Assembly: GCA_025357945.1 (NCBI GenBank)
Contig: JANYLJ010000018.1
Location: 1-64,000, forward strand
Length of the DNA: 64,000 nt
Reading direction: 5' to 3'
Source of the DNA: Gemmatimonadota bacterium
Lineage (GTDB): Bacteria; Gemmatimonadota; Gemmatimonadetes; Gemmatimonadales; GWC2-71-9
This document shows positions 1 to 64,000 of this stretch, one piece after another. Both the position numbers and the translations under genes were made by a program. Each line of letters begins with the position of its first letter. Position 1 is the stretch's first letter. Under the pieces are notes generated by a model. That model had not been told where the DNA came from, did no database searches, and saw only the letters and a list, made by a program, of their open reading frames with translations.

Positions 1-59
1 CGGGTGACTTTCCCTTTGGCGGTGTAGGCGACGCTGGCGAACGTATGCTGGGGGCTCAT
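1..59 (-). CDS. N-terminus of a probable IS5-family transposase (partial)
   Basis: Only about 19 codons fall inside the window; the gene continues past its left edge. The peptide begins MSPQHTFASVAYTAKGKVTR, which has the shape of IS5-type transposase N-termini (TFA, then a basic stretch, then TR). The ATG at 59-57 is preceded by GGAG at a spacing of 7, a good ribosome site. About 80 bp upstream lies a sequence that looks like an IS end, at the right distance for a transposase start. The family call rests on a short N-terminus and the adjoining end, so another IS5-like group is possible. Confidence 0.5.
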   Translation of the reverse strand, partial: MSPQHTFASVAYTAKGKVT

Positions 60-141
60 GGCGGGGCTCCGTGATCGACGGGGAGAGCAACAACGACCAC
101 GGGGAAACGTACTTAATCACACCGACTTGTGCAGAGCTTCC
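1..141 (-). mobile_element. Right-hand portion of an IS5-like insertion sequence
   Basis: Read on the minus strand the element begins GGAAGCTCTGCACAAGTCGG (141-122), typical of IS5-group terminal repeats, and leads into the transposase start at 59. Immediately outside the end is CTAG (142-145), a common 4-bp YTAR target of this group. The other end is outside the window, so the target duplication cannot be confirmed. Confidence 0.55.
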
Positions 142-271
142 CTAGCATCTGAATATCCGCGCCAACAACCGTGAAGTGAAAGAAGTTCGCGCCCTCTGGT
201 GGCGGAAGCGCCAAGTCTGGTGCGACTCTGATACCTGCTCTTCCGGGGATCTTCGGCTTCTCGTCTGCCAT
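113..271 (-). pseudogene. Small gene truncated by the IS5-like element
   Basis: The frame starts with ATG at 271 (peptide MADEKPKIPGRAGIRVAPDL...) and contains ANFFHFTVVGADIQML. Its codons run directly into the IS: after ATG CTA the next codons are GGG AAG CTC TGC, the terminal repeat, and a stop follows at 113-115 inside the IS. About 43 native residues remain, followed by nine residues encoded by the IS. The FHFTVVGADIQ stretch is vaguely like small proteins of unknown function (a DUF3467-type resemblance is possible but unproven). It is probably non-functional. Confidence 0.5.
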
Positions 272-575
272 CGAAATACCCGCGTGAGGGGCGTAGTTGG
301 GTCCGCTGGACACTAACGTACGCTGATCCAGCAAGGAGCGCACCCGAATCCGTACAGACCCCTATATTCACGCCATCTCTCCTGAGCACATGACCGTCAA
401 CTGGCGACTATCCAGTATGCAGTATGCAACTGCATAGGCCGGAAAGCCAGTTTTAGTCCGATCCGGTCACAGCCGGTCACGATCTAGCCCGCGAAAACTG
501 TGGGGAAGCCTGGGGTCGAAACTCGCTGATCGCACCCCTTGTGCGTAAGGTACATACTCCCGATATTCATGCAAT
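272..575. other. Intergenic region between the truncated gene and argG
   Basis: No supported gene is seen in these 304 bp. It holds a perfect inverted repeat at 416-436, two direct copies of CCGGTCAC at 463-470 and 473-480, and just before argG a TTGTGC/GATATT pair (539-544 and 562-567, spacer 17) that could be the arginine operon promoter. Other small reading frames here lack ribosome sites and family resemblance. Confidence 0.5.
416..436. promoter_or_regulatory. Perfect 8-bp inverted repeat, candidate operator upstream of argG
   Basis: TATGCAGT, five bases, then ACTGCATA. The left part reads ATGCAGTATGCA (417-428), and ATGCAATATGCA recurs at 569-580 over the argG start codon, 152 bp downstream, differing at one base. 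ATGCA resembles one ARG-box half-site (ATKCA), and argR is the last gene of the operon, so ArgR is a candidate ligand. The half-site arrangement is not the canonical ARG box. Confidence 0.35.
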
Positions 576-580
576 ATGCA
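569..580 (+). promoter_or_regulatory. Second copy of the ATGCA-NT-ATGCA motif, overlapping the argG start
   Basis: ATGCAATATGCA covers the ATG of argG (576-578). It matches the motif at 417-428 at 11 of 12 positions. No Shine-Dalgarno sequence precedes this ATG; with a -10-like GATATT at 562-567 the transcript may start within a few bases of the codon. A repressor bound here would block both transcription start and translation. Confidence 0.35.
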
Positions 581-1778
581 GAAACCCGTTCTGGCGCTCG
601 CCTTTTCTGGCGGGCTCGATACGTCCTATTGCGTGCCCCGGCTGGCGGAACGCGGCTACGCGGTGCACACCGTGTTCGTCAACACCGGCGGCACCTCGGC
701 CGATCAGCGCGCCGCGATCCGGGCGCAGGCGCTTGCGGTTGGCGCGGTGGAGCACCACGAGCTGGACGCGCGCAGCGCGGTGTTCGATCGTTTCGTGCGG
801 GTGCTGATCCAGGCCAACGTGTTGCGCGGTGAGGTGTACCCGCTGTCGGTGGCGGCTGAGCGCACCCAGCAGGCGATCTCGGTGCTGGAGGTCGCCCGCG
901 CGATCAGCGCCACCGCCGTGGCGCATGGTTCCACGGGCGCCGGGAACGACCAGGTCCGCTTCGACATCGCGTTTCGGGTGCTGGCGCCCGATCTGGAGAT
1001 CGTGACGCCGATTCGCGAGGAATCGCTGTCGCGCGAGCAGGCGATCGGGTACCTCGAGGCGCGCGGGTTTCCGGTGCCGCCCAAGTCGGGGGCGTTCTCG
1101 ATCAATCGCGGCCTGTGGGGCACTACCTGGGGCGGCGGTTGGACGCATGACACCTGGGCACCGCCGCCGGCTGAACTTCTCGACCCGGCGCAGCGAGTGC
1201 CGGCACCGTCCGACATCGTGATCGGGTGGGAGCGTGGGCTCCCGGTCGCGTTGGATGGCGTGTCGCTGGCGGGGCACGCCATCGTGGACGCGCTGTCGGA
1301 GCAGGCGGCGGCGTACGGCATCGGCCACGGGATTCACGTCGGCGAGACCGCCCTCGGCATCAAGGGGCGGATCGGGTTCGAGGCGGGCAGTGCGTTGATG
1401 CTGATCGCGGCGCATCGCGAACTCGAGAAGCTGGTGCTCACCAAGTGGCAGGGTTTCTGGAAGGATCAGCTCGGGCGCTTCTACGGCGACCGCCTGCACG
1501 AGGGGCACTATTTCGATCCGGCGCTCCGCGACATCGAAGCCATGGTGACGTCGTCGCAACAGAAGGTGACTGGCGAGACCCGGATCCATCTCGGGCCGGG
1601 CCGTTTTGCGGTGACCGGCGCGCGTTCGCCGTATTCGATGATGGATCGCGCCGTGGCGACGTACGGCGAAGAGAACCGGCTGTGGACCGGCGATGAAGCG
1701 AAGGCTTTCGCGCGGGTGGGCGCCATCCCGGAGCTGCTGGCCATGCGCGCCGAAGCGCGCGCCCGCGGAGCGGCGTGA
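576..1778 (+). CDS. argG: Argininosuccinate synthase
   Basis: This cytosolic enzyme joins citrulline and aspartate with ATP to make argininosuccinate, the penultimate step of arginine synthesis. The 400-residue length is normal. The ATP pyrophosphatase loop SGGLDTS is at residues 11-17, STGAGNDQVRFD at 119-130, and SINRGLWG at 175-182 corresponds to the family's S-I-D-x-N-L-W-G stretch. It opens a nine-gene overlapping operon that ends in argR; its stop overlaps the next start (TGATG). The ATG at 576 lacks a Shine-Dalgarno and overlaps a repeated motif, so leaderless translation is plausible. It sits first in the operon, upstream of the genes for earlier pathway steps. Confidence 0.96.
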   Translation: MQKPVLALAFSGGLDTSYCVPRLAERGYAVHTVFVNTGGTSADQRAAIRAQALAVGAVEHHELDARSAVFDRFVRVLIQANVLRGEVYPLSVAAERTQQAISVLEVARAISATAVAHGSTGAGNDQVRFDIAFRVLAPDLEIVTPIREESLSREQAIGYLEARGFPVPPKSGAFSINRGLWGTTWGGGWTHDTWAPPPAELLDPAQRVPAPSDIVIGWERGLPVALDGVSLAGHAIVDALSEQAAAYGIGHGIHVGETALGIKGRIGFEAGSALMLIAAHRELEKLVLTKWQGFWKDQLGRFYGDRLHEGHYFDPALRDIEAMVTSSQQKVTGETRIHLGPGRFAVTGARSPYSMMDRAVATYGEENRLWTGDEAKAFARVGAIPELLAMRAEARARGAA

Positions 1779-2866
1779 TGGTCGTCACGACCCGGGTCCG
1801 CCTCGATCGGATCGCCTCCGCCACGAAAAATGCCGCCCTCGCCCAGGAAGTAATTCTCGGTGACGAGATCGTAGCTGGTGAAGGGTACGTGCTGGCGGTG
1901 CGCATCCTGACCGACAAGAGCACCTACAACGAAGTGGAAGACCTGAGCGGGCGGATGGTGGCGTTGCGTGCGGGTGATGTGCTCGCCGGAACGCTCGGAG
2001 TGCGTCGCGCGCTGCGTGGCTATGCCGGCGACGTACCATCGCAGCTCGCCGTGGGCGACGTGATCAACGTGCTCAATCTTGGCGGCATCCTCGGCCGGTG
2101 TACGTCGCAGAATCCGGAGATCGGTCCGCCGTTCGACGCCGAGGTGCTCGGCGCCGTGCTCGCGTTTCCCGAACTGGGCGATCGCGTTGGCCGGCCGGCG
2201 CATATTCGCGACCGCGCGGTTGCGCCGGCCGACCTGCTGCAATGCGATGTGCCGGTGGTGTACGTCGCTGGCACCTGCATGAACGCGGGCAAGACCGTCG
2301 CCGCGACGGAGCTGGTCCGCGGCCTGACCCGCGCCGGCGCTCGGGTCGCCGCGGTCAAGCTCACCGGCGTTTCGCTGATGCGGGATGCGCTTTCGATGCA
2401 GGACGCCGGGGCCGTGGCGGCGTTGACGTTCAACGATGCCGGTGCCGCAAGCACCCATGCGGGGATGACCGTACCCGTGGCGCGCGGCCTGTTCAACCGG
2501 CTCGTCGATCCTCGCGGTGCCCGTCCCGATGTGATCGTCGCCGAGCTCGGTGACGGGATTCTCGGTGAGTACGGTGTGCAGGACATCCTCCGCGCGCCCG
2601 ATTTGATGTCGCTCGGTGCGGCATTTGTGATGGCGGCCCCGGACCCGGTGGCGTGCTGGGGCGCCCAGCGACTGATGCGCGACGAGTTCCATCTCCCGAT
2701 CACGGTGATCACCGGACCGGCGACCGACAACGAGGTGGGCCGCAAGTACATCGGGGAGGAACTTCACCTGCCGGCGCACAACGCGCGGCGCGACGCGGTC
2801 GGCCTGGTGGCACAGGTGCGCGACGCCATCGATGGCTGGCGCGCCGCGCGCGGAGTCGCGACGTGA
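1778..2866 (+). CDS. Uncharacterised P-loop protein within the arginine operon
   Basis: This 362-residue cytosolic protein is not a recognised arginine enzyme. The N-terminal half (to about 155) is a mixed alpha/beta domain with a glycine-rich NVLNLGGILGRC segment; the C-terminal half has a Walker-A-like loop GTCMNAGKT at about 167-175 and an acidic ELGDG segment further on. The loop spacing recalls dethiobiotin-synthetase-like or DUF1611-type P-loop domains, but that assignment is tentative. ATG at 1778 follows GGAG by 7 bases; GTG at 1775 is also in frame. The 3' end overlaps argC (GTGA). Translational coupling between argG and argC implies a linked role; no N-acylglutamate synthase is present in the window. 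Confidence 0.8.
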   Translation: MVVTTRVRLDRIASATKNAALAQEVILGDEIVAGEGYVLAVRILTDKSTYNEVEDLSGRMVALRAGDVLAGTLGVRRALRGYAGDVPSQLAVGDVINVLNLGGILGRCTSQNPEIGPPFDAEVLGAVLAFPELGDRVGRPAHIRDRAVAPADLLQCDVPVVYVAGTCMNAGKTVAATELVRGLTRAGARVAAVKLTGVSLMRDALSMQDAGAVAALTFNDAGAASTHAGMTVPVARGLFNRLVDPRGARPDVIVAELGDGILGEYGVQDILRAPDLMSLGAAFVMAAPDPVACWGAQRLMRDEFHLPITVITGPATDNEVGRKYIGEELHLPAHNARRDAVGLVAQVRDAIDGWRAARGVAT

Positions 2867-3888
2867 AGGTCGCCGTCATCGGAGCCGCTGGCTACGCGGG
2901 TGGCGAGCTGCTCCGGCTGGTGTTGCAGCATCCCGACGTGCGCGAGGTCACCGCGACGTCGCGGTCGCTGGCCGGCACACCGATCGCCGAACACCATCCG
3001 GCGATGGCGTTGCTCACCGACGCCCGATTCGCAGCCCACGCGCCGGCGGAAGCAGCGCGCGGCAAGGATGTGGTGTTCCTCGCGCTCGAGCATGGTGATT
3101 CGTCGAAGCTCATGGGGTCGCTGATCGACAGCGGGCCCGGCATGATCATCGACCTGGCGGCGGACTTCCGGATTCACGACGGGCGGCTGCACGAGCAGCA
3201 CTACGGGGCGCATGCCGCACCAGCATTGGTGCACCGCTTTGCCTACGGACTCGCTGATGTGCGGGGTAAGGAGCTTCGGGGTGCCCAAGCGATCGCGGCG
3301 CCGGGGTGCTTTGCCACGGCGGCGCTGCTGGCGCTCTACGGCCTCGCCGACCTGCCGCTCCTGGCACCACCGGCGATCTTCGCGGTGACCGGATCGAGTG
3401 GCGCCGGCCAGGCACCCACGCCGACGACGCATCATCCCGCGCGGGCGAACAACATGTTCGCCTACGCGGCGATGGGGCACCGCCACGAAGGCGAGCTGCT
3501 CGAGCAATGGCGGACCTGGCGACAGGATCCGGCGGCGCAGGCCCGGCTGATGTGCCATTCGGGCCCGTTCGTGCGCGGCATCCACGTCACGCTGCATGCG
3601 CATGTCGCCGAGCCGGTGCGCGATATCAACGCCCGCGTCGCGGCGCAATTCGCGAGACGGCCCTTCGTTCGGGTGCTCGACGTACCACCGCAGTTGACGC
3701 AGGTGGCCGGATCGAACTTCGCGCTGATCCATGCTGCTGCATCGGCGGACGGGCGCGAGGTGCAGGTGATGTGCGTGATCGACAACCTGATCAAGGGTGC
3801 CGGTGGCCAGGCCGTTCAGGCGATGAACCTCGCCCTCGGCCTCGATGAATGCGCCGGATTGACCGCACCAGGAGTGTTTCCGTGCTAA
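2863..3888 (+). CDS. argC: N-acyl-gamma-glutamyl-phosphate reductase
   Basis: This enzyme reduces N-acylglutamyl-5-phosphate to the semialdehyde with NADPH. The protein (341 aa) begins with a Rossmann motif GAAGYAGGE at residues 8-16, and the catalytic cysteine lies in APGCFATA (C149). HGDSS and the later GIHVTLHAHV segment fit the dehydrogenase domain. The GTG start at 2863 overlaps the preceding stop; a much longer upstream extension is open but encodes only antisense-like low-complexity sequence. If the pathway is succinylated, as the transcarbamylase suggests, the substrate would be N-succinylglutamyl phosphate. Confidence 0.94.
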   Translation: MKVAVIGAAGYAGGELLRLVLQHPDVREVTATSRSLAGTPIAEHHPAMALLTDARFAAHAPAEAARGKDVVFLALEHGDSSKLMGSLIDSGPGMIIDLAADFRIHDGRLHEQHYGAHAAPALVHRFAYGLADVRGKELRGAQAIAAPGCFATAALLALYGLADLPLLAPPAIFAVTGSSGAGQAPTPTTHHPARANNMFAYAAMGHRHEGELLEQWRTWRQDPAAQARLMCHSGPFVRGIHVTLHAHVAEPVRDINARVAAQFARRPFVRVLDVPPQLTQVAGSNFALIHAAASADGREVQVMCVIDNLIKGAGGQAVQAMNLALGLDECAGLTAPGVFPC

Positions 3889-5036
3889 GCGAAGTTGTGA
3901 CCGATGCACTGCTGCCGGTGTACGCGACCTTCCCGCTGCGGGCAGTGTCGGGACACGGCTCGTGGCTGGTCGACGACGAAGGGCACGAGTGGCTGGACGC
4001 CTACGGCGGCCACGCGGTAGCGAGTTCGGGTCATTCCCATCCGGACGTCGTGGCCGCGATCGCTGATCAGGCGGCGAAGCTGATCTTCTACTCGACGGCG
4101 GTGCCGCACGCGGGCCGCGAGCAGCTGGCCGAGACGCTGGCGCGGCTTTCTCCCGACCCGCTCGGCCGGGTGTTCTTCTGCAATTCCGGGGCAGAAGCCA
4201 ACGAGAACCAGCTCGGACTGGCACGCCGCAAGACCGGTCGGACGCAGGTGGTGACGATGCGCGGTGGCTGGCACGGCCGCACCGCCGCGACGCTGGCCTG
4301 CACCGATGGTGAGCGATACGAAGCCGGTGCCCGTCGCGCTGGCGTCTCGTTGTCGCGCAAGGTGCCGTTCAACGACGTCGGCGCGCTGGAGCAGGCGATG
4401 GACGACACGATCGCGGCGATCCTGCTCGAACCGGTGCAGGGGTTCAGCGGCGCGCGGACCGCCACGCAGGAATTCCTGCAGGCGGCACGATCGCTCTGCG
4501 ATCGCCATGGTGCCAAGCTGCTGTTCGACGAGGTGCAGTGCGGCGTGGGGCGGACCGGCACCTTCACTGCCGCGGAACAGTTCGGCGTGGTGCCGGACGC
4601 CATTGCGATGGCCAAGGGGCTGGCGGCCGGCCTGCCGATCGGCGCGGTGATCGCGGTGTCGTCGCTGGTGGATGATATCAAGGTCGGTGACCTCGGTTCC
4701 ACGTTCGGTGGCGGCCCGGTGCCGTGTGCGGCGGCGCTTGCAAACATCGCCGTGATCGAACGCGAGGACCTGCTCGCGAACGTGCGGACGGTGAGCGAAC
4801 AGATCGTGAGCGAAGCGGCAAAGTTGCCGGATGTGGTGCGGGTGCACGGCCGCGGATTCCTGCTTGGGCTCGAGTTGAATCGCCCGGCGGCCGATGTGCA
4901 GCGTGCGCTCTGGCAGCATCGTGTGCTGACCGGCGCGTCGACGGATCCGCGCACGCTACGGCTGCTGCCGCCACTGTCGTTCGCGCCTGACGAAGCAGCG
5001 CTGTTGTTGCAGGCGCTCCGCGCGGTGCTGGTGTGA
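3882..5036 (+). CDS. argD: N-acylornithine aminotransferase (PLP-dependent, class III)
   Basis: It transfers an amino group from glutamate to the N-acylglutamate semialdehyde, giving N-acylornithine. The protein (384 aa) shows NSGAEANE at 101-108, LFDEVQCGVGRTG around the PLP aspartate (D216) and the Schiff-base lysine in AMAKG (K245). The GTG at 3882 is preferred to an upstream ATG-like frame because AGGAG precedes it by 7 bases; the start overlaps the end of argC by 7 bp. A GTGA overlap joins it to the transcarbamylase. Substrate (acetyl versus succinyl) cannot be read from this sequence alone. Confidence 0.93.
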   Translation: MLSEVVTDALLPVYATFPLRAVSGHGSWLVDDEGHEWLDAYGGHAVASSGHSHPDVVAAIADQAAKLIFYSTAVPHAGREQLAETLARLSPDPLGRVFFCNSGAEANENQLGLARRKTGRTQVVTMRGGWHGRTAATLACTDGERYEAGARRAGVSLSRKVPFNDVGALEQAMDDTIAAILLEPVQGFSGARTATQEFLQAARSLCDRHGAKLLFDEVQCGVGRTGTFTAAEQFGVVPDAIAMAKGLAAGLPIGAVIAVSSLVDDIKVGDLGSTFGGGPVPCAAALANIAVIEREDLLANVRTVSEQIVSEAAKLPDVVRVHGRGFLLGLELNRPAADVQRALWQHRVLTGASTDPRTLRLLPPLSFAPDEAALLLQALRAVLV

Positions 5037-6040
5037 CCAAGCGCGACTTTTTGGCGATGGAGGACTGGTCGCCGGAGCAGATCGATCACCTGCTGGCACT
5101 CGCCGTGCGCTGCAAGCGCGGTGAAATCGACGGCGGCCTGGTGAAGAAGGTGCTCGCGATGGTCTTCATGGATCCATCGTTGCGTACGCGCGCGTCGATG
5201 GAAACGGCGATGTTCCTGCACGGCGGTCACGCGCTCTGCCTGGAACCCGGCAAAGGGAGCTGGGCGCTGGAGACCGATCTCGACGTGGTGATGGATGGCA
5301 CCACGGTGGAGCACATCATCGAGATGGCTCGCGTCCTCAGCCGGTACGCGGATGCCATCGCGGTCCGGAGTTTCCCGAAGGGGAGCGACTGGGGCGTTGA
5401 ACGCGCGGATCACACCATCCGCAACTTCGCGCGCTATAGCGACAAGCCGGTGATCAACCTCGAGTCGTCGCGCCGTCATCCCTGTCAGGGATTGGCCGAT
5501 GCGCTGACGTTGCGCGAGCACCTCGGGGAAACCCGGGCGAAGCGATTCGTGCTGATGTGGGCATGGCATCCCAAGGCGCTCCCAACGGCCGTGCCGGCGA
5601 GTGCTGCGATCGCTGCGGCGCATCTGGGGATGCAGGTCACGATCGCGCGGCCGGCTGGGTACGACCTCGACCGCGACGACTATGCGACCATTCGCGCGCT
5701 CGCCGACCAGCGAGGTGGGTCGCTCGAAGTCACCGATGACGTGGACGGCGCCATTGACGGCGCCCACGCGGTCTATCCGAAGGCGTGGGGATCGCTGGCG
5801 CACTTCGGCAACCCCGAGGCGGAACGCGCCGGGCGGGAAGGGAAGCGCGACTGGCGCCTCACCGCCGCCCGGATGCGCATGACGGCCGGCGGGCAGGGGA
5901 TCGCGATGCATTGCCTGCCCGTGCGGCGTAACGTGGAGATGGATGGCGAAGTGCTCGACGGACCGCAGAGCGCCGTGATCGATGAAGCGGAAAACAGGCT
6001 GCACGTGCAGCGGGCATTGTTGTTGGAGTTGATCGGATGA
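5033..6040 (+). CDS. N-acylornithine transcarbamylase, predicted N-succinylornithine type
   Basis: It transfers the carbamoyl group of carbamoyl phosphate to an N-acylated ornithine. The 335-residue protein follows the Xanthomonas AOTCase/Bacteroides SOTCase plan: SLRTR at 49-53 (carbamoyl-phosphate loop), VMDGTTVEH at 86-94, HPCQ at 149-152, WHPK at 178-181 and HCLPVRRN at 293-300. Residue 92 is valine; the Xanthomonas acetyl enzyme has Glu92 and the Bacteroides succinyl enzyme has Pro at the equivalent site, and Glu92 substitutions including Val are reported to switch the enzyme to succinylornithine. Residue 302 is Glu where the Xanthomonas enzyme has a carboxylated lysine. The GTG start overlaps argD. 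It is not an ordinary ornithine transcarbamylase. Confidence 0.9.
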   Translation: MTKRDFLAMEDWSPEQIDHLLALAVRCKRGEIDGGLVKKVLAMVFMDPSLRTRASMETAMFLHGGHALCLEPGKGSWALETDLDVVMDGTTVEHIIEMARVLSRYADAIAVRSFPKGSDWGVERADHTIRNFARYSDKPVINLESSRRHPCQGLADALTLREHLGETRAKRFVLMWAWHPKALPTAVPASAAIAAAHLGMQVTIARPAGYDLDRDDYATIRALADQRGGSLEVTDDVDGAIDGAHAVYPKAWGSLAHFGNPEAERAGREGKRDWRLTAARMRMTAGGQGIAMHCLPVRRNVEMDGEVLDGPQSAVIDEAENRLHVQRALLLELIG

Positions 6041-6972
6041 CGATCGACAGCACCAAAGGAATCTCCGGCCTGAAGGGCGCGCTGCGCTACGTCCGCGCCT
6101 ACCGCGACCACGTTTTCGTCGTGAAGCTCGGCGGCGAGGTGCTGGCGGACCGCCACCAGCTCGACCTGGTGGCGGAGCAACTGGCATTGCTGGCGTCGCT
6201 GTCGATCCGGCTCGTTGTGGTGCACGGCGGCGGGCCACAGGCTTCGGCGTTGTCGCGCCGGTTGGGCCTCGAGCCGGTGATGGTGGCCGGCCGACGGGTC
6301 ACCGACGACGCGGCGCTGGAAGTCGTCACCATGGTGTACCGCGGCCTGCTCAACACCGAACTCGTGTCGGCGTTGCACCGCGCCGGCGTGCAGGCCACCG
6401 GCCTTTCCGGCGTGGACGCGGACCTGCTGACCGCCCGCCGCCGTCCACCCGTTGCGGTGACGGATGACGCCGGCGTCGAGCGGATGATCGACTACGGCCA
6501 TGTCGGCGACATCGACGCCGTCGATCCCCGCGTGTTGCGCACGTTGATGGACGCCCGGTTCGTCCCGGTGGTGTCGTCCCTTGCGGGCGACCGCGACGGG
6601 AATGTCTTCAACGTCAACGCCGATACGGTCGCCGAAGCGATCGCCATCTCGCTGCAGGCGCAGAAACTGATGTTCCTCACCGGCGCACCGGGCGTGCTCC
6701 GCGACCGGAACGACCCGTCGACGCTGGTCACCTTCGCCGATCCGGACGACCTGGCAGAGTTGATGGCGAGTGGCGCCCTCATTGGCGGGATGCGCCCCAA
6801 GGTGGAAGCGTGCATTCGCGCGGCGAACGGTGGCGTCGAGCGTACCCACATTATCGACGGAAGGGTGCCTGATGCCTTGCTGTTGGAGGTGTTCACCGGT
6901 TCCGGCTGTGGCACGATGATCGTTGGCAGAAAGGAGAAAGCAACCTATCTCGGCGTCGACCTGGCCGGCTGA
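6037..6972 (+). CDS. argB: N-acylglutamate kinase
   Basis: It phosphorylates the gamma-carboxyl of N-acylglutamate with ATP. The 311-residue protein has the amino-acid-kinase signatures VVKLGGEVL near residue 28 and VVVHGGGPQASAL near 66-78, then the AGRRVTD and IGGMRPKVE segments typical of NAG kinases. ATG overlaps the preceding stop (ATGA). The C-terminal 17 codons overlap the reading frame of the following argE-like gene by about 50 bp. It carries no fused synthase (GNAT) domain, so it does not supply the missing first step. Confidence 0.94.
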   Translation: MTIDSTKGISGLKGALRYVRAYRDHVFVVKLGGEVLADRHQLDLVAEQLALLASLSIRLVVVHGGGPQASALSRRLGLEPVMVAGRRVTDDAALEVVTMVYRGLLNTELVSALHRAGVQATGLSGVDADLLTARRRPPVAVTDDAGVERMIDYGHVGDIDAVDPRVLRTLMDARFVPVVSSLAGDRDGNVFNVNADTVAEAIAISLQAQKLMFLTGAPGVLRDRNDPSTLVTFADPDDLAELMASGALIGGMRPKVEACIRAANGGVERTHIIDGRVPDALLLEVFTGSGCGTMIVGRKEKATYLGVDLAG

Positions 6973-8020
6973 AGTCGCGTTGCTCCGCGACCTGGTGGCG
7001 ATCCCGTCCGTCAGTGGACAGGAAGGCCCGGCCGCGGAGTTCGTGGCGGCGTACGCCCAACGCCGCGGACTCGACGTCGTGCGCGATGAAACCAGCGTGC
7101 GCGTGAGCGTGGGGGATGAGCAGTCGGGTGCCACGCTCGTGCTGGCGTCGCACCTCGACGTCGTTCCGCCCGGTGATGGCTGGACGCGCGACCCGTTCGC
7201 GCCGGTGATTGAAGCTGGCCTGTTGTACGGCCGGGGGTCGGGAGATGCCAAGGCGTCGGTCAGCGCGATGCTGCTGGCACTGACGGACGTTGCGAAGGGC
7301 GGCGGACCGAAGGCGGGCCGCGTGCTGGCGATCTTTTCCTACGGTGAAGAGACGCGCAGCGCCACCATGCCAGAAGCGGTGAAGCGCGCCGGCCGCCTGG
7401 ATGCGGCACTGGTGGGCGAGCCGACGAACCTGCAGTTCGCCATCGCCCAACGGGGGTTGATGATGGTGGACCTGGTGGCGCGGGGAACCCAGCGCCACGC
7501 GGGATACGCGGCCGACGGCGCACCAAACGCCATTGCGGCGCTGGCACACGACCTGGTGAAGCTCGATGGCATCGTCGCGGAACGCGTGCATCCGGTACTC
7601 GGCGCCACCACCGTGACGCCGACGATGCTCGAGGCCGGCATTTCACGCAACGTCACGCCGCCGGTCGCGACAGCGATTCTCGACGTGCGATCCACACCGG
7701 CGTGGACTCACGATGAACTCGAGGTGGCCCTGCGCGAACGCCTCGTGAGCGAGGTGACGGTGACGTCCAAGCGACTGGTTCCCTGCGAGACGCCGGCTAA
7801 TTCGCGATTGCTCGCCGCCGCGCGGGCGGTAGCCCCCGACGCCATGCTGTACGGGTCGCCAACTTGTTCCGACTGGTGCTTCATGCGTCACCTCGATGCG
7901 ATCAAGGTCGGGCCGGGAACCTCACGCCGGTCGCACACGCCGGATGAGGCGGTCGATCTCGCGGAAGTGACCGCGGCCCGGGCCTTCTACGCAAATGTTG
8001 CGGAGCGATACCTCGCATGA
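6923..8020 (+). CDS. argE: M20-family N-acylcitrulline/ornithine deacylase (ArgE/DapE-like)
   Basis: This zinc-dependent amidohydrolase most likely removes the acyl group from N-acylcitrulline, which the transcarbamylase route requires before ArgG. M20 metal motifs are present: SHLDVVPPGDGW, GRGSGDAKASVSAML and YGEET, with HTPDEAV near the C-terminus. The protein is about 365 aa if translation starts at TTG 6923; an AAGGAG at 6931-6936 sits just after that codon, and a later in-frame TTG at 6980 is an alternative that would remove most of the overlap with argB. The start is therefore uncertain. Its stop overlaps argH (ATGA). Confidence 0.88.
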   Translation: MAERRKQPISASTWPAEVALLRDLVAIPSVSGQEGPAAEFVAAYAQRRGLDVVRDETSVRVSVGDEQSGATLVLASHLDVVPPGDGWTRDPFAPVIEAGLLYGRGSGDAKASVSAMLLALTDVAKGGGPKAGRVLAIFSYGEETRSATMPEAVKRAGRLDAALVGEPTNLQFAIAQRGLMMVDLVARGTQRHAGYAADGAPNAIAALAHDLVKLDGIVAERVHPVLGATTVTPTMLEAGISRNVTPPVATAILDVRSTPAWTHDELEVALRERLVSEVTVTSKRLVPCETPANSRLLAAARAVAPDAMLYGSPTCSDWCFMRHLDAIKVGPGTSRRSHTPDEAVDLAEVTAARAFYANVAERYLA

Positions 8021-9390
8021 AAAAGGCCGATACCCTCTGGTCGCCCGGGGCCAAGCCCGATCCACGGATGATGGCCTACACGGTGGGCGACGACCGGGAG
8101 GTTGATGCGCGCCTGTTGCGCTGGGACGTGCTCGGTTCGCTGGGGCACGTCGAGGCGCTCGCGCGCGGCGGGGTGCTATCCGCGCGTGAACGCGCTCGGG
8201 TGCGTCGCGCGCTGCTCGCTGCCCTGCGCGCGGTCGAGGCCGGCGACTTGCGGATCGAGGCGCGACACGAGGACGTGCACAGCGCGGTCGAATTCTGGCT
8301 CACCGAACATTTCGGCGTCGTGGGCGAGCGGATTCACACCGGGCGCTCTCGGAACGATCAGGTCGTGGTCGACCTGCGGCTGTGCCTCAAGGATGAAGTG
8401 CTCCGGTTACACGCGCTGATGACCGATCTTGCCGGCACGCTGCTCCAGTTCGCGCGGGAGTACCGCCGCACCGTGTGGCCGGGCTACACCCACCAGCGCA
8501 TCGCGATGCCGTCGTCGGGCGGCCTGTGGGCCGCCGGTTACGCCGAAGGTCTTCTCGATGCAGCGGACGGCGTGGCGGGCTTCTGGCGCAGGCTTGATCG
8601 GTCGCCGCTGGGAAGCGCCGCCGGTTACGGCGTACCATTGCCGCTCGATCGTGAAGCGGCGGCGCGGGCGCTTGGATTTGCCGGCATCGATCACATTGTC
8701 ACCACCACCCAGAACGGCCGCGGTCAACTCGAAGCGCAGGTGCTGTTCTGGTGTGCGACCGCCGGCCACGAATGCGCCAAGCTCTCGACCGACGTCATCC
8801 TGTTCAGCTCGGACGAGTTCGGCTGGTTGATGCTCCCGCCGGAGTGGTCCACCGGGTCGAGCCTCATGCCACAGAAGCGCAATGCTGACCTCTTCGAACT
8901 GACGCGAGCCCGATCGGCAGCAATTGAAGGCGATCTCGCCGCGGTCATGGCGCTGAAGTCGAAACTCGCCGGCGGGTACCATCGCGACTTCCAACTGCTC
9001 AAGGCGCCGCTGTGGCGCGGCGTGGACCGCACGCGCGAACTGCTCACAATCCTGAACGCGGCGCTGCCGCACATTGGCGTTGACGATGCTCGCGCTCACT
9101 TGGCGCTTCGCAACGAAGTCTTCGCCACGGACGAGGTGATGCGGAAGGTGCGCGCTGGCGTGCCCTTCCGGCGGGCCTATCGCGAGGTTGCTGCGGCGGT
9201 GAAGAGCGGGGCCGAGATGCCGGCGATCAGCGCGGCGGTACTCGCCGCCGCGCGCACCAGCACCGGAGCAATGGGGAACCTCGAGCTGGCGGCGCTCGGA
9301 AGACGGCTCGGTGCCGCACGTCGCTGGCGTACGGCCGAGTCCCGCCGATTCGTGCGCGCGCTGGAACGCCTGGCGCCGAGGTCGCGATGA
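8017..9390 (+). CDS. argH: Argininosuccinate lyase
   Basis: It cleaves argininosuccinate to arginine and fumarate. The 457-residue length is normal. HTGRSRNDQV (about 108-117) and the superfamily signature GSSLMPQKRNADLFEL (about 279-294) are clear. The usual signature reads GSSIMPQKKNPD; here it has arginine and alanine in place of the second lysine and the proline, as in some AOTCase-bearing lineages. ATGA overlaps occur at both ends, coupling it to the deacylase and to argR. Confidence 0.95.
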   Translation: MKKADTLWSPGAKPDPRMMAYTVGDDREVDARLLRWDVLGSLGHVEALARGGVLSARERARVRRALLAALRAVEAGDLRIEARHEDVHSAVEFWLTEHFGVVGERIHTGRSRNDQVVVDLRLCLKDEVLRLHALMTDLAGTLLQFAREYRRTVWPGYTHQRIAMPSSGGLWAAGYAEGLLDAADGVAGFWRRLDRSPLGSAAGYGVPLPLDREAAARALGFAGIDHIVTTTQNGRGQLEAQVLFWCATAGHECAKLSTDVILFSSDEFGWLMLPPEWSTGSSLMPQKRNADLFELTRARSAAIEGDLAAVMALKSKLAGGYHRDFQLLKAPLWRGVDRTRELLTILNAALPHIGVDDARAHLALRNEVFATDEVMRKVRAGVPFRRAYREVAAAVKSGAEMPAISAAVLAAARTSTGAMGNLELAALGRRLGAARRWRTAESRRFVRALERLAPRSR

Positions 9391-9845
9391 GCCACGAACG
9401 TCGGCAACGCCACCTCAAGATCCTCGAGCTGGTGGCCACCCGCCCGCTTCGGACGCAGGAAGAACTCGCGGACGCCTTGGGACAGGAAGGCTGGCAAGTG
9501 ACGCAAAGTTCCGTGAGCCGTGATATCGCCGTGCTCGGCCTCGTCAAGAGCGAAGGGATCTATCAGCGTCCGGCAGCGGTGCGACTTCACGAGATCGCCG
9601 ATCCCAATCAACGACGGATCGCGGAATCACTTCTCTCGGTGGAGACCGCTGGTGACGCGATGCTCGTGCTTCACACGCCGCCAGGCGAGGCGCAACGAGT
9701 CGGCAGTGCGCTGGACCTGCTCGCGTGGCCGGAGATCGTCGGTACCATCGGCGGTGATGACACGATTTTTGTGGCGACGCGCAACGCCTCGGCACAGGTG
9801 CAGATCGTTCGGCAATTGCGCGGGTTGATGGCGGGCGTTGCCTAG
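9387..9845 (+). CDS. argR: Arginine repressor ArgR
   Basis: This arginine-responsive hexameric repressor has a winged-helix DNA-binding domain in the first 70 residues, including the TQSSVSRDI recognition-helix segment. Its C-terminal domain has the arginine-binding signature GTIGGDDTIFVAT (about 116-128). At 152 aa it is of normal size. As the last gene of the operon it probably autoregulates the whole set, with candidate sites at 416-436 and 569-580. It converges on a minus-strand gene 16 bp away, with no clear terminator hairpin between. Confidence 0.94.
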   Translation: MSHERRQRHLKILELVATRPLRTQEELADALGQEGWQVTQSSVSRDIAVLGLVKSEGIYQRPAAVRLHEIADPNQRRIAESLLSVETAGDAMLVLHTPPGEAQRVGSALDLLAWPEIVGTIGGDDTIFVATRNASAQVQIVRQLRGLMAGVA

Positions 9846-9861
9846 GCGGGTCGCGTCGCTT

Positions 9862-10512
9862 TCAGCGCACCCCAATAAGGTCCAGCAGTTCCTGGGGCGT
9901 GCTGCAGATGTAGTCGGGCGCCGCCATCTCGAGGTGGGCGCGATCGAACGGACCCCACGTGACGCCAGCGGTCCACACCCCGGCGCCACGCCCGGCATGG
10001 ATGTCGTGGTGCGAATCACCAACGTAGAGGCAGGTCTCGGCGCGCATATGGAGGACAGTCAATGCGCGTTCGACCGGCTCGGGATGCGGCTTGGGGTTGA
10101 CGACGTCGTCGGCGCCGACGATGACCTCCATCACGTCACCCAGGCCGACGAGCGTCAGGCCGCGCACTGCGCCCGCGTGATTCTTGCTCGTGACCAGTCC
10201 GAGGCGACGCCCGCTCGCCTTGATCTGCTGGACCATCGCTACGGTGCCGTCGTAGGCGCGAACGCGGGCATCGTGATGGGTGAGGTTGTACTCGCGGTAG
10301 GTGGCAATCCATGTGTCGATCGCGGTGGCGTCATCGGTGATCTGTCCGAAGACGGCCCGCAACGGCGTGCCCACACCCGCCAGGATCGCCTCGCGCGATT
10401 GGGCCGGAAGGCCGTGGACCTGGTATGCGTGATGGTAACTGTCGACGATGAGGTCGACCGAATCGATCAACGTGCCGTCAAGATCGAAGAGAACGGTTTG
10501 GAACTGGGGCAT
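9862..10512 (-). CDS. HAD-family phosphatase (phosphoglycolate/pyrophosphatase-like)
   Basis: This 216-residue cytosolic hydrolase has HAD motif I FDLDGTLIDS (D10, D12), a VTSKNH segment as motif II, KPHPEP (motif III lysine) and VGDSHHDI (motif IV). An alpha-helical cap lies between about 20 and 85, as in Gph/PpaX phosphatases. ATG at 10512 directly precedes the DLDGT motif, so the longer open upstream sequence is excluded. It is the downstream gene of a pair with the aspartoacylase-family gene, 32 bp apart. The physiological substrate cannot be assigned. Confidence 0.85.
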   Translation of the reverse strand: MPQFQTVLFDLDGTLIDSVDLIVDSYHHAYQVHGLPAQSREAILAGVGTPLRAVFGQITDDATAIDTWIATYREYNLTHHDARVRAYDGTVAMVQQIKASGRRLGLVTSKNHAGAVRGLTLVGLGDVMEVIVGADDVVNPKPHPEPVERALTVLHMRAETCLYVGDSHHDIHAGRGAGVWTAGVTWGPFDRAHLEMAAPDYICSTPQELLDLIGVR

Positions 10513-10544
10513 CAGTTCAACGTAGCGGCGGGAGCGTCGAGTCC

Positions 10545-11675
10545 CTACCGGGCGCTGGGCGCCCGCCACTCCGGCACGGACGGGAGGACGGGGAGCACCT
10601 CGACGAGTACCACCCCCCGCTGCATCGAGGGCACGCCGTGGATATACACGACGAGGCCGTCCACCGGTGAAAGAACCGCGCCGGTCTTCTGACCGAGGAA
10701 GTCCGTCGTGTAACCGAGTTGTTGGCCCTTCTTCACCATCACATTCGGTGCGACCGACGCGAACCACACCCCCGCCCGCTCGGCGGCGATGCGCGGCCCC
10801 GCGCCGTCGAGAAATAGCGGATGGAGGGCGTGCGGCGCCGGGCGAATGAGCATCTTGAGCGCGCCGAGCATGTTGAGCGAGCCGTTCACGATGGTCGTGA
10901 GATCCGCCGGGGCCACGACGCCGCTTCGCCCGGCGGCGACAAGGATCACCGTCTTGCCCCGTATCAGCGCCTGTCCCGCCAGCGTGCCTCCCGTCCTCGG
11001 GGCCTCGGCGCTCCGGTCCATGATGAGGATATGGTTGAGCCCGAATGCCATCGCCATCCGGAGCCCCTCCGAGTCCGGCTTCGCCCGGCCGCCCCGCACC
11101 ACGGCGCTGAACGGGGCCCCCACGTCCTCGTCCAGATCACCGCCGTGGAAGTCGACGACGACATCGGCCTGGGCGATCACCTGGCTCGTCAGCAACGCCA
11201 TCGCGCGCTGGCTCTGCGTGCCAGCCGTATCGCCCGGGTAGCCGCCAACCATCGTCTTGCCGTCCACGGGATTCCGGATCGGCGTCATCGACGTGAAAGA
11301 CGGGATGTTGACCGCCGGGACGATGATCACGGTGCCGGCGAGCTTGGCAGGATCGATGCGCGGAATCAGCCGCTGCATGGCGATGATCGTGCTGTACTCT
11401 GTCGCGTGCGTGCCGGCCACGAAGGCCACCACGGGACCCGGATGGGCGCCGTGGATCACGGCGACGGGAATCGCCAGCGCCGAGTCGGAGCCCGCGGGCA
11501 CGGCGATGACACCAGTGGCTGTGGTGGCACGTTGCGCAGTGGCGGTGCCGACCGTGAATGTTGACCGGTCGGGCTGCTGCGCGTCGGCGGTGGCGGACAG
11601 CAGCGCCGTGATGGCGGCGGCGCTTGCGACGATTACCATGGCCTGGAGTCCGCTGTGGCGAATGCTGTGATTCAT
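10545..11675 (-). CDS. Exported succinylglutamate desuccinylase/aspartoacylase-family metallohydrolase
   Basis: This 376-residue protein has a signal peptide (about residues 1-32, ending TADA before QQPDRS). Its M14-like zinc site is seen as GTHATE (His and Glu) and, further on, VVDFHGG (His). This family removes acyl groups from amino acids or acts as a carboxypeptidase-like enzyme. The C-terminal part has a lipoyl-like beta fold region (VKKGQQLGYTTD) common in the AspA/AstE group. ATG at 11675 follows AGGA by 8-9 bases. It lies near the arginine operon but is exported and on the other strand, so a direct role in that pathway is doubtful. Confidence 0.82.
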   Translation of the reverse strand: MNHSIRHSGLQAMVIVASAAAITALLSATADAQQPDRSTFTVGTATAQRATTATGVIAVPAGSDSALAIPVAVIHGAHPGPVVAFVAGTHATEYSTIIAMQRLIPRIDPAKLAGTVIIVPAVNIPSFTSMTPIRNPVDGKTMVGGYPGDTAGTQSQRAMALLTSQVIAQADVVVDFHGGDLDEDVGAPFSAVVRGGRAKPDSEGLRMAMAFGLNHILIMDRSAEAPRTGGTLAGQALIRGKTVILVAAGRSGVVAPADLTTIVNGSLNMLGALKMLIRPAPHALHPLFLDGAGPRIAAERAGVWFASVAPNVMVKKGQQLGYTTDFLGQKTGAVLSPVDGLVVYIHGVPSMQRGVVLVEVLPVLPSVPEWRAPSAR

Positions 11676-11808
11676 GGCGTATTTCCTGTCGTTGGTGGCC
11701 ACAACTCGACGTCGGCCACCGAATATCGGGCGGGTCCGTGTGGCGCGCAATCCGTCTGCCGCGCGCCTGGGCGAGGCGTGGTGAGGGATGCACCGTCTTT
11801 CTGCAGCG

Positions 11809-13944
11809 TCAACTGCGGTCCTCGGATCGCAGCAGCACCGCTGCAATCACGGTTGCCTGAGCCACCTCGCGACGCGGCATGTCCGGTACGTCCGTGCGCA
11901 TGAACTCCCGGTCCGACAGTTCCAGTAGTTCGGCGATGACGGCGCGCCCGCCGAGCGTCGGGGGCGTGGCCGCGAATCGGAGGAGCCGGTCGAGCCGTCG
12001 GAGCGTGTCGCCGTCCCGCTTGGCAGCGGCTTGGCGGGCAAGGCGATGAATGCGACTGACCAGCGCCGGCGTACCGCAATCACTCATCGTGCATCTGGCG
12101 GCGGCAGCTCGGACGGCGCCGGCCAGTGTGATCGAGACGCTGGTCGGTTCGATCGTCATTGGTAGCGCGGCTCCGGCCCGGGCGATCAGCGCCGCAGCGG
12201 CGCGATCGTCGGCGCACCAGGTTCCGCCGCAATCGCGAGTCATGAACATCACACCCGCGCAGCCATCCCGCAGCAGGCGCACGGCAACGAGGTCCGCGTC
12301 ATTGCCGCCGTCGCTGAGGCCGGCGAAGAACGAACCGGCCGCGAGATACTCCCTCGCGCGGTCAGTCACCTCAAGTGCCTGCAACCATTCGTCGGCGAGG
12401 TGCCGCTTCCGGCGCACCCGCGCCTCCGGCGCCAGCGCGATCTCGATCGCCGGCCCCGGCACGCGAACGACCACCTCGACCTGCGCGTGTTGCTGGCCGA
12501 GGCGGAGCAGCCGACCTTCGCGCTGTTCGATGCGCGTCGCGGTCCACGGCCAGTCGATGTGCACGATGCGACCGGCCGACTGCAGGTCGAGCCCTTCGGC
12601 GGCGACATCCGTCGCAATCAGCATCCGCGGTACCATACGGCGAATCTGCCACGTTGGCCGGTTGACGCCGAACGCCGCCAGGACGGCGGCTCGCGGAACA
12701 CGGTGCGGGCCAATTCCAGCAGCATCGCCGGTGACCCACGCAGTGGCGTCCCCCAGCGTCACGCGGAGCTGCTGTGCGGTAGCACGATGGCGGGTGAAGC
12801 AGATGGTGGGGCAGGTGTCGTCACATCGCGCGACCACGGCGCGAATCCACGGATCATCCTTCGGTGTTTCGGTCAGCAATCGCTCGACACGCTCGATATC
12901 CGCGAGCGGCAGGTCGGCTGCCGCAATTCCGGCGGTAAGGAGCGGCCAGAACACCAGTTGATCGAGTGATTCACCAGCAAATTGACGCAGCATCGCGCGT
13001 GACGCTCCGCCAGCATCGCGCGATTGCAGCAACAACGCGCGATATCGCTTGAGCGCCTGATGGAACGCGGCATCGCTTGATGCGGCCGCGTCGAGGAGCA
13101 CCGAGGTCACTAACTGTCTGGTTGAGACGCACAGGCTGAGTTCGAGGCCGTCGATCGCTGCCACGGCCGCCGCCGCACGGGTCCGTTCCGATTCGTCCGG
13201 ACGCAGGATCGTCACGCGTCGGTCGATCGCGGCGTTGACGAATGCGGCGCTGCGGATCGCGATGCGCCGGAGGCTGGCGGGGGGTCGCGAGCACGATTCC
13301 AGATCGTTCAACCGGCCGATTCCGTCGAGTACCAACGCATCCTCGGGAAGCGCCAATCGCAGCAGCGTAATCAGGTCGCCGAGCCGGTTGACGATCGGTG
13401 TGGCGGTGAGAAGCAGCGTTCGGCAACCGACCAACCAGGGCGCGATGGTGCGTACCCGCCGGGTCGTGGGATCGCGAAGGCGATGCGCTTCGTCAACAAT
13501 GACGAGGGACGGGCGAACGCGTGGCAGTGCACCCCGACTGGCGCGCTCGTGCGTCCAGACGTGCAGCGGCACCTTGGCGCGCGCCGCCGCACTTTCCCAT
13601 TGTGCCCGCAGGATCGCCGGAACGACGGCGACAACATGACCGGGCTCATGGGCGGCGACCGCGAGCGCGATCCACGTCTTGCCAGAGCCGACCGATTCCA
13701 GCAGGAGTGCGCCGTTCCAGACGGCGAGGGCGGCCATGGTCCGCCGCCAGGGGTCGTGCTGATGGGGATGAAGGAACTCCGGCGGCGGGAGGGCACTCCG
13801 GTGCGGTGCCCGAGCCGCGTCGATTGCGTCGAGGATGTTTGCGAGCGGCGCGCACGTCGCAGCGCGACCGGCGATCTGTGCGCGACCGTCGATCCGGCGC
13901 AACGCTTCAGCGACGATTCTTGGCCACGCCAAGGAGCAATTCAC
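11809..13944 (-). CDS. SNF2/SF2-type DEAH helicase paired with a DNA methyltransferase
   Basis: This 711-residue ATPase has motif I ESVGSGKT at 83-90, DEAH at 151-154 and LLLTATP at 177-183. The second RecA-like half carries ATDVAAEGLDLQ and RIEQREGRLLRLGQ, the arrangement of SNF2/RapA-like double-strand DNA translocases. A histidine-rich HPHQHDPW box precedes motif I, like a Q-motif. The last 200 residues match nothing recognised. GTG at 13944 lies inside the 3' end of the methyltransferase (38-bp overlap), so the two are co-translated. No nuclease motif is evident. Confidence 0.85.
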   Translation of the reverse strand: MNCSLAWPRIVAEALRRIDGRAQIAGRAATCAPLANILDAIDAARAPHRSALPPPEFLHPHQHDPWRRTMAALAVWNGALLLESVGSGKTWIALAVAAHEPGHVVAVVPAILRAQWESAAARAKVPLHVWTHERASRGALPRVRPSLVIVDEAHRLRDPTTRRVRTIAPWLVGCRTLLLTATPIVNRLGDLITLLRLALPEDALVLDGIGRLNDLESCSRPPASLRRIAIRSAAFVNAAIDRRVTILRPDESERTRAAAAVAAIDGLELSLCVSTRQLVTSVLLDAAASSDAAFHQALKRYRALLLQSRDAGGASRAMLRQFAGESLDQLVFWPLLTAGIAAADLPLADIERVERLLTETPKDDPWIRAVVARCDDTCPTICFTRHRATAQQLRVTLGDATAWVTGDAAGIGPHRVPRAAVLAAFGVNRPTWQIRRMVPRMLIATDVAAEGLDLQSAGRIVHIDWPWTATRIEQREGRLLRLGQQHAQVEVVVRVPGPAIEIALAPEARVRRKRHLADEWLQALEVTDRAREYLAAGSFFAGLSDGGNDADLVAVRLLRDGCAGVMFMTRDCGGTWCADDRAAAALIARAGAALPMTIEPTSVSITLAGAVRAAAARCTMSDCGTPALVSRIHRLARQAAAKRDGDTLRRLDRLLRFAATPPTLGGRAVIAELLELSDREFMRTDVPDMPRREVAQATVIAAVLLRSEDRS

Positions 13945-16864
13945 GGTCGGTGGTGGAGAGGCCGAGCAACTCGCACACGCAGTCGTCGAGCGTCGACTGG
14001 ATGTCGTGGTCGGCGGCCGCGTGCGTCAGCGATGCGAGCACGGGGTGACCGAGGACAGCGCGCGGCAGCGGCAGTGCGCTGACGGTCCGCGCGGCGAAGC
14101 GGGCGCAGCCGCCAGCCGCCGGTTCCGCCCGCATCCGTGCGAGGGCGCGAATCGGGGTTGCGTTGAACCACGCGGCTAATGATTCGGCCACCGTGGCCGA
14201 CGACACCGCAGCGACATAACAGCTATTGAGTGGCACGGCCGCGGCGTCGTGGATCACGGCGGCCTGAAGTTCCTGCGACAGGTCGCGCCAGACAACGCGA
14301 TGCGGCGCGGTGGCGGCGCGGGTGCGAAAGAGCTGCCACCATGGGCCGCCATGCTGGTCGGCGCGCCGTTGCAGTCGTACCATCTCGCGCCCGAGGTACT
14401 CGGCCAGTTCGGCCGGCAAGCGTGGCCATGGAGTGCCGCGCGAATCTGCTGGCCAGAGTAGCATCGCACCGGGCGTTGCCGTGAACGGTCGCACATCGCG
14501 GCCTCGTATTGCCGGTCGGCACCAGGGGCCCAGCTCGTCCGGCGGGTCGAGGAACGCGAGGTTGGCACCTGTCTTGACGCCGAGCTGCGGTGTGACGAGT
14601 TCGGCCAGGCGAGGGTGCTCGTGGGCGAGTCGTCGGGCGACACGCTGTGCCGCGGGCGATGCGGTCAGCCATCCCGACCCTTCCTGCCACGCCGCCTGCG
14701 GTTGCGCCGGGTCGTCGCTGCGGAGTCCGAGCCGGACGGCATGACCCGGTGGTGGCAGACGCCGCGACGCGACGATTGCGAGCGGATAGGTCGTCGCCTC
14801 GAAGTCGGCGCGGGGATCACGGCCGAGATCCGCGACGCGGTGGATGGTGGCCTTCGCGACGAGGGCGGACCGGCAGGCGGTGGCGTAACCCGCCGTTGCG
14901 AGTTTGGCAGGAACCAGGAAGGAGAGAGTGCCTCCGGGTGCCAGGAGGCCGAAGCCGCGCTCGACGAAGGCGACGGAGAGGTCGGGCAAGTGGCGCCAGC
15001 CGGGCCCGGTACCACCGCGCCACCAGTGGTAACGAGTTGCCAGCGCGTCGCGCGTGGCCACCGGCAACTGTTCGGCCCGTACCCACGGCGGGTTGCCCAC
15101 GACCAGGTCGAATCCGCCGCGACCGATAATGATCGGTGCGAACGCCGCGCTGATGGCGAACGGCATCGCGGTGGTGTCGCGCACGAGGCGCCGTCGTTCG
15201 GTCCGCAGTTGCGTCCGTTGGCGACGCCGTACCGCGATGTCGCGCCGCCGTGCCGGATCCAGGTGCGGCCGATCGCCGAAGAGTGTCGGCTCGCGTGCCG
15301 CCGCAAGCAGTTCGGCGATCTCACGATCGATCACCGTTTCCTGTTCGCGGAGCGCGCGCAGCACGGCGGCGCGTTCCGTTCGTCGTGCGTCGGCGATCGC
15401 CGTGCGCTTGGCAGCGCCGTGGGCCCCGAGAATCGCGCGCTGGCGGGCGCGGATCCCACGGGCGGCGGCGGAGTCGAGCGCCGCCCCGTGAAGCGGATCG
15501 ATCAGCGCGTCGCCGGCGCGCACGCGGGCATCGAGGTTGGGCAACGGCGGCACCCGCCCGGGAGGACGACCGCGCATCGCTCGCAACACCTCGAGCCAGA
15601 GCCGCAACTCGCAGAGCCGCACCGCACCGGGATGACGGTCAACGCCGAACAGCCGGCGAGTGACCAGGTGGCGAACCCGTGCGGGCTGGCGTGGGCCGGG
15701 TCCGTGCAACAGTCCGAGTGCGCCAACCAGGAACGCCCCCGATCCGACCGCCGGATCGAGCACCGTGACGTCGAGCAGGATGCGCCGCAGGGTGCCGTCG
15801 GGATCATCGAGCGAACGTTCGATCGCCGACTCGCTGCGGCCGAGCTTCGGGGCGAGGTGGCACGCGAGTGCCTGTCGCAGCAGGGCATCGACCAGTACCG
15901 GCGGCGTGAAAAACGCTCCCTGCTGCTTGCGCTCGACCGGATGCATGACGCCCTCGAAGACGCGGCCAAGGAGTTCCGGCGTGACGCGACCGTCGTCGGC
16001 CGTCGCGTCCAGCGTCACGTCAACCCGGTCGACGAGTGCCGCGAAGGCGTCGCGCCAGTACTCCGCCGGCAGGCGCAGCGGATACCGGCGCTCGATCGCG
16101 TGCGGTTCGAAGAGACCGCCATTGAGGAACGGCACCGCGCCAAAGGCCCGTGCGAATCGCGAACGCTCGTCCCAACCGCGATTGAGCGTGCCGAAGAAGA
16201 GCGGATGCAACAGGTGGCGCGTTGGGTCGCGCTTGGCGATCAGGCAGCGATCAAATGCCTCGGCGAGGAAGCGCCGGTTGCCGTCAAGCCATCCTTCGGA
16301 TTCCACGAATCGGAGGAAGAGCAGCCGGGTGATCTGCGCCAATGCCCACGCATGGCGATCCTCGCGCGACACGGCACTGGGTAGCAGTTCCACCGCTCGA
16401 TCGAGCAGTTGGTGCAACAACCGAAAGGTCTGGCGTCCCGCGGCGTCCACATCGAGCGCTTCGGCCAGCGCGATGGCGTGTTCCAACGGTGTCGCGCGCA
16501 GGGTCCGGGCGGCCCACCCGAGTCGGCGCAGCGGGAGGGCGTCCGGCTCGCCGGTCGCGACGACGGCGAGCCGCACTGGCTGGATCGTTACGGCGAGGTG
16601 CCACCGTTCGGTGGCCGGGTCGCCCGCGATGAGAACGCCGAGGGTGCCGTGGCGGGCAAGACGTCGGGCGTGTCGCAACGTCTCGACCGGCCCGGCGATC
16701 GTTGTCCAGACCGGCAGCCCGGCGAGGGTGCCAATCTGTTGCACGTCGTCGCCGGCAGCGGCCGGAACCGGCAGGACGAAGGCGTCGCCGCCCAAGTGGT
16801 AGATCAGGTGAGACGCAGATGGTGAGGCCACGGCGATACATTCATCGAGGTGGGACTGTTCCAA
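13907..16864 (-). CDS. Large N6-adenine DNA methyltransferase (Eco57I/PglX-like)
   Basis: This 985-residue protein has an N-terminal module with LFLRFVESEGWLDG (about 182-195) and FLNGGLFEPH (246-255), as in type IIG/PglX-like enzymes. The catalytic core has GAFFTPP at 316-322, the SAM loop LDPAVGSGAF at 369-378 and the adenine-methylase motif NPPW at 591-594. A C-terminal target-recognition region (about 750-985) includes LGVKTGANLAF. A helical arginine-rich spacer (about 465-565) separates SAM loop and NPPW. No PD-ExK nuclease site was recognised. The start is uncertain: TTG at 16864 gives the full frame, and a GTG about 11 codons later is possible. It overlaps the helicase. Confidence 0.88.
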   Translation of the reverse strand: MEQSHLDECIAVASPSASHLIYHLGGDAFVLPVPAAAGDDVQQIGTLAGLPVWTTIAGPVETLRHARRLARHGTLGVLIAGDPATERWHLAVTIQPVRLAVVATGEPDALPLRRLGWAARTLRATPLEHAIALAEALDVDAAGRQTFRLLHQLLDRAVELLPSAVSREDRHAWALAQITRLLFLRFVESEGWLDGNRRFLAEAFDRCLIAKRDPTRHLLHPLFFGTLNRGWDERSRFARAFGAVPFLNGGLFEPHAIERRYPLRLPAEYWRDAFAALVDRVDVTLDATADDGRVTPELLGRVFEGVMHPVERKQQGAFFTPPVLVDALLRQALACHLAPKLGRSESAIERSLDDPDGTLRRILLDVTVLDPAVGSGAFLVGALGLLHGPGPRQPARVRHLVTRRLFGVDRHPGAVRLCELRLWLEVLRAMRGRPPGRVPPLPNLDARVRAGDALIDPLHGAALDSAAARGIRARQRAILGAHGAAKRTAIADARRTERAAVLRALREQETVIDREIAELLAAAREPTLFGDRPHLDPARRRDIAVRRRQRTQLRTERRRLVRDTTAMPFAISAAFAPIIIGRGGFDLVVGNPPWVRAEQLPVATRDALATRYHWWRGGTGPGWRHLPDLSVAFVERGFGLLAPGGTLSFLVPAKLATAGYATACRSALVAKATIHRVADLGRDPRADFEATTYPLAIVASRRLPPPGHAVRLGLRSDDPAQPQAAWQEGSGWLTASPAAQRVARRLAHEHPRLAELVTPQLGVKTGANLAFLDPPDELGPWCRPAIRGRDVRPFTATPGAMLLWPADSRGTPWPRLPAELAEYLGREMVRLQRRADQHGGPWWQLFRTRAATAPHRVVWRDLSQELQAAVIHDAAAVPLNSCYVAAVSSATVAESLAAWFNATPIRALARMRAEPAAGGCARFAARTVSALPLPRAVLGHPVLASLTHAAADHDIQSTLDDCVCELLGLSTTDRELLLGVAKNRR

Positions 16865-16912
16865 TGCCCCGTTTCGATGGTAAGTGGTACCCGATGACGC
16901 GGAGGAGCTTTA

Positions 16913-17812
16913 GTGCGGTTCAGTCATCTTGCCATGCTCGTCCTGTTGCCTGGAGCAGTTGCGGCGCAGGGCACCACCATGAGCATGGATCACGATCAGA
17001 TGGCGATGCCGGGGATGCTGACTCAGCACGCCAAGGATCAGGTCGCTGCAGCGAAGCGCGCGGCAGCAGACCTCGACACGCCCGAGAAGGCGCGGGCGGC
17101 GGGGTACCGACCGCGTTTCGGCGACGTGCCGCTCCAGGGCGAGCATTGGACCAACGCCCGACTCGTGCTCACCGGTACCTTCGATATCGAACACCCGCCG
17201 ATCCTGATGTTCGCTCCCGTCGACGGCCGGCAGAAACTCCTCGGCGTGGCGTACGCGTACGAGGTGAAACAGGACGACGCGATACCCGACGGTTTTGACG
17301 GTGCCGCGATGTGGCACGAGCACCCCGCGCTCTCGCTGCCCGGCAAGCGCTTGGTGATGACGCATGTCTGGTTTGTGCCCTCGCCGAATGGCGTGTTCGC
17401 TCATGACAATCCCACGCTGGCGTTCCTCGAACGCGGCCTGACGTATCCGCCCGACGGCTGGCTCGACGCGGCCACAGTGCGGCGTCTGGCGCTCACGCTA
17501 CAACTGGCGCAGCGTCCGGCCCCGGGCGCGAGCCGGGTGATGCGCGGCCCGCCAAATGACTCGCTCGTGGCGGTGCTGGGGTTGCAGCGGGATGCCGTCG
17601 ATTCGATGGTACCGCAGCTCGAAGCGGCACGCCGCGCCGGGAAGAAGGCGCGGTATCAGGCGGTAGCTGTGACGATCGGGAACCAGGCGGACGGGATTAT
17701 CGCCACGATCAAGCAGCTGCCGGCGAATCCGATCAGCCGCGCGTTCCTCGCGAAATTGATGGATGAAGCGCTGAGCGATTCGCAAGCGGCGAAGGACTCG
17801 AAAAAACCGTAG
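16913..17812 (+). CDS. Exported histidine-containing protein of unknown function
   Basis: This 299-residue protein starts with a short signal peptide (about 1-19, ending VAAQ). The mature N-terminus is Met/His-rich (MSMDHDQMAMPGM). The central domain has a conserved-looking MWHEHP followed some 20 residues later by MTHVWFVPSPNGVFAHDNP, suggestive of a metal site. The C-terminal third is helical. GTG at 16913 follows GGAGGAG by 5-8 bases. It is transcribed divergently from the methyltransferase across 48 bp. I do not recognise the family. Confidence 0.75.
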   Translation: MRFSHLAMLVLLPGAVAAQGTTMSMDHDQMAMPGMLTQHAKDQVAAAKRAAADLDTPEKARAAGYRPRFGDVPLQGEHWTNARLVLTGTFDIEHPPILMFAPVDGRQKLLGVAYAYEVKQDDAIPDGFDGAAMWHEHPALSLPGKRLVMTHVWFVPSPNGVFAHDNPTLAFLERGLTYPPDGWLDAATVRRLALTLQLAQRPAPGASRVMRGPPNDSLVAVLGLQRDAVDSMVPQLEAARRAGKKARYQAVAVTIGNQADGIIATIKQLPANPISRAFLAKLMDEALSDSQAAKDSKKP

Positions 17813-17815
17813 GCA

Positions 17816-18370
17816 TTATCGCCGTCCCGCGAGCGGTCCCAGTTCCGCCTCCAACCCGTCCAGCTGCCGGGCCATGTCGTCGGCGTTGGTCTCGGTCAGC
17901 TGTTGGCTGTCCCGGTCGGTGAGCAGCAGCGATGCCACCAGCGCGTCGGTATAGCCGACGACCGCCGCCGCGATGCCGCTATCGACGATGGTATTGAGGC
18001 GGAGAAAGACCGCGACGGCACGACGCGGGCGCATGGTGGCCACGAACGCGCCGATGTACTTGATCAGGAGTACCCGCAATTGCTGGAGTTCTTCGACGAC
18101 TTCACCGGCGGCAAGACCGCGCGCTGCGGCGGTGCGGCCGTAGTGCTCCATCACATGCTGCCAGACCATCCTGGCTTCGCGCTTGAGGGGGCCGAGCATT
18201 TCCACCAGTGTCTCGACGATGAGGCGGTACTGGCGTTCGACCGTGGGCCGGGGAATGTTGCGGGAACCGGAGCGGCCGACGAGCCAATTGGCCCATTCAG
18301 CCACCATCGCATCGCGCGCGTCGAGCGTGGCCTTCGCGGCCGCCAACTGAGTCGGGTGGGACGAACGCAA
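17816..18370 (-). CDS. All-helical protein, possibly an RsbR/RsbRD-type sensor domain
   Basis: This is a 184-residue predicted all-alpha protein. TTG at 18370 is chosen because GAGGAG precedes it by about 8 bases; frames further upstream show no ribosome site. Segments such as PTVERQYRLIVETLVEMLGP and EVVEELQQLRVLLIKY resemble N-terminal four-helix or globin-like sensor modules of RsbR-type stressosome proteins and some histidine kinases, but no STAS or kinase domain follows. It is divergent from the LD-carboxypeptidase gene (44 bp). The function is unassigned. Confidence 0.6.
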   Translation of the reverse strand: MRSSHPTQLAAAKATLDARDAMVAEWANWLVGRSGSRNIPRPTVERQYRLIVETLVEMLGPLKREARMVWQHVMEHYGRTAAARGLAAGEVVEELQQLRVLLIKYIGAFVATMRPRRAVAVFLRLNTIVDSGIAAAVVGYTDALVASLLLTDRDSQQLTETNADDMARQLDGLEAELGPLAGRR

Positions 18371-18414
18371 CGGTCGTCTCCTCTGCAGAGTGATCCAACG
18401 TAATCGGAGCCCGA

Positions 18415-19371
18415 ATGCCGCCCAAGATCCTGCCACCCCGGCTCCAACCAATGGCCCGCATCGCCCTGCTGGCACCTTCGGGCCCATTGCTCGAACGCGA
18501 CCACCTGACGCGCGGCGCTGAGCTCTGCCGCGCCCTCGGCTTCGAACCGGTGCTGATGCCTAATGCCGGCAAGGCGCACGGATACCTCGCCGGCACGGAC
18601 GAGGAGCGCCTCGCGGACCTCAATGCTGCGCTCACCGACCCCACGATCGACGCCGTCTGGTGCCTGCGCGGCGGTAACGGGATGAACCGGATTGTGGACC
18701 GGGTGGATTTCACCGGCTTCGCCGCGAACCCGAAGGCGGTAATCGGCTACTCCGATATCACGGTGCTCCTCCTCGCCCTCACGACGGCCACAGGCGTCGT
18801 AACGTTCCACGGCCCGATGGCGCGGTTCGCCATGCCGGCATTCTCCCGCAGTCATTTCGAGCTCGCGCTCGTCCGGGATGGCGCTCCGGGCCTGCTTGGG
18901 CGCGTCCGAAGCGACCCCGACGTGCTCGGGTCGGCGCGCGGTCGAATCGTTACCGTCGTGCCCGGGCGCGCGACGGGTCGCCTCGTGGGCGGCAACCTCA
19001 CCTTGCTGCAGGCGTTGATCGGTACACCCTACTTCCCGGATCTTCGTGGCGCCATCCTTTTCCTCGAAGACATCGGCGAAGATCTCTATCGGATCGACCG
19101 CATGCTCGGCCACCTGCGCCTGGCTGGCGCGCTCGACGCACTTGCCGGTGTGGCGATTGGACATTTCTCGCGCATGCGCCACGCCACCGTCGAGGGCGCC
19201 TTCGGCCTCGACGACGTGCTCCGAACGTACTTCGCGCCACGTCACGTGCCCGTCGGGCACGGGTTCCCGATTGGTCACGTGGCGGAGCAGTGGACGCTGC
19301 CGATCGGCGTGATGGCGGAACTGGACGCGACGACCGGAGATCTCATTCTGCTTGAGCCTGGTGTTTCCTGA
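18415..19371 (+). CDS. LD-carboxypeptidase, peptidase family S66
   Basis: This 318-residue serine peptidase probably trims the terminal D-Ala from murein tetrapeptides in recycling (LdcA) or hydrolyses related adducts (MccF-like). The nucleophile serine is in GYSDIT; FLEDIGEDLYRIDRML supplies the conserved glutamate and GFPIGH the histidine of the triad. No signal peptide is seen, fitting a cytosolic recycling role. An internal ATG (MARIALLAPSG) 12 codons in is an alternative start. It heads a three-gene group with a hydrolase and a NUDIX enzyme; its stop overlaps the next ATG. Confidence 0.88.
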   Translation: MPPKILPPRLQPMARIALLAPSGPLLERDHLTRGAELCRALGFEPVLMPNAGKAHGYLAGTDEERLADLNAALTDPTIDAVWCLRGGNGMNRIVDRVDFTGFAANPKAVIGYSDITVLLLALTTATGVVTFHGPMARFAMPAFSRSHFELALVRDGAPGLLGRVRSDPDVLGSARGRIVTVVPGRATGRLVGGNLTLLQALIGTPYFPDLRGAILFLEDIGEDLYRIDRMLGHLRLAGALDALAGVAIGHFSRMRHATVEGAFGLDDVLRTYFAPRHVPVGHGFPIGHVAEQWTLPIGVMAELDATTGDLILLEPGVS

Positions 19372-20207
19372 TGGCAACTCCGCTGTTGACCCACCATGCT
19401 CTCCCCGGCGCGTTGGGCCCGATCCTGGTCGATGTTCGCGCCGCGTCGCGAACGGCCCGGCAGCCGGCGGTATTGATCATGCACGGCTTCAAGGGATTCA
19501 AGGACTACGCCTTCCTGCCGCCGATGGCGGATCGCCTGGCACGCGCCGGGTTCACGGCGGTGAACATCTCGGTGAGCGGGTCCGGCGTCGATGAGCACGG
19601 CGACTTCGCGTTTCCGGAGCGGTTTGCCCGCAATACGTACACGCGAGAGCTCGGCGACATCGCGATCGCCGTTCAGGCGTTGCTCGCCGGCGAACTCGGT
19701 ACCGTACCCCCTACCTCGCTCGGCATCATCGGTCATTCGCGCGGCGGCGGTGTGGCGTTGTGCGTCGCCCGCGAAACGCCCGCGATCGGTGCGGTCGTCA
19801 CCTGGGCGGCGATCTCGACGATTCGGCGATACACCGACGCGGAGGTGGAGTTGTGGCGGAAACTCGGGCGCATCGAAATGGAGAACGCGCGCACGCACCA
19901 GATGCTGCCGATGGACTACGAGATCGTGGAAGATGCCCTCGCGCACGAGCATCGCTTCGACATTCGCGCGGCGGCAGCGGCGCTCGATCGTCCGTGGTTG
20001 CTCACTCACGGGACCGAAGACGAGACGGTGCCGCTGGCGGAGGCGCGTGAGCTGGCGGCGCTCTCGACCGACCCGCGCTTCGAGTCGTTGTTCGTCGAGG
20101 GGAGCGGGCACACGTTCGGAGCGCGGCATCCCTGGGCGGGCCCGACCGCAAAAACGGAGCAATTGTTCGGTGCCACGGTGAAGTTCCTCGCGCGCTACCT
20201 GCGCTGA
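19371..20207 (+). CDS. Alpha/beta-fold serine hydrolase (dienelactone hydrolase-like)
   Basis: This 278-residue cytosolic hydrolase has the nucleophile elbow GHSRGG near residue 125, an oxyanion-side MHGFKGFKD stretch near 43, an acid-bearing THGTEDETVP and a histidine in EGSGHTFG. The arrangement fits acyl-peptidase or dienelactone-hydrolase-like enzymes, and the substrate is unknown. ATG overlaps the stop of the LD-carboxypeptidase (TGATG), and the next gene starts 4 bp after its stop, so all three are probably one transcript. Confidence 0.85.
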   Translation: MATPLLTHHALPGALGPILVDVRAASRTARQPAVLIMHGFKGFKDYAFLPPMADRLARAGFTAVNISVSGSGVDEHGDFAFPERFARNTYTRELGDIAIAVQALLAGELGTVPPTSLGIIGHSRGGGVALCVARETPAIGAVVTWAAISTIRRYTDAEVELWRKLGRIEMENARTHQMLPMDYEIVEDALAHEHRFDIRAAAAALDRPWLLTHGTEDETVPLAEARELAALSTDPRFESLFVEGSGHTFGARHPWAGPTAKTEQLFGATVKFLARYLR

Positions 20208-20211
20208 TCCG

Positions 20212-20778
20212 ATGCTGGAGCGTCTGGTCACAAACCTGAGTCGCCAACAGCCGCACCGGACGTCCGAGTCTGATCGTCCGCAGGCAGCGGTGGCACTGCT
20301 GCTCGTTCCCGATCCCGATCGATTGTTGCTGATTCGTCGGGCCGAACGCGATGGCGATCCGTGGTCGGGGCAACTCGCACTGCCGGGCGGGCGGTATCAC
20401 ACCGCGGACGTTGACCTGCTGGCCACCGCCATTCGTGAGACCGAAGAGGAAACCGGTATTCGACTCGAACGCGGGTGGTGTCGCGCCGAGCTGGATGACC
20501 TGGTGCCGCGAACGCCGACACTGCCACCGATCATGGTCCGGCCGTTCGTGTTTTTACTCCTCGAAGCGATCCGGCCCGGCGTGAGCAACGAAGTGGTTCA
20601 CGCGGCATGGCGACCGCTGGCGGATCTGGTGGTCGAAGGAGTGCATGGCTCGCGCACGATCGATGTTCGCGGCGAGTCGCGGGTGGTGGCGGGGTATCAG
20701 CTGCCCGAGGGGTTCCTCTGGGGGATGACCGAACGAATCGTCACCCCGGTGCTGACGGCGTGGCAGGCGCTGAGATGA
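20212..20778 (+). CDS. NUDIX hydrolase, CoA-pyrophosphatase-like
   Basis: This 188-residue protein has RLLLIRRAERDGDPWSGQLALPGGR followed by AIRETEEETGI, i.e. the Nudix helix RExxEExGI plus the preceding RR...SGQ...PGGR pattern typical of the NudL/CoA diphosphatase group. The glutamate usually found shortly after PGG is replaced within a RYHTADVD segment. A C-terminal GYQLPEGFLWGMTERI matches the WG-T helix of this subgroup. It is last in the LD-carboxypeptidase/hydrolase group. Confidence 0.85.
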   Translation: MLERLVTNLSRQQPHRTSESDRPQAAVALLLVPDPDRLLLIRRAERDGDPWSGQLALPGGRYHTADVDLLATAIRETEEETGIRLERGWCRAELDDLVPRTPTLPPIMVRPFVFLLLEAIRPGVSNEVVHAAWRPLADLVVEGVHGSRTIDVRGESRVVAGYQLPEGFLWGMTERIVTPVLTAWQALR

Positions 20779-20784
20779 GTCGCG

Positions 20785-20937
20785 CTACGGACGGCGGCGA
20801 CCGACTTTCTTGATCGGCGCCATCGGCGCCTTGTTCGAGCCCTTGCCGCCAGAGTGCCGCTGGCCGGGGATCGTCATCGTGTCCTTGGCCGGGGGACGTT
20901 TGGGCGGTAGCGCGGGTTTTTTGGCGTCGTCGGACAT
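20785..20937 (-). CDS. Small basic protein (50 aa), unknown
   Basis: ATG at 20937 is preceded by GAGGA at a spacing of 4-5, and the peptide MSDDAKKPALPPKRPPAKDT continues with a Gly/Lys/Arg-rich tail ending KKVGRRRP. It is Pro- and Lys-rich, probably disordered, and could bind nucleic acid. It converges on the NUDIX gene (6 bp apart) and diverges from mntR. Coding evidence is the ribosome site and composition only. Confidence 0.45.
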   Translation of the reverse strand: MSDDAKKPALPPKRPPAKDTMTIPGQRHSGGKGSNKAPMAPIKKVGRRRP

Positions 20938-21041
20938 GGCGTCCTCGATTGGTTGGAGCGGGTGGCGCACGCCGCGAAGGCGCACTGATCAGGAAACGTA
21001 GCAACTGGCAGCGTCGATACAGTTTTTAGTCGTTCCTCCAG

Positions 21042-21084
21042 TTGACACAACCGCACCAAATCTTTAGACTTAGCTATGCCTAAA
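21042..21084 (+). promoter_or_regulatory. Sigma70-type promoter with overlapping MntR/DtxR-like operator; leaderless start
   Basis: TTGACA (21042-21047), 17 bases, then TAGACT (21065-21070). A 22-bp imperfect palindrome, TTTAGAC...GCCTAAA, occupies 21063-21084 (18 of 22 positions symmetric) and resembles DtxR/IdeR/MntR boxes. It covers the -10 element and the mntR ATG at 21076. Transcription from this promoter should begin at about 21076-21077, at the start codon, and no Shine-Dalgarno is present. Confidence 0.8.
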
Positions 21085-21753
21085 TACGCCGCCAACGACC
21101 TCTCCCGGTCGGTCGAAGACTACCTCAAGGTCATCTACCACCTGACCGAGAGCGGCGAGTCGGCCTCCACAACGGCGATCGCTGACGTGCTCGATCTCGC
21201 GGCGCCGTCGGTCAGCGGCATGATCAAGCGTCTCGCCGAAGCGGGCCTCGCCGAGCACCAGCCGTACAAGGGAGTCACGCTCACCAAGGACGGTCGCCAC
21301 GCGGCGCTTCGGATGCTGCGCCGCCACCGGGTCATCGAGACGTACCTCGTGTCGCACCTCGGCTATACCTGGGACAACGTGCACGACGAGGCTGAGAAGC
21401 TCGAACACGCCGTGTCGGAGGACCTGGTCGAACGGCTGTCGCGAGCACTCGGCGATCCGCGATTCGATCCGCATGGCGATCCGATTCCCGCCGCAGATGG
21501 TCAGATCGTGGACGTGAGTACGACACCACTGCCGGACATTCCGGTTGGCGAAAGCGTCACGATCTCGCGCGTGGACACCGGGTCGGCTGAGCGGCTCCGC
21601 TGGCTCGCGGGTGCCGGGCTCGTCCCCGGCGTACGCATCACGATGCTCGACCACCAGCCATTCAACGGTCCGGTGACGGTGTCGCTCAATGGCGCACGCC
21701 GGGTCGTCGGTCGCGAGCTTGCCGAGCAACTCCTCTGCACCCGGCCGGAATAG
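21076..21753 (+). CDS. mntR: DtxR/MntR-family metal-dependent repressor
   Basis: This 225-residue regulator has an N-terminal winged helix ([14 protein letters not shown], then [20 protein letters not shown]), a central dimerisation/metal domain rich in His and Glu ([32 protein letters not shown]) and a C-terminal FeoA/SH3-like domain ([13 protein letters not shown] to [14 protein letters not shown]). The palindrome over its own promoter implies autorepression, probably by Mn(II) or Fe(II). Its stop overlaps the GTG of mntH. Manganese is favoured over iron because of the neighbouring Nramp transporter. Confidence 0.92.
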
Positions 21754-23138
21754 TGGCGGCTGCTTCGCCGCCGCCGATCATTCAACCGGACGTGAGCGGA
21801 ATCCCGACAACCGGTGACGGCTGGCACCATGCCCGCCCGCGACCATCGCTGCCGGAATCGTTTCGCACGATCAACATTCCTCGTGGTGGCCCATGGTGGC
21901 GCAAGGCGGCCGCGTTCGCGGGACCGGGATACATGGTCGCGGTCGGCTACATGGATCCGGGCAACTGGGCCACCGACCTCGCCGGCGGCGCACGCTTCGG
22001 CTACACCCTGCTCAGTGTGGTCCTCCTCTCCAACCTGATGGCGATGCTGCTGCAGGCCCTCGCCCTCAAGCTCGGCATCGCCACCGGCCGCGACCTGGCG
22101 CAGGCGTGCCGCGACCACTATTCGCGACCGGTATCGTTCGTGTTGTGGGTGTTCTGCGAGATCGCAATCGCGGCGTGCGACCTGGCCGAAGTGATCGGGT
22201 CGGCGATCGCGCTCAACCTGCTGTTCGGAATCCCGCTGATCTGGGGCGTGGTCGCGACCGCGCTCGATGTGCTCCTGATTCTCGCGTTGCAACAGAAAGG
22301 ATTCCGTCGCCTCGAAGCATTCATTGTCGCGCTGATCGTGACCGTGGGGCTTTGCTTCACGGCCGAAATCGCCTTTTCGCACCCGGTGTTCAGTGCGGTG
22401 CTCGGTGGATTGGTACCGACCGGGCAGATCATCACCAATCCCAACATGCTCTACATTGCGATTGGCATCCTTGGTGCCACGGTGATGCCGCACAACCTCT
22501 ATCTCCATTCGGCAGCGGTGCAGACGCGGAACGTGGGTGACGACGTCGCGTCCAAGCGCGAGGCGATCCGGTACGGCACCATCGATTCGACAGTGGCGCT
22601 GTTCCTCGCATTCCTGATCAACGGGGCGATCCTGGTCCTTGCATCGGCGACGTTCCACGGCACCGGCCATGAATCGGTCGCCGACATCGGCGACGCCTAC
22701 ACGCTGCTGTCGCCGCTGCTGGGGACGTCACTCGCGAGCGTGCTGTTCGCGGTCGCCCTGCTCGCCTCGGGGCAGAATTCCACCATCACCGGCACGCTTG
22801 CCGGACAGATCGTGATGGAAGGGTTCCTCGACATCTCGCTACCGCCGTGGATCCGCCGGATGATTACCCGGCTGATCGCGATCGTGCCGGCGGTGATCGT
22901 GACGGCGATCTACGGTGAGCACGGCATCGGGGTGCTGATCATCCTCAGCCAGGTCGTGCTCGCCCTGCAATTGCCGTTCGCGGTGGTTCCGCTCGTCCTC
23001 TTCACCTCGTCGCGGGCGAAGATGGGTGAATTCGCCAATCATCCCGCCACCGTCGTGCTCGCGTGGACCACGGCGATCGTCATCGCCGGACTCAATGGCT
23101 GGCTCCTGATCGTGATGGCACGTCAGTGGTTCGCGTGA
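21753..23138 (+). CDS. mntH: Nramp-family divalent metal transporter (MntH-like)
   Basis: This 461-residue inner-membrane proton-coupled Mn/Fe importer has about 11 transmembrane helices. The metal-site motif DPGN is in [12 protein letters not shown] (about residues 66-77), and the second site is [14 protein letters not shown] 45-residue N-terminal cytosolic extension is present. GTG at 21753 overlaps the TAG of mntR, so both are under the same operator. Its own end overlaps the next gene (GTGA), unusually tying a metal importer to an outer-membrane protein and an ABC system. Confidence 0.92.
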
Positions 23139-23902
23139 GGTCGTTCGTGATCCTGTTGCTGGTCGGCGTCGTGCCATTGGCAGCACAGCGCGCGGCGTCG
23201 CCGCCGATCGACACAGATCGACCGGACTTTACGGATGGCACGCACACCGTGGCACCGGGCCGTTTTCAGTTCGAAACCGGCTACACCTATCAGCAGGCGC
23301 GTGGCACTGACGCAGGGCATACCCATTCACTGCCGGAAGCGCTGCTGCGGATTGGCCTGCTGTCGCACGTCGAACTGCGTGTCGGCGAGAACTACCTGGT
23401 ACAGCGCGCGGATGGACCGTCGGCAGCCGCCATGGGCGGGTTCGACGACGTCTATCTCGGCACCAAGGTGAGCCTCACCGAGGCGCACGGCATCGTCCCG
23501 GCGTTGTCTTTCGAAGCGAAGGTGAACGTTCCCACCGGGAGCGACGCGATATCGGCGCATCGGTGGCTTCCGGGTGGCGCAATCCTGCTCGGCTGGGAGA
23601 CGGCGGGTCCGTGGTCGGCGGGTGTCGAGTTCTTCGCCACGCGCACGGCCGCGGATCACGCGCAGGGGATCGGTTCGCTTTCGGTGCAGTATCAGGCCAG
23701 CCCAAGGGTGCAGCTCTATGGCGAGTACTTCACGCTGCAACCACTCACTTCAGGAATGGGCGCAGCCGGCGCGCACTATGTCAACTCCGGGGTGCTGGTC
23801 CTCCTGTCCAACAACGTTCAGGTCGACGCCCGGGTCGGCGTCGGGCTGAACCGCGATGCCGACAACTATTTCGTCGGATTCGGATTCGCTCTGCGGCGCT
23901 GA
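23135..23902 (+). CDS. Outer-membrane beta-barrel-like protein
   Basis: With the GTG start at 23135 (overlapping the mntH stop) the protein is 255 aa. A signal peptide ends LAAQ at about residue 18. The mature N-terminus [17 protein letters not shown] and the alternating beta pattern to a terminal FGFALRR fit the outer-membrane proteins annotated as the phenol-degradation meta-pathway transporter family (PF13557 type). Its ligand is unknown. Position in the mnt operon suggests metal-dependent expression. Confidence 0.75.
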
Positions 23903-23915
23903 CCGGATCGCGCTC

Positions 23916-24785
23916 GTGTACCTTCCGGGCGTGCTGATCCGCTGGACTCTTGCCGTCTCGATCCTGCTCGCCCCACCCGCGCGTATCACCGCACAGGGCT
24001 CGCCGGTTCCGGCCGACTCTGCGCTTGCCATCGCCATCGAACGACGTTTCGCCGCCGCGGCGCGACTCCACGTCGGCGATACGGTGCGGCTGTCAACGTC
24101 CACGACGCCGACGGCGGCACTGGCGCGCGTCGCCGCGATCTACGAACCACAGCCCGACCCCGCCACGATCATGCGGCGTGACTACCACGTCCGCCTGCAC
24201 CTCGCCGACCTGGCGTTGCTGCTTGGCCAGCCGGACCGCGTCGACCGGATCGGCGTCGTGTTGCAGCCCGGCATCGACCCCGACAGCGCCGCCGTGCGGC
24301 TCAATCGGTCGGCGTTCGGATACGATCTCCTGCCGTCGCGCACGATCGCCGCGCAGTCGTCCACGACGTTCATCGTGGTCAGTCGTTTTCACCGGGCGAT
24401 TGCCATCATCTCGGTCCTTGCCAGCGCCGTGTTCCTCCTCTGCCTGATGCTGCTCAAGGTGGAAGAACGTCGCCGTGACGTTGCCGTGCTCCGATTCACG
24501 GGCATTTCGCGCCGGACCGTGTTCCTCGCCCTTGCGCTCGAGGCGGCCATCGTGGCGCTGTGTGGCTCGGTGCTGGGCACCGGTATCGCAGCGCTGGCGA
24601 GTGCTGCCGTCAATTCATACTACCAGGGCGCGTTCGACACGGCGCTGATCTTTTCGGAGTACACCGCACGTACCGTTCTCTTCGCGGTCGGCCTTTCCGT
24701 GGTACTCGGGCTCGCCGCCGGCGCGCTCGCCGCGTGGCGCCTGGTTCGCACGCCACCGGTGGAATTGTGGAGCCGAGCCGCATGA
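23916..24785 (+). CDS. FtsX/MacB-type ABC permease subunit 1
   Basis: About 289 aa. An N-terminal hydrophobic segment (VLIRWTLAVSILLA) is followed by an extracytoplasmic domain to about 145, then three membrane helices with the cytoplasmic loop KVEERRRDVAVLRFTGISRR, the signature of FtsX-like permeases. GTG at 23916 or 23931 could be the start; neither has a strong ribosome site. It lacks the N-terminal ABC-typical charged anchor and is short for a MacB half. Its end overlaps permease 2 (ATGA). Confidence 0.8.
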   Translation: MYLPGVLIRWTLAVSILLAPPARITAQGSPVPADSALAIAIERRFAAAARLHVGDTVRLSTSTTPTAALARVAAIYEPQPDPATIMRRDYHVRLHLADLALLLGQPDRVDRIGVVLQPGIDPDSAAVRLNRSAFGYDLLPSRTIAAQSSTTFIVVSRFHRAIAIISVLASAVFLLCLMLLKVEERRRDVAVLRFTGISRRTVFLALALEAAIVALCGSVLGTGIAALASAAVNSYYQGAFDTALIFSEYTARTVLFAVGLSVVLGLAAGALAAWRLVRTPPVELWSRAA

Positions 24786-25972
24786 CATGGCACTGGGCAG
24801 TGAGAGACCTGTTGCGGCACCGCGCGCGAACGGCACTGTCGTTACTCGGTATCGCGATCGCGACCGCGCTGCTGCTCGACATGGTGTTATTGAGTGGTGG
24901 CATCGAACGCTCGTTTGGCCGCCTCCTGGTGAGCAGTGGCTTCCAGCTTCGCGCCACGCCCAGGGGGACGCTGCCATTCGACACCGACGCCACGATCGAT
25001 AGCGTGAGTGAGCGGGTGACGTCACTGCGGCGTGAGGCCGGCGTGGCCAGCGTCGGTGCGATCCTCGCCACATCGGCTCTGGCCCGGCGCGGCCCAGCGC
25101 TGATTCCGCTGGTGGTCTACGGCGTCACACCGGGCGCACAGGGCACCTATCAGGTTGTGCGCGGCGCCGACCTGGCTGCAACCGACACCGCCGGCGTCCT
25201 GCTCGGCGATCCGTCCGAACGCCGGTTGCACGCCGACATTGGTGACACGGTTCGACTCGTCGGCCGGCTCGATCCGCGCGTGGCGACTGCTGCGGTCGAG
25301 CGCGTCGTGACGGTTCGCGGCATCGCGCGCTTTCTCTACGACGCCAAGGATCAACCATCGGTCGCGCTCACGCTGGCTCTGGCGCAACACCTCGCCGGGG
25401 CGAGTGCGGCGAACCGCGCCTCGATGCTGCTCGTCCGGATTGCCGAGGACACGGCGGTGAACGCGGTCGCCACGCGGCTGCGCGGACGGTATCCAACGGT
25501 CAGCATGAACAGCGTGGCCGACATGCTGGCGCAGTTCCGACTCCGATTGAGCTACTTCCGGCAACTGTCACTCATCCTCGGTTCGATCGCACTGATGGTG
25601 ACCGTGCTCCTCGTGAGCACGCTGCTGGCGATCTCGGTGAACGAGCGGATTGGCGATATCGCTGCCCTGCGCGCCATCGGCGTGGCGCGGATTACCATCC
25701 TGCGACAGATCCTGGTGGAGGGGTCGTTGCTCACGATCATTGGCGGCACCGTCGGCGTGGCGCTTGGACTCGTGACGGCGCGCTGGCTCGACGCGATCCT
25801 GACGTCGTTTCCGGGGCTGCCAGCCGCGATCTCGTTCTTCGTTGCCGATGCGCATCAACTCATGACGGCAGCCGCCACGTTGCTCGCGACCGGTGTCCTC
25901 GCGGGGCTCATTCCCGCATGGCGTGCCGCCACCACGCCGATCGCGGCGACACTCCGGAGCGACGCACCGTGA
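24782..25972 (+). CDS. FtsX/MacB-type ABC permease subunit 2
   Basis: This 396-residue protein begins WAVRDLLRHRARTALSLLGI, the usual N-terminal anchor of FtsX-family permeases. It then has a periplasmic domain (about 40-250) and three C-terminal helices; the loop ISVNERIGDIAALRAIGVAR precedes the second, and AGLIPAWRAATTPIAATLR ends the protein. ATG overlaps the first permease's stop and the end overlaps the ATPase start. The two permeases probably form a heterodimer. Confidence 0.87.
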   Translation: MTWHWAVRDLLRHRARTALSLLGIAIATALLLDMVLLSGGIERSFGRLLVSSGFQLRATPRGTLPFDTDATIDSVSERVTSLRREAGVASVGAILATSALARRGPALIPLVVYGVTPGAQGTYQVVRGADLAATDTAGVLLGDPSERRLHADIGDTVRLVGRLDPRVATAAVERVVTVRGIARFLYDAKDQPSVALTLALAQHLAGASAANRASMLLVRIAEDTAVNAVATRLRGRYPTVSMNSVADMLAQFRLRLSYFRQLSLILGSIALMVTVLLVSTLLAISVNERIGDIAALRAIGVARITILRQILVEGSLLTIIGGTVGVALGLVTARWLDAILTSFPGLPAAISFFVADAHQLMTAAATLLATGVLAGLIPAWRAATTPIAATLRSDAP

Positions 25973-26640
25973 CCGCGGTGATCGTGGCGCGAGACGTCAC
26001 CAAGCGATACCCGCTCGATCTGCAGGATGTCGATGCGCTGCGCGGCGTGTCACTCACGGTGAGCGCCGGCGAGTATCTCGCCGTGGTGGGGCCATCGGGA
26101 TGCGGCAAGTCCACGCTGCTGACGCTGCTCGGCGGCCTCGACCAACCAACTGCGGGCACGATCTCGCTGCTCGGTCGCGACCTCGGCACACTGTCCGATC
26201 GGGTGTTGACGCGATTGCGGCTCGAACAGCTCGGATTTGTGTTCCAGCGATTCCATCTCCTGCCGGTGCTCACGGCGCGCGAGAACATCGAGTTGCCGAT
26301 GGCGGAACGCGGCGTGCCACGGGCGGAACGTTTCGCGCGAGCGACCGAACTGCTCGAGTACGTCGGCCTGCCACAGCGCGCGGCACACCGCGCGACGCAA
26401 CTCTCGGGCGGCGAGATGCAGCGGATCGCGATCGCTCGCGCGCTGGCGAACCGACCCCGGATCCTGCTGGCCGACGAGCCAACCGGTGAACTCGACGCGG
26501 CCACCGGTCGCGAGATTCTGGCACTGTTCCGCCGCCTGCACGCCGACGGCCTGACCCTCGTCGTCGTCACCCACGACGATCGCCTCGCCGCCGACGCGGG
26601 CCGAGTCGTGCACATGCTTGATGGGGAAATCGTCGGGTGA
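25969..26640 (+). CDS. ABC transporter ATPase (LolD/MacB type)
   Basis: This 223-residue ATPase has Walker A GPSGCGKS at 41-48, a Q-loop in FVFQRFHLLPVLTARENI, the signature LSGGEMQR and Walker B ILLADEPTGELD. The sequence around the Q-loop and TGELD is the LolD/MacB subfamily. It energises the two adjacent FtsX-like permeases. GTG overlaps the permease stop (GTGA), and its own stop overlaps the AttH-fusion start (TGATG). Confidence 0.93.
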   Translation: MTAVIVARDVTKRYPLDLQDVDALRGVSLTVSAGEYLAVVGPSGCGKSTLLTLLGGLDQPTAGTISLLGRDLGTLSDRVLTRLRLEQLGFVFQRFHLLPVLTARENIELPMAERGVPRAERFARATELLEYVGLPQRAAHRATQLSGGEMQRIAIARALANRPRILLADEPTGELDAATGREILALFRRLHADGLTLVVVTHDDRLAADAGRVVHMLDGEIVG

Positions 26641-28082
26641 TGGTCTGGACGCTGGCGGTGCGGCACCTGCTGGTCCGACCCGGACGGGCGGTGGTGCTGT
26701 TCGGCGGATACGCCATCGGTGTCGCCGTGATGATCGTGCTGCTCTCGGTTGGCGACGCGATGCTCGAACAGTCGCGCGACGTATCCCTCATTGCTGGCGG
26801 GGACCTCACCGCGCTGCCGCAGGGCGTGGACATTGAGGCGATGCGCACCGGCGGCCTCACCGGCATGTTTTTCGGGATCAATGGTGCCCGGTTCGTGTCA
26901 CGCCAGATGCTCGGAGGACCACGACACCAATCCGTGGTCGCCGCCGTGTCGCCAGTACTCGAACAGAAGCTGCTTGAGGTGCGAACGCGGGACACGGCGT
27001 ACACGGTGCGCGCGGGTGGCGAGATTCCCAGCGCCGCAGCTGCCGCGGGTGCCGGGCTGCGGATCGTGGCGGGTATCTGGAGCGATGGCCCACCGGACCG
27101 GGCGTGGATTGCGCCGGAGCGACAGGGATTCTACGACGAAATCGATCATTTTCACCTGCCACCCACGCGCGACAGCAGCTGGGCGGAATGGCATTACTTC
27201 AACGTGATCGTGAGCGACCACGAGTGGTGGTACATCACGTTGCTCGTGGGCGGCGACCGGTACGGTTCGCGATCAGGCGGGCAGGTCCTGGTGACGCATC
27301 GCCTGCCGAACGGGACGTATCAGCGATTCGTCCAGAACGTCCGCCGCAACGCGATCGTGCTCGATACCACCCGCGCCGATCTCTTCGTGGGTGCGAGCAG
27401 CGTCGTCCAGCGCGACGGAGTGTATCGCATCCGCGGCGCGGCGGGCGCCGCCACGTTCAACATCACGCTCACACCGGCCGGGGGACGCTATTTCCCGCCG
27501 GTCGAGCTCGGCGACGATCACGAGGCGTCGGGGTATGTCGTGCCCGCCCTGGTGGGCACCGCATCAGGTCGCCTCTGCTCCGCGCGCGCGTGCCGCGACT
27601 TTCACGACGTCGCCGCCTACCACGACCACAACTGGGGAAGCTGGCGCGCTGTCACCTGGGAATGGGGTGCGGGGCGGAGTGCCACGCACGCGCTCCTGTA
27701 CGGCGGCGTCATCGCGGCTGAGCGCACCTCGAGCAGCGTACCATTCTTTCTCGCACTCGAGGATTCGCTGGGCGTGCAGCAGATCTACCGCTTCGACGCG
27801 GTCGAGCGGTTTGGGGCGCAGGCGGTGGCCGGAATGCCCGGGGTCAGTGCCCCGGATTCGCTGCGCATCCGCGCGTCACGACTCGATGACACGCTCCGCA
27901 TTTCGGTGCGGATCGTCGACGTCGCGGCGTCCCAATCGATGGTGGCCGGCCCGGACCGCGTCTTCCTGCAGATGCGTGGGGTGTGGCGGGCGACGGGGAC
28001 GGCCGCGGGCGTCGCGATCGCCGACAGCGGCAGTGGGTTCTTTGAGACGTGGGTGAGAAGGGCGGTGAGAGGACAGCGCTGA
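26640..28082 (+). CDS. AttH/CrtC-like lipocalin fused to an FtsX-type membrane anchor
   Basis: The 480-residue protein starts like an FtsX permease (WTLAVRHLLVRPGRAVVLFGGYAIGVAVMIVLL, residues 3-35) but has only that one clear helix. From about residue 160 it carries an AttH/CrtC-type calycin domain: WHYFNVIVSDHEWWYITLLVGG near 183, and AYHDHNWGSW with TWEWGAG near 325-345. Agrobacterium AttEFGH and similar operons pair an AttH lipocalin with an ABC exporter; here it is physically anchored. It presumably accepts a lipid or hydrophobic ligand from the permeases. The gene ends within a hairpin (28061-28111). Confidence 0.75.
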   Translation: MVWTLAVRHLLVRPGRAVVLFGGYAIGVAVMIVLLSVGDAMLEQSRDVSLIAGGDLTALPQGVDIEAMRTGGLTGMFFGINGARFVSRQMLGGPRHQSVVAAVSPVLEQKLLEVRTRDTAYTVRAGGEIPSAAAAAGAGLRIVAGIWSDGPPDRAWIAPERQGFYDEIDHFHLPPTRDSSWAEWHYFNVIVSDHEWWYITLLVGGDRYGSRSGGQVLVTHRLPNGTYQRFVQNVRRNAIVLDTTRADLFVGASSVVQRDGVYRIRGAAGAATFNITLTPAGGRYFPPVELGDDHEASGYVVPALVGTASGRLCSARACRDFHDVAAYHDHNWGSWRAVTWEWGAGRSATHALLYGGVIAAERTSSSVPFFLALEDSLGVQQIYRFDAVERFGAQAVAGMPGVSAPDSLRIRASRLDDTLRISVRIVDVAASQSMVAGPDRVFLQMRGVWRATGTAAGVAIADSGSGFFETWVRRAVRGQR

Positions 28083-28111
28083 GAGGTGAGCGGGAAGCTC
28101 CTCTCACCGCC
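28061..28111. repeat. Palindrome with GTGAGAGG-type arms
   Basis: GGCGGTGAGAGG (28061-28072) pairs perfectly with CCTCTCACCGCC (28100-28111). Flanking and loop bases carry further GGTGAGA/GAGAGGTGAG units, so the left side is made of short tandem repeats. It spans the stop codon of the AttH-fusion gene and precedes the kinase gene. There is no T-run, so a simple intrinsic terminator is unlikely. Confidence 0.6.
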
Positions 28112-28161
28112 GCCATTTCCGCGCTACATTTGGGGTTCGCCAACCCAACGGGCCCCTGTCC

Positions 28162-31053
28162 ATGTCCGAAACCCTCGAGCGCCTGCGCGCGGCGCTTCGC
28201 GACACCTACGCTGTGGACTGCCAGATCGGTCAAGGCGGCATGGCGACGGTCTTCCTCGCCGAGGACCTGAAACACCACCGTCGGGTGGCGATCAAACTGC
28301 TGCGCCCGGAGCTGACCGCTTCGCTCGGGACCGACCGTTTCCTCCGGGAAATCGAACTCGCCGCCAAGCTCCAGCATCCGCACATCGTGCCGGTGTATGA
28401 CTCCGGCGCCGCCGACGGTTTCCTCTACTATGTGATGCCGTTTGTCGACGGTGAATCGTTGCGCGACCTGTTGCAGCGCGAGGGTCGCGTCTCCATCGAC
28501 CGCGCCGCCGAGATCGTACGCGACGCAGCGAGCGGGCTGGCCTACGCCCACAAACAGGGCGTCGTGCACCGCGATATCAAGCCGGAGAACATCATGCTTT
28601 CCGGTGGTCACGCCGTGGTAACCGACTTCGGCATTGCGCGCGCGATCGACGCGTCGCGTGCCGCCAACGCCGGACTCACCGGGACCGGCATGGCGATCGG
28701 CACACCGGCGTACATGAGCCCGGAACAGGCGACGGCCGACACGGTGGACGCCCGCAGCGACCAGTACGCGTTGGCCTGCGTGTTGTACGAAATGGTGAGT
28801 GGCAACCAGCCATTTACCGCGCCGACGATGCAGGCGTTGCTCACCAAGGTGCTCACCGGCGCGCGCCCCAAACTCGCCACGGTGGTGGCCGGGACACCGC
28901 CGGGACTGGACGCAGCGGTGCAGCGCGGGCTGGCCCAGGATCCCGCGCAACGCTTTCCCGACATCATGGCGTTCGCGAACGCGGTGACGCACGAGAGCAG
29001 TGGCGCGGCCGCGGCCACCCGCGAGAGTCGTCGGTGGAAGCGACTGACGTTCGTCGTCCCGGTCGTTGCCGTCGCTGCAGTGCTCGCCGTCGTGTTCGCC
29101 CTGCGGCCGAAGCGAGTTGTCGTCTCGGGCGCGGAAACGATTGCGGTGGTGCCGTTCGCCACCAGCGGTATCGGCGTCGAAAATCTCGGCGAAGGGATGG
29201 TCGACCTGATCAGCGGCAACCTCGATGGCGTGGGCGGCATTCGCACCATCGAGTCACGGCAGGTGTTGCGCGCTTGGCAGCGCCGTGCGAAGGGCGGCAC
29301 GCCGACACTCGATGACGCGATCGCCGTGGCCCGCAGCGTCAAGGCGGGGTCGGTGCTGACCGGGTCGCTGCTCGCGACCGGCCAGCGGACGCGACTGACC
29401 GCAGAACTCTATGACCTGAGCGGCAAGCAACTCGCGCGCGAACAGGTCGAGGGCCCGACTGACTCGGTGCTGACCCTGGCCGACGGTCTCGCGCTCAAGT
29501 TGCTGCACGGCATCTGGCGCTCGAAGGAGCCGCTCCCGTCGGCGCGCAGCTCGGCGATTACGTCGACCTCGATGGAAGCAATTCGCGCCTACCTCGACGG
29601 TGAGAAGTGGTACCGTCGCGGCCGCTGGGACTCGGCGCAGGTTGCCTACGAACATGCCGTTGCCGCGGATTCGACGTTCGCGATTGCGTGGTACAAACTC
29701 GCGAGTACACTCGGCTGGGAAGGGCAGGTCGCTACCAAGGCCTCAAGCCTGGCCGGCAGGAACGCGGTCAGGTATTCGACGTCGTTGCCACCGCGACTGC
29801 GCGCCATTCTCGTCGCCTATGAGATGTTCCAGCGCGGACGTCCGGAAGCGGCCGACTCGATGCGCAACTACACCGCGCTGTACCCCGAGGATGCTGACGG
29901 CTGGTATCTCCTCGGCGAAGCGCAATACCATACTCGCAGTTATCACCCGCTCCCGCCGGCTGAGCTGATTGTTCCGTTTGATCGCGTCCTGGCGCTCGAC
30001 TCGACCCTCGCGGCCGCTGCAATCCACCCGATGGAGCTCGCGCTCGAGCAACACGACACGGTGCTCGGGAAGCGCTACCTCAAGGTGTTTCAGGACGCGC
30101 ACGCTGAAGAGGAGGCGAAGGGCGCCAGCGAGGCGATGGCGGTGTTGCACGGCGCCGACACCGGCTTTGCGTCGATGATGAGCGTCTCGGCGGGAGGCAT
30201 GCGTATCGCTTCGTTGACGGCGTTGGCACGCTCGCCAGGGGTCAACGGCAGCAAGCTCGACACCTTGCTCCGCCACTTCGTGGCCCAGATGCCGCCGGAG
30301 GCTCGCCCCCAGGGCCTGCTGTTGTTGGGGTCGCTTACCGGGGCGCTCGGTCGGCAAGTGGCCGCACGGCGCATCGGCGACACGTTGATGACGTTGCCTG
30401 GCGGCGCGAACCTTCGTGAGTATGTCAGCCTCATGCCGGTGATCGGTGCCTTCATCGATTCGGCCATGGCGACCCGCTTTTCCAGCGCACTCGATACCGC
30501 GGTTGCGAAAAAACCGGCGGCGCTGCCGTACGTTTCCTACTACCGTGCCATGATGGCCCTTGATCAGGGACAGACCGCGAAGGCGGCCGCCATTCTGCAG
30601 CCGGCGATCGCTGGGCTGAACGCCAACTCGCCCGATTTCCTTCGTGGCGGGCTGATCGGCCTCGACGGACTCCGCATGGCGGCCGCCGGTGATGTCACGC
30701 GCGGGCTCGCACGCACCGACTCGGGACTCCGCATTGTGGGCGGATTTGCCAATCCCGTGTTCGGCAGCGCGGTGTCGCTGCGGCTCGCGCTCTACCTCGC
30801 GTCGCAGCCGGCGACCCGTGCCGCCGGAATCGAACGGTTGCGCGACGGATTCACCGATCAGATCGCGTTTATTCCGATTGTACAATACGATCTCGGCAAG
30901 GCCTACGAAGCCGCCGGCGACAAGGCCAATGCTGTCGCATCCTACGGCCAGTTCCTGCGGTTGTGGGATCACGCGGATTCCAACTTTCAGTCGCGCGTGC
31001 GCGATGCCAAGGATGCGTTGCGGCGCTTGACCGGGGAGGGCGCCAAGAAATGA
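28162..31053 (+). CDS. Membrane Ser/Thr protein kinase with large extracytoplasmic TPR-like region
   Basis: The 963-residue receptor kinase has an N-terminal Hanks-type domain: GQGGMATV at 23-30, VAIK (K45), HRDIKPEN at 136-143 and DFG at 155-157, then GTPAYMSPEQA. A basic RRWKR stretch precedes one membrane helix at about 295-313. The rest begins with a TolB-like IAVVPFATSG...LGEGMVDLISGNL module and continues as helical repeats resembling TPRs (for example around 485-530). This layout is very common in Gemmatimonadota. Its stop overlaps an NTF2-like gene, which may be a linked function. Confidence 0.9.
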   Translation: MSETLERLRAALRDTYAVDCQIGQGGMATVFLAEDLKHHRRVAIKLLRPELTASLGTDRFLREIELAAKLQHPHIVPVYDSGAADGFLYYVMPFVDGESLRDLLQREGRVSIDRAAEIVRDAASGLAYAHKQGVVHRDIKPENIMLSGGHAVVTDFGIARAIDASRAANAGLTGTGMAIGTPAYMSPEQATADTVDARSDQYALACVLYEMVSGNQPFTAPTMQALLTKVLTGARPKLATVVAGTPPGLDAAVQRGLAQDPAQRFPDIMAFANAVTHESSGAAAATRESRRWKRLTFVVPVVAVAAVLAVVFALRPKRVVVSGAETIAVVPFATSGIGVENLGEGMVDLISGNLDGVGGIRTIESRQVLRAWQRRAKGGTPTLDDAIAVARSVKAGSVLTGSLLATGQRTRLTAELYDLSGKQLAREQVEGPTDSVLTLADGLALKLLHGIWRSKEPLPSARSSAITSTSMEAIRAYLDGEKWYRRGRWDSAQVAYEHAVAADSTFAIAWYKLASTLGWEGQVATKASSLAGRNAVRYSTSLPPRLRAILVAYEMFQRGRPEAADSMRNYTALYPEDADGWYLLGEAQYHTRSYHPLPPAELIVPFDRVLALDSTLAAAAIHPMELALEQHDTVLGKRYLKVFQDAHAEEEAKGASEAMAVLHGADTGFASMMSVSAGGMRIASLTALARSPGVNGSKLDTLLRHFVAQMPPEARPQGLLLLGSLTGALGRQVAARRIGDTLMTLPGGANLREYVSLMPVIGAFIDSAMATRFSSALDTAVAKKPAALPYVSYYRAMMALDQGQTAKAAAILQPAIAGLNANSPDFLRGGLIGLDGLRMAAAGDVTRGLARTDSGLRIVGGFANPVFGSAVSLRLALYLASQPATRAAGIERLRDGFTDQIAFIPIVQYDLGKAYEAAGDKANAVASYGQFLRLWDHADSNFQSRVRDAKDALRRLTGEGAKK

Positions 31054-31469
31054 CCGATGCGATGATGCCGGACCCGGCGACGATGCGAATCGTCGCGCGC
31101 GCACTCGCCGACCAGCTCGCGGAAGGGTGGAGTAAGGGCAGGCCGGACCTGATGGTCGGCGTCTTCGCTGCGGAACCGGTGTTCATCGAGACGCCGTTCT
31201 CCACACCGCTCACCGGCACCGATACGATCCGCCAATGGGCGAGCGACATTCCGTACTATCAGTCCGAGGCGACGTTCACGGTGGGCGAGGTGTTCGTCGC
31301 CGGGCCGTGGTTCTCGACCGAGTTCAAGCTGGTGTTCCGCCGGCGAACGACCGGCGAATGGGTCGACGCGCGCGGGGCGATGTTCGCCGAGACGGATGGT
31401 GCGAAGATTACGGAGTTGAGGATGTATTGGCATCGGTGGAATGGCGGGAGCGAGACGTCGGTGGCTTGA
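31050..31469 (+). CDS. NTF2/SnoaL-like domain protein
   Basis: This 139-residue single-domain protein has a cone-shaped NTF2-like fold pattern: AEGWSKGRPDLMVGVFAAEPVFIETPF, TGTDTIRQWAS and a terminal beta sheet ending LRMYWHRW. Such proteins are polyketide cyclases, isomerases or simple ligand-binding modules; no catalytic dyad can be assigned. ATG overlaps the kinase stop (ATGA), implying co-translation. No signal peptide is visible. Confidence 0.8.
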   Translation: MTDAMMPDPATMRIVARALADQLAEGWSKGRPDLMVGVFAAEPVFIETPFSTPLTGTDTIRQWASDIPYYQSEATFTVGEVFVAGPWFSTEFKLVFRRRTTGEWVDARGAMFAETDGAKITELRMYWHRWNGGSETSVA

Positions 31470-31634
31470 TCGGCCCCGCTGGTAACAGGTCGCACCTGTC
31501 CACCGCCCCGGACAACCGGCTTGGTCGTCCATCCGTAACCGATTGTCCAGTAACATGTTAGCTATGGCACGGAACTGGATATCTACCTCAGCGTATTTTC
31601 CCAACTTGGCGTCCGCAGCTTGCCTGGAGGTTCC

Positions 31635-32903
31635 ATGCTGACACTACTTGCGACGCTGCTCGTCGCCGCCCCCTCTGGCGACACCACCGGTGCCGGTATC
31701 GCGGCGGCGCGGACCCCCGCGATTCAGGTTTCGCTCAACGACGGTGGCAACTTCGCTCCCGGCGGACTGGTCAATGTCCGGGTGCAGACAGCGGACGATG
31801 GCTACCTGATCGTCTTCCGCGTGGATGGCGACGGCCGGATCCGAGTGGTGTTCCCGCTCGATCCCGACGCCGACGCGTTCGTGCGTGGTGGCAAGGAGTA
31901 TGAGCTCCGCGGACGGGGCGACCGGTCGACCTTCCTGGCCGACGATCGCGGTGGCAGCGGCATGATCTACGCCGCGCTCTCCCACCAGCTGCTGGTGCTG
32001 CGAGACTTCAGTCAGAACGGGCACTGGGACTACGACGCGCTGCGGCTCCGCGACAGCACCACTGACGCAGAGAACGACCTGACCGCGATTGTGGCGCGGA
32101 TGACCAACCGTGCCCGCTTCGACTATGACGCCATTAGTTACCGCGTGCAGGATATCAGCAGCGTCTCGACCGTGGTGAATGGCGGCGGCGGTTACTATCC
32201 CGGTCTCTACGATCCGTACTACAATCCGCGCTGGCGCTGCATGAGCTGCGGTTGGGGCTACCCGGGGAGCGAGTTCTCTGTCGGCTTCGGCTACTCGCCG
32301 TTCTGGGATCCGTGGCTCTATTCGCCCTGGGGTTACAACTACGGCTACGGCTATGGCTACGGGTCTGGCTATGGCTATGGCTATCCTGGCAACAACTGGT
32401 TCCCGGTGGTCGGCAACAATCCGCGCCCGGTGCCGGTGCTCCCGCCGGGTACCCGCTCTCGCCCGCGACCGATGATGCCGCCGTCGGGCACTGGCACCAA
32501 CGTGAGCGCGCCACCATCGCCGGCGCATGCAGCGCCGCCGCCCGCGCCGCCCCGTGCACCCGGTGTCGGCACGCGGTCACGGCCGCGCCCGTCCGACTTG
32601 TCCGTGACGGCGCCGAGGAGCAGGATGCCTGGTGAACGGCCGGTGTTCCGCCAACCGCCGCAGACGCTGACAACGACACAGGCCGCCGATCGTCCGCGCA
32701 CCGAACAACCGCAGTCGCGTCCGGTGTATCGCGAGCCACCCCAGGCGTATCGCGCGCCACCTCAGGTGGATCGCGCGCCACCCCAGGCGTATCGCGCGCC
32801 ACCGCCGCCGGCATCTTCGTCAGCCCCTCGCGCGGCACCGGCGCAGCATTCCGCGCCGCCCCCGGCTGCAAGGTCACGGCCCGCAGGCGGCGGGCACGGG
32901 TAG
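31635..32903 (+). CDS. Exported DUF4384-like protein with Tyr/Gly and Pro-rich tail
   Basis: This 422-residue protein has a short signal peptide (MLTLLATLLVAAPSG). Residues 25-120 resemble the DUF4384-type beta domain (VSLNDGGNFAPGGLVNVRVQT..DGYLIVFRVDGDGRIRVVFP). The middle is Tyr/Gly-rich (YGYGYGYGSGYGYG near 238-251), and the tail is Pro/Ala/Arg-rich with imperfect repeats of the type YRAPPQ at about 370-395. The tail is probably disordered and surface-exposed. ATG follows GGAGG by about 5 bases. The gene ends one base before a long palindrome. Confidence 0.75.
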   Translation: MLTLLATLLVAAPSGDTTGAGIAAARTPAIQVSLNDGGNFAPGGLVNVRVQTADDGYLIVFRVDGDGRIRVVFPLDPDADAFVRGGKEYELRGRGDRSTFLADDRGGSGMIYAALSHQLLVLRDFSQNGHWDYDALRLRDSTTDAENDLTAIVARMTNRARFDYDAISYRVQDISSVSTVVNGGGGYYPGLYDPYYNPRWRCMSCGWGYPGSEFSVGFGYSPFWDPWLYSPWGYNYGYGYGYGSGYGYGYPGNNWFPVVGNNPRPVPVLPPGTRSRPRPMMPPSGTGTNVSAPPSPAHAAPPPAPPRAPGVGTRSRPRPSDLSVTAPRSRMPGERPVFRQPPQTLTTTQAADRPRTEQPQSRPVYREPPQAYRAPPQVDRAPPQAYRAPPPPASSSAPRAAPAQHSAPPPAARSRPAGGGHG

Positions 32904-33018
32904 GAGAGGCGAGAGACGAGAGACGAGAGACGAGAGAAACCAGCCTGGTTGGGTAGATCCTTCGTTTAGCGGCTGGCCTGTCTCGTCTCTCATCTCTCGT
33001 CTCTCGTCTCTCGTCGCT
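32904..33018. repeat. Long imperfect palindrome with GAGACGAGA tandem arms (copy A)
   Basis: The left arm (32904-32937) is built of GAGACGA/GAGAGACGA units; the right arm (32981-33018) is its near-complement with TCTCGTCTCTC units and one CATC variant. An inner stem CCAGCC (32940-32945) / GGCTGG (32971-32976) lies in the loop. It fills the whole gap between two convergent genes and shares arm sequence with 37640-37739. Confidence 0.85.
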
Positions 33019-33483
33019 CTAGTTTTTCCTGTGTTTCCCCGCATACTCCGTTCCCCATTCCAAAATCTCCACGCTTCGCAGTCCGCCGCGCATCGCGGCA
33101 TCGACCGCGCTCGCCTGATCCATCCCTTCATCGATCATCAGGTAGGCGATGAGCGGGCCACCAGTGCGGTTGGCGCTGCTGCAGTGGAGCAGGGTTGGTG
33201 TGGGGCGCGCCGCGCGGAGTGCAGTGAGCACGCGTTCCATCGCCTGATCGGTGAGCGCACCGGAAACGACCGGTGCATTGACGTAGTGCATGCCGAGGGT
33301 GGCGGCGGTCCCAGGCTCGTCAAATGGTCGCGGTTCCATGGCATCGCGGAGGTCGATCACGGTGCGCACACCCGCGGCGTGGAGTGCGGTGAGTTGCGGA
33401 GCTGATAGTTGGCCCCCGACGACGAGCCAAGGGAGCGGCGACGAGGCGTTGACGACGCCGTCAGCAGCGGCGAGAAGTGTCAT
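33019..33483 (-). CDS. DSP-like phosphatase (DUF442/Blh family)
   Basis: This 154-residue protein has the cysteine-phosphatase loop HCSSANRTGG (CX5R) near residue 100, a conserved VGGQLSAPQLTALHAAGVRTVIDLRD segment near 25-50 and AVDAAMRGGL near the end, as in the beta-lactamase-hydrolase-like phosphatase family. A general-acid aspartate cannot be placed with certainty. ATG at 33483 is used; it lies 43 bp from the divergent NAD synthetase start. Its stop abuts palindrome copy A. Confidence 0.78.
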   Translation of the reverse strand: MTLLAAADGVVNASSPLPWLVVGGQLSAPQLTALHAAGVRTVIDLRDAMEPRPFDEPGTAATLGMHYVNAPVVSGALTDQAMERVLTALRAARPTPTLLHCSSANRTGGPLIAYLMIDEGMDQASAVDAAMRGGLRSVEILEWGTEYAGKHRKN

Positions 33484-33526
33484 GCGGCCAAGTATAAGCC
33501 GCCGGAACGTGTATTTTACAGGCACG

Positions 33527-35377
33527 ATGCCGTTCATCACCGTCGCGCTCTGCCAGTTCCGCCCGACCAAGGGGTCGCTGGCCGCCAATCTCGACCAGAT
33601 CGAGCGGGTTTTCGCGATGGTGGCTGCTGCACCGACGCCGCCCGATGTGCTCGTTTTTCCCGAAGCGATGCTGACAGGATACTTCCTCGAAGGGGGCGTG
33701 CGGGACCACGCGGTGAGCGCGAACGATGTCTTCGCGGCGCTGCGTGACCGGCACGCCCGTAGCGGCGCGCCACCGGTCGAGCTCTGCGTCGGCTTCTACG
33801 AACGCCTGGACGATCGTCTTCATAACTCCGCCGTCTGGGTCGCCCTCGGCGGCACGGACGCCGGTATCCGGCACGTGCATCGCAAGGTGTTCCTGCCGAC
33901 CTACGGCGTGTTCGATGAAGAACGCTTCGTCGAAGCAGGGCGCGATGTGCGCGCGTTCGACACCCGATTCGGTCGTGCGGCGATGCTGGTGTGCGAGGAT
34001 GCGTGGCACTCGCTCACCGGTACGATCGCCGCCGTCGACGGGGCGCAACTGATCGCGATTGTGGCGGCGAGCCCGGCGCGTGGCCTGGTGCCCGATCCGC
34101 TGCATCCCGGTCGGCCGACGTCGCTGGTGCGGTGGGATCGTGTGGTCCAGGAGATGGCGGCAGAACATGGCGTGTACATCGCGCTCACGCAGCTCGTCGG
34201 CTTCGAGGGCGGCAAGGGCTTTCCGGGCGGATCGATCGTGGTGAGCCCGAGTGGCGACGTGATCGCGCGGGCACCAGTGTTCGCGGATGCGATGGTGTCG
34301 GTCGCGGTCGATCTGGACGAGATCGCGCGCGCCCGCGCGGCGACACCGCTCCTCGCCGATCTCGAATTGAAGTTGCCGCACCTGCTGGAATCGCTGGAGG
34401 AGAGGCGCAGGGAACGGGCGGTAGCGGACGTGGGACGTGGGACCTGGGACATGGGTCGTGGGACACGGGAGGGAGCGCTCCGGGATTTGACCGGACTTGC
34501 GGATCCGACGGACGGCCGCGCGTCCCAGGTCCCCCGTCCCACGTCCCAGGTACGAACTGCCCCCTCCCTTGCGATCGATCCGACGCTCACCCGTCACTGG
34601 CTCACCGAATTCCTCCGCGACGAGGTGGTACGCCGCCGTGGTTTCGCACGCGTGGTGATTGGTGTTTCCGGCGGGATCGACAGCGCTGTGGTTGCGTATC
34701 TCGCCGTCGCAGCGCTCGGCGCCGAGAACGTGGTGGCGGTGCGGATGCCGTATCGCGCATCGAGTGCCGATTCGCTCGAGCACGCGCACCTGGTGACCCA
34801 GGCCCTCGGAATCGAAGAACGCACGGTCGACATCAGCGCGGCGGTGGACGGTTACGCCGCCGCGTGCGGGATCACACCCACACCGCAGCGTCTCGGGAAC
34901 GTGATGGCTCGCATCCGCATGGTCACCCTGTTCGACCTGGGCGCCGCCCTCGCCGCGATTCCGCTCGGCACCGGCAACAAGAGCGAACGACTCCTCGGCT
35001 ATTTCACCTGGCACGCAGATGATGCGCCCCCAGTGAATCCGATCGGTGACCTGTTCAAGACGCAGGTGCGGGAACTGGCCGCAGCACTTGGCCTGCCGCC
35101 GGAGATTGTAGCCAAGCCGGCGAGCGCCGACCTGGTGGCCGGGCAGACCGACGAGGGCGACTTCGGGATCAGCTACGCGCGAGCGGACCCGGTGCTGGAG
35201 ATGCTCCTCCGTGGCGATCGCGACGACGTGATTGGGGCCGCGGGCTTTTCGGCTCCGGAGATCGCGCTGGTGCGCCAGCGGCTCGATAGCACACACTGGA
35301 AGCGTCGCCTGCCGAGCGTGGCGATGGTGTCGCAGACGGCGATCGGCGAGTACTACTTGCGACCGGTGGATTACTGA
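33527..35377 (+). CDS. nadE: Glutamine-dependent NAD+ synthetase, with in-frame palindromic insertion
   Basis: The 616-residue two-domain enzyme makes NAD+ from deamido-NAD+, using ammonia released by its own glutaminase. The nitrilase-type glutaminase (1-290) has E46 (FPEAM), K120 (HRKVF) and C156 (LVCEDAW). The synthetase (about 350-616) has the pyrophosphatase loop SGGIDS at 381-386, LGTGNKSE and FKTQVREL. Between them residues about 300-347 (DVGRGTWDMGRGT..., ...RASQVPRPTSQVR) are encoded by an inverted repeat, are low-complexity and look inserted. ATG at 33527 follows a TATTTT -10-like box closely. Confidence 0.93.
   Translation: MPFITVALCQFRPTKGSLAANLDQIERVFAMVAAAPTPPDVLVFPEAMLTGYFLEGGVRDHAVSANDVFAALRDRHARSGAPPVELCVGFYERLDDRLHNSAVWVALGGTDAGIRHVHRKVFLPTYGVFDEERFVEAGRDVRAFDTRFGRAAMLVCEDAWHSLTGTIAAVDGAQLIAIVAASPARGLVPDPLHPGRPTSLVRWDRVVQEMAAEHGVYIALTQLVGFEGGKGFPGGSIVVSPSGDVIARAPVFADAMVSVAVDLDEIARARAATPLLADLELKLPHLLESLEERRRERAVADVGRGTWDMGRGTREGALRDLTGLADPTDGRASQVPRPTSQVRTAPSLAIDPTLTRHWLTEFLRDEVVRRRGFARVVIGVSGGIDSAVVAYLAVAALGAENVVAVRMPYRASSADSLEHAHLVTQALGIEERTVDISAAVDGYAAACGITPTPQRLGNVMARIRMVTLFDLGAALAAIPLGTGNKSERLLGYFTWHADDAPPVNPIGDLFKTQVRELAAALGLPPEIVAKPASADLVAGQTDEGDFGISYARADPVLEMLLRGDRDDVIGAAGFSAPEIALVRQRLDSTHWKRRLPSVAMVSQTAIGEYYLRPVDY
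34425..34559. repeat. Palindromic element with GTGGGAC tandem arms inside nadE (copy C)
   Basis: The left arm (about 34425-34470) repeats GACGTGGGAC, GACCTGGGAC, GACATGGGTC and GTGGGACAC. The right arm (about 34521-34552) has the complementary GTCCCAGGTC, CCCGTCCCACG and TCCCAGG. The loop includes GGGAGCGCTCC. The element keeps the reading frame open through the inter-domain linker. Confidence 0.7.
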
Positions 35378-35403
35378 CAGCCACAACTCAGGATGACACG
35401 CTC

Positions 35404-35871
35404 ATGGCGCTCCCCGACTCCCGACCGATGTCGTACTCTCGCGGCGAAATCTCCGTCCTCATCATGCCGCACATGGCCAACCTGCTCGGCGACCTGTTCG
35501 GCGGTAACCTGATGGCGCTGGTGGACCAGGCGGCCGCGATCGCGGCGATCCGGCACGCCGGAGGGCGGGTGGTGACGGCGTCGATTCACAAGGTCGACTT
35601 TCGCGAACGGATCCCGATCGGCTCGCTGGTGACCTGCCGGTCGACCGTGGACTTCGTGGGTTCCTCGTCGATGGATATCACGGTGGAGGTCTACGCCGAG
35701 ACGCCAAGCACGGGTGAACGGAAGCACGCCAACACGGCGCACGTCGTGTTCGTGTCGATCGACGAGAATGGCCGGCCGAAGCGGGTGCCGCGGCTCATTC
35801 CGGCCACCGTTGAAGAGAAGGAGCGCTACGCCGCGGCGGAGCAATATCGCAAAGAGCACCCGACCCGGTGA
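35404..35871 (+). CDS. Acyl-CoA thioesterase, hotdog fold (YciA/BACH-like)
   Basis: This 155-residue hotdog protein has LIMPHMANLLGDLFGGNLMALVDQAAAIAA near residues 19-48, the segment of the BACH/YciA family in which the helix carries the catalytic Asp, then HKVDFRERIPIGSLV and a terminal TAHVVFVSID strand. It hydrolyses acyl-CoA; the chain length is unknown. It is followed by a patatin-like gene overlapping at GTGA, so lipid or acyl turnover is a shared theme. Confidence 0.88.
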   Translation: MALPDSRPMSYSRGEISVLIMPHMANLLGDLFGGNLMALVDQAAAIAAIRHAGGRVVTASIHKVDFRERIPIGSLVTCRSTVDFVGSSSMDITVEVYAETPSTGERKHANTAHVVFVSIDENGRPKRVPRLIPATVEEKERYAAAEQYRKEHPTR

Positions 35872-36695
35872 CCGCACCACGTGTGGTGATGGTGCTGGGC
35901 GGTGGTGGGGCGAAGACTGCCGCGCACCTCGGTGCGGCGCGGGCGCTGCGCGACGCGGGAATCACGCCGATCCACTGGATCGGCACGTCGATGGGCGCGG
36001 TGATTGCCGCGGCGCTGGCGTCGGGCGAGGCGCCAGAGTCGATCCTCGAGCGGGTGGCGGCGATCCGGCGTGCCGACGTGTTGCGGCCGAACTGGACCGG
36101 ACTGCTGCGCGGCATCTGGTCGCCCGCTGTGATGCAAGCGAAGCCGATTCGCCGGTTGATCGAGCGGCTCGTGCCGGCGCGCTCGTTCGCGGAACTCGCG
36201 ACCCCGTGCACGGTGACCGCCGTCGAAGTAGCGACGGGGCGGGAAGTCGCCTTCGGCAGTGGTGGCGAAGATGCGCCGCTTGTCGATGTCCTCGCGGCGG
36301 CGTGCGCGTTGCCGCCGTACTTTCCACCTGCGGCGGTCAATGGGCGTACGTTCTATGACGGTGGCCTGCGTTCGCCGGTGCCGATCGGGCAGGCCGTCGG
36401 GATCGATTGCACCTTCGTGGTGGCGATTCACACGGCGCCGGGATTCGATGAGACGGGGAAGTCGCTGGAGGTGCCGCCGCCGCTCGTGGCTGCGGCCGAC
36501 ACCGCAATTGGTTGGTTGATGGCGGGCGCCGTGGAGCTTCAGCGTGAACGGTGGGATCGTACGCCGGGTCGGCCGCCGCTGATCTGGTTGCGGCCGACGG
36601 CGGACCGGGGTGCGATGTTCGCGGCCAGTCGCACGGCGGGATACGCCGCCGACGGCTATCGGGCGATGATGCAGGTACTCGAGGAGATGAAATGA
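35868..36695 (+). CDS. Patatin-like phospholipase
   Basis: This 275-residue serine lipid hydrolase has the oxyanion loop LGGGGAKTAAHLG near 9-21, the nucleophile elbow GTSMG near 39-43 and the catalytic aspartate in YDGGLRSPVP near 164-173. No signal peptide is present. GTG overlaps the thioesterase stop and its own end overlaps the DUF2203 gene. It belongs to the bacterial RssA-like patatin group. Confidence 0.9.
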   Translation: MTAPRVVMVLGGGGAKTAAHLGAARALRDAGITPIHWIGTSMGAVIAAALASGEAPESILERVAAIRRADVLRPNWTGLLRGIWSPAVMQAKPIRRLIERLVPARSFAELATPCTVTAVEVATGREVAFGSGGEDAPLVDVLAAACALPPYFPPAAVNGRTFYDGGLRSPVPIGQAVGIDCTFVVAIHTAPGFDETGKSLEVPPPLVAAADTAIGWLMAGAVELQRERWDRTPGRPPLIWLRPTADRGAMFAASRTAGYAADGYRAMMQVLEEMK

Positions 36696-37120
36696 CAGAG
36701 ACTGCTGTGCGGCAGTTCACGACGGAGCAGGCCGACGCCACGCTGCCACTCGTGCGCCGGATCGTGAGCGACCTGCTCGACCTGCATCCGCGCTGGCGAG
36801 CGGCCGTTGCCGCGTTCGAGGCCGAGCAGGCGATCGTCTCTGCCAGCGGCGAGACGCCCGACGCTCGCAGCACGCGGCTCGAAGCCGGCCGGCTGGCGGG
36901 TGAGATCGAGGCGTGCCTGGAAGAGTTCGAGCAGATCGGTTGTGTGTTCAAGGGCTTCGACGCTGGGCTGGTCGATTTCCCAGCCGTACTCGCCGGGCGC
37001 GACGTCTATCTCTGCTGGCAATACGATGAGCTGCGAGTCGAGTACTGGCACGAGATCGACGGCGGGTTCGCCGGGCGCCAGCCGCTCGACCCATTCCACT
37101 TTCCGGTGAACGAACCATGA
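36692..37120 (+). CDS. DUF2203-family protein
   Basis: This 142-residue protein has an N-terminal helical pair (FTTEQADATLPLVRRIVSDLLDLH) and the C-terminal signature IGCVFKGFDAGLVDFPAVLAGRDVYLCWQYDE followed by EIDGGFAGRQPL, characteristic of the DUF2203 family. The family has no established function. ATGA overlaps occur at both ends, with the patatin gene upstream and a membrane-protein gene downstream. Confidence 0.85.
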   Translation: MTETAVRQFTTEQADATLPLVRRIVSDLLDLHPRWRAAVAAFEAEQAIVSASGETPDARSTRLEAGRLAGEIEACLEEFEQIGCVFKGFDAGLVDFPAVLAGRDVYLCWQYDELRVEYWHEIDGGFAGRQPLDPFHFPVNEP

Positions 37121-37578
37121 ACGGTGTCTGGCACTTCGTCCATTCCCTCGCCTTCACGGCGTGGCTTGGTGGTGCGCTGTCGGCGATGGCAGTCGGGCTG
37201 ACCATGAAACAGATCGATCGCTCACTCTGGGGCGCGGTGGTGGACGCGCAGGCCGCGATCTATCGGGTGCTGATCGGCCCGGGGGCGATCGTGGTGGTCC
37301 TTTCCGGCATCGTCATGACGATGCGGATTTACGGTGGCATGTCGGGCGGACCGGCTGGCTCGTGGCTCGGCACGATGCAAGGCGCCGGGATCGTCGGCGC
37401 CCTGGTCACGTTACTGGGCGCGATGCCCGCGGCCACGAAATTGTCGCGACTGGAACCGCTCGGCCCGCAGGCGGCGGCATTCGATGCGCTGCGCAAGCGG
37501 CTCGCGATCACCGCGTCCATCGGGGGCACGCTGGGCCTCATCGCCCTGCTCGCGGGCTCGTTCTACCAGCGGGTATGA
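37117..37578 (+). CDS. Four-helix integral membrane protein
   Basis: This 153-residue protein has predicted membrane segments near 8-28, 50-70, 86-103 and 130-149. FVHSLAFTAWLGGAL and IGPGAIVVVLSGIVM are like DUF2269/copper-resistance-D-type small membrane proteins with an N-terminal histidine, possibly heme- or metal-linked, but this is a weak resemblance. ATG overlaps the DUF2203 stop. Confidence 0.75.
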   Translation: MNGVWHFVHSLAFTAWLGGALSAMAVGLTMKQIDRSLWGAVVDAQAAIYRVLIGPGAIVVVLSGIVMTMRIYGGMSGGPAGSWLGTMQGAGIVGALVTLLGAMPAATKLSRLEPLGPQAAAFDALRKRLAITASIGGTLGLIALLAGSFYQRV

Positions 37579-37639
37579 CACTTGTCTCGCCGCGCAACGC
37601 GGCGCTGCGGACGGTGGAGTTGCTGAGACACGCCAAGTA

Positions 37640-37739
37640 GCAGGAGAGACGAGAGACGAGAGACGAGAACTGCCGGGCCCCGGGCCGTACCCAAGGTATC
37701 GCGTGTTTTGTCTCGTCTCTCATCTCTCGCCTCTCCTGC
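37640..37739. repeat. Long imperfect palindrome with GAGACGAGA tandem arms (copy B)
   Basis: 30-base arms at 37640-37669 and 37710-37739 match as inverted copies at 27 of 30 positions. Arm units are GAGACGA repeats as in copy A (32904-33018); the 40-base loop is unrelated to that of copy A. It again lies between convergent genes, and its right arm supplies the stop codon and last six codons of mutY. Confidence 0.88.
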
Positions 37740-38400
37740 CTGTCAGACAGCTTTTCCGCACCGGGCAGATATCGCACCGCATTACCCGCGCGGTGCAGAT
37801 GAGCGCTCCCAGTTCCATCAATGCCTGATTGGTGGTCCACGCCGTGTTGCCGGCGCGGGGCACCAGCGCCTTGGCGGTGTCCCAGAGCTGGCGGTCGCCG
37901 GCGGCACCTTTCCGCAGTCGGGGATGGAAGACGCGGCGGAGGACCCGGGCCACATTGGTGTCGATCGCCGGCTCCGCGAGCTCGTAGGCGAAGCTCGCGA
38001 CCGCGCCTGCGGTGTACGCGCCGATCCCGGGGAGCGACCGCAGGACGGCAGTGTCCCGCGGTACCTCTCCCTGGTGGTGCGTGACCACATGGCGCGCTGC
38101 CCGGCGCAGGTTTTCCGCCCGCCGGTAGTAGCCGAGGCCATCCCACGCGTCACGAACGCGCCTCGGAGTTGCGACGGCGAGGTGCTGTACCGTGGGGAAG
38201 CGTTCGAGAAAGCGCGGCCAGTATGCCGTGACCCGTGCCACCTGGGTCTGCTGCAGCATCACCTCGGAAACGAGGACCTGGTACGGGTCCCGGGTGCGGC
38301 GCCAGGGGAGGTCCCGGCCATGACGGCGGAACCAGGCGAGGAGGTTCCGGCGAAAATGCCAACGCCGGGTCTCTGGATCGAGGATGGACTTTCGGGGCAT
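37720..38400 (-). CDS. mutY: MutY-like A/G-specific adenine glycosylase, short form
   Basis: The 226-residue HhH-GPD base-excision glycosylase has the catalytic Glu in SEVMLQQTQV (E46), the HhH loop LPGIGAYTAGAVASFAYE (123-140), the catalytic Asp D147 and a 4Fe-4S site C202-X6-C209-X2-C212-X5-C218. MutY proteins normally continue about 130 residues further with an 8-oxoG-recognising domain; here the protein stops eight residues after the last cluster cysteine, and residues 221-226 are encoded by palindrome B. Lacking that domain it could behave more like a MIG/thymine glycosylase. ATG at 38400 is used. Confidence 0.85.
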   Translation of the reverse strand: MPRKSILDPETRRWHFRRNLLAWFRRHGRDLPWRRTRDPYQVLVSEVMLQQTQVARVTAYWPRFLERFPTVQHLAVATPRRVRDAWDGLGYYRRAENLRRAARHVVTHHQGEVPRDTAVLRSLPGIGAYTAGAVASFAYELAEPAIDTNVARVLRRVFHPRLRKGAAGDRQLWDTAKALVPRAGNTAWTTNQALMELGALICTARVMRCDICPVRKSCLTGRRGER

Positions 38401-38420
38401 CGAGGGGCAAGATAGAGGCA

Positions 38421-39212
38421 ATGAGCACTCTGATCGAGCGTACACTGAACCGGGCGGGGCGGCTTGCCATGGACCCGCTTTGGGCCGTCGGTCAGTTCGC
38501 CGGCATGGTGCTGGACATGGTCCGCGGGCTCGCGGACGTCAAGGTCTGGCTGCCGCGCACGGTGGATGAATCCTGGCGCATCGGTGTTGGCTCGCTTTTC
38601 ATCGTGCTGCTGATTTCCTCGTTCACCGGGGGCGTCACCGCCCTGCAGGCCGGCTACCAGTTTACCGGCAACATCCCGATCTACGTGGTGGGATCGCTGG
38701 TGACCGAGTCGGTGGTCCTGGAACTCGGGCCCGTCCTGGTCGGTCTGATCCTGGCGGGACGGATTGGTGCGCGGTATGCCGCCGAGCTGGGGACGATGCG
38801 GGTGACCGAGCAGATCGACGCCCTCGAGTCGCTCGGGCGGGCACCGTCGAGCTACCTGCTGATTCCGCGGGTACTCGCCTGCCTGTTGATGATCCCGGTG
38901 CTGGTGGTGATCGCCGATTTCGTCGCCGTTGGCACTGGCTGGATCATGGCGAAGTCGACGCTGGGGATTTCCAACCAGGACTTCGCGTACGGGGCCCGGG
39001 TCTACTGGCACCCGCTCGATGGCTGGTATTCGGTGATCAAGGGATTCTTCTTCGCCGGCGCGATTTCGCTGATCTCGTGCTATCGCGGCTTCACCACGAA
39101 GCAAGGTGCCGAAGGCGTCGGCCGGTCGACGACCGGCGCCGTGGTGACCAGCTCGATCCTGATCCTGCTGCTGGACGTTGTGCTCGCCAAGTTGATCCTC
39201 AAGCCGAAATGA
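38421..39212 (+). CDS. mlaE: MlaE-family lipid ABC permease
   Basis: This 263-residue inner-membrane permease has five or so helices and the family segments LELGPVLVGLILAGRIGARYAAELGTMRVTEQIDALESLG and AISLISCYRGFTTKQGAEGVGRSTTGAVV. It forms the membrane part of the Mla phospholipid transporter between inner and outer membranes. ATG at 38421 is 20 bp from the divergent mutY start. Its end overlaps mlaF (ATGA). Confidence 0.92.
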   Translation: MSTLIERTLNRAGRLAMDPLWAVGQFAGMVLDMVRGLADVKVWLPRTVDESWRIGVGSLFIVLLISSFTGGVTALQAGYQFTGNIPIYVVGSLVTESVVLELGPVLVGLILAGRIGARYAAELGTMRVTEQIDALESLGRAPSSYLLIPRVLACLLMIPVLVVIADFVAVGTGWIMAKSTLGISNQDFAYGARVYWHPLDGWYSVIKGFFFAGAISLISCYRGFTTKQGAEGVGRSTTGAVVTSSILILLLDVVLAKLILKPK

Positions 39213-39955
39213 TCGAGATTCGCCATGTTTCCAAGCGTTTCGGCGCCCAGGTCGTCCTCGACGGCGTGGACCTGACCGTGCAGGACGGCGAGACGCTGGC
39301 GCTGCTCGGGCCTTCGGGGACCGGGAAGAGCGTGCTGCTCAAGGCGATCATCGGGCTGATTCGTCCCGATCGCGGCGAAATTATTGTGGACGGGCAGCAC
39401 GTGGCGAAGCTCAAGCACGGCGCGCTGTCAAAGCTGCGGGCGACGATCGGCTACGTCTTCCAGAATGGCGCGCTCTTCGATTCGATGGACGTGTTCGAGA
39501 ACATCCGACTCGGCCTCACCGACGAGCAACAGTTCAACGACATGACGTACGCGCACGAGCGCGCTTCGGAGTGCTTGCGGCTGGTGAACCTCAATCCCGA
39601 CGTGTCGAAGAAGATGCCGGCGGACCTCTCCGGCGGGATGCGCAAGCGCGTCGGTATCGCCCGTGCGATTGCGGGAAAGCCCAAGTACGTGCTCTATGAC
39701 GAGCCGACGTCGGGGCTCGACCCGGTCAACTCGGACATTATTGACGCCCTGATGACGCGCCTCAAGGACGAACTCGGCGTCACCAGCATCATGGTAACGC
39801 ACGATGTTCGCGGATCATTTCGCACTGCCGACCGGATCGCGCTGCTCACCGGCGGCAAGATCGTCGCCATCGGGCCGCCGGACGAATTCAAGGAGTCCGA
39901 GGTCCCCGAGGTCCGTGCTTTCCTGGAGCGCGACTTCGATCTCGCGCCGCTATGA
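39209..39955 (+). CDS. mlaF: MlaF-family ABC ATPase
   Basis: This 248-residue ATPase has Walker A GPSGTGKS at 34-41, an FQNGALFDSMDVFENI Q-loop that is diagnostic of Mla-type ATPases, the signature LSGGMRKRVGIARA and Walker B VLYDEPTSGLDP. It powers MlaE. ATG overlaps the mlaE stop, and mlaD follows after 13 bp. Confidence 0.94.
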   Translation: MIEIRHVSKRFGAQVVLDGVDLTVQDGETLALLGPSGTGKSVLLKAIIGLIRPDRGEIIVDGQHVAKLKHGALSKLRATIGYVFQNGALFDSMDVFENIRLGLTDEQQFNDMTYAHERASECLRLVNLNPDVSKKMPADLSGGMRKRVGIARAIAGKPKYVLYDEPTSGLDPVNSDIIDALMTRLKDELGVTSIMVTHDVRGSFRTADRIALLTGGKIVAIGPPDEFKESEVPEVRAFLERDFDLAPL

Positions 39956-39968
39956 ACGGAGTCGACCA

Positions 39969-40844
39969 ATGAACTCGTACCAGAAAACCGCCGCCGTGGG
40001 GTTGTTCGTCATCCTCGGTGCCACGCTGTTCCTGGGCGGTGTGCTCTGGCTGCGCGGCAAGTCCGTCGGCAAGGCCGAACTGAACGTGCTCTACACCGAC
40101 ATCGGCAACCTCAAGGAAGGTGCGCCGGTGCGCATCTCCGGGGCGCCGGTGGGTCGCGTCACCGAGATCGTGTATCAGGACCAGGGGCGGGTGGCGGTCG
40201 GGATCAAATTCGCCGAGAAGATCGTCGTGACGGCGACTGCCACCGCCCCGATCACGGCTGTCGGGATGCTCGGTGATGAGGTGATCATGCTTGATCCCGG
40301 CCGGGGCACGCCGCTGGCGCCAGGCGACACGATCAAGGGCAGTATTGCACCGGGCGTGTTCGACAAGGCCGCCATCATCGCCGAACAGGCGGCGCAGACG
40401 CTCACCAAGGTCAACGCGATGCTCGATCCGAAGCTGATCGCCGACCTGCGCAACACGCTGACGTCGACGCAGAAATTCATGGCGTTCCTGGCCGACCAGC
40501 AGAACGGCCCGACATCGCAAGTGAAGCCCACGCTGCTGGTGCTGCAGCGGACAACAGCACGGCTCGACTCCACGCTGACGCAGATTGACGCGAAGTCCTT
40601 GCAGGCGCGGGTCGACACGACGATGCGAGCGGCGACGAGCGCCACGAACCGGCTCGGGGCGATGACGGCGCACGCCGATTCACTGATGACGCGGATCGAA
40701 CATGGCAATGGCACCGTCAGCAAGTTGCTTAACGACAGCACACTGTATTCCGACCTGCGGAAGACGATGCAGGCGATGACCGACCTGCTCAACGAAATCA
40801 AGAAGAATCCCGGCAAGATCGGCGTCACCGTGAAGGTGTTCTGA
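39969..40844 (+). CDS. mlaD: MlaD/MCE-domain lipid-binding protein
   Basis: This 291-residue periplasmic protein is tethered by an N-terminal helix (about 8-27). The MCE domain follows: [30 protein letters not shown] (about 40-70) and [17 protein letters not shown]. The last 150 residues are helical with heptad-like spacing and may form a barrel or tunnel. ATG at 39969 follows GGAG by 7 bases. MlaC and MlaB partners are not in the window. Confidence 0.9.
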
Positions 40845-40854
40845 GGAGCGTGCA

Positions 40855-41412
40855 GTGAGTGAGATCAAGGAGCACATCCGTGCGATACTGACCGAGTTGG
40901 GCGAAGATCCCGACCGCCCGGGGCTGCAGCGCACCTCCGAGCGGGTGGAGAAGTCGCTCCGGTTCCTGACGCAGGGATACGCGCAGAGCGCCACGCAGGA
41001 GATCGGCAATGCCCTCTTCCACGAGACGCACAACAACATGGTGCTGGTGCGCGACATCGAGTTCTACTCGCTGTGCGAGCACCACATGCTGCCGTTCTAC
41101 GGCAAGGCGCACGTGGCGTACATCCCGAACGGCAGGATCGTCGGGCTGTCGAAAATGGCGCGCGTGGTGGATGTTTTTGCCCGTCGGCTGCAGGTGCAAG
41201 AGCGGATGACCGACCAGATCGCCGACGCCCTCGAGGCGGAGCTTCATCCGCGCGGCGTGGGCGTCGTGCTCAACGCTGCCCACCTCTGCATGATGATGCG
41301 CGGCGTGCAGAAGCAGGGCTCGAGCACGATCACCTCCGCATTGCGCGGATCCTTTCTTGACGACCAGCGCACGCGCGAGGAGTTCCTCCGCCTGGTACAC
41401 GGCGCGCGATGA
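40855..41412 (+). CDS. folE: GTP cyclohydrolase I
   Basis: This 185-residue enzyme makes dihydroneopterin triphosphate from GTP, the first step of folate synthesis. [25 protein letters not shown] supplies the zinc cysteine and histidines, [23 protein letters not shown] is the family core, and [21 protein letters not shown] carries the second zinc cysteine. GTG at 40855 is used. Its stop overlaps the rnz start. Confidence 0.95.
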
Positions 41413-42320
41413 TGCAGGTGACGTTCCTTGGCACCAGTGCCGCGGTGCCCACGGTCGATCGCAACGTTTCCGCGCTGATGCTGCAGCGCGAGGGCGAGCT
41501 ACTGCTCTTCGATTGTGGCGAGGGGACGCAACGGCAGATGATGCGCTACACCGCCGGATTTGCGGTGGAAGATGTTTTTATCACCCACTACCACGCCGAC
41601 CACACGCTCGGGATCCCCGGCTTGTTGCGCACGATGGGGTTGCAAGGTCGCACCGCACCGGTGCGACTGCACGGTCCGCGCGGTGCCCAGCGACACCTCG
41701 GCGCGCTGGTGGCGCTCGGCATGGAACGACCGAAGTTTCCGGTGGAGATCGTCGAACTGCGCGCCGGGGATGTGTTGCCGCGTGGCGAATACGATCTCGT
41801 GGTCGGTGAGGCGAATCACAAGGGTGATTGCCTGGCGTATGCGATCGCCGAGCGCGACCGGCTCGGTCGATTCGATCCCGAACGTGCGCGCGCACTTGGC
41901 ATCCCCGAGGGGCCGATGTGGGGGAAGATTCACACGGGCGAGTCAGTGACACTAGGTGATGGGCGGGTCGTGGCGCCGACCGAGCTGGTCGGGGCGCCGC
42001 GTCCGGGCCGGCGGCTGGTGTATTCGGGCGACACCACGGTGTGCGCGGGGGTGGCCGAGCTTGCCCGCGGCGCCGACCTGTTGATCCACGAGGCGACCTT
42101 CGGGGCCGATGAGCGGGAGCGGGCGGCCGAAACCGGGCATTCCACGGCAGCTGGGGCGGCGACGGTCGCGCGGGATGCCGGCGTGAAACGCCTCGTCCTG
42201 ACCCACATCTCGGCCAGGTACACGCGGGAGGCGCCGGAGCTGGTGGCCGAGGCGCGGGAGATTTTCGCGGGGACGGAAGTGGCGCGGGACGGAATGGTGG
42301 TCGACGTGCCCTTTTCCTAG
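41409..42320 (+). CDS. rnz: Ribonuclease Z (tRNA 3' endonuclease)
   Basis: This 303-residue metallo-beta-lactamase-fold nuclease processes tRNA 3' ends. The zinc motif HYHADH is at 60-65, EGTQRQMM and [14 protein letters not shown] are typical of the RNase Z group, and YSGDT and HEATF provide later metal ligands, followed by LTHISARY. It lies 19 bp upstream of a tRNA gene that lacks an encoded CCA, a fitting substrate. Confidence 0.94.
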
Positions 42321-42339
42321 TACTTTTGGCTCCCCTCGG

Positions 42340-42412
42340 GGGGCTGTAGCTCAGATGGGAGAGCGCTGCATTCGCATTGCAGAGGTCAGGGGTTCGATCC
42401 CCCTCAGCTCCA
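42340..42412 (+). tRNA. tRNA-Ala (anticodon CGC)
   Basis: A 73-base cloverleaf: acceptor GGGGCTG pairs with CAGCTCC (one G-T), D-arm GCTC...GAGC, anticodon stem CTGCA/TGCAG around TTCGCAT giving anticodon CGC, T-arm GGGGTTCGATCCCC, discriminator A. CCA is not encoded. Confidence 0.96.
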
Positions 42413-42469
42413 TGGCCCGCATCGATTCACCGGTGCGGGCATTGTTCTTGCCGGTATCTGGCGGGTCCA

Positions 42470-43975
42470 ATGATCCGCCGGATCGATTCGCCCAGCCGCC
42501 AGCCCGCGCCGGCGCCCGCCGTCCTCCCTGCTGACCGCCTTTCTGGGCGGCCGTCTGAAGGGCGCGCGGGCACCATCAAGCTTCCGGGGGAGGAGGCCGA
42601 CGGGGGCGTAAGGCTTGCCGAGGTGGTGAGTGCGCTGTCCTACGCGCTCGACATCACCGAGGGGCAGCCGATGGGCCACGCGGTGCGGACTACGCTGATC
42701 GCGATGCGTCTCGCGTCACAACTCGGCTTGCCCGACGACCAGCGCAGCGCGCTCTTCTACACGTCGCTCCTGAAGGACCTCGGTTGTTCCAGCAATTCGG
42801 CGCGGCTGGCGACGCTCTTCGGCGCCGACGATCAGCTGCTGAAATACGCCCACAAGCTCACCGACTGGCGCGCCACCAAGGATGCCGCCAGATACGCCTT
42901 CAAGTATTCGCTCCCCGGCAAGGGTCGGGTTGCGAAAGCGTGGCACATGTTGATGCTCGGCGTGAAGGAGCAGGGTGTCGTGCGATCGCTGGCGCAGACG
43001 CGGTGCGAGCGTGGCGCCGAGATCGCGACGATGCTCGGACTGCCTCCCGGGACGTCGGAAGCGATCCGTGCGCTCGACGAGCATTGGGACGGTGGTGGCT
43101 TGCCGTACGGTGTGAAAGGTTCAGCGACGCCGCTGCTCGGGCGGATTGCCTGTCTGGCTCAGACGGTGGCGGTGTTCCAGAGTGCGTTCGACGTGCGTAC
43201 CGCGTACGAGATGACGCAGGCGCGTCGTGGTCGCTGGTTCGATCCGGTGCTTGTGGATGCGCTGCATGCGTTCCAGTTCGATGCCGCATTCTGGGCATCG
43301 TTGCGCGATGCCGATTTGCTCACGCGCGTGCACGACATGGAGCCCGGGGATCGGGTGATCTACTGCGACGAATACCAGCTTGACACGGTGGCCGAAGCAT
43401 TCGCCCGGGTTGTCGATGCCAAGAGTCCGTACACGTCGCGTCATTCGCAAAATGTCGCGGTGATCGCGGTGAACGCGGCGAGCGCGATGGGGATCGAGCG
43501 CAAGGATCTGTTGACGTTGCGCCGGGCGGCGTTGCTGCATGATATCGGGAAACTAGGGGTGTCGAACGCGATTCTGGACAAGCCGGCTGCGCTCGATGAC
43601 GAAGAATGGGACTCGATGCGGCAGCACACGCGGTCCACGCTGGAGATTCTCAAGCGGGTGCCTCGGTTCCGCCAGTTCGCGGCGACCGCTGCGGCGCATC
43701 ATGAGCGACTCGATGGCAGCGGGTATCACCTGGGGCTCGGTGGTGAGCAACTCGGGCAGTTGGCGCGGATCATTGCGGTGGCGGACGTGACCGAGGCGTT
43801 GTCGGCGGACCGGCCGTATCGTGCGGGGCTGCCGGTGGAGCGGGTGACGGGGACGCTGCGAATACTGGTCGCGCAGCAGCAACTCTGTCCGACGACGGTG
43901 GCGGCATTGCAGGCGACGTTTCGGGGGTTGCCTGAGGAGCCGGTGGCGGGTCCGGTCTCGGTGAAGGTGGCGTAG
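42470..43975 (+). CDS. Tandem HD/HD-GYP phosphodiesterase-like signalling protein
   Basis: The 501-residue protein has two HD-type halves. The first (about 65-300) has GHAVRTTLIAMRLA and LDEHWDGGGLPYG, but the HD pair is degenerate (LLKDLGC). The second (about 320-490) is better kept: TSRHSQNVAVIAV, ALLHDIGKLGVSNAIL, HTRSTLEIL and HHERLDGSGYH. The GYP position reads GYH, so c-di-GMP hydrolysis is likely but not certain. ATG at 42470 starts the chain 57 bp after the tRNA. Confidence 0.85.
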   Translation: MIRRIDSPSRQPAPAPAVLPADRLSGRPSEGRAGTIKLPGEEADGGVRLAEVVSALSYALDITEGQPMGHAVRTTLIAMRLASQLGLPDDQRSALFYTSLLKDLGCSSNSARLATLFGADDQLLKYAHKLTDWRATKDAARYAFKYSLPGKGRVAKAWHMLMLGVKEQGVVRSLAQTRCERGAEIATMLGLPPGTSEAIRALDEHWDGGGLPYGVKGSATPLLGRIACLAQTVAVFQSAFDVRTAYEMTQARRGRWFDPVLVDALHAFQFDAAFWASLRDADLLTRVHDMEPGDRVIYCDEYQLDTVAEAFARVVDAKSPYTSRHSQNVAVIAVNAASAMGIERKDLLTLRRAALLHDIGKLGVSNAILDKPAALDDEEWDSMRQHTRSTLEILKRVPRFRQFAATAAAHHERLDGSGYHLGLGGEQLGQLARIIAVADVTEALSADRPYRAGLPVERVTGTLRILVAQQQLCPTTVAALQATFRGLPEEPVAGPVSVKVA

Positions 43976-44404
43976 GGGGCGGTGGGAGGGAAAAGCGTTA
44001 TCGCCCCGAGCGCAGCGATGGGGATCCGAACTCGCCACGACTGACGTTCGACGTATCGTCCGGCCACCCTGCCGGTGCAAGATTGCACTCCGCTTCCTCC
44101 ATCACGACGCTGGGTACGTCCCCCGTCGCCGTCGAGGTACCCCGGTGCGGTGTGACGTGATTTGCGACGCACCGGCTCGCGCAGGGGCAGGACATCCGTA
44201 CTGTCAACGCCGGTTTGAAATGTTCAATTTCCGCCCGTGCAATTCCCCGCCTTAAACACACCGTACGTCGGATTTTTCCGATCGTCGTCTGCAACCGCCC
44301 TTGTCGGGCAGCCAGGACGACGTCACCTTCCGCGGATGACTCCGACCGCCGTTGTCCACGACATCCTCCGCGCCACCGATGCCCCCAGCTCGCGGGAGGC
44401 GAAC
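43976..44404. other. 429-bp region without a supported gene upstream of the PQQ dehydrogenase
   Basis: A plus-strand frame open from 44237 into the dehydrogenase lacks a ribosome site. A minus-strand frame (43998-44294) shows no recognisable domain. A small TCGGA-TTTT-TCCGA hairpin lies near 44268-44282. The stretch may be a long 5' leader; I see no riboswitch fold I can name. Confidence 0.4.
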
Positions 44405-46501
44405 ATGAGCACGGTGCAGCGCCGCGTCTTTCACCCGGTATGTCGAGGAGTAATCGGCCTGCTCCTCTGGCTCCCTCTGATGGCCGGAGCGCAGGGCCGA
44501 ACGGTCGACTGGCCCGTCTACGGCGGTCGCACCGACAACACCCATTACTCGACCCTCAACCAGATCACGCCCGCCAACGTCGCGCGGCTCGAGGTCGCGT
44601 GGCGCTACGAGACGCACGACGAGTCTCCCGGGTCTGAAATGCAGGCCAACCCGATCGTCATCGACGGCGTGTTGTACGCGGAGTCGCCGAAGTTGCGCGT
44701 GTTCGCACTCGACGCGGCGACGGGGCGCGAGCTGTGGAAGTTCGATCCCACGAATGGCGAGTTGTCGAATGCGCGCTTCCGCCATCGCGGCCTGGTCGTC
44801 ACGGGCGATCGTGTGCTGTTCACCTATCGCAACAAGCTCTGGGCGCTCGACAGGTACACCGGGCAGCCGATCCGTTCGTTTGGCGTCGAGGGCTCGGTCG
44901 ACATGCGCGAAGGCCTGGGCCGGCCGGTCCCGGAGATCAGCGTCAGTGCCAGCACGCCTGGCGTCGTCTTCGAGGGCCTGCTCATCATCGGCAGCACAGT
45001 GGCCGAGGCGCTGCCGTCGTCGCCGGGCGACATCCGCGCGTACGACGTCCAGACGGGGGCATTGCGCTGGAGTTTTCACACCATTCCGCATCCCGGTGAG
45101 TTCGGCTACGACACCTGGTCCCCTGAGTCGTGGAAAGTCTCGGGCGGCGCCAATGCATGGGCCGGGGTGACGGTGGACCAACAGCGCGGCATCGTGTTCG
45201 CCGCGACTGGCTCGGCCGCCTTCGACTGGTACGGTGCCGATCGCATTGGCGACAATCTCTTCGCGAACACGTTGCTCGCGCTCGATGCGCGCACCGGCCG
45301 CCGCCTCTGGCACTTTCAGGGGGTGAAGCACGATCTGTGGGACTTTGATTTCCCGGCGGCGCCGACGCTGGTGACCGTGAAGCGCGACGGACGACCGGTG
45401 GACGCGGTCGCCCAGATCACAAAGACGGGCTACGTCTACGTGTTCGAGCGCACGACGGGCAAGCCGCTGTTTCCAATCGCGTACCGCAAGGTGCCGGCGT
45501 CGACACTCGACGGCGAGCGCGCTGCCGAGACCCAGCCGTATCCGGTGAATCCACCGCCGTTCACGCGGCAGAACCTCACCGAGGACATGCTCACGACGCG
45601 CACGCCCCAGGCGCACGCCGCGGCGCTCGACGCGTTTCGGAAGATGAAGAGCGGGTTCTACGTTCCGGCGGCGCCCGAGGGGAACATCCTGTTCCCCGGC
45701 ACGGATGGCGGCGGGGAGTGGGGAGGTCCGGCGTTCGATCCGGCGACCGCACTCCTCTATGTGAACTCGAATGAACAGCCCTGGGTGGTGCACCTGGTGC
45801 CCCGCAGCGACAAGTCGCTCTACGCCAACACCTGCGCCGGCTGCCACGGTATGGACTTGAAGGGATCGCCCGCGGCCCCGTCACTGGTGAGCGTCGGTAA
45901 CAAGTTCACCCGCGAGCAACTGCGAACGTTGATCGGCCAGGGAAACGGCCGCATGCCGGGATTCGCGCAAACGCTCGGCAACAATTCGGTGGACGCCCTG
46001 GTCACCTTCCTGCTCACGGGCCACGATGTTGCCGACTCCCTCGCGAACAATCCGGCCGCGCTGAAATACCGGGCTACCGGCGTCACACTGTGGCTCGACC
46101 CCGATGGCTATCCGCCGATCACGCCGCCGTGGGGCACCCTCAACGCCATTGACTTGAACCGCGGCGAGATCCGGTGGTCGATCCCGTTCGGTGAATACCC
46201 GAAGCTCGCCGCGCAGGGACTCAAGAATACCGGAACGGACAGCTACGGCGGACCGGTGGTCACGGCGAATGGATTGCTGTTCATCGGCGCGACGACATAC
46301 GACAACAAGTTTCATGTGTACGACAAGCGCACGGGGAAACTGCTGTGGGAGACGACACTGCCGGCGGCCGGAAACGCGACGCCGTCGCTGTACATGGTGA
46401 ATGGGCGAGAGTACATCGTCATCGCGTGCGGGGGCGGGAAGAATGACGCGCCGTCGGGGGGGACGTACGTCGTGTTCGCGCTGCCGGCTAACCTGCGCTG
46501 A
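44405..46501 (+). CDS. PQQ-dependent quinoprotein dehydrogenase with inserted cytochrome c motif
   Basis: This 698-residue periplasmic enzyme has a signal peptide (about 1-30). The eight-bladed propeller begins [20 protein letters not shown] and shows repeated tryptophan-docking strands (for example [29 protein letters not shown]). A heme site CAGCH lies in [16 protein letters not shown] near residue 480, with a plausible distal ligand in [11 protein letters not shown]; the final blades follow. This architecture oxidises alcohols or sugars and passes electrons to the heme. ATG follows GGAGG by 6 bases. Confidence 0.9.
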
Positions 46502-46509
46502 CGCCGGCC

Positions 46510-46809
46510 TCAGTACTGTGTGGCCTCCAGGACCTCGATGATCCAGGCTTTGGGCCGCTCGATGAGCTTGCCTTCGACGCGACCCCAGAGCCCGCGCAAT
46601 GCGGTGTGCATCGCCTCCGCCTCGGCAAGGTTGTCGAACTCCAGGTCTACCATGACGTAGTGAGGGTCGTCGGTCGGTCGGAAGATGCGGTATCGGCTAA
46701 CGCCCGACCGCGCCCGGCCCATCGGGTCCTTGTCAAAGGCGACCTTCCAGGCCCCATAATCAGGAACCGGATGTTCGATACGGAGAATATGCAGTTGGCG
46801 CCCACTCAT
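46510..46809 (-). CDS. Small ferredoxin-like fold protein (ABM-like), unknown
   Basis: This 99-residue protein has MSGRQLHILRIEHPVPDYGAWKVAFDKDP and HYVMVDLEFDNLAEAEAMHTAL, the beta-alpha-beta pattern of the dimeric alpha+beta barrel (antibiotic-biosynthesis-monooxygenase-like) superfamily. No catalytic residues can be assigned. ATG at 46809 is chosen as the first codon before conserved sequence. It converges with the PQQ dehydrogenase gene, 8 bp apart. Confidence 0.7.
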   Translation of the reverse strand: MSGRQLHILRIEHPVPDYGAWKVAFDKDPMGRARSGVSRYRIFRPTDDPHYVMVDLEFDNLAEAEAMHTALRGLWGRVEGKLIERPKAWIIEVLEATQY

Positions 46810-46988
46810 TGACGGGGACTCGGACCTCCGATTCCGAACTGAACGGCCGGAGAGGACGGACGATAGCACCGGACGAGCGATGCCGCAACGTGCGATTCGC
46901 GAGCTACTTTTGACCGCAGCAGAATCGCGTGCGTCGATGTGACGTCGTCAAGCTCGCGGGGCAGGTACCTTTCGATTGAAAGGTGCGT

Positions 46989-47012
46989 GGCCACCCGGCA
47001 CACCTCGCGGCC
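46989..47012 (+). repeat. 24-bp direct repeat, copy 1
   Basis: GGCCACCCGGCACACCTCGC followed by GGCC. It recurs at 48346-48369 with two substitutions, and similarity extends a few bases on each side. The two copies flank a pseudogene remnant, a lipoprotein gene and an outer-membrane protein gene. Confidence 0.6.
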
Positions 47013-47045
47013 GAAGCACCGAGTTGTTGGACGGAATCGGATGCT

Positions 47046-47176
47046 TCATTTCGGGACGTGTTGCGTGAGGGCGACCGCGGGATGGCCGTTATGGACATCT
47101 CCCGGCTGGAGAGCGGCAAAGTCGTGGAGCATCGGGATGTGTTGCAGGAAGTCCCCGAAACGTCCGATGACATCAA
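47046..47176 (+). pseudogene. Fragment of a SnoaL-like aldol-condensing enzyme gene
   Basis: The translated stretch SFRDVLREGDRGMAVMDISRLESGKVVEHRDVLQEVPET has the C-terminal signature of SnoaL-like proteins (DRGMAV-DI-R-E-GK-VEH-DV-Q-VPE). The N-terminal half of the domain is missing, the upstream sequence shows no start or ribosome site, and downstream the frame runs into unrelated sequence. It is a decayed remnant. Confidence 0.65.
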
Positions 47177-47336
47177 GGCACGATGTTCTGACCGGGCGAT
47201 TGATGAGGAGTGGTTGTCCTGGGATAACCAGAGCAGTCATCAAGCAGATCGGGCTTGCACCATGTTCCGTTGTGTTCAGGAGTGCCGCCGAGTCGCCGGC
47301 CATGCGATTGCGATCCTTATCCAGGAGTCAGAAACT

Positions 47337-47678
47337 ATGCACCGCGTCTCCAGCCGTCTCGCTGCCGTCCTTGCGCTCGCACTCATCGTGAGTTGCTCGA
47401 GCGACTCTCGCGCGACCGTGCGCGTCCGGAACGATCGCGCTACGAAGGCTAACGTCCAGTTCAAGAACGCCGCGGGCAACACATCAAACATCAATGACGT
47501 GTCTGGTGGCAGCGTGAGTCCGTCGCTAGACGTTGACACCGGGCCCTACACAGTGACTGCCGTCATTCAAAGCGAGTCCGTGTCGCCGACGGTCACGTTC
47601 ACGGCCATGAAGGGTGCGACATACACCGTCGTGGTGGTAACGGGGGCCACGCCAACGTTGCGGGTGGACACGCCGTGA
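47337..47678 (+). CDS. Small lipoprotein of unknown function
   Basis: This 113-residue protein has a signal peptide with lipobox (ALALIVSC, Cys at about 21). The mature part is a predicted beta-sandwich (ATVRVRNDRATKANVQFKNAAGNTSNINDVSGG... TVTAVIQSESVSPTVTFTAMKGATYTVVVV). ATG follows AGGAG by about 9 bases. The GTGA overlap with the next gene suggests a two-gene unit. I do not recognise the family. Confidence 0.75.
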   Translation: MHRVSSRLAAVLALALIVSCSSDSRATVRVRNDRATKANVQFKNAAGNTSNINDVSGGSVSPSLDVDTGPYTVTAVIQSESVSPTVTFTAMKGATYTVVVVTGATPTLRVDTP

Positions 47679-48331
47679 TCGGCTACCCGATGCGAATCAT
47701 ATCGGAATATTCAGCGATCTTCGCGGTCACCGCGGCCAGTCTGGCCTCGCCGCTCGCCGGTCAGCTGCCAGGCGTGTCGCTCGACGCATCGGCTGGCGGC
47801 ACCAGCAGCGCCCAGCGCGCCGCCGTGGGCGTGTGGCGTCCGATCGTGAATCCGGGCGGTCGGGTGCGTTTGGGTGTCGGTGTGCGGCTGTCCGCCTTTG
47901 CCGGAGACCCGGTCGCCTACACCAACCGTGGCCCGGTACCGGGCATCCTGCCATTCACCGTCACCATCGACCCGGCGGTTTATTCGCTCAATGCGGCGGT
48001 GTTCGGCGAAGTAACCCTCACGGGCGCCGTCGCTGTCGGCGCAAACCTCGACTTGGCCGGAATCGCCACCGGGCCAACACGCACCGTGGGCTCGCTGCAG
48101 GCAGAGCCGCAGCAGGGCTCGTACTTCCAGAACGGTTCCGGCGACCACGGTGCCCTCAACTCCGAGTTCTTCCTCGCGCTCCGGATTGCGCCCCGGTTGC
48201 GGGTGCGCGCGGGCTTGAGCCACTATGTCACCGACTATACCATCACCGATACCGGCGTGGCGGGCTCCCCAAGCAGCCGCTATCAGAGGTTTCAGAGCGT
48301 ACCGTTTGTCGCCATGGCGGTACGGCTGTAG
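47675..48331 (+). CDS. Outer-membrane beta-barrel-like protein
   Basis: This 218-residue protein starts at GTG 47675 (overlapping the lipoprotein stop) or at ATG 47690. A signal peptide ends near SPLAGQ. The rest alternates hydrophobic residues in strands such as AVGVWRPIVNPGGRVRLGVGVRLSAFAG and ends AMAVRL, consistent with a small outer-membrane barrel. The function is unknown; the lipoprotein upstream may be its partner. Confidence 0.7.
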   Translation: MIGYPMRIISEYSAIFAVTAASLASPLAGQLPGVSLDASAGGTSSAQRAAVGVWRPIVNPGGRVRLGVGVRLSAFAGDPVAYTNRGPVPGILPFTVTIDPAVYSLNAAVFGEVTLTGAVAVGANLDLAGIATGPTRTVGSLQAEPQQGSYFQNGSGDHGALNSEFFLALRIAPRLRVRAGLSHYVTDYTITDTGVAGSPSSRYQRFQSVPFVAMAVRL

Positions 48332-48345
48332 CCGGTTGAACGCGC

Positions 48346-48369
48346 GGCCGCCCGGCACACCTCGCAGCC
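48346..48369 (+). repeat. 24-bp direct repeat, copy 2
   Basis: GGCCGCCCGGCACACCTCGC followed by AGCC, matching 46989-47012 at 22 of 24 positions. It lies 14 bp after the stop of the outer-membrane protein gene. Confidence 0.6.
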
Positions 48370-48420
48370 AACGTGCCGACGGTCCGGTGACCCCAGACTC
48401 CAATGGAATGACGAATTATC

Positions 48421-49080
48421 ATGCCCAGCCTGCCTGATCTCCTGTCCAACAATCGCCAGTGGGCCGAAGGCGTGAAGCGCCGGGACCCGGGATTCTTTGA
48501 CCGCCTTGCTCGTCAACAGGCACCCCGGTACTTGTGGATCGGCTGCTCCGATAGCCGCGTACCCGCGAACGAGATCGTCGGGCTGATGCCGGGGGAACTG
48601 TTCGTCCATCGGAATGTCGCCAACATTGTCGTGCATTCCGACCTGAACTGTCTTTCCGTTCTGCAGTACGCCGTGGAAGTACTGCGAGTCGAGCACATCA
48701 TCGTGTGCGGACATTACGGTTGCGGCGGCGTGGAGGCGGCATGGAAGCGAACCCCCCTGGGTCTGATCGACAACTGGCTTCGCCATGTCCAGGAGATTGC
48801 GGAGCGACACCAGCAGCTCTTCGCTCGCGCGATGACCGACGCCGAGTCGGCCGATCGGCTCGGTGAGCTCAATGTGCTGGAGCAGGTCGCGAACGTGTGT
48901 CGGACCACGATCGTGCACGACGCGTGGCGCCGGGGGCAGTCGGTCGCGGTTCATGGCTGGATCTACAAGCTGCAGGACGGCATCATCCGCGACCTGGGGC
49001 TGTCGGTTTCGCGTGCAGATGCCCTGGTTAAGGAATTTGGTCGTGCCCTGTCGGCGCTTGGCGGTGGAGCGGCCACATGA
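48421..49080 (+). CDS. can: Beta-carbonic anhydrase
   Basis: This 219-residue cytosolic zinc enzyme interconverts CO2 and bicarbonate. Zinc ligands are C42 (with D44 and R46 in GCSDSR), H98 and C101 (GHYGC). The segments ELFVHRNVANIV and RVEHIIVCGHYGCGGV are typical of the clade. It is a single gene with no operon partner: the upstream gene ends 89 bp away and the next gene is convergent. Confidence 0.95.
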   Translation: MPSLPDLLSNNRQWAEGVKRRDPGFFDRLARQQAPRYLWIGCSDSRVPANEIVGLMPGELFVHRNVANIVVHSDLNCLSVLQYAVEVLRVEHIIVCGHYGCGGVEAAWKRTPLGLIDNWLRHVQEIAERHQQLFARAMTDAESADRLGELNVLEQVANVCRTTIVHDAWRRGQSVAVHGWIYKLQDGIIRDLGLSVSRADALVKEFGRALSALGGGAAT

Positions 49081-49202
49081 CACGTGTTCGTTGCAGCTGA
49101 ATCAAGCGCAATCGTAGCAGGAAGTGCGCTGGCCTTGGCGTTGCACGGCACCCGACTCACGACACGATTGTTCGTGCCGTCAGAAGAGACACAACATACT
49201 GG

Positions 49203-49499
49203 TCAGCCGCCGGCGATCGCCCCGACAACCAGCAACGGTTCATCGCCCCGGGCGACCGCATCGGGCAGCAGTGCGTCGGGTCGCTCGTGCGAAAGGTCCT
49301 GCCCGCAGGCAAAAAAGCGCAGGAATGGCCGTCGCTTGAACGTGACGTGGTCGCGCACGGTCCCGCGCAGCATCGGATACTTCGCTTCGAGCGCATCGAG
49401 GACCGATCGCTGCGTCACCGGACCGTCCACCTGGAGCTCCACTTCGTCGTTGGACCTCGCCAGCGTCCGCAGGTGGGCCGGCAGCTCGACACGTATCAT
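49203..49499 (-). CDS. MoaD/ThiS-like ubiquitin-fold protein ending in Gly-Gly
   Basis: The 98-residue protein has a beta-grasp pattern ([35 protein letters not shown]) and ends VVGAIAGG, the C-terminal di-glycine that MoaD/ThiS proteins use for adenylation and thiocarboxylation. The insert between strands is longer than in typical MoaD (about 81 aa). ATG overlaps the stop of the upstream BNR-propeller gene (ATGA). No E1-like or molybdopterin gene is nearby, so its partner is elsewhere or different. Confidence 0.8.
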
Positions 49500-50611
49500 G
49501 ACAAGGTCTGGACCTCGACCGAGAGTACCGCCGGGAGATCGCGCACGATCGGCGCCCAGGTGTCGCCTGCGTCGGCGGAGGCGTAGACCTGCCCGCCGGT
49601 CGTGCCGAAGTACACGCCGCACGATTCAAGGGAATCCACGGCCATCGCGTCGCGCAGGACGTTCACGTAGCAGTCACGCTGCGGCAGTCCCTTGGTGAGT
49701 GCTTCCCACTCGTTGCCGCCGGTGCGGCTACGGTAGACGCGCAACTTGCCATCGGGCGGGAAGTGCTCGGAGTCGCTCTTGATCGGGACGACGTAGATGG
49801 TGTCGGGTTCGTGTGCGTGCACGTCGACCACGAACCCGAAATCGGTCGGCAGGTTGCCGCTGATTTCGTGCCACAGCCCGCCGGCGTTGTCGCTCCGCAT
49901 CACGTCCCAGTGCTTCTGCATGAAGAGCACGTTCGGGCGCGACGGATGCATCGCGATGCGGTGGACGCAGTGGCCGACTTCTGCCGTCGGGTCGGGGATG
50001 TACCGGGAATGCAGACCGCGATTGATCGGTTGCCACGTCGTACCGGCGTCGTCGGTGCGGAAGGCGCCCGCCGCCGAGATTGCGACGAACATCCGCTGGG
50101 CGTTGGTGGGATCGAGCAGGATCGTGTGCAGGCCCATTCCGCCAGCGCCCGGCTGCCATCGTGGTCCCGAGCCGTGGCCGCGGAGGCCGGCGAGTTCGTG
50201 CCACGACTGGCCGCCGTCGACGGTGCGGAAGAGGGCCGCGTCTTCGACGCCGGCGTAGACGGTGTCCGGATCGGTGAGCGACGGCTCGAGGTGCCACACT
50301 CGCTTGAACTCCCACGGATGCTGGGTGCCGTCGTACCACTGGTGCGTGCCGGGGACGCCGTCATAGGTGAACTTGTTGTCGACCGGTTGCCAGGTCTTGC
50401 CGCCGTCGTTGGAGCGCTGGACCAGCTGGCCAAACCAGCCGCTGCACTGTGAGGCGTAGAGCCGGTCCGGATCCACGGGCGATCCCTTGACGTGATAGAT
50501 CTCCCAGCCGGCCAGGTGGGGGCCATTGACGTGCCACTTGGCGCGCTTCGCGTCCGACGTCAGGACGAACGCGCCCTTCTTGGTACCGACCAGGACCCGG
50601 ACTCCGCCCAT
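49496..50611 (-). CDS. BNR-repeat/sialidase-like beta-propeller protein
   Basis: This 371-residue protein has repeated Asp-box-like turns ([40 protein letters not shown]) and starts [17 protein letters not shown], the pattern of WD40/VPS10/YCF48-like propellers. No signal peptide is present and the sialidase catalytic set is not evident, so it is probably a binding scaffold. It is translationally coupled to the MoaD-like gene. Confidence 0.83.
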
Positions 50612-50782
50612 TCCTCGACTCCTTGCTGAGCTTGGTATCAGTGATGGGACTCGGCTTCGTCCGAAAGCATACCAGCCGACGCGGTTCTTGTCGAATCGGC
50701 GCGCCGCGACGGCCGCGAGCTCGTGGCCCTTCCCACGCCCCGGACTCAGGCTATTCTCCCGTCATCCCCGTCCGGAGCAGCC

Positions 50783-52075
50783 ATGCCATCACGTCGCCAT
50801 TTCGTCCATTCGCTCATGGGCGCCAGCGCCGCCCTGCCGATGTTCCGCGCGACGGCCATGCGCCAGGTCGCCCGCGCCACGGAGCGGCTGAGCAGCGCCG
50901 ACCCCGCCGCCGCGGCCGATGACGAGGCCTACTGGGGCGAGATCCAGCGAGCGTTCGACACCGACCGCACCATGATCAACCTGAACAATGGCGGCGTCTG
51001 CCCATCGCCCACGCACGTGCTCGAAGCGATGATTCGCGACCTGCGCTTCACCAATGAGCTACCAGTCAACCACATGTGGGCCGTGCTCGAGCCGCGGATC
51101 GAAAGCGTGCGGCGCGACCTCGCGCGCGACTTCGGCTGCGATCCCGAGGAAATGGCGATCACGCGCAACGCTTCCGAGGCGCTCGAGACGCTGATCTTCG
51201 GGATGGACCTGCGGCGCGGTGACGAAGTGGTGGTGACCAACCAGAATTACGGTCGCATGCTCACCAGCTGGGATTCCCGCACGCGCCGCCATGGCGTGGT
51301 GGTCAAGCAGGTCTCCTTCAAGGTGCCGCCGCCGTCGCAGGACTACCTGGTCGACGTGTTTCGCAAGGCGATTACGCCGAAGACGCGCCTCATCGAAGTC
51401 ACCCACATCACCAACCTCACTGGCCAGATTTTTCCGGTGCGGGAGATCGTCGAGATGGCGCGCGAACACAACGTCGAGGTGTTCGTGGATGGCGCTCACG
51501 CGTATGCCCACTTCCCATTCACGCGGGACGATCTCGGCGCCGACTACTACGGCACCTCGCTGCACAAATGGCTGCTGGCGCCGATCGGCACCGGGTTCCT
51601 CTACGTGAGGAAGGCGAAGATCGCCGGGATGTGGCCGCTGATGGCCGCCCCGCCGTCGATGGACGACAACATTCGCAAGTACGAAGAGATCGGCACCCAT
51701 CCCGCCGCGAACCACAACGCAATCTCGGCGGCACTCGCCTTCCACCGCGCCATTGGCAGCGAGCGCAAGATCGCGCGGTTGCGCTACCTGCGCGATCGCT
51801 GGGCGAAGCGACTGCTGGCCGGCAGCGACCGCGTGACGATTCCGACCCAGCTCGACACGCCGTATGCCGGCGCGATCGCGCTGGTATCGGTGGCAGGGCT
51901 GGAGCCGGGCAAGCTTGGCACCTGGCTCCTCGACAAGCACCGGGTCGTGACGACGCCGATCGTTCACGCCGAATTCTCCGGCCTCCGCATCACGCCGAAT
52001 GTGTATACCACAACGGATGAAGTGGACACCTTCGCCGACCTCGTCCTCAGCGCGATCAAGCGCGGCATCGCCTGA
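50783..52075 (+). CDS. Class V PLP-dependent aminotransferase-like enzyme, Tat-type signal
   Basis: This 430-residue protein begins MPSRRHFVHSLMGASAALPM, a twin-arginine-like export signal. The PLP fold is of the isopenicillin-N-epimerase/cysteine-desulfurase group: NLNNGGVCPSP near 67, TRNASEAL, FVDGAHAYAHFPF (PLP aspartate and histidine) and the Schiff-base lysine in GTSLHKWL. Export of a folded cofactor enzyme fits Tat. ATG follows GGAG by 6 bases. Confidence 0.87.
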   Translation: MPSRRHFVHSLMGASAALPMFRATAMRQVARATERLSSADPAAAADDEAYWGEIQRAFDTDRTMINLNNGGVCPSPTHVLEAMIRDLRFTNELPVNHMWAVLEPRIESVRRDLARDFGCDPEEMAITRNASEALETLIFGMDLRRGDEVVVTNQNYGRMLTSWDSRTRRHGVVVKQVSFKVPPPSQDYLVDVFRKAITPKTRLIEVTHITNLTGQIFPVREIVEMAREHNVEVFVDGAHAYAHFPFTRDDLGADYYGTSLHKWLLAPIGTGFLYVRKAKIAGMWPLMAAPPSMDDNIRKYEEIGTHPAANHNAISAALAFHRAIGSERKIARLRYLRDRWAKRLLAGSDRVTIPTQLDTPYAGAIALVSVAGLEPGKLGTWLLDKHRVVTTPIVHAEFSGLRITPNVYTTTDEVDTFADLVLSAIKRGIA

Positions 52076-52120
52076 AGTCATGCCTGCGGCCGACTCACGC
52101 CTCCCATGAAGGAACCGTCC

Positions 52121-54166
52121 ATGTCGCGTCTGGTGCGCTGCCTTACCGTACTGATTCCCGCTGCCCTCGCCGTCTCGCAGCCGCCCGGCCTGCTCGCCCA
52201 AGGTGGCCGGCCGATGGCGATCAACGATCTGCTCACGGCGGTTCGCGTCGGCGATCCACAACTCTCGCCGGACGGACGCCGCGTCCTCTTCACCCGCACG
52301 ACGACAGCGATGCCGGGCGGCCAGCGCAACGCCGACATCTGGGTCGTACCTTCCGACGGGTCGGCGCCGGCGCAGCCGTTCATCGAGGGTCCCAAGAGCG
52401 ACAACAGCGCGCGTTTCCTTCCGGACGGCAAGCATGTCGCCTTCATCTCATCGCGCGCCAGGGCACCACAGGCGTACCTCGCCGATGCTGACGGCAAGAA
52501 CGCCAAGGCGATCACGAGCATCTCCGGCGGCGTGCAGCCGCCGTTCATCGTTTCTCCGGACGGGAAGAGTGTCGCCTTCGTGTCCGATGTGTATCCGACC
52601 TGCCTCGACGAGGCCTGCAACAAACGGATGCGGGACACCGAGGACGCCGATCCGGTCAAGGTGCACACGCTGACGCGGCTGCCGTTCCGTCATTGGGATG
52701 AGTGGTGGACCACGGTGAGGCACCACGTGTTCGTCAGCGATATCGCCAGCGGCGGGACGCACGACGTCACGCCCGGTGATTTCGACTCACCGCCGCACAA
52801 TTACGAGGACGGCGCGTTGGCATTTTCGCCGGACAGTCGTGAGCTCGCGTTCGTCTCCAAGCATGAGACGAAGGACGCGGAGATGTGGACGACGAACCAC
52901 GACGTGTGGACCGTGTCGGTGGGCGGTGGTTCGGCCACCAGGGTCACGTCGAACGCTGCCGCCGATTTTCAGCCGACCTACACGCCCGATGGGAAGTCGA
53001 TCATCGTGCGGGCCCAACGCCGGGCGGGCTTCGAGGCCGACCGTTGGTACCTCGATGTCTACGACCGCGCGACCCACACCAAGCGTACCATCTTCGTGTC
53101 GCCCGATTTTTCGGTGGACGACTACCGCCTCTCGGCTGACGGCACGCACATCCATTTCACCGCCGCCGAGAAGGGAACCGCGAACCTGTACGTCGTCCCC
53201 CTCGCGGGCGGCGTGCCGAAGCGCGTGGCGCCGGGCGGTGCGATCGGCGAGGTGCAGGCCGGGAGCGGCTTCGTGGTGGTCTCGAAAGCCACGCTCAACG
53301 CGCCCGCGGAACTCTTTCGTATCGCCGATGATGGCACCACCAAACAGTTGACCCACGAGAATGCGGCCTGGCTTGCCACGGTGGACTCGCCGCGGCCTTT
53401 GAGCATGACGGTCGCCGGTGCTGCGGGCGCGTCGGTGCAGTACTGGCTGCTCAGGCCGCCCCATTTTGACGCCGCCAAGCGCTATCCAGTGATGTTCCTG
53501 ATTCATGGCGGACCGCAGGGCGACTGGCACGACGGCTGGTCGTCCCGCTGGAATCCGGCGCTCTGGGCGGCGCAAGGGTGGGTCGTGGTCGCGCCCAATC
53601 CGCGCGGCTCCACCGGCTTCGGGCAGAAGTTCGTCGACGAGATTTCGCAGGACTGGTGTGGCAAAGTCATGACCGACCTCGATGCCGTGTTCAATGCCGT
53701 GGCGAAGTTGCCATACGCCGATTCGGCGCACATGGGGATCGCCGGTGCGAGCTACGGTGGGTACGCGGTGGACTGGATCATCGGTCATTCGAATCGCTTC
53801 AAGGTGGCGGTGTCGCACGACGGCGTCTTCAACCTCGAATCGATGTCACTCGCGACAGAGGAGCAATGGTTCTCCGATTGGGAGTTCGGTGGGCCACCGT
53901 GGAGTCCGACCGCCCGCAAGAACTACGCGCGTTGCTCGCCGCATCTGTCAGCGGACAAGATCAGGACGCCGACGCTCGTGATCACCAACGAGCAGGACTT
54001 CCGGGTGCCCGTCGACCAGGGGCTGCAACTCTTCACGGTACTCCGCCGCAACGGCGTGCCGTCGGAAGGATTGGTCTTCCCCGACGAAGGGCACTGGGTC
54101 CTCAAGCCGCTCAACAGCAAGCGGTGGCATGAGACGGTGTTCGCCTGGGTGAAACGGTACCTTTGA
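52121..54166 (+). CDS. Exported S9-family peptidase (DPP/acyl-aminoacyl peptidase-like)
   Basis: This 681-residue protein has a signal peptide (about 1-27). Residues about 30-420 form a propeller with TolB-like repeats (DPQLSPDGRRVLFTR, FIVSPDGKSVAFVSD). The C-terminal alpha/beta-hydrolase domain has HGGPQGDW, the nucleophile serine in GIAGASYGGY, and the acid and histidine in NEQDFRVPV and EGHWVL. It cleaves peptides in the periplasm. ATG at 52121 follows AGGA by about 7 bases. Confidence 0.9.
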   Translation: MSRLVRCLTVLIPAALAVSQPPGLLAQGGRPMAINDLLTAVRVGDPQLSPDGRRVLFTRTTTAMPGGQRNADIWVVPSDGSAPAQPFIEGPKSDNSARFLPDGKHVAFISSRARAPQAYLADADGKNAKAITSISGGVQPPFIVSPDGKSVAFVSDVYPTCLDEACNKRMRDTEDADPVKVHTLTRLPFRHWDEWWTTVRHHVFVSDIASGGTHDVTPGDFDSPPHNYEDGALAFSPDSRELAFVSKHETKDAEMWTTNHDVWTVSVGGGSATRVTSNAAADFQPTYTPDGKSIIVRAQRRAGFEADRWYLDVYDRATHTKRTIFVSPDFSVDDYRLSADGTHIHFTAAEKGTANLYVVPLAGGVPKRVAPGGAIGEVQAGSGFVVVSKATLNAPAELFRIADDGTTKQLTHENAAWLATVDSPRPLSMTVAGAAGASVQYWLLRPPHFDAAKRYPVMFLIHGGPQGDWHDGWSSRWNPALWAAQGWVVVAPNPRGSTGFGQKFVDEISQDWCGKVMTDLDAVFNAVAKLPYADSAHMGIAGASYGGYAVDWIIGHSNRFKVAVSHDGVFNLESMSLATEEQWFSDWEFGGPPWSPTARKNYARCSPHLSADKIRTPTLVITNEQDFRVPVDQGLQLFTVLRRNGVPSEGLVFPDEGHWVLKPLNSKRWHETVFAWVKRYL

Positions 54167-54197
54167 CCATGGCAGATCCACTGATCGACGCTTGGGA

Positions 54198-55664
54198 ATG
54201 GCGAGTTCGTTGAGGGCGCGCCGTCGCTCGCCGCTGAGCGTTGCGCTCTTCCTCACTGCCGGGTGTGCAACACGATCGACACCGGTGTTCACAGCGCCGA
54301 CGCCAAACGCCAGCACCAACAGCGCGGCCGTCGCGCGACGGTTCGACAATCTCCGCCACGATCCGGCGCGTCTGCTTCTTTTCCTTCGCGACATGCCGAA
54401 GGGGGGCGACCTCCATTCGCATCTCGCCGGGGCAGTCTACGCCGAGAGCTTTATCCGGTGGGCGGGCGAAGACGGCCTCTGCATCATCACGGAGACACTC
54501 ACCCTCGCGCCGCCGCCATGCAGCACCGATGGTTCCCGACCGCTCGCGTCATCAATTGCGACCAACGCAACGCGGTACGGCGATGTGATTGACGCCTGGT
54601 CGCTTCGCAACTGGAACGCCGCGCGGCACAACGGGCACGACCAGTTCTTTGAATCGTTCGGGAAGTTCGGGCTCGCGGCGCGGGGGCGCACCGGCGACAT
54701 GCTTGCCGAGGTCAGTGCCCAGGCCGCTGCCGACAAGGTGAGCTATCTGGAATTGATGCAGACGCTCGACGGCGGCGCGTCAGCGAGCCTGGGCCGGCAG
54801 CTGGGATATTCGGATGATTTCGGCCGCATGCGCGATCGCATCCTCGCGGCCGGGCTCAAGGATTCACTCGCGCGCGCCCGCACGACCCTCGATGCCGACG
54901 AGGCGCGCCGGCGCGCGCTGCTCCGCTGCGGCACGGCGACCGCCGATGCCGGGTGCGCCGTAACGATCCGCTACCTGTATCAGGTGCTGCGCGGGCGCTC
55001 GCGCGAAGAGGTGTTTGCCCGGATCCTCGCCGGGTTCGAGATGACCCGGCTTGATTCCCGGGTCGTCGGCTTCAACCTGGTGGAGCCCGAGGACGATCCG
55101 GTCCCGATGCGCGACTTCTCGCTCCACATGGCAATGATCGATTTCCTCCACCGGCTCTATCCCGACGTGCACATCACGCTGCACGCGGGTGAACTCGCCG
55201 AGGGGCAGGTACCCCCCGACGGGTTGCGTTTCCATATCCGGAAATCGATCGAGACGGGGCACGCCGAACGGATCGGGCACGGCGTGGCGGTGCTGTACGA
55301 AGACGATGCGGATGGATTGTTGCGCCTGATGGCCAGCCACAGGATCCTGGTCGAGATCGCGCTCTCCAGCAACGACGGTATCCTCGGCGTGCGGGGCGAC
55401 CGCCACCCGCTGGCGACCTACCTGCGGTACGGCGTGCCGGTAGCACTGGCGACCGACGACGAAGGCGTGTCGCGCTCCAACATGACGCACGAGTACCAGC
55501 GGGCCGTGGAAGAGCAGGGCGTGGACTACGCAACGCTCAAGATGATGGCGCACAACTCGCTCGCCTTCGCTTTCGCGGATGCGACCGACAAAGCGCGGTT
55601 GCTGCGGGAATTCGATGCGGCAATCGCGCAATTCGAAGCGCGATGGGCGACGCCAGCACGATGA
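54198..55664 (+). CDS. Exported adenosine-deaminase-like metallohydrolase
   Basis: This 488-residue protein has an N-terminal hydrophobic segment with a lipobox-like LFLTAGC. The amidohydrolase fold has the metal pair HSH in GGDLHSHLAG, a third His in TLHAGE, the catalytic region RIGHGVA and the aspartate in VALATDDEGVSRS. This matches ADA/ADGF-type deaminases. It probably deaminates adenosine or a related nucleoside outside the cytoplasm. ATG at 54198 is preferred to TTG 54192; neither has a strong ribosome site. Confidence 0.87.
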   Translation: MASSLRARRRSPLSVALFLTAGCATRSTPVFTAPTPNASTNSAAVARRFDNLRHDPARLLLFLRDMPKGGDLHSHLAGAVYAESFIRWAGEDGLCIITETLTLAPPPCSTDGSRPLASSIATNATRYGDVIDAWSLRNWNAARHNGHDQFFESFGKFGLAARGRTGDMLAEVSAQAAADKVSYLELMQTLDGGASASLGRQLGYSDDFGRMRDRILAAGLKDSLARARTTLDADEARRRALLRCGTATADAGCAVTIRYLYQVLRGRSREEVFARILAGFEMTRLDSRVVGFNLVEPEDDPVPMRDFSLHMAMIDFLHRLYPDVHITLHAGELAEGQVPPDGLRFHIRKSIETGHAERIGHGVAVLYEDDADGLLRLMASHRILVEIALSSNDGILGVRGDRHPLATYLRYGVPVALATDDEGVSRSNMTHEYQRAVEEQGVDYATLKMMAHNSLAFAFADATDKARLLREFDAAIAQFEARWATPAR

Positions 55665-55689
55665 GTCACCCTGTGGCACGGAGATGCTG

Positions 55690-56793
55690 ATGGTGCGGTC
55701 CTGCGCTGTTGCCCTGGTCATATCGCTCGTGGTACCTGGTGCTGTCACGAACGCGGCTGCGCAACGACCGGCCGAGCACGTGATCCTCGTCACGATCGAC
55801 GGGCTGCGCGCCCAGGATCTCTTCACTGGACCGGACTCGACCATCATGGCCAGCCGGCAGGCCAGCGGGATCGCCGACACCGCGGAATTCCGGAAAACCT
55901 ACTGGCGAAGCACGGCCGTGGACCGGCGCCGCAACGCAATGCCGTTCTTCTGGGACTCCCTCGTGCCGCGCGGCGTGATCACCGGCCTGCCGGGCGGCGC
56001 CTCGGTGCGGTCCACCAACGGCCACAAGTTTTCGGCACCGGGGTACCAGGAGATCTACACTGGCGCGCCCCAGCCCGACGTCACCAGCAACGATGATCGT
56101 CGGTATGATCACCGGACGATCTTCGACGTGGTGCGCGACCGGCTCGCTACCAGGCACACCGACGTCGCTGCGTTCGTCTCGTGGAGCGTGCAGGGCCGGC
56201 TCGTCTCCGCCCGTCCGGACGCGGTGGTCGTCAACGTGGCGAACGAACCATTTCCACCGGAGTCCCGGGTGGCGCCGGTGGCGGTGCTCGAGACGGTGGA
56301 GTCGCGGATCCATCACTCCGACGGTGTGGAGATGCGTCACGACGCGATCACCGACGCCCTCGCGATCGATTATCTCACCCGCTACCACCCGCGCCTGCTG
56401 CACATCGGGCTTGGCGAAACCGACATCGAGGCGCACAATCGCCGCTACGACCGCCTCTTTGACCTGCTGCGATCCACCGACGCCATGCTTCGCGAACTCT
56501 GGCGGGTGATCGAAGCTGACCCGCAATTGCGCGGTCGCACGGCGATCGTCATCACCACCGATCACGGTCGAGGTGCCACGCCGACCAACTGGACCGACCA
56601 CGGCGACAAGGTGGACGCCGCCGACCGGATCTGGATCGCCGCGGTTGGTGCGGGTGTGCCGGCACGCGGACTCCTCGACGTGGCGGCAACGCAGTCCCAG
56701 GTTGGTCCCACCGTATTGGCGCTGCTGGGACTCGCACCGAGTGAGCTTGGGCCGACTGCGGCTGCGCCGATCGTCGCGTTCCTGAAGCGTTGA
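55690..56793 (+). CDS. Exported alkaline-phosphatase-superfamily hydrolase
   Basis: This 367-residue protein has a signal peptide ending AAAQ (about 1-25). It starts its domain with VILVTIDGLRAQDLF (metal aspartate), has SAPGYQEIYTG where the nucleophile Ser/Thr is expected, GLGETDIEAHN (metal D and H) and VITTDHGRG with WTDHG (metal D-H and H). The set fits phosphodiesterase/sulfatase-like enzymes; the substrate is unknown. The ATG at 55690 follows GGAG by 6 bases. Confidence 0.82.
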   Translation: MVRSCAVALVISLVVPGAVTNAAAQRPAEHVILVTIDGLRAQDLFTGPDSTIMASRQASGIADTAEFRKTYWRSTAVDRRRNAMPFFWDSLVPRGVITGLPGGASVRSTNGHKFSAPGYQEIYTGAPQPDVTSNDDRRYDHRTIFDVVRDRLATRHTDVAAFVSWSVQGRLVSARPDAVVVNVANEPFPPESRVAPVAVLETVESRIHHSDGVEMRHDAITDALAIDYLTRYHPRLLHIGLGETDIEAHNRRYDRLFDLLRSTDAMLRELWRVIEADPQLRGRTAIVITTDHGRGATPTNWTDHGDKVDAADRIWIAAVGAGVPARGLLDVAATQSQVGPTVLALLGLAPSELGPTAAAPIVAFLKR

Positions 56794-57014
56794 CCAGGCA
56801 ATCGCCAGCCGTTCCTGGGGGAGAGAGCCCCTCGCCGAGGTCCTGCGGCACGACATCGGCAAACCCACCACCGGCATGTTGAAGCTCGGCGCCGACCGGT
56901 CGATATTACTGACAGTGCCAGCCCACACCGGTTGAGACACGATTCGCAGGAAACTCGTCCTCCTGGCGGGCCACTCCTCAATATCGTGTCGCACCACCAC
57001 CCGAGAGACACCTC

Positions 57015-57518
57015 ATGTTCAAGCCGTCCCACCAACGAGCCGGGATTGCGGCGTCGGCCAGCCTGGTTCTCGCTGCCAGTGGCTGCATCCCGGCCGAAGA
57101 CAAGTGCGACGCCAGCACCATCCAGTCGGTGCAGCTCACGAGCACCCTCGCCATCGACGCGGCGCGCAACACCTTCTACCTCAGCACGCCGGCGACCGCG
57201 CGCAGCGCCTGCGATGCCCACTACAACCTGACGTTCCACTGGGCGGCAACGCCGCGAAACACCGCCGACGTCACCGTGCCGCCACTGTCGAATCTCGGGC
57301 AGGCATTTCACATCAATGCCGACACGAGCTGGTGGTTTCACGACACCGCGGTCCGGACCACGGACGCGCCGCTGATCAACTGGCAGATCGCCTTCTCCGA
57401 CCACAACGCGGTGGCGACGTCCCCGCAGTCGCAGTACTACATCCGCACCGGACTGCCCAGCGGCGGGCCAGGTGATTCGGTCGTTGTGTCGGGGAGTATT
57501 ACGTATTATCCGAAGTAG
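57015..57518 (+). CDS. Putative lipoprotein, unknown
   Basis: This 167-residue protein starts with a signal peptide and lipobox-like AASGC (Cys 24). The mature part has a predicted beta-rich fold with two or more cysteines (EDKCDAS, RSACDAHYN) and aromatic strands (TSWWFHDTAVR, QYYIRTGLP). No known domain was recognised. It lies 221 bp after the phosphatase-superfamily gene and 22 bp before a palindrome. Confidence 0.65.
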   Translation: MFKPSHQRAGIAASASLVLAASGCIPAEDKCDASTIQSVQLTSTLAIDAARNTFYLSTPATARSACDAHYNLTFHWAATPRNTADVTVPPLSNLGQAFHINADTSWWFHDTAVRTTDAPLINWQIAFSDHNAVATSPQSQYYIRTGLPSGGPGDSVVVSGSITYYPK

Positions 57519-57540
57519 TGGGGATGTCAGGAACAGCCTT

Positions 57541-57626
57541 GAGCCGTGAGCCCGGCGGTTGAGTTAGCGTGGGCGTTCCACCTGCTAGCTTACCGTCTGA
57601 GGCTCACGGCTCACGGCCCACGGCTC
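57541..57626. repeat. Palindrome with GAGCCGTG/CACGGCTC tandem arms (copy D)
   Basis: GAGCCGTGAGCC (57541-57552) and GGCTCACGGCTC (57601-57612) are perfect inverted copies. The right arm continues with further CACGG units to 57626. It lies just upstream of the GH3 gene, and the loop contains a TAGCTT box (57586-57591) that could be that gene's -10 element. Confidence 0.65.
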
Positions 57627-57643
57627 GTTGTTCGAGGATCCCG

Positions 57644-59845
57644 ATGCAATCGACGACGCTACACCGTCGCGCGCTGCTCACCCTGCTGGCAGGCAGTGCG
57701 CTGGCGGTCCCGGCCGCAGCGCAAACTCCCGACTACCTGAACGAAAGTCTCCCCTTCGCGCAACGCGCACACGACCTCGTGGCGCGGCTGACGCTCGCCG
57801 AGAAGATCGGCCAGATGAAGGATGTCGCACCGGCCGTCGACCGGCTCGGCATCCCCGCCTACAACTGGTGGAACGAGGCACTCCACGGCGTGGCTCGTTC
57901 GGGACTCGCCACGGTGTTTCCGCAGGCGATCGGACTCGCCGCGACGTGGAACGACTCGCTTGTGTATCGCACCGCAACGGTGGTGTCGGACGAGGCCCGG
58001 GCGAAATACCAGGAATACCTTCGCCAGAACAAGCACGATCGCTATGGCGGCCTGACGTTCTGGTCGCCCAACATCAACCTCTTCCGCGATCCGCGCTGGG
58101 GACGCGGCCAGGAGACCTACGGCGAAGACCCGTTCCTCACCGGCCGGCTGGCGGTACAGTTCATCCGGGGAATGCAGGGCGACGACCCCAGATACCTCAA
58201 GACCGTGGCGACGGTGAAGCACTTTGCGGTGCATAGCGGGCCCGAGCCGTCGCGGCACACCTTTGACGCCGTGGTGAGCGAGCGCGACCTCCGGGAGAGT
58301 TATCTCCCGCAGTTCGAGGCCGGCATTCGCGAAGGCGGCGCGTTCTCGCTGATGTGCGCCTACAACCGCGTGGACGGCAAGCCCGCCTGCGGCAGCGAGA
58401 TGTTGCTCAAGCAGATCCTGCGCGACGAATGGGGCTTCCAGGGATACGTCGTGTCTGACTGCGGTGCGATCAATGACATCTATCAGGGGCACAAGGTGGT
58501 GGTCACCGCGCCGGAAGCGGCGGCGCTTGGCGTCCGGACCGGAACCGATCTCGAATGCGGCGGCGTGTATGGCAGCCTCGTCACAGCCGTGGAGCAGGGG
58601 CTGGTAGCGGAATCGCAGATCGACACCACCGTCACCCGGCTCTTCACGGCCCGCTTCCGGCTCGGGATGTTCGACGCGCCGGAGCATGTGCGCTGGGCAC
58701 AGCTGCCGTACCGTGTGCTCGACCAGGCGTCGCATCGCGAGCTGGCCCGGCAGGTCGCGCGTGAGTCGATGGTGCTGCTCAAGAACCAGGGCGACGTACT
58801 GCCGCTGCGCAAGGATATCCGGACGCTCGCGGTGATCGGGCCGAACGCCGATCAGCCCACCGTGCTGCTCGGCAACTACAACGGCACGCCGGCCGATCCG
58901 ATCACGCCACTCCGCGGCATCCTGGAGGCGGTGTCACGGAAGACACGGGTGCTGTATGCCCGCGGCACCAACCTCGCGGACGAAGTGCTGGAGCGCGATT
59001 CGACCACGTCGGACGTGCTCGAAGCCGCAGCGGAGAAGCTCGCCAGGAGCGCCGATGCGGTGATCCTCGTCCTCGGCCTCACCAACCAGCTCGAAGGTGA
59101 AGAAATGCGGGTGCAGGTGGACGGGTTTCGAGGCGGCGATCGCACACGGCTTGACCTGCCGGCATCGCAGGAACGGTTGCTGGAACGAATCGTTGCGACC
59201 GGAAAGCCGACGGTGCTGGTTCTGCTGAACGGCAGCGCGCTCGCCGTCAACTGGGCGCAGGAACATGTGCCGGCGATCGTCGAGGCGTGGTATCCCGGAC
59301 AGGCTGGTGGGGCCGCGATCGCCGACGTCCTCTTCGGCGACTACAACCCGGCCGGTCGGCTGCCGGTCACGTTCTATCGCACGGTGGCTGACCTTCCCGC
59401 GTTCGACGACTACGCCATGAAGGGTCGCACGTACCGCTTCTTCGACGGCCCACCGCTCTATCCCTTCGGGCATGGGCTGAGCTACAGCACGTTCGCGTAC
59501 GATTCGCTGCGCACCACGGCCGACACGCTCGTGGCAGACGGCAACGTCACCGTGCGCGTCAACGTCACCAACACGGGGCATCGGGCGGGCGACGAGGTGG
59601 TGCAGCTCTACGTGCAGCACCTCGGCTCGGCAGTGCAGCGGCCCCGCCAGGATCTACGCGGGTTCCGGCGGGTTGGGCTCAGGCCGGGGGAGACCCGCAC
59701 CGTGGAGTTCTCGCTGGCGGCATCGTCATTAGCTTATTGGAACGCCGGTACCCATGGGTGGACGGTGGAGCACGAACCAGTACGTCTTGAGGTTGGTGCA
59801 TCGTCGGCGGATATCCGGTTGACCAGGATTGTTCAGGTGTACTAG
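57644..59845 (+). CDS. Exported GH3 glycosidase (beta-xylosidase/glucosidase-like)
   Basis: This 733-residue periplasmic enzyme has a signal peptide ending AAAQ. The GH3 N-domain has YNWWNEALHGVARSG, SPNINLFRDPRWGRGQETYGEDP, KHFAVHSGPE and the nucleophile aspartate in YVVSDCGAI. The C-domain follows, and a fibronectin-III-like tail (NTGHRAGDEVVQLYVQ...PRQDLRGFRRV) closes the protein. The NWWNEALHG signature is commonest in beta-xylosidases. ATG follows AGGA by 6 bases. Confidence 0.92.
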   Translation: MQSTTLHRRALLTLLAGSALAVPAAAQTPDYLNESLPFAQRAHDLVARLTLAEKIGQMKDVAPAVDRLGIPAYNWWNEALHGVARSGLATVFPQAIGLAATWNDSLVYRTATVVSDEARAKYQEYLRQNKHDRYGGLTFWSPNINLFRDPRWGRGQETYGEDPFLTGRLAVQFIRGMQGDDPRYLKTVATVKHFAVHSGPEPSRHTFDAVVSERDLRESYLPQFEAGIREGGAFSLMCAYNRVDGKPACGSEMLLKQILRDEWGFQGYVVSDCGAINDIYQGHKVVVTAPEAAALGVRTGTDLECGGVYGSLVTAVEQGLVAESQIDTTVTRLFTARFRLGMFDAPEHVRWAQLPYRVLDQASHRELARQVARESMVLLKNQGDVLPLRKDIRTLAVIGPNADQPTVLLGNYNGTPADPITPLRGILEAVSRKTRVLYARGTNLADEVLERDSTTSDVLEAAAEKLARSADAVILVLGLTNQLEGEEMRVQVDGFRGGDRTRLDLPASQERLLERIVATGKPTVLVLLNGSALAVNWAQEHVPAIVEAWYPGQAGGAAIADVLFGDYNPAGRLPVTFYRTVADLPAFDDYAMKGRTYRFFDGPPLYPFGHGLSYSTFAYDSLRTTADTLVADGNVTVRVNVTNTGHRAGDEVVQLYVQHLGSAVQRPRQDLRGFRRVGLRPGETRTVEFSLAASSLAYWNAGTHGWTVEHEPVRLEVGASSADIRLTRIVQVY

Positions 59846-59925
59846 GCCCGTGGCATGGCCCGGCGCGGTGTCCCGGACGTGTCGCTCGCACCCGCAGCCC
59901 AATCCTTCAGAGGGGAGACCACCTG

Positions 59926-60099
59926 ATGTCCTTCGCACTCTATCTCGCCGGATTCGTCATCTTTATCGGGGGCGTGGCGTGGGCTCTCATTGCCGCTGGG
60001 ATGCGACCTCTCTATGTCATCATCACCTCGGTTATCCTGGTTGGGATAGGGATGGTGAAGGCCGTGACCCATACCCGGAGCAAGGACCCGTCGACCTGA
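59926..60099 (+). CDS. Small two-helix membrane protein (57 aa)
   Basis: The peptide starts MSFALYLAGFVIFIGGVAWA and has two hydrophobic helices (about 4-22 and 28-45) separated by AAGMRPLY, then a basic tail THTRSKDPST. ATG follows GGGGAG by 8 bases. It lies between the GH3 and acyl-CoA dehydrogenase genes. Coding is supported by the ribosome site and coherent hydrophobicity; the function is unknown. Confidence 0.7.
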   Translation: MSFALYLAGFVIFIGGVAWALIAAGMRPLYVIITSVILVGIGMVKAVTHTRSKDPST

Positions 60100-60154
60100 T
60101 CGGGCCCTGCTAGATTTGCCGGGTCGAAGCATTTTCTTCCGAGGAGCCGGCCCA

Positions 60155-61297
60155 GTGGATTTCCGCCTCACCGACGAACAAGTCCAGATCCAGCAGATGG
60201 TGCGCGAGTTTGCCGCCGCCGAGATCAAGCCGCACGTGATGGAGTGGGACGAAGCGCAGCACCTCCCGCTCGATGTGATCACGAGGCTTGGCGAGCTCGG
60301 CATGCTCGGCGCCATCTTTCCGGAGAAGTATGGCGGCGCCGGGCTTTCCTACATCGACTACGTCAACATCATCGAAGAATTGGCCGCCGTCGAGTCGGGC
60401 ATCGCACTCGCGGTTGCGGCGCACAACTCGCTCTGTGCCGGGCACATCTACCTCGCCGGCAACGAGGAACAACGCCAGCGCTACCTCCCCAGACTCACCA
60501 GCGGTGAGTGGCTCGGGTGCTGGGCACTCACCGAACCGGGATCGGGAAGCGACGCCGCCGGCCTGCGAACCACCGCGGTCCGCGACGGCAATGAATGGGT
60601 GCTCAACGGCACGAAAAACTTCATCACCAATGCGACCTACGCGCAGGTCGCCGTGGTGCTTGCGGTGACCGACAAGAGCGACAAGAAGCGCGGCGTGACG
60701 GCCTTCGCGATCGAGATGGATCGCAAGGGAATCCGCGCCGGCAAGAAGGAGAACAAACTCGGAATGCGGATCTCCGACACCGCCGAGCTGGTGCTCGAAG
60801 ACTGCCGCGTGCCCGATGCGAACGTGCTCGGCCAGGTCGGGCATGGCTTCATCGATGCGATGAAGGTGCTCGATGGCGGCCGCATTTCGATCGGTGCGCT
60901 CTCGCTCGGAATTGCGCGCGGTGCCTACGAAGCAGCCCGGGGCTACTCCAGGGAACGCTCCGCGTTCGGGCAGCCGATCGCGGGGTTCCAGGCGATCCAG
61001 TTCATGCTTGCCGACATGGCGACCGAGATCGACGCCGCGCGCCTGCTCTGCTACCGGGCGGCTGCGGCCAAGGACGCCGGTGAGACGAGCACACTCTGGT
61101 CGGCGATGGCCAAGTTGTACGCCTCGGAGGTCGCCGTCCGGGCAACCGAAAAGGGTGTCCAGATCTTTGGCGGGTACGGTTTCATCAAGGAATATCCGGC
61201 TGAGAAGTATTACCGCGACGTGAAGCTGTGTACCATCGGCGAGGGGACGAGCGAGATCCAGCGCATGGTGATTGCGCGCGCGATTCTCGCGATGTAA
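60155..61297 (+). CDS. Acyl-CoA dehydrogenase
   Basis: This 380-residue FAD enzyme introduces the alpha-beta double bond in acyl-CoA. It shows [19 protein letters not shown] and [15 protein letters not shown] (FAD contacts), [19 protein letters not shown], and near the C-terminus the base region [33 protein letters not shown]. The catalytic glutamate is probably in GEGTSEIQ or IKEYPAE; the position identifies short-chain versus isovaleryl types but cannot be decided here. GTG at 60155 follows GAGGAG. Confidence 0.94.
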
Positions 61298-61931
61298 CCG
61301 GGCTCCGATCACGCCTATCCTGACCGGCGTCTTCTTCGGCACGGCGTTCGCCACGATCCTCACGCCGGGGCCGAACATGGTGTACGTGGGCACCACCGGC
61401 GGCGAGCGCGGCCCTGCCGCGGGTGCGCTCGCGGCGTGTGCGGTCGTCCTCGGTGGTGTCTGCTACACCGTCGCCACGGCGATCGGAATTTCGGCCGCGA
61501 TGGCGGCGTATCCCGCCGTGTTCGGCGCTATTCGCGGCGCCGGAATCCTCTACCTTGTCTATCTCGGCCTCAAGCTCATCAACCGCGCTCGCGACACCAC
61601 GCCGCCAGCGGCGGCGCTGGACGCAACTGGCCGCGTTTTCCGCACCGGGTTGCTCATCTCGCTCACCAATCCGCAATTGGCGACGTTCTTCCTCGCCTTC
61701 CTGCCGCAGTTCATCGTGCCCGGTGACGGTCCGGTGTGGCTCCAGTTTCTGCGACTTGGCCTCACGTTCAATTCCTGCTCGTTGCTCGTGATGCTCACGG
61801 TCGGCACCCTCACCGGCGCCGCCGGCCGAGCGCAACTCGGCGGCACCCGCTTCCGTCAGGTGATGCGCGCGGTGGCGGGGCTGGCCTTCATCGGCGTTGC
61901 GGTGCGGTCGGCGCTGGCGGTGCTGGGCTAG
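61272..61931 (+). CDS. LysE/RhtB-family amino-acid exporter
   Basis: About 219 aa from TTG 61272. It has six hydrophobic helices and the family opening TGVFFGTAFATILTPGPNMVYVGTTGGERGPAAG. Homologues begin about 12 residues later (near TPILTGV), where no ATG, GTG or TTG is seen, so the start is unusual: either TTG inside the preceding gene or a non-standard codon. The C-terminal AGLAFIGVAVRSAL helix is intact. Confidence 0.85.
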   Translation: MRARFSRCNRAPITPILTGVFFGTAFATILTPGPNMVYVGTTGGERGPAAGALAACAVVLGGVCYTVATAIGISAAMAAYPAVFGAIRGAGILYLVYLGLKLINRARDTTPPAAALDATGRVFRTGLLISLTNPQLATFFLAFLPQFIVPGDGPVWLQFLRLGLTFNSCSLLVMLTVGTLTGAAGRAQLGGTRFRQVMRAVAGLAFIGVAVRSALAVLG

Positions 61932-61967
61932 TTGCGCGACAGAGAGGCGGGTTGGAGCGGTGGCCTG

Positions 61968-62549
61968 ATGACTCGGATCCCCAACTGGTTGATCGGGTTG
62001 CGACTCGCCTGTGCGCCGCTGATCCTCCTTGTGGCGCTGCTCGGCTGGCCCGGCCGGGTGCTGGCCGCAATCGCGGTCGTGGCACTCGTGTCAGACTACT
62101 TCGATGGTGCGATCGCCCGGCGCCTCGGCGTCGACACGCCACGACTGCGCCATCGCGACAGCCAGGTCGACACCCTTTTCTACTTTGCGGCGGGCGTGGG
62201 ACTCTTCGTGCGGTTTCCGGATGTGTGGCGTGAATACCGATCAGGCGTGACGGTGTTGCTCGCAGCAGAAATCGGTCGGCTGCTGTTCGAGTGGTGGAAG
62301 TTCGGCCGTACCGCCGCGTACCACATGTGGTCAGCCAAACTCTGGGGCGTGGCGATGCTGCTCGGGTTTGGCGAGGTGACGCTGACGGGTCGCGGTGGGC
62401 CGGCGCTGGTCGCGGCGATCGCGCTCGGTGTGCTCACCAACATCGAAGGCGGGGTGGCGTCGCTTCTGTTTAAGGAGTGGCATCACGACGTGCCGTCGCT
62501 TTGGCACGCGGTGCGACTGGAACGGACTGTGGCGCGCGCGGGTCAGTAA
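61968..62549 (+). CDS. CDP-alcohol phosphatidyltransferase-family membrane enzyme
   Basis: This 193-residue protein has several helices. The motif SDYFDGAIARRLGVDTPRLRHRDSQVD approximates D-G-x2-A-R-x8-G-x3-D-x3-D, with the middle glycine replaced (L or H). It would transfer a phospho-alcohol to a lipid acceptor. ATG at 61968 is preferred to TTG 61932. The missing glycine lowers certainty about activity. Confidence 0.78.
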   Translation: MTRIPNWLIGLRLACAPLILLVALLGWPGRVLAAIAVVALVSDYFDGAIARRLGVDTPRLRHRDSQVDTLFYFAAGVGLFVRFPDVWREYRSGVTVLLAAEIGRLLFEWWKFGRTAAYHMWSAKLWGVAMLLGFGEVTLTGRGGPALVAAIALGVLTNIEGGVASLLFKEWHHDVPSLWHAVRLERTVARAGQ

Positions 62550-62596
62550 CACTGGCCCGGCCGCCGTGGTCCTGGCCGGCTTTGGCGAGGCCGGGT

Positions 62597-62625
62597 TTGC
62601 GCCGGATCGGGGTCTCTCCTAGCTT
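62597..62625 (+). promoter_or_regulatory. Probable tRNA-Gln promoter
   Basis: TTGCGC (62597-62602), 17 bases, then TAGCTT (62620-62625); the tRNA begins 17 bases further on. The TAG-x-TT form of the -10 box resembles TAGACT at mntR. Confidence 0.5.
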
Positions 62626-62641
62626 TGCCGTCCCAGAGCGA

Positions 62642-62714
62642 TGCCCCGTGGTGTAACTGGCAACACGTCTGACTCTGAATCAGAAGACTCCTGGTTCGAC
62701 CCCAGGCGGGGCAA
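62642..62714 (+). tRNA. tRNA-Gln (anticodon CTG)
   Basis: A 73-base cloverleaf with the T1-A72 pair typical of tRNA-Gln: acceptor TGCCCCG/CGGGGCA, anticodon stem CTGA.../...TCAG around CTCTGAA giving anticodon CTG, and T-arm CTGGTTCGACCCCAG. The discriminator is A. CCA is not encoded. Confidence 0.93.
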
Positions 62715-62751
62715 TGGCGGAAGGCATTGAGAAATCAGCACTTAGGACGAT

Positions 62752-62783
62752 CCGCCCGGCGCCGAGAGGTGGCGGGCGGTTTT
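62752..62783 (+). terminator. Intrinsic terminator after tRNA-Gln
   Basis: CCGCCCG (62752-62758) pairs with CGGGCGG (62773-62779), followed by TTTT (62780-62783). The 14-base loop is GC-rich and may extend the stem. Position and T-run fit Rho-independent termination. Confidence 0.7.
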
Positions 62784-62848
62784 GCTTGGACCCGAAATAA
62801 CCACGGCATAACTGCGAGACTCCGCCGGTTCGCGTCAGAAACGCCGCT

Positions 62849-63031
62849 GTGCCTGGCGGAGACGCGACGCGGAAGGGCAGATTTACCCCCGAGCGGATCG
62901 TCGGGATCCTCCAGGAAGCCGAGGCCGGTGGGCCCATCACCGGGGTCTGCCGGCGGCATGGGATCACCCAGACCACCTTTCATCGGTTTCGCCATCGGTA
63001 TGTCAGCATGCCGGTGCCCGAGGCCAAGCGA
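62849..63031 (+). pseudogene. Remnant of an IS3-family transposase OrfA
   Basis: The translation contains GRFTPERIVGILQEAEAGGP then ITGVCRRHGITQTTFHRFRHRYVSMPVPEAKR, the helix-turn-helix start of IS3-family OrfA proteins. After EAKR the frame loses all resemblance, and no OrfB or terminal repeats were seen. It lies about 135 bp past tRNA-Gln and is dead. Confidence 0.8.
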
Positions 63032-63108
63032 GCTATATCGCGGACCTCACTACGTCTTGCTGCCTTTTCGTGTCTTCCGTCGACCGGATGGTCGTGTTCA
63101 GGGCGCTT

Positions 63109-63921
63109 CTACGCTTTGCGCCTGTGTGAGCGGCCGGGCGTGCGCGCTGAGGCCTTTCGGAACCACGGGACGAACGCGCTTGTCGTGCGCTGGTACTCGC
63201 GGTACGCGGCGGGGTTGCTCTTCACGGCGTACTCCTCGGTGAGCGGGATACCCGTGACCTTGAAGAGGAAGTAGAGCATCAACATTGGACAGACGATCGT
63301 CACCCAGCCCCATGGGGACGCCAGCGCGACGAGAAACGCGCCCCACCAAACCATTGACTCGAAGAAGTAGTTCGGGTGGCGCGAGTACCGCCACAGTCCG
63401 ACGGCGCACACCCTTCCGCGGTTCGCCGCATCGCGCTTGAATGCCTGCAGCTGCAGGTCCGCGATTGCCTCGCCGAGCACCGCCACCGCCGCGAGTATCA
63501 TTCCCGCGATCTCCAACCATGAGAGCGCGGGCGCCGCGTTGAACGCCGCGAAGAGGAACGGCAGCGAGAAGATCGCGACGAGCACGGCCTGCAGCTGGAA
63601 GAAGCCGAGGAACTGCAGCGGCCCCGGCCAGCGCGCTCGTAGCGTCCGGTAGCGCGCGTCCTCGGCGGGATGGTGCTTCAGCACGCGCACGAGGATGTAG
63701 GTGCCGAGCCGGAGGCTCCACGCCATGCCGATGCCGGCAAACAGCCACTTTCGCACCGGAACGCCGGGCCCGAACCAGGCGTACATCGGCGCGAGAATCG
63801 CCACGCCGTACGAGAAGGCGACGTCGAGGAGTCCGTAGTTCCGGATTCGCACGCTGATCGCCCAGGTGACCGCGAAGTAGGTCGCGGCGATCGCGAGCCC
63901 GGCCGCGAGCAGCGTGGTCAT
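63109..63921 (-). CDS. DUF1295-family integral membrane protein (steroid 5-alpha-reductase-like)
   Basis: This 270-residue protein has about six or seven helices and the family signatures NYGLLDVAFSYG, LWRYSRHPNYFFESMVWWGAFLVAL and FKVTGIPLTEEYAVKSNPAAYREYQRTTSAFVPW. It belongs to the DUF1295/steroid-5-alpha-reductase C-terminal superfamily, with unknown substrate (unsaturated lipid reduction is plausible). ATG at 63921 overlaps the stop of the gene upstream on the same strand (ATGA). Confidence 0.9.
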   Translation of the reverse strand: MTTLLAAGLAIAATYFAVTWAISVRIRNYGLLDVAFSYGVAILAPMYAWFGPGVPVRKWLFAGIGMAWSLRLGTYILVRVLKHHPAEDARYRTLRARWPGPLQFLGFFQLQAVLVAIFSLPFLFAAFNAAPALSWLEIAGMILAAVAVLGEAIADLQLQAFKRDAANRGRVCAVGLWRYSRHPNYFFESMVWWGAFLVALASPWGWVTIVCPMLMLYFLFKVTGIPLTEEYAVKSNPAAYREYQRTTSAFVPWFRKASARTPGRSHRRKA

Positions 63922-64000
63922 GCGGCGCGCCCCGCACGCGCCCGACGCGCGAGCAGTCGCAGTGATGGGCGCGTGACGTAATAGATCGCTGCGGCCACGG
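63918..64000 (-). CDS. C-terminus of an upstream gene (partial)
   Basis: The last 26 codons read VAAAIYYVTRPSLRLLARRA then RAGRAA and a stop at 63918-63920, overlapping the DUF1295 start by ATGA. The rest of the gene lies beyond the right edge. The segment is compatible with the end of a membrane or membrane-associated protein, but no family can be named. Confidence 0.55.
   Translation of the reverse strand, partial: VAAAIYYVTRPSLRLLARRARAGRAA

Follow-up and report, generated by a model that had tools for sequence, protein, structure and literature searches.

Modules that couple a methyltransferase to a RapA-like helicase are presumed to play a part in DISARM class 1, ARMADA, and BREX-like systems. 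DISARM class 1 combines the adenine methyltransferase DrmMI and the SNF2-like helicase DrmD with DrmA, DrmB, and usually the PLD protein DrmC. In ARMADA a PglX-like methyltransferase lies beside a RapA-like helicase, and protection is lost when either the Walker motif of the helicase or the NPPW motif of the methyltransferase is mutated (PMC12458937). BREX-related type 2 systems have DUF499 and a DUF1156 methyltransferase, and their HKD plus Swi2/Snf2 helicase architecture is common to the parent family of the locus described here (PMC12839542). Adenine methyltransferases are also kept as core orphan enzymes without a nuclease, as exemplified by CamA of Clostridioides difficile, which is conserved lineage-wide and has been described as rare outside this species (PMC8187626).

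The locus under study lies in the window, i.e., the whole 64,000-nucleotide stretch of Gemmatimonadota DNA that was analyzed, and consists of a methyltransferase gene overlapping a helicase gene with the following features:

13907..16864, minus strand: gamma-class N6-adenine DNA methyltransferase, 985 aa, TTG start (assigned from the open reading frame list, Pfam, alignment, and model)
11809..13944, minus strand: SNF2/RapA-like DEAH translocase, 711 aa, lacking the PLD domain that its mobile relatives carry at the N-terminus
13907..13944, minus strand: overlap of the methyltransferase and helicase genes, 38 bp
15731..15760, minus strand: SAM-binding motif LDPAVGSGAF, residues 369-378 (with L-D-P-A-x-G-S-G-A-F unchanged in all 24 orthologues aligned)
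15083..15094, minus strand: catalytic motif NPPW, residues 591-594 (invariant in the 24-orthologue alignment)
14045..14728, minus strand: target-recognition domain (TRD), residues about 713-940, BseCI/TaqI-like
13675..13689, minus strand: Walker A GSGKT, residues 86-90 (G86, G88, and K89 invariant)
13483..13494, minus strand: Walker B/motif II DEAH, residues 151-154 (D151, E152, and H154 invariant)
12502..12525, minus strand: motif VI QREGRLLR, residues 474-481 (Q474, R475, G477, R478, and R481 invariant)
11812..12414, minus strand: fast-evolving helicase C-terminus, residues 511-711, without conserved catalytic residues
9862..10767, minus strand: HAD phosphatase gene, true start inside the open reading frame, found next to the pair in roughly half of all loci

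Both open reading frames are real and intact on the minus strand, as the initial annotation of two genes sharing 38 bp had proposed, and the true methyltransferase start may be slightly downstream since homology begins near residue 15-23. Pfam assigns Eco57I (5e-18) and N6_Mtase to the methyltransferase, and SNF2-rel_dom (6e-9) and Helicase_C (7e-9) to the helicase. The SAM loop, NPPW, and DEAH motifs recognized in that annotation are all present and, together with Walker A, conserved in the 22-24 homologues aligned; the catalytic motifs stay invariant across orthologues that are 31-73% (methyltransferase) and 24-62% (helicase) identical to the window proteins, and NPP[WYF] occurs in 57 of 57 core methyltransferases. 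The 24 aligned core sequences read NPPW, whereas the mobile relatives mostly carry NPPY. Judging from these alignments, the methyltransferase and ATPase motifs are intact and under long purifying selection.

Comparison with the described systems reveals likeness in parts. The pair falls into the same broad superfamilies as the methyltransferase and helicase of DISARM class 1, but the parallel drawn in the initial annotation does not extend to membership: the helicase reaches 72.3 bits with the NCBIfam DrmD model against a cut-off of 610, and DrmA, DrmB, and DrmC are absent from the flanks and not conserved in the loci of relatives. For BREX, PglX scores of 25-28 bits compare with cut-offs of 400-900, and the flanks hold no PglZ or BrxC. 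The window pair shares with ARMADA the juxtaposition of its two components, but its methyltransferase belongs to another subfamily, the pair is not mobile, and the window flanks contain no YprA-family helicase. As for BREX-related type 2 systems, Pfam finds neither DUF499 nor DUF1156 in the pair or its flanks, and the helicase bears no HKD domain. As in the core orphan methyltransferases of the CamA/CcrM type, vertical conservation throughout a lineage is observed, and the pair and its neighborhood hold no cognate nuclease, an unlinked one being possible. We know of no helicase partner of CamA, whereas here a methyltransferase-helicase pair spans an order. A literature search on Gemmatimonas methylomes or defence returned nothing relevant.

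The surroundings of the pair resemble those of ordinary chromosomal genes. In the window it is flanked by genes for AstE-like, HAD, ArgR, ArgH, S66 peptidase, hydrolase, and two unnamed proteins, with no PADLOC match; defence models matched none of these eight flanking proteins and none of ten conserved neighbors elsewhere, which bears out the earlier statement that no nuclease, DrmB, PLD, or PglZ gene is adjacent. Across families, NUDIX, alpha/beta hydrolase, S66 peptidase, family-2 glycosyltransferase, and an unknown 184-residue protein recur on one side; a HAD phosphatase usually stands on the other, followed in the window's genus by arginine genes, and no nuclease gene was recognized among these conserved neighbors. 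The phosphatase is probably a neighbor and not a proven part of the pair. Because the neighbors are housekeeping genes without matches to defence models, the site is not a defence island, and together with the order-wide core distribution described below this speaks against the defence-island enrichment considered in the initial annotation. Two further genes lie close by. An AstE/AspA-type deacylase gene (window 10545-11846) sits between the helicase and HAD genes and looks like a local insertion, since HAD directly follows the helicase in most relatives of the genus. In at least 15 loci, a conserved family of about 180-220 aa that has no Pfam match is found near the pair; it includes the gene at window 17816-18487 and, probably, its relatives in cluster c5 (e.g., L034:6440-6991).

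The distribution was surveyed in whole genomes within the phylum and, beyond it, in plasmid, phage, and viral collections. Among 61 close relatives, the methyltransferase is present in 57 and the helicase in 56, each gene being found in 42 of the 43 high-quality genomes of this set. Counts derived from the table of a 297-genome search of the phylum place the methyltransferase in 155 of 171 genomes of the order Gemmatimonadales vs. 15 of 126 others; nine of these 15 (families f4 and f9) are strong matches of the core lineage, and most of those examined among the six weaker ones are the mobile, PLD-bearing version. The helicase occurs in 90 of 105 order genomes that are at least 95% complete. 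One contig scan found a single close relative. The name of the order is taken from the NCBI lineage of Gemmatimonas. In 78 of the 84 genomes with both positions listed, methyltransferase and helicase follow one another in this order on one strand with a median gap of -21 bp, and the conserved co-occurrence that the initial annotation had proposed checking is thereby confirmed; five of the other six have the genes on different contigs, and one (G051) has 11.8 kb between them. In this last case (L071, 4461-16068) an insertion of about 11.6 kb splits the pair, and the methyltransferase also lacks its last part.

Throughout the order, the genes are kept in the same arrangement, overlapping or nearly touching, as a single-copy syntenic core locus at one fixed chromosomal site. 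The trees of both genes, quick searches with SH-aLRT support on genomes that are mostly draft assemblies, reproduce the taxonomy, recovering genus g1 and families f1, f2, f3, and f9 with no more label changes than the minimum, and the distances of the two proteins correlate at 0.92, a value reached in none of 2000 permutations. On this comparative evidence, the pair is a vertically inherited, order-wide core locus and not a rare defence cassette.

Exceptions to this conservation are informative. Both genes are gone from between preserved neighbors in five genomes (G208, G278, G193, G264, and G228), and in G191 a 198-residue N-terminal methyltransferase remnant (L138, 1512-2108) is left between the usual neighbors; the apparent absence in G251 is a methyltransferase running off the contig end. 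Small size (1.8-2.8 Mb) is common among the order genomes that lack the pair. In G109 (L266, 7334-11755) the methyltransferase is intact, the helicase is cleanly absent, and the usual downstream genes are directly next to it, while no helicase without a methyltransferase was found among the 61 relatives. The joint losses from intact flanks and the case of G109 therefore indicate that the pair is a dispensable functional unit whose methyltransferase can persist alone. These natural knockouts with intact flanks make its function directly testable.

More distant relatives are found on plasmids of cyanobacteria, Deinococcota, and archaea, where a methyltransferase and at least one variable gene accompany a helicase of about 1100 aa whose N-terminal part is a PLD domain (HAKxYLF...GSSN). 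PADLOC model C3a139 (HKD+Snf2) was the best one in three of the four plasmid helicases scanned. Mobile systems of this kind lie on eight plasmids (L118, L119, L120, L121, L122, L123, L133, and L134), and in most of them a variable gene (AbiEii nucleotidyltransferase, DUF262, SLATT, sigma-70-like, or hypothetical) stands in the middle, as if exchangeable effectors were carried. Counted by contig, 16 IMG/VR sequences hold a member of the methyltransferase family that either adjoins a helicase whose PLD motif is intact or is separated from it by one small gene, and eight more hold such a helicase together with a more distant methyltransferase; the PLD version also occurs in families f5, f6, and f7 of the class. 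These systems share with the window pair a linked homologous methyltransferase and SNF2 core, either adjacent or with small variable genes between, but have an intact PLD domain, sometimes extra variable genes, and divergent TRDs, all of which are missing from the window pair, itself a core locus.

The PLD domain can be followed along this lineage. The HxK...GSSN motif is intact in all 22 mobile helicases of the tree set and absent from the core; the order helicases start directly before the SNF2 core, and neither the window protein nor the others examined contain it. Family f4 retains a PLD-related domain, either fused or encoded by a gene of its own (about 190-230 aa); PDF stands in place of HAK, and the domain matches the active PLD in an hhalign profile comparison (93%, E 4e-7). 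Stand-alone genes of this type lie between methyltransferase and helicase (L128:4232-4813, L130:5066-5623, and L264:5613-6308), kept though catalytically broken by sequence. The N-terminal domain of family f9 resembles its f4 counterpart weakly (E 0.001) and gave no detectable match as a direct PLD homologue. In both trees, the core lineage (the order, f4, f9, and one IMG/VR contig of the same type) forms one clade and the PLD state changes once. This change is read as a loss because the trees are rooted on the mobile group, and the dead f4 domain agrees; by homology, the corresponding domain is dead in f4, doubtful in f9, and gone in the order. The initial annotation's description of the pair as reduced thus proves right in ancestry, the PLD nuclease borne by the helicase of mobile relatives having been lost in this lineage.

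Profile and model comparisons further define the two proteins. A methyltransferase profile of 24 orthologues matched M.BseCI (8e-29), then CamA (1e-19), and also MmeI among PDB structures, with the target-recognition half of M.BseCI aligning along the entire methyltransferase C-terminus. The AlphaFold2 model of this protein (pLDDT 76, pTM 0.73) has CamA as its closest solved fold (9e-19, TM 0.72 by target length), and BrxX, BseCI, and MmeI rank next; on the grounds of the M.BseCI alignment and these model neighbors, the C-terminus is recognized as a target-recognition domain. The helicase profile retrieved RapA first (5e-23) and then SWR1/ISWI, and foldseek with the low-confidence helicase model returned SNF2 remodellers, RapA among them. 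No family was matched by the helicase C-terminus (511-711), which shows a mean pairwise identity of 0.20 with one of 201 columns conserved at 95% or more, or by the N-terminal 130 residues of the methyltransferase, where two of 130 columns reach this level and no candidate catalytic set is seen. The latter feature sets the protein apart from type IIG restriction-modification enzymes, which unite nuclease, methyltransferase, and TRD in a single chain and of which it has the last two. The initial annotation had regarded both C-termini as partly unrecognized, possibly hiding an effector, and had called for modelling: this description holds for the helicase, where the modelled C-terminus (pLDDT mostly <50) is unusable, but not for the CamA-like methyltransferase. 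Since almost no residues are conserved in the helicase C-terminus, a hidden catalytic site there is unlikely, and so is a nuclease concealed in either C-terminus.

Divergence of the TRD separates the core from the mobile lineage. At equal catalytic identity, the ratio of TRD to catalytic identity is 0.81-0.87 in the core vs. 0.43-0.62 in the mobile group; at 50-60% catalytic identity, TRD identity is 0.45 (core, n=235 pairs) vs. 0.24 (mobile, n=7), the mobile sample being small and the pairs non-independent, with the same difference in every bin holding both groups. This pattern is consistent with a single, stable target throughout the core lineage and with target diversification in the mobile group. 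Core orphan methyltransferases of the CamA/CcrM type would also alter gene expression by methylating a fixed motif, a trait to which TRD stability speaks only indirectly. From such sequence comparisons, we infer methyltransferase activity and a constant motif.

Taken together, the pair is probably, though with considerable doubt, a nuclease-less descendant of a mobile restriction-like system that has been kept, along with its SNF2 translocase, for m6A marking of the whole genome, which suggests a defence weapon turned into a permanent DNA-marking device. The ancestor would have combined a mobile type IIG-like adenine methyltransferase with a PLD-nuclease/SNF2 helicase; after capture at one chromosomal site in the ancestor of the Gemmatimonadales, the PLD nuclease would have been lost and the remainder inherited vertically as a core two-gene operon. 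Throughout the host genome, the methyltransferase would put m6A at one order-wide motif, and the SNF2 motor, driven by ATP, may aid or read this marking, e.g., by sliding along the duplex and displacing bound proteins or polymerase, with regulation or marking of the host chromosome, not cutting of foreign DNA, as the presumed output. The initial annotation had left the choice between an anti-phage system and an epigenetic regulator; the latter is the better option because the locus is core, syntenic, vertical, and nuclease-less with a stable TRD, and an anti-phage system in a defence island is unsupported. Eukaryotic SNF2 remodellers partner DNA methyltransferases (DDM1/LSH type), and a more speculative, rather doubtful extension would make the pair their bacterial counterpart, in which a core methyltransferase, ancient and order-wide, needs a dedicated SNF2 translocase to place or interpret chromosome-wide m6A, derived by nuclease stripping from mobile defence.

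Some observations count against marking. CamA-likeness is common to defence methyltransferases, with BrxX and MmeI scoring close behind, rapid evolution of the helicase C-terminus could be a sign of conflict with phages, a defence system would likewise be expected to disappear from small genomes, and the direction of the PLD change depends on rooting with the mobile group, while the f9 domain shows no detectable PLD homology. A core immune locus acting without cleavage, in which self DNA is marked by the methyltransferase and unmarked DNA is attacked by the SNF2 motor through translocation and displacement, is the main rival, though an unlikely one: it would accord with the homology to DrmMI/DrmD-type models, the mobile relatives on plasmids and viral contigs, the contribution ascribed to such modules in the defence systems named above, the lost protection of ARMADA catalytic mutants (PMC12458937), and the pace of change in the helicase C-terminus. 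However, order-wide, single-copy, syntenic, vertical inheritance and a stable TRD are unlike mobile defence, the flanks lack the YprA/DrmA-type, PglZ, and nuclease partners on which those systems depend, and there is no defence-island context. The sequence evidence favours marking over such non-nucleolytic defence.

Two other explanations appear far less plausible. The helicase might mainly be a repair or transcription factor, acting in RapA-like polymerase recycling or Rad54-like remodelling with the methyltransferase as passenger or targeting subunit, as its best solved relatives, RapA and the SWI2/SNF2 remodellers, and the foldseek result from the low-confidence model would allow; this is very improbable given that the methyltransferase is better conserved and survives alone in G109, that none of the 61 relatives has the helicase by itself, and that its ancestry lies among methyltransferase-linked PLD helicases. 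Also very improbable is an active restriction system whose nuclease resides elsewhere in the genome or hides in the C-termini or the methyltransferase N-terminus. The inferred ancestor did have a nuclease and the two terminal regions resemble no family, but their near lack of conserved columns leaves no candidate catalytic set, the conserved neighbors include no recognized nuclease, and the pair is lost jointly while flanking genes stay.

The preferred reading, that of a marking module, would amount to a traceable stepwise disarming of a mobile defence system, from an active PLD nuclease via a dead domain to none, with its marking and motor components ending up as core genes throughout an order. 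It also calls for caution, as a methyltransferase next to a DrmD-like helicase alone is no proof of phage defence. If marking proves true, the Gemmatimonadota would possess a conserved epigenetic system, and a pairing of methyltransferase and SNF2 motor would be established for bacteria.
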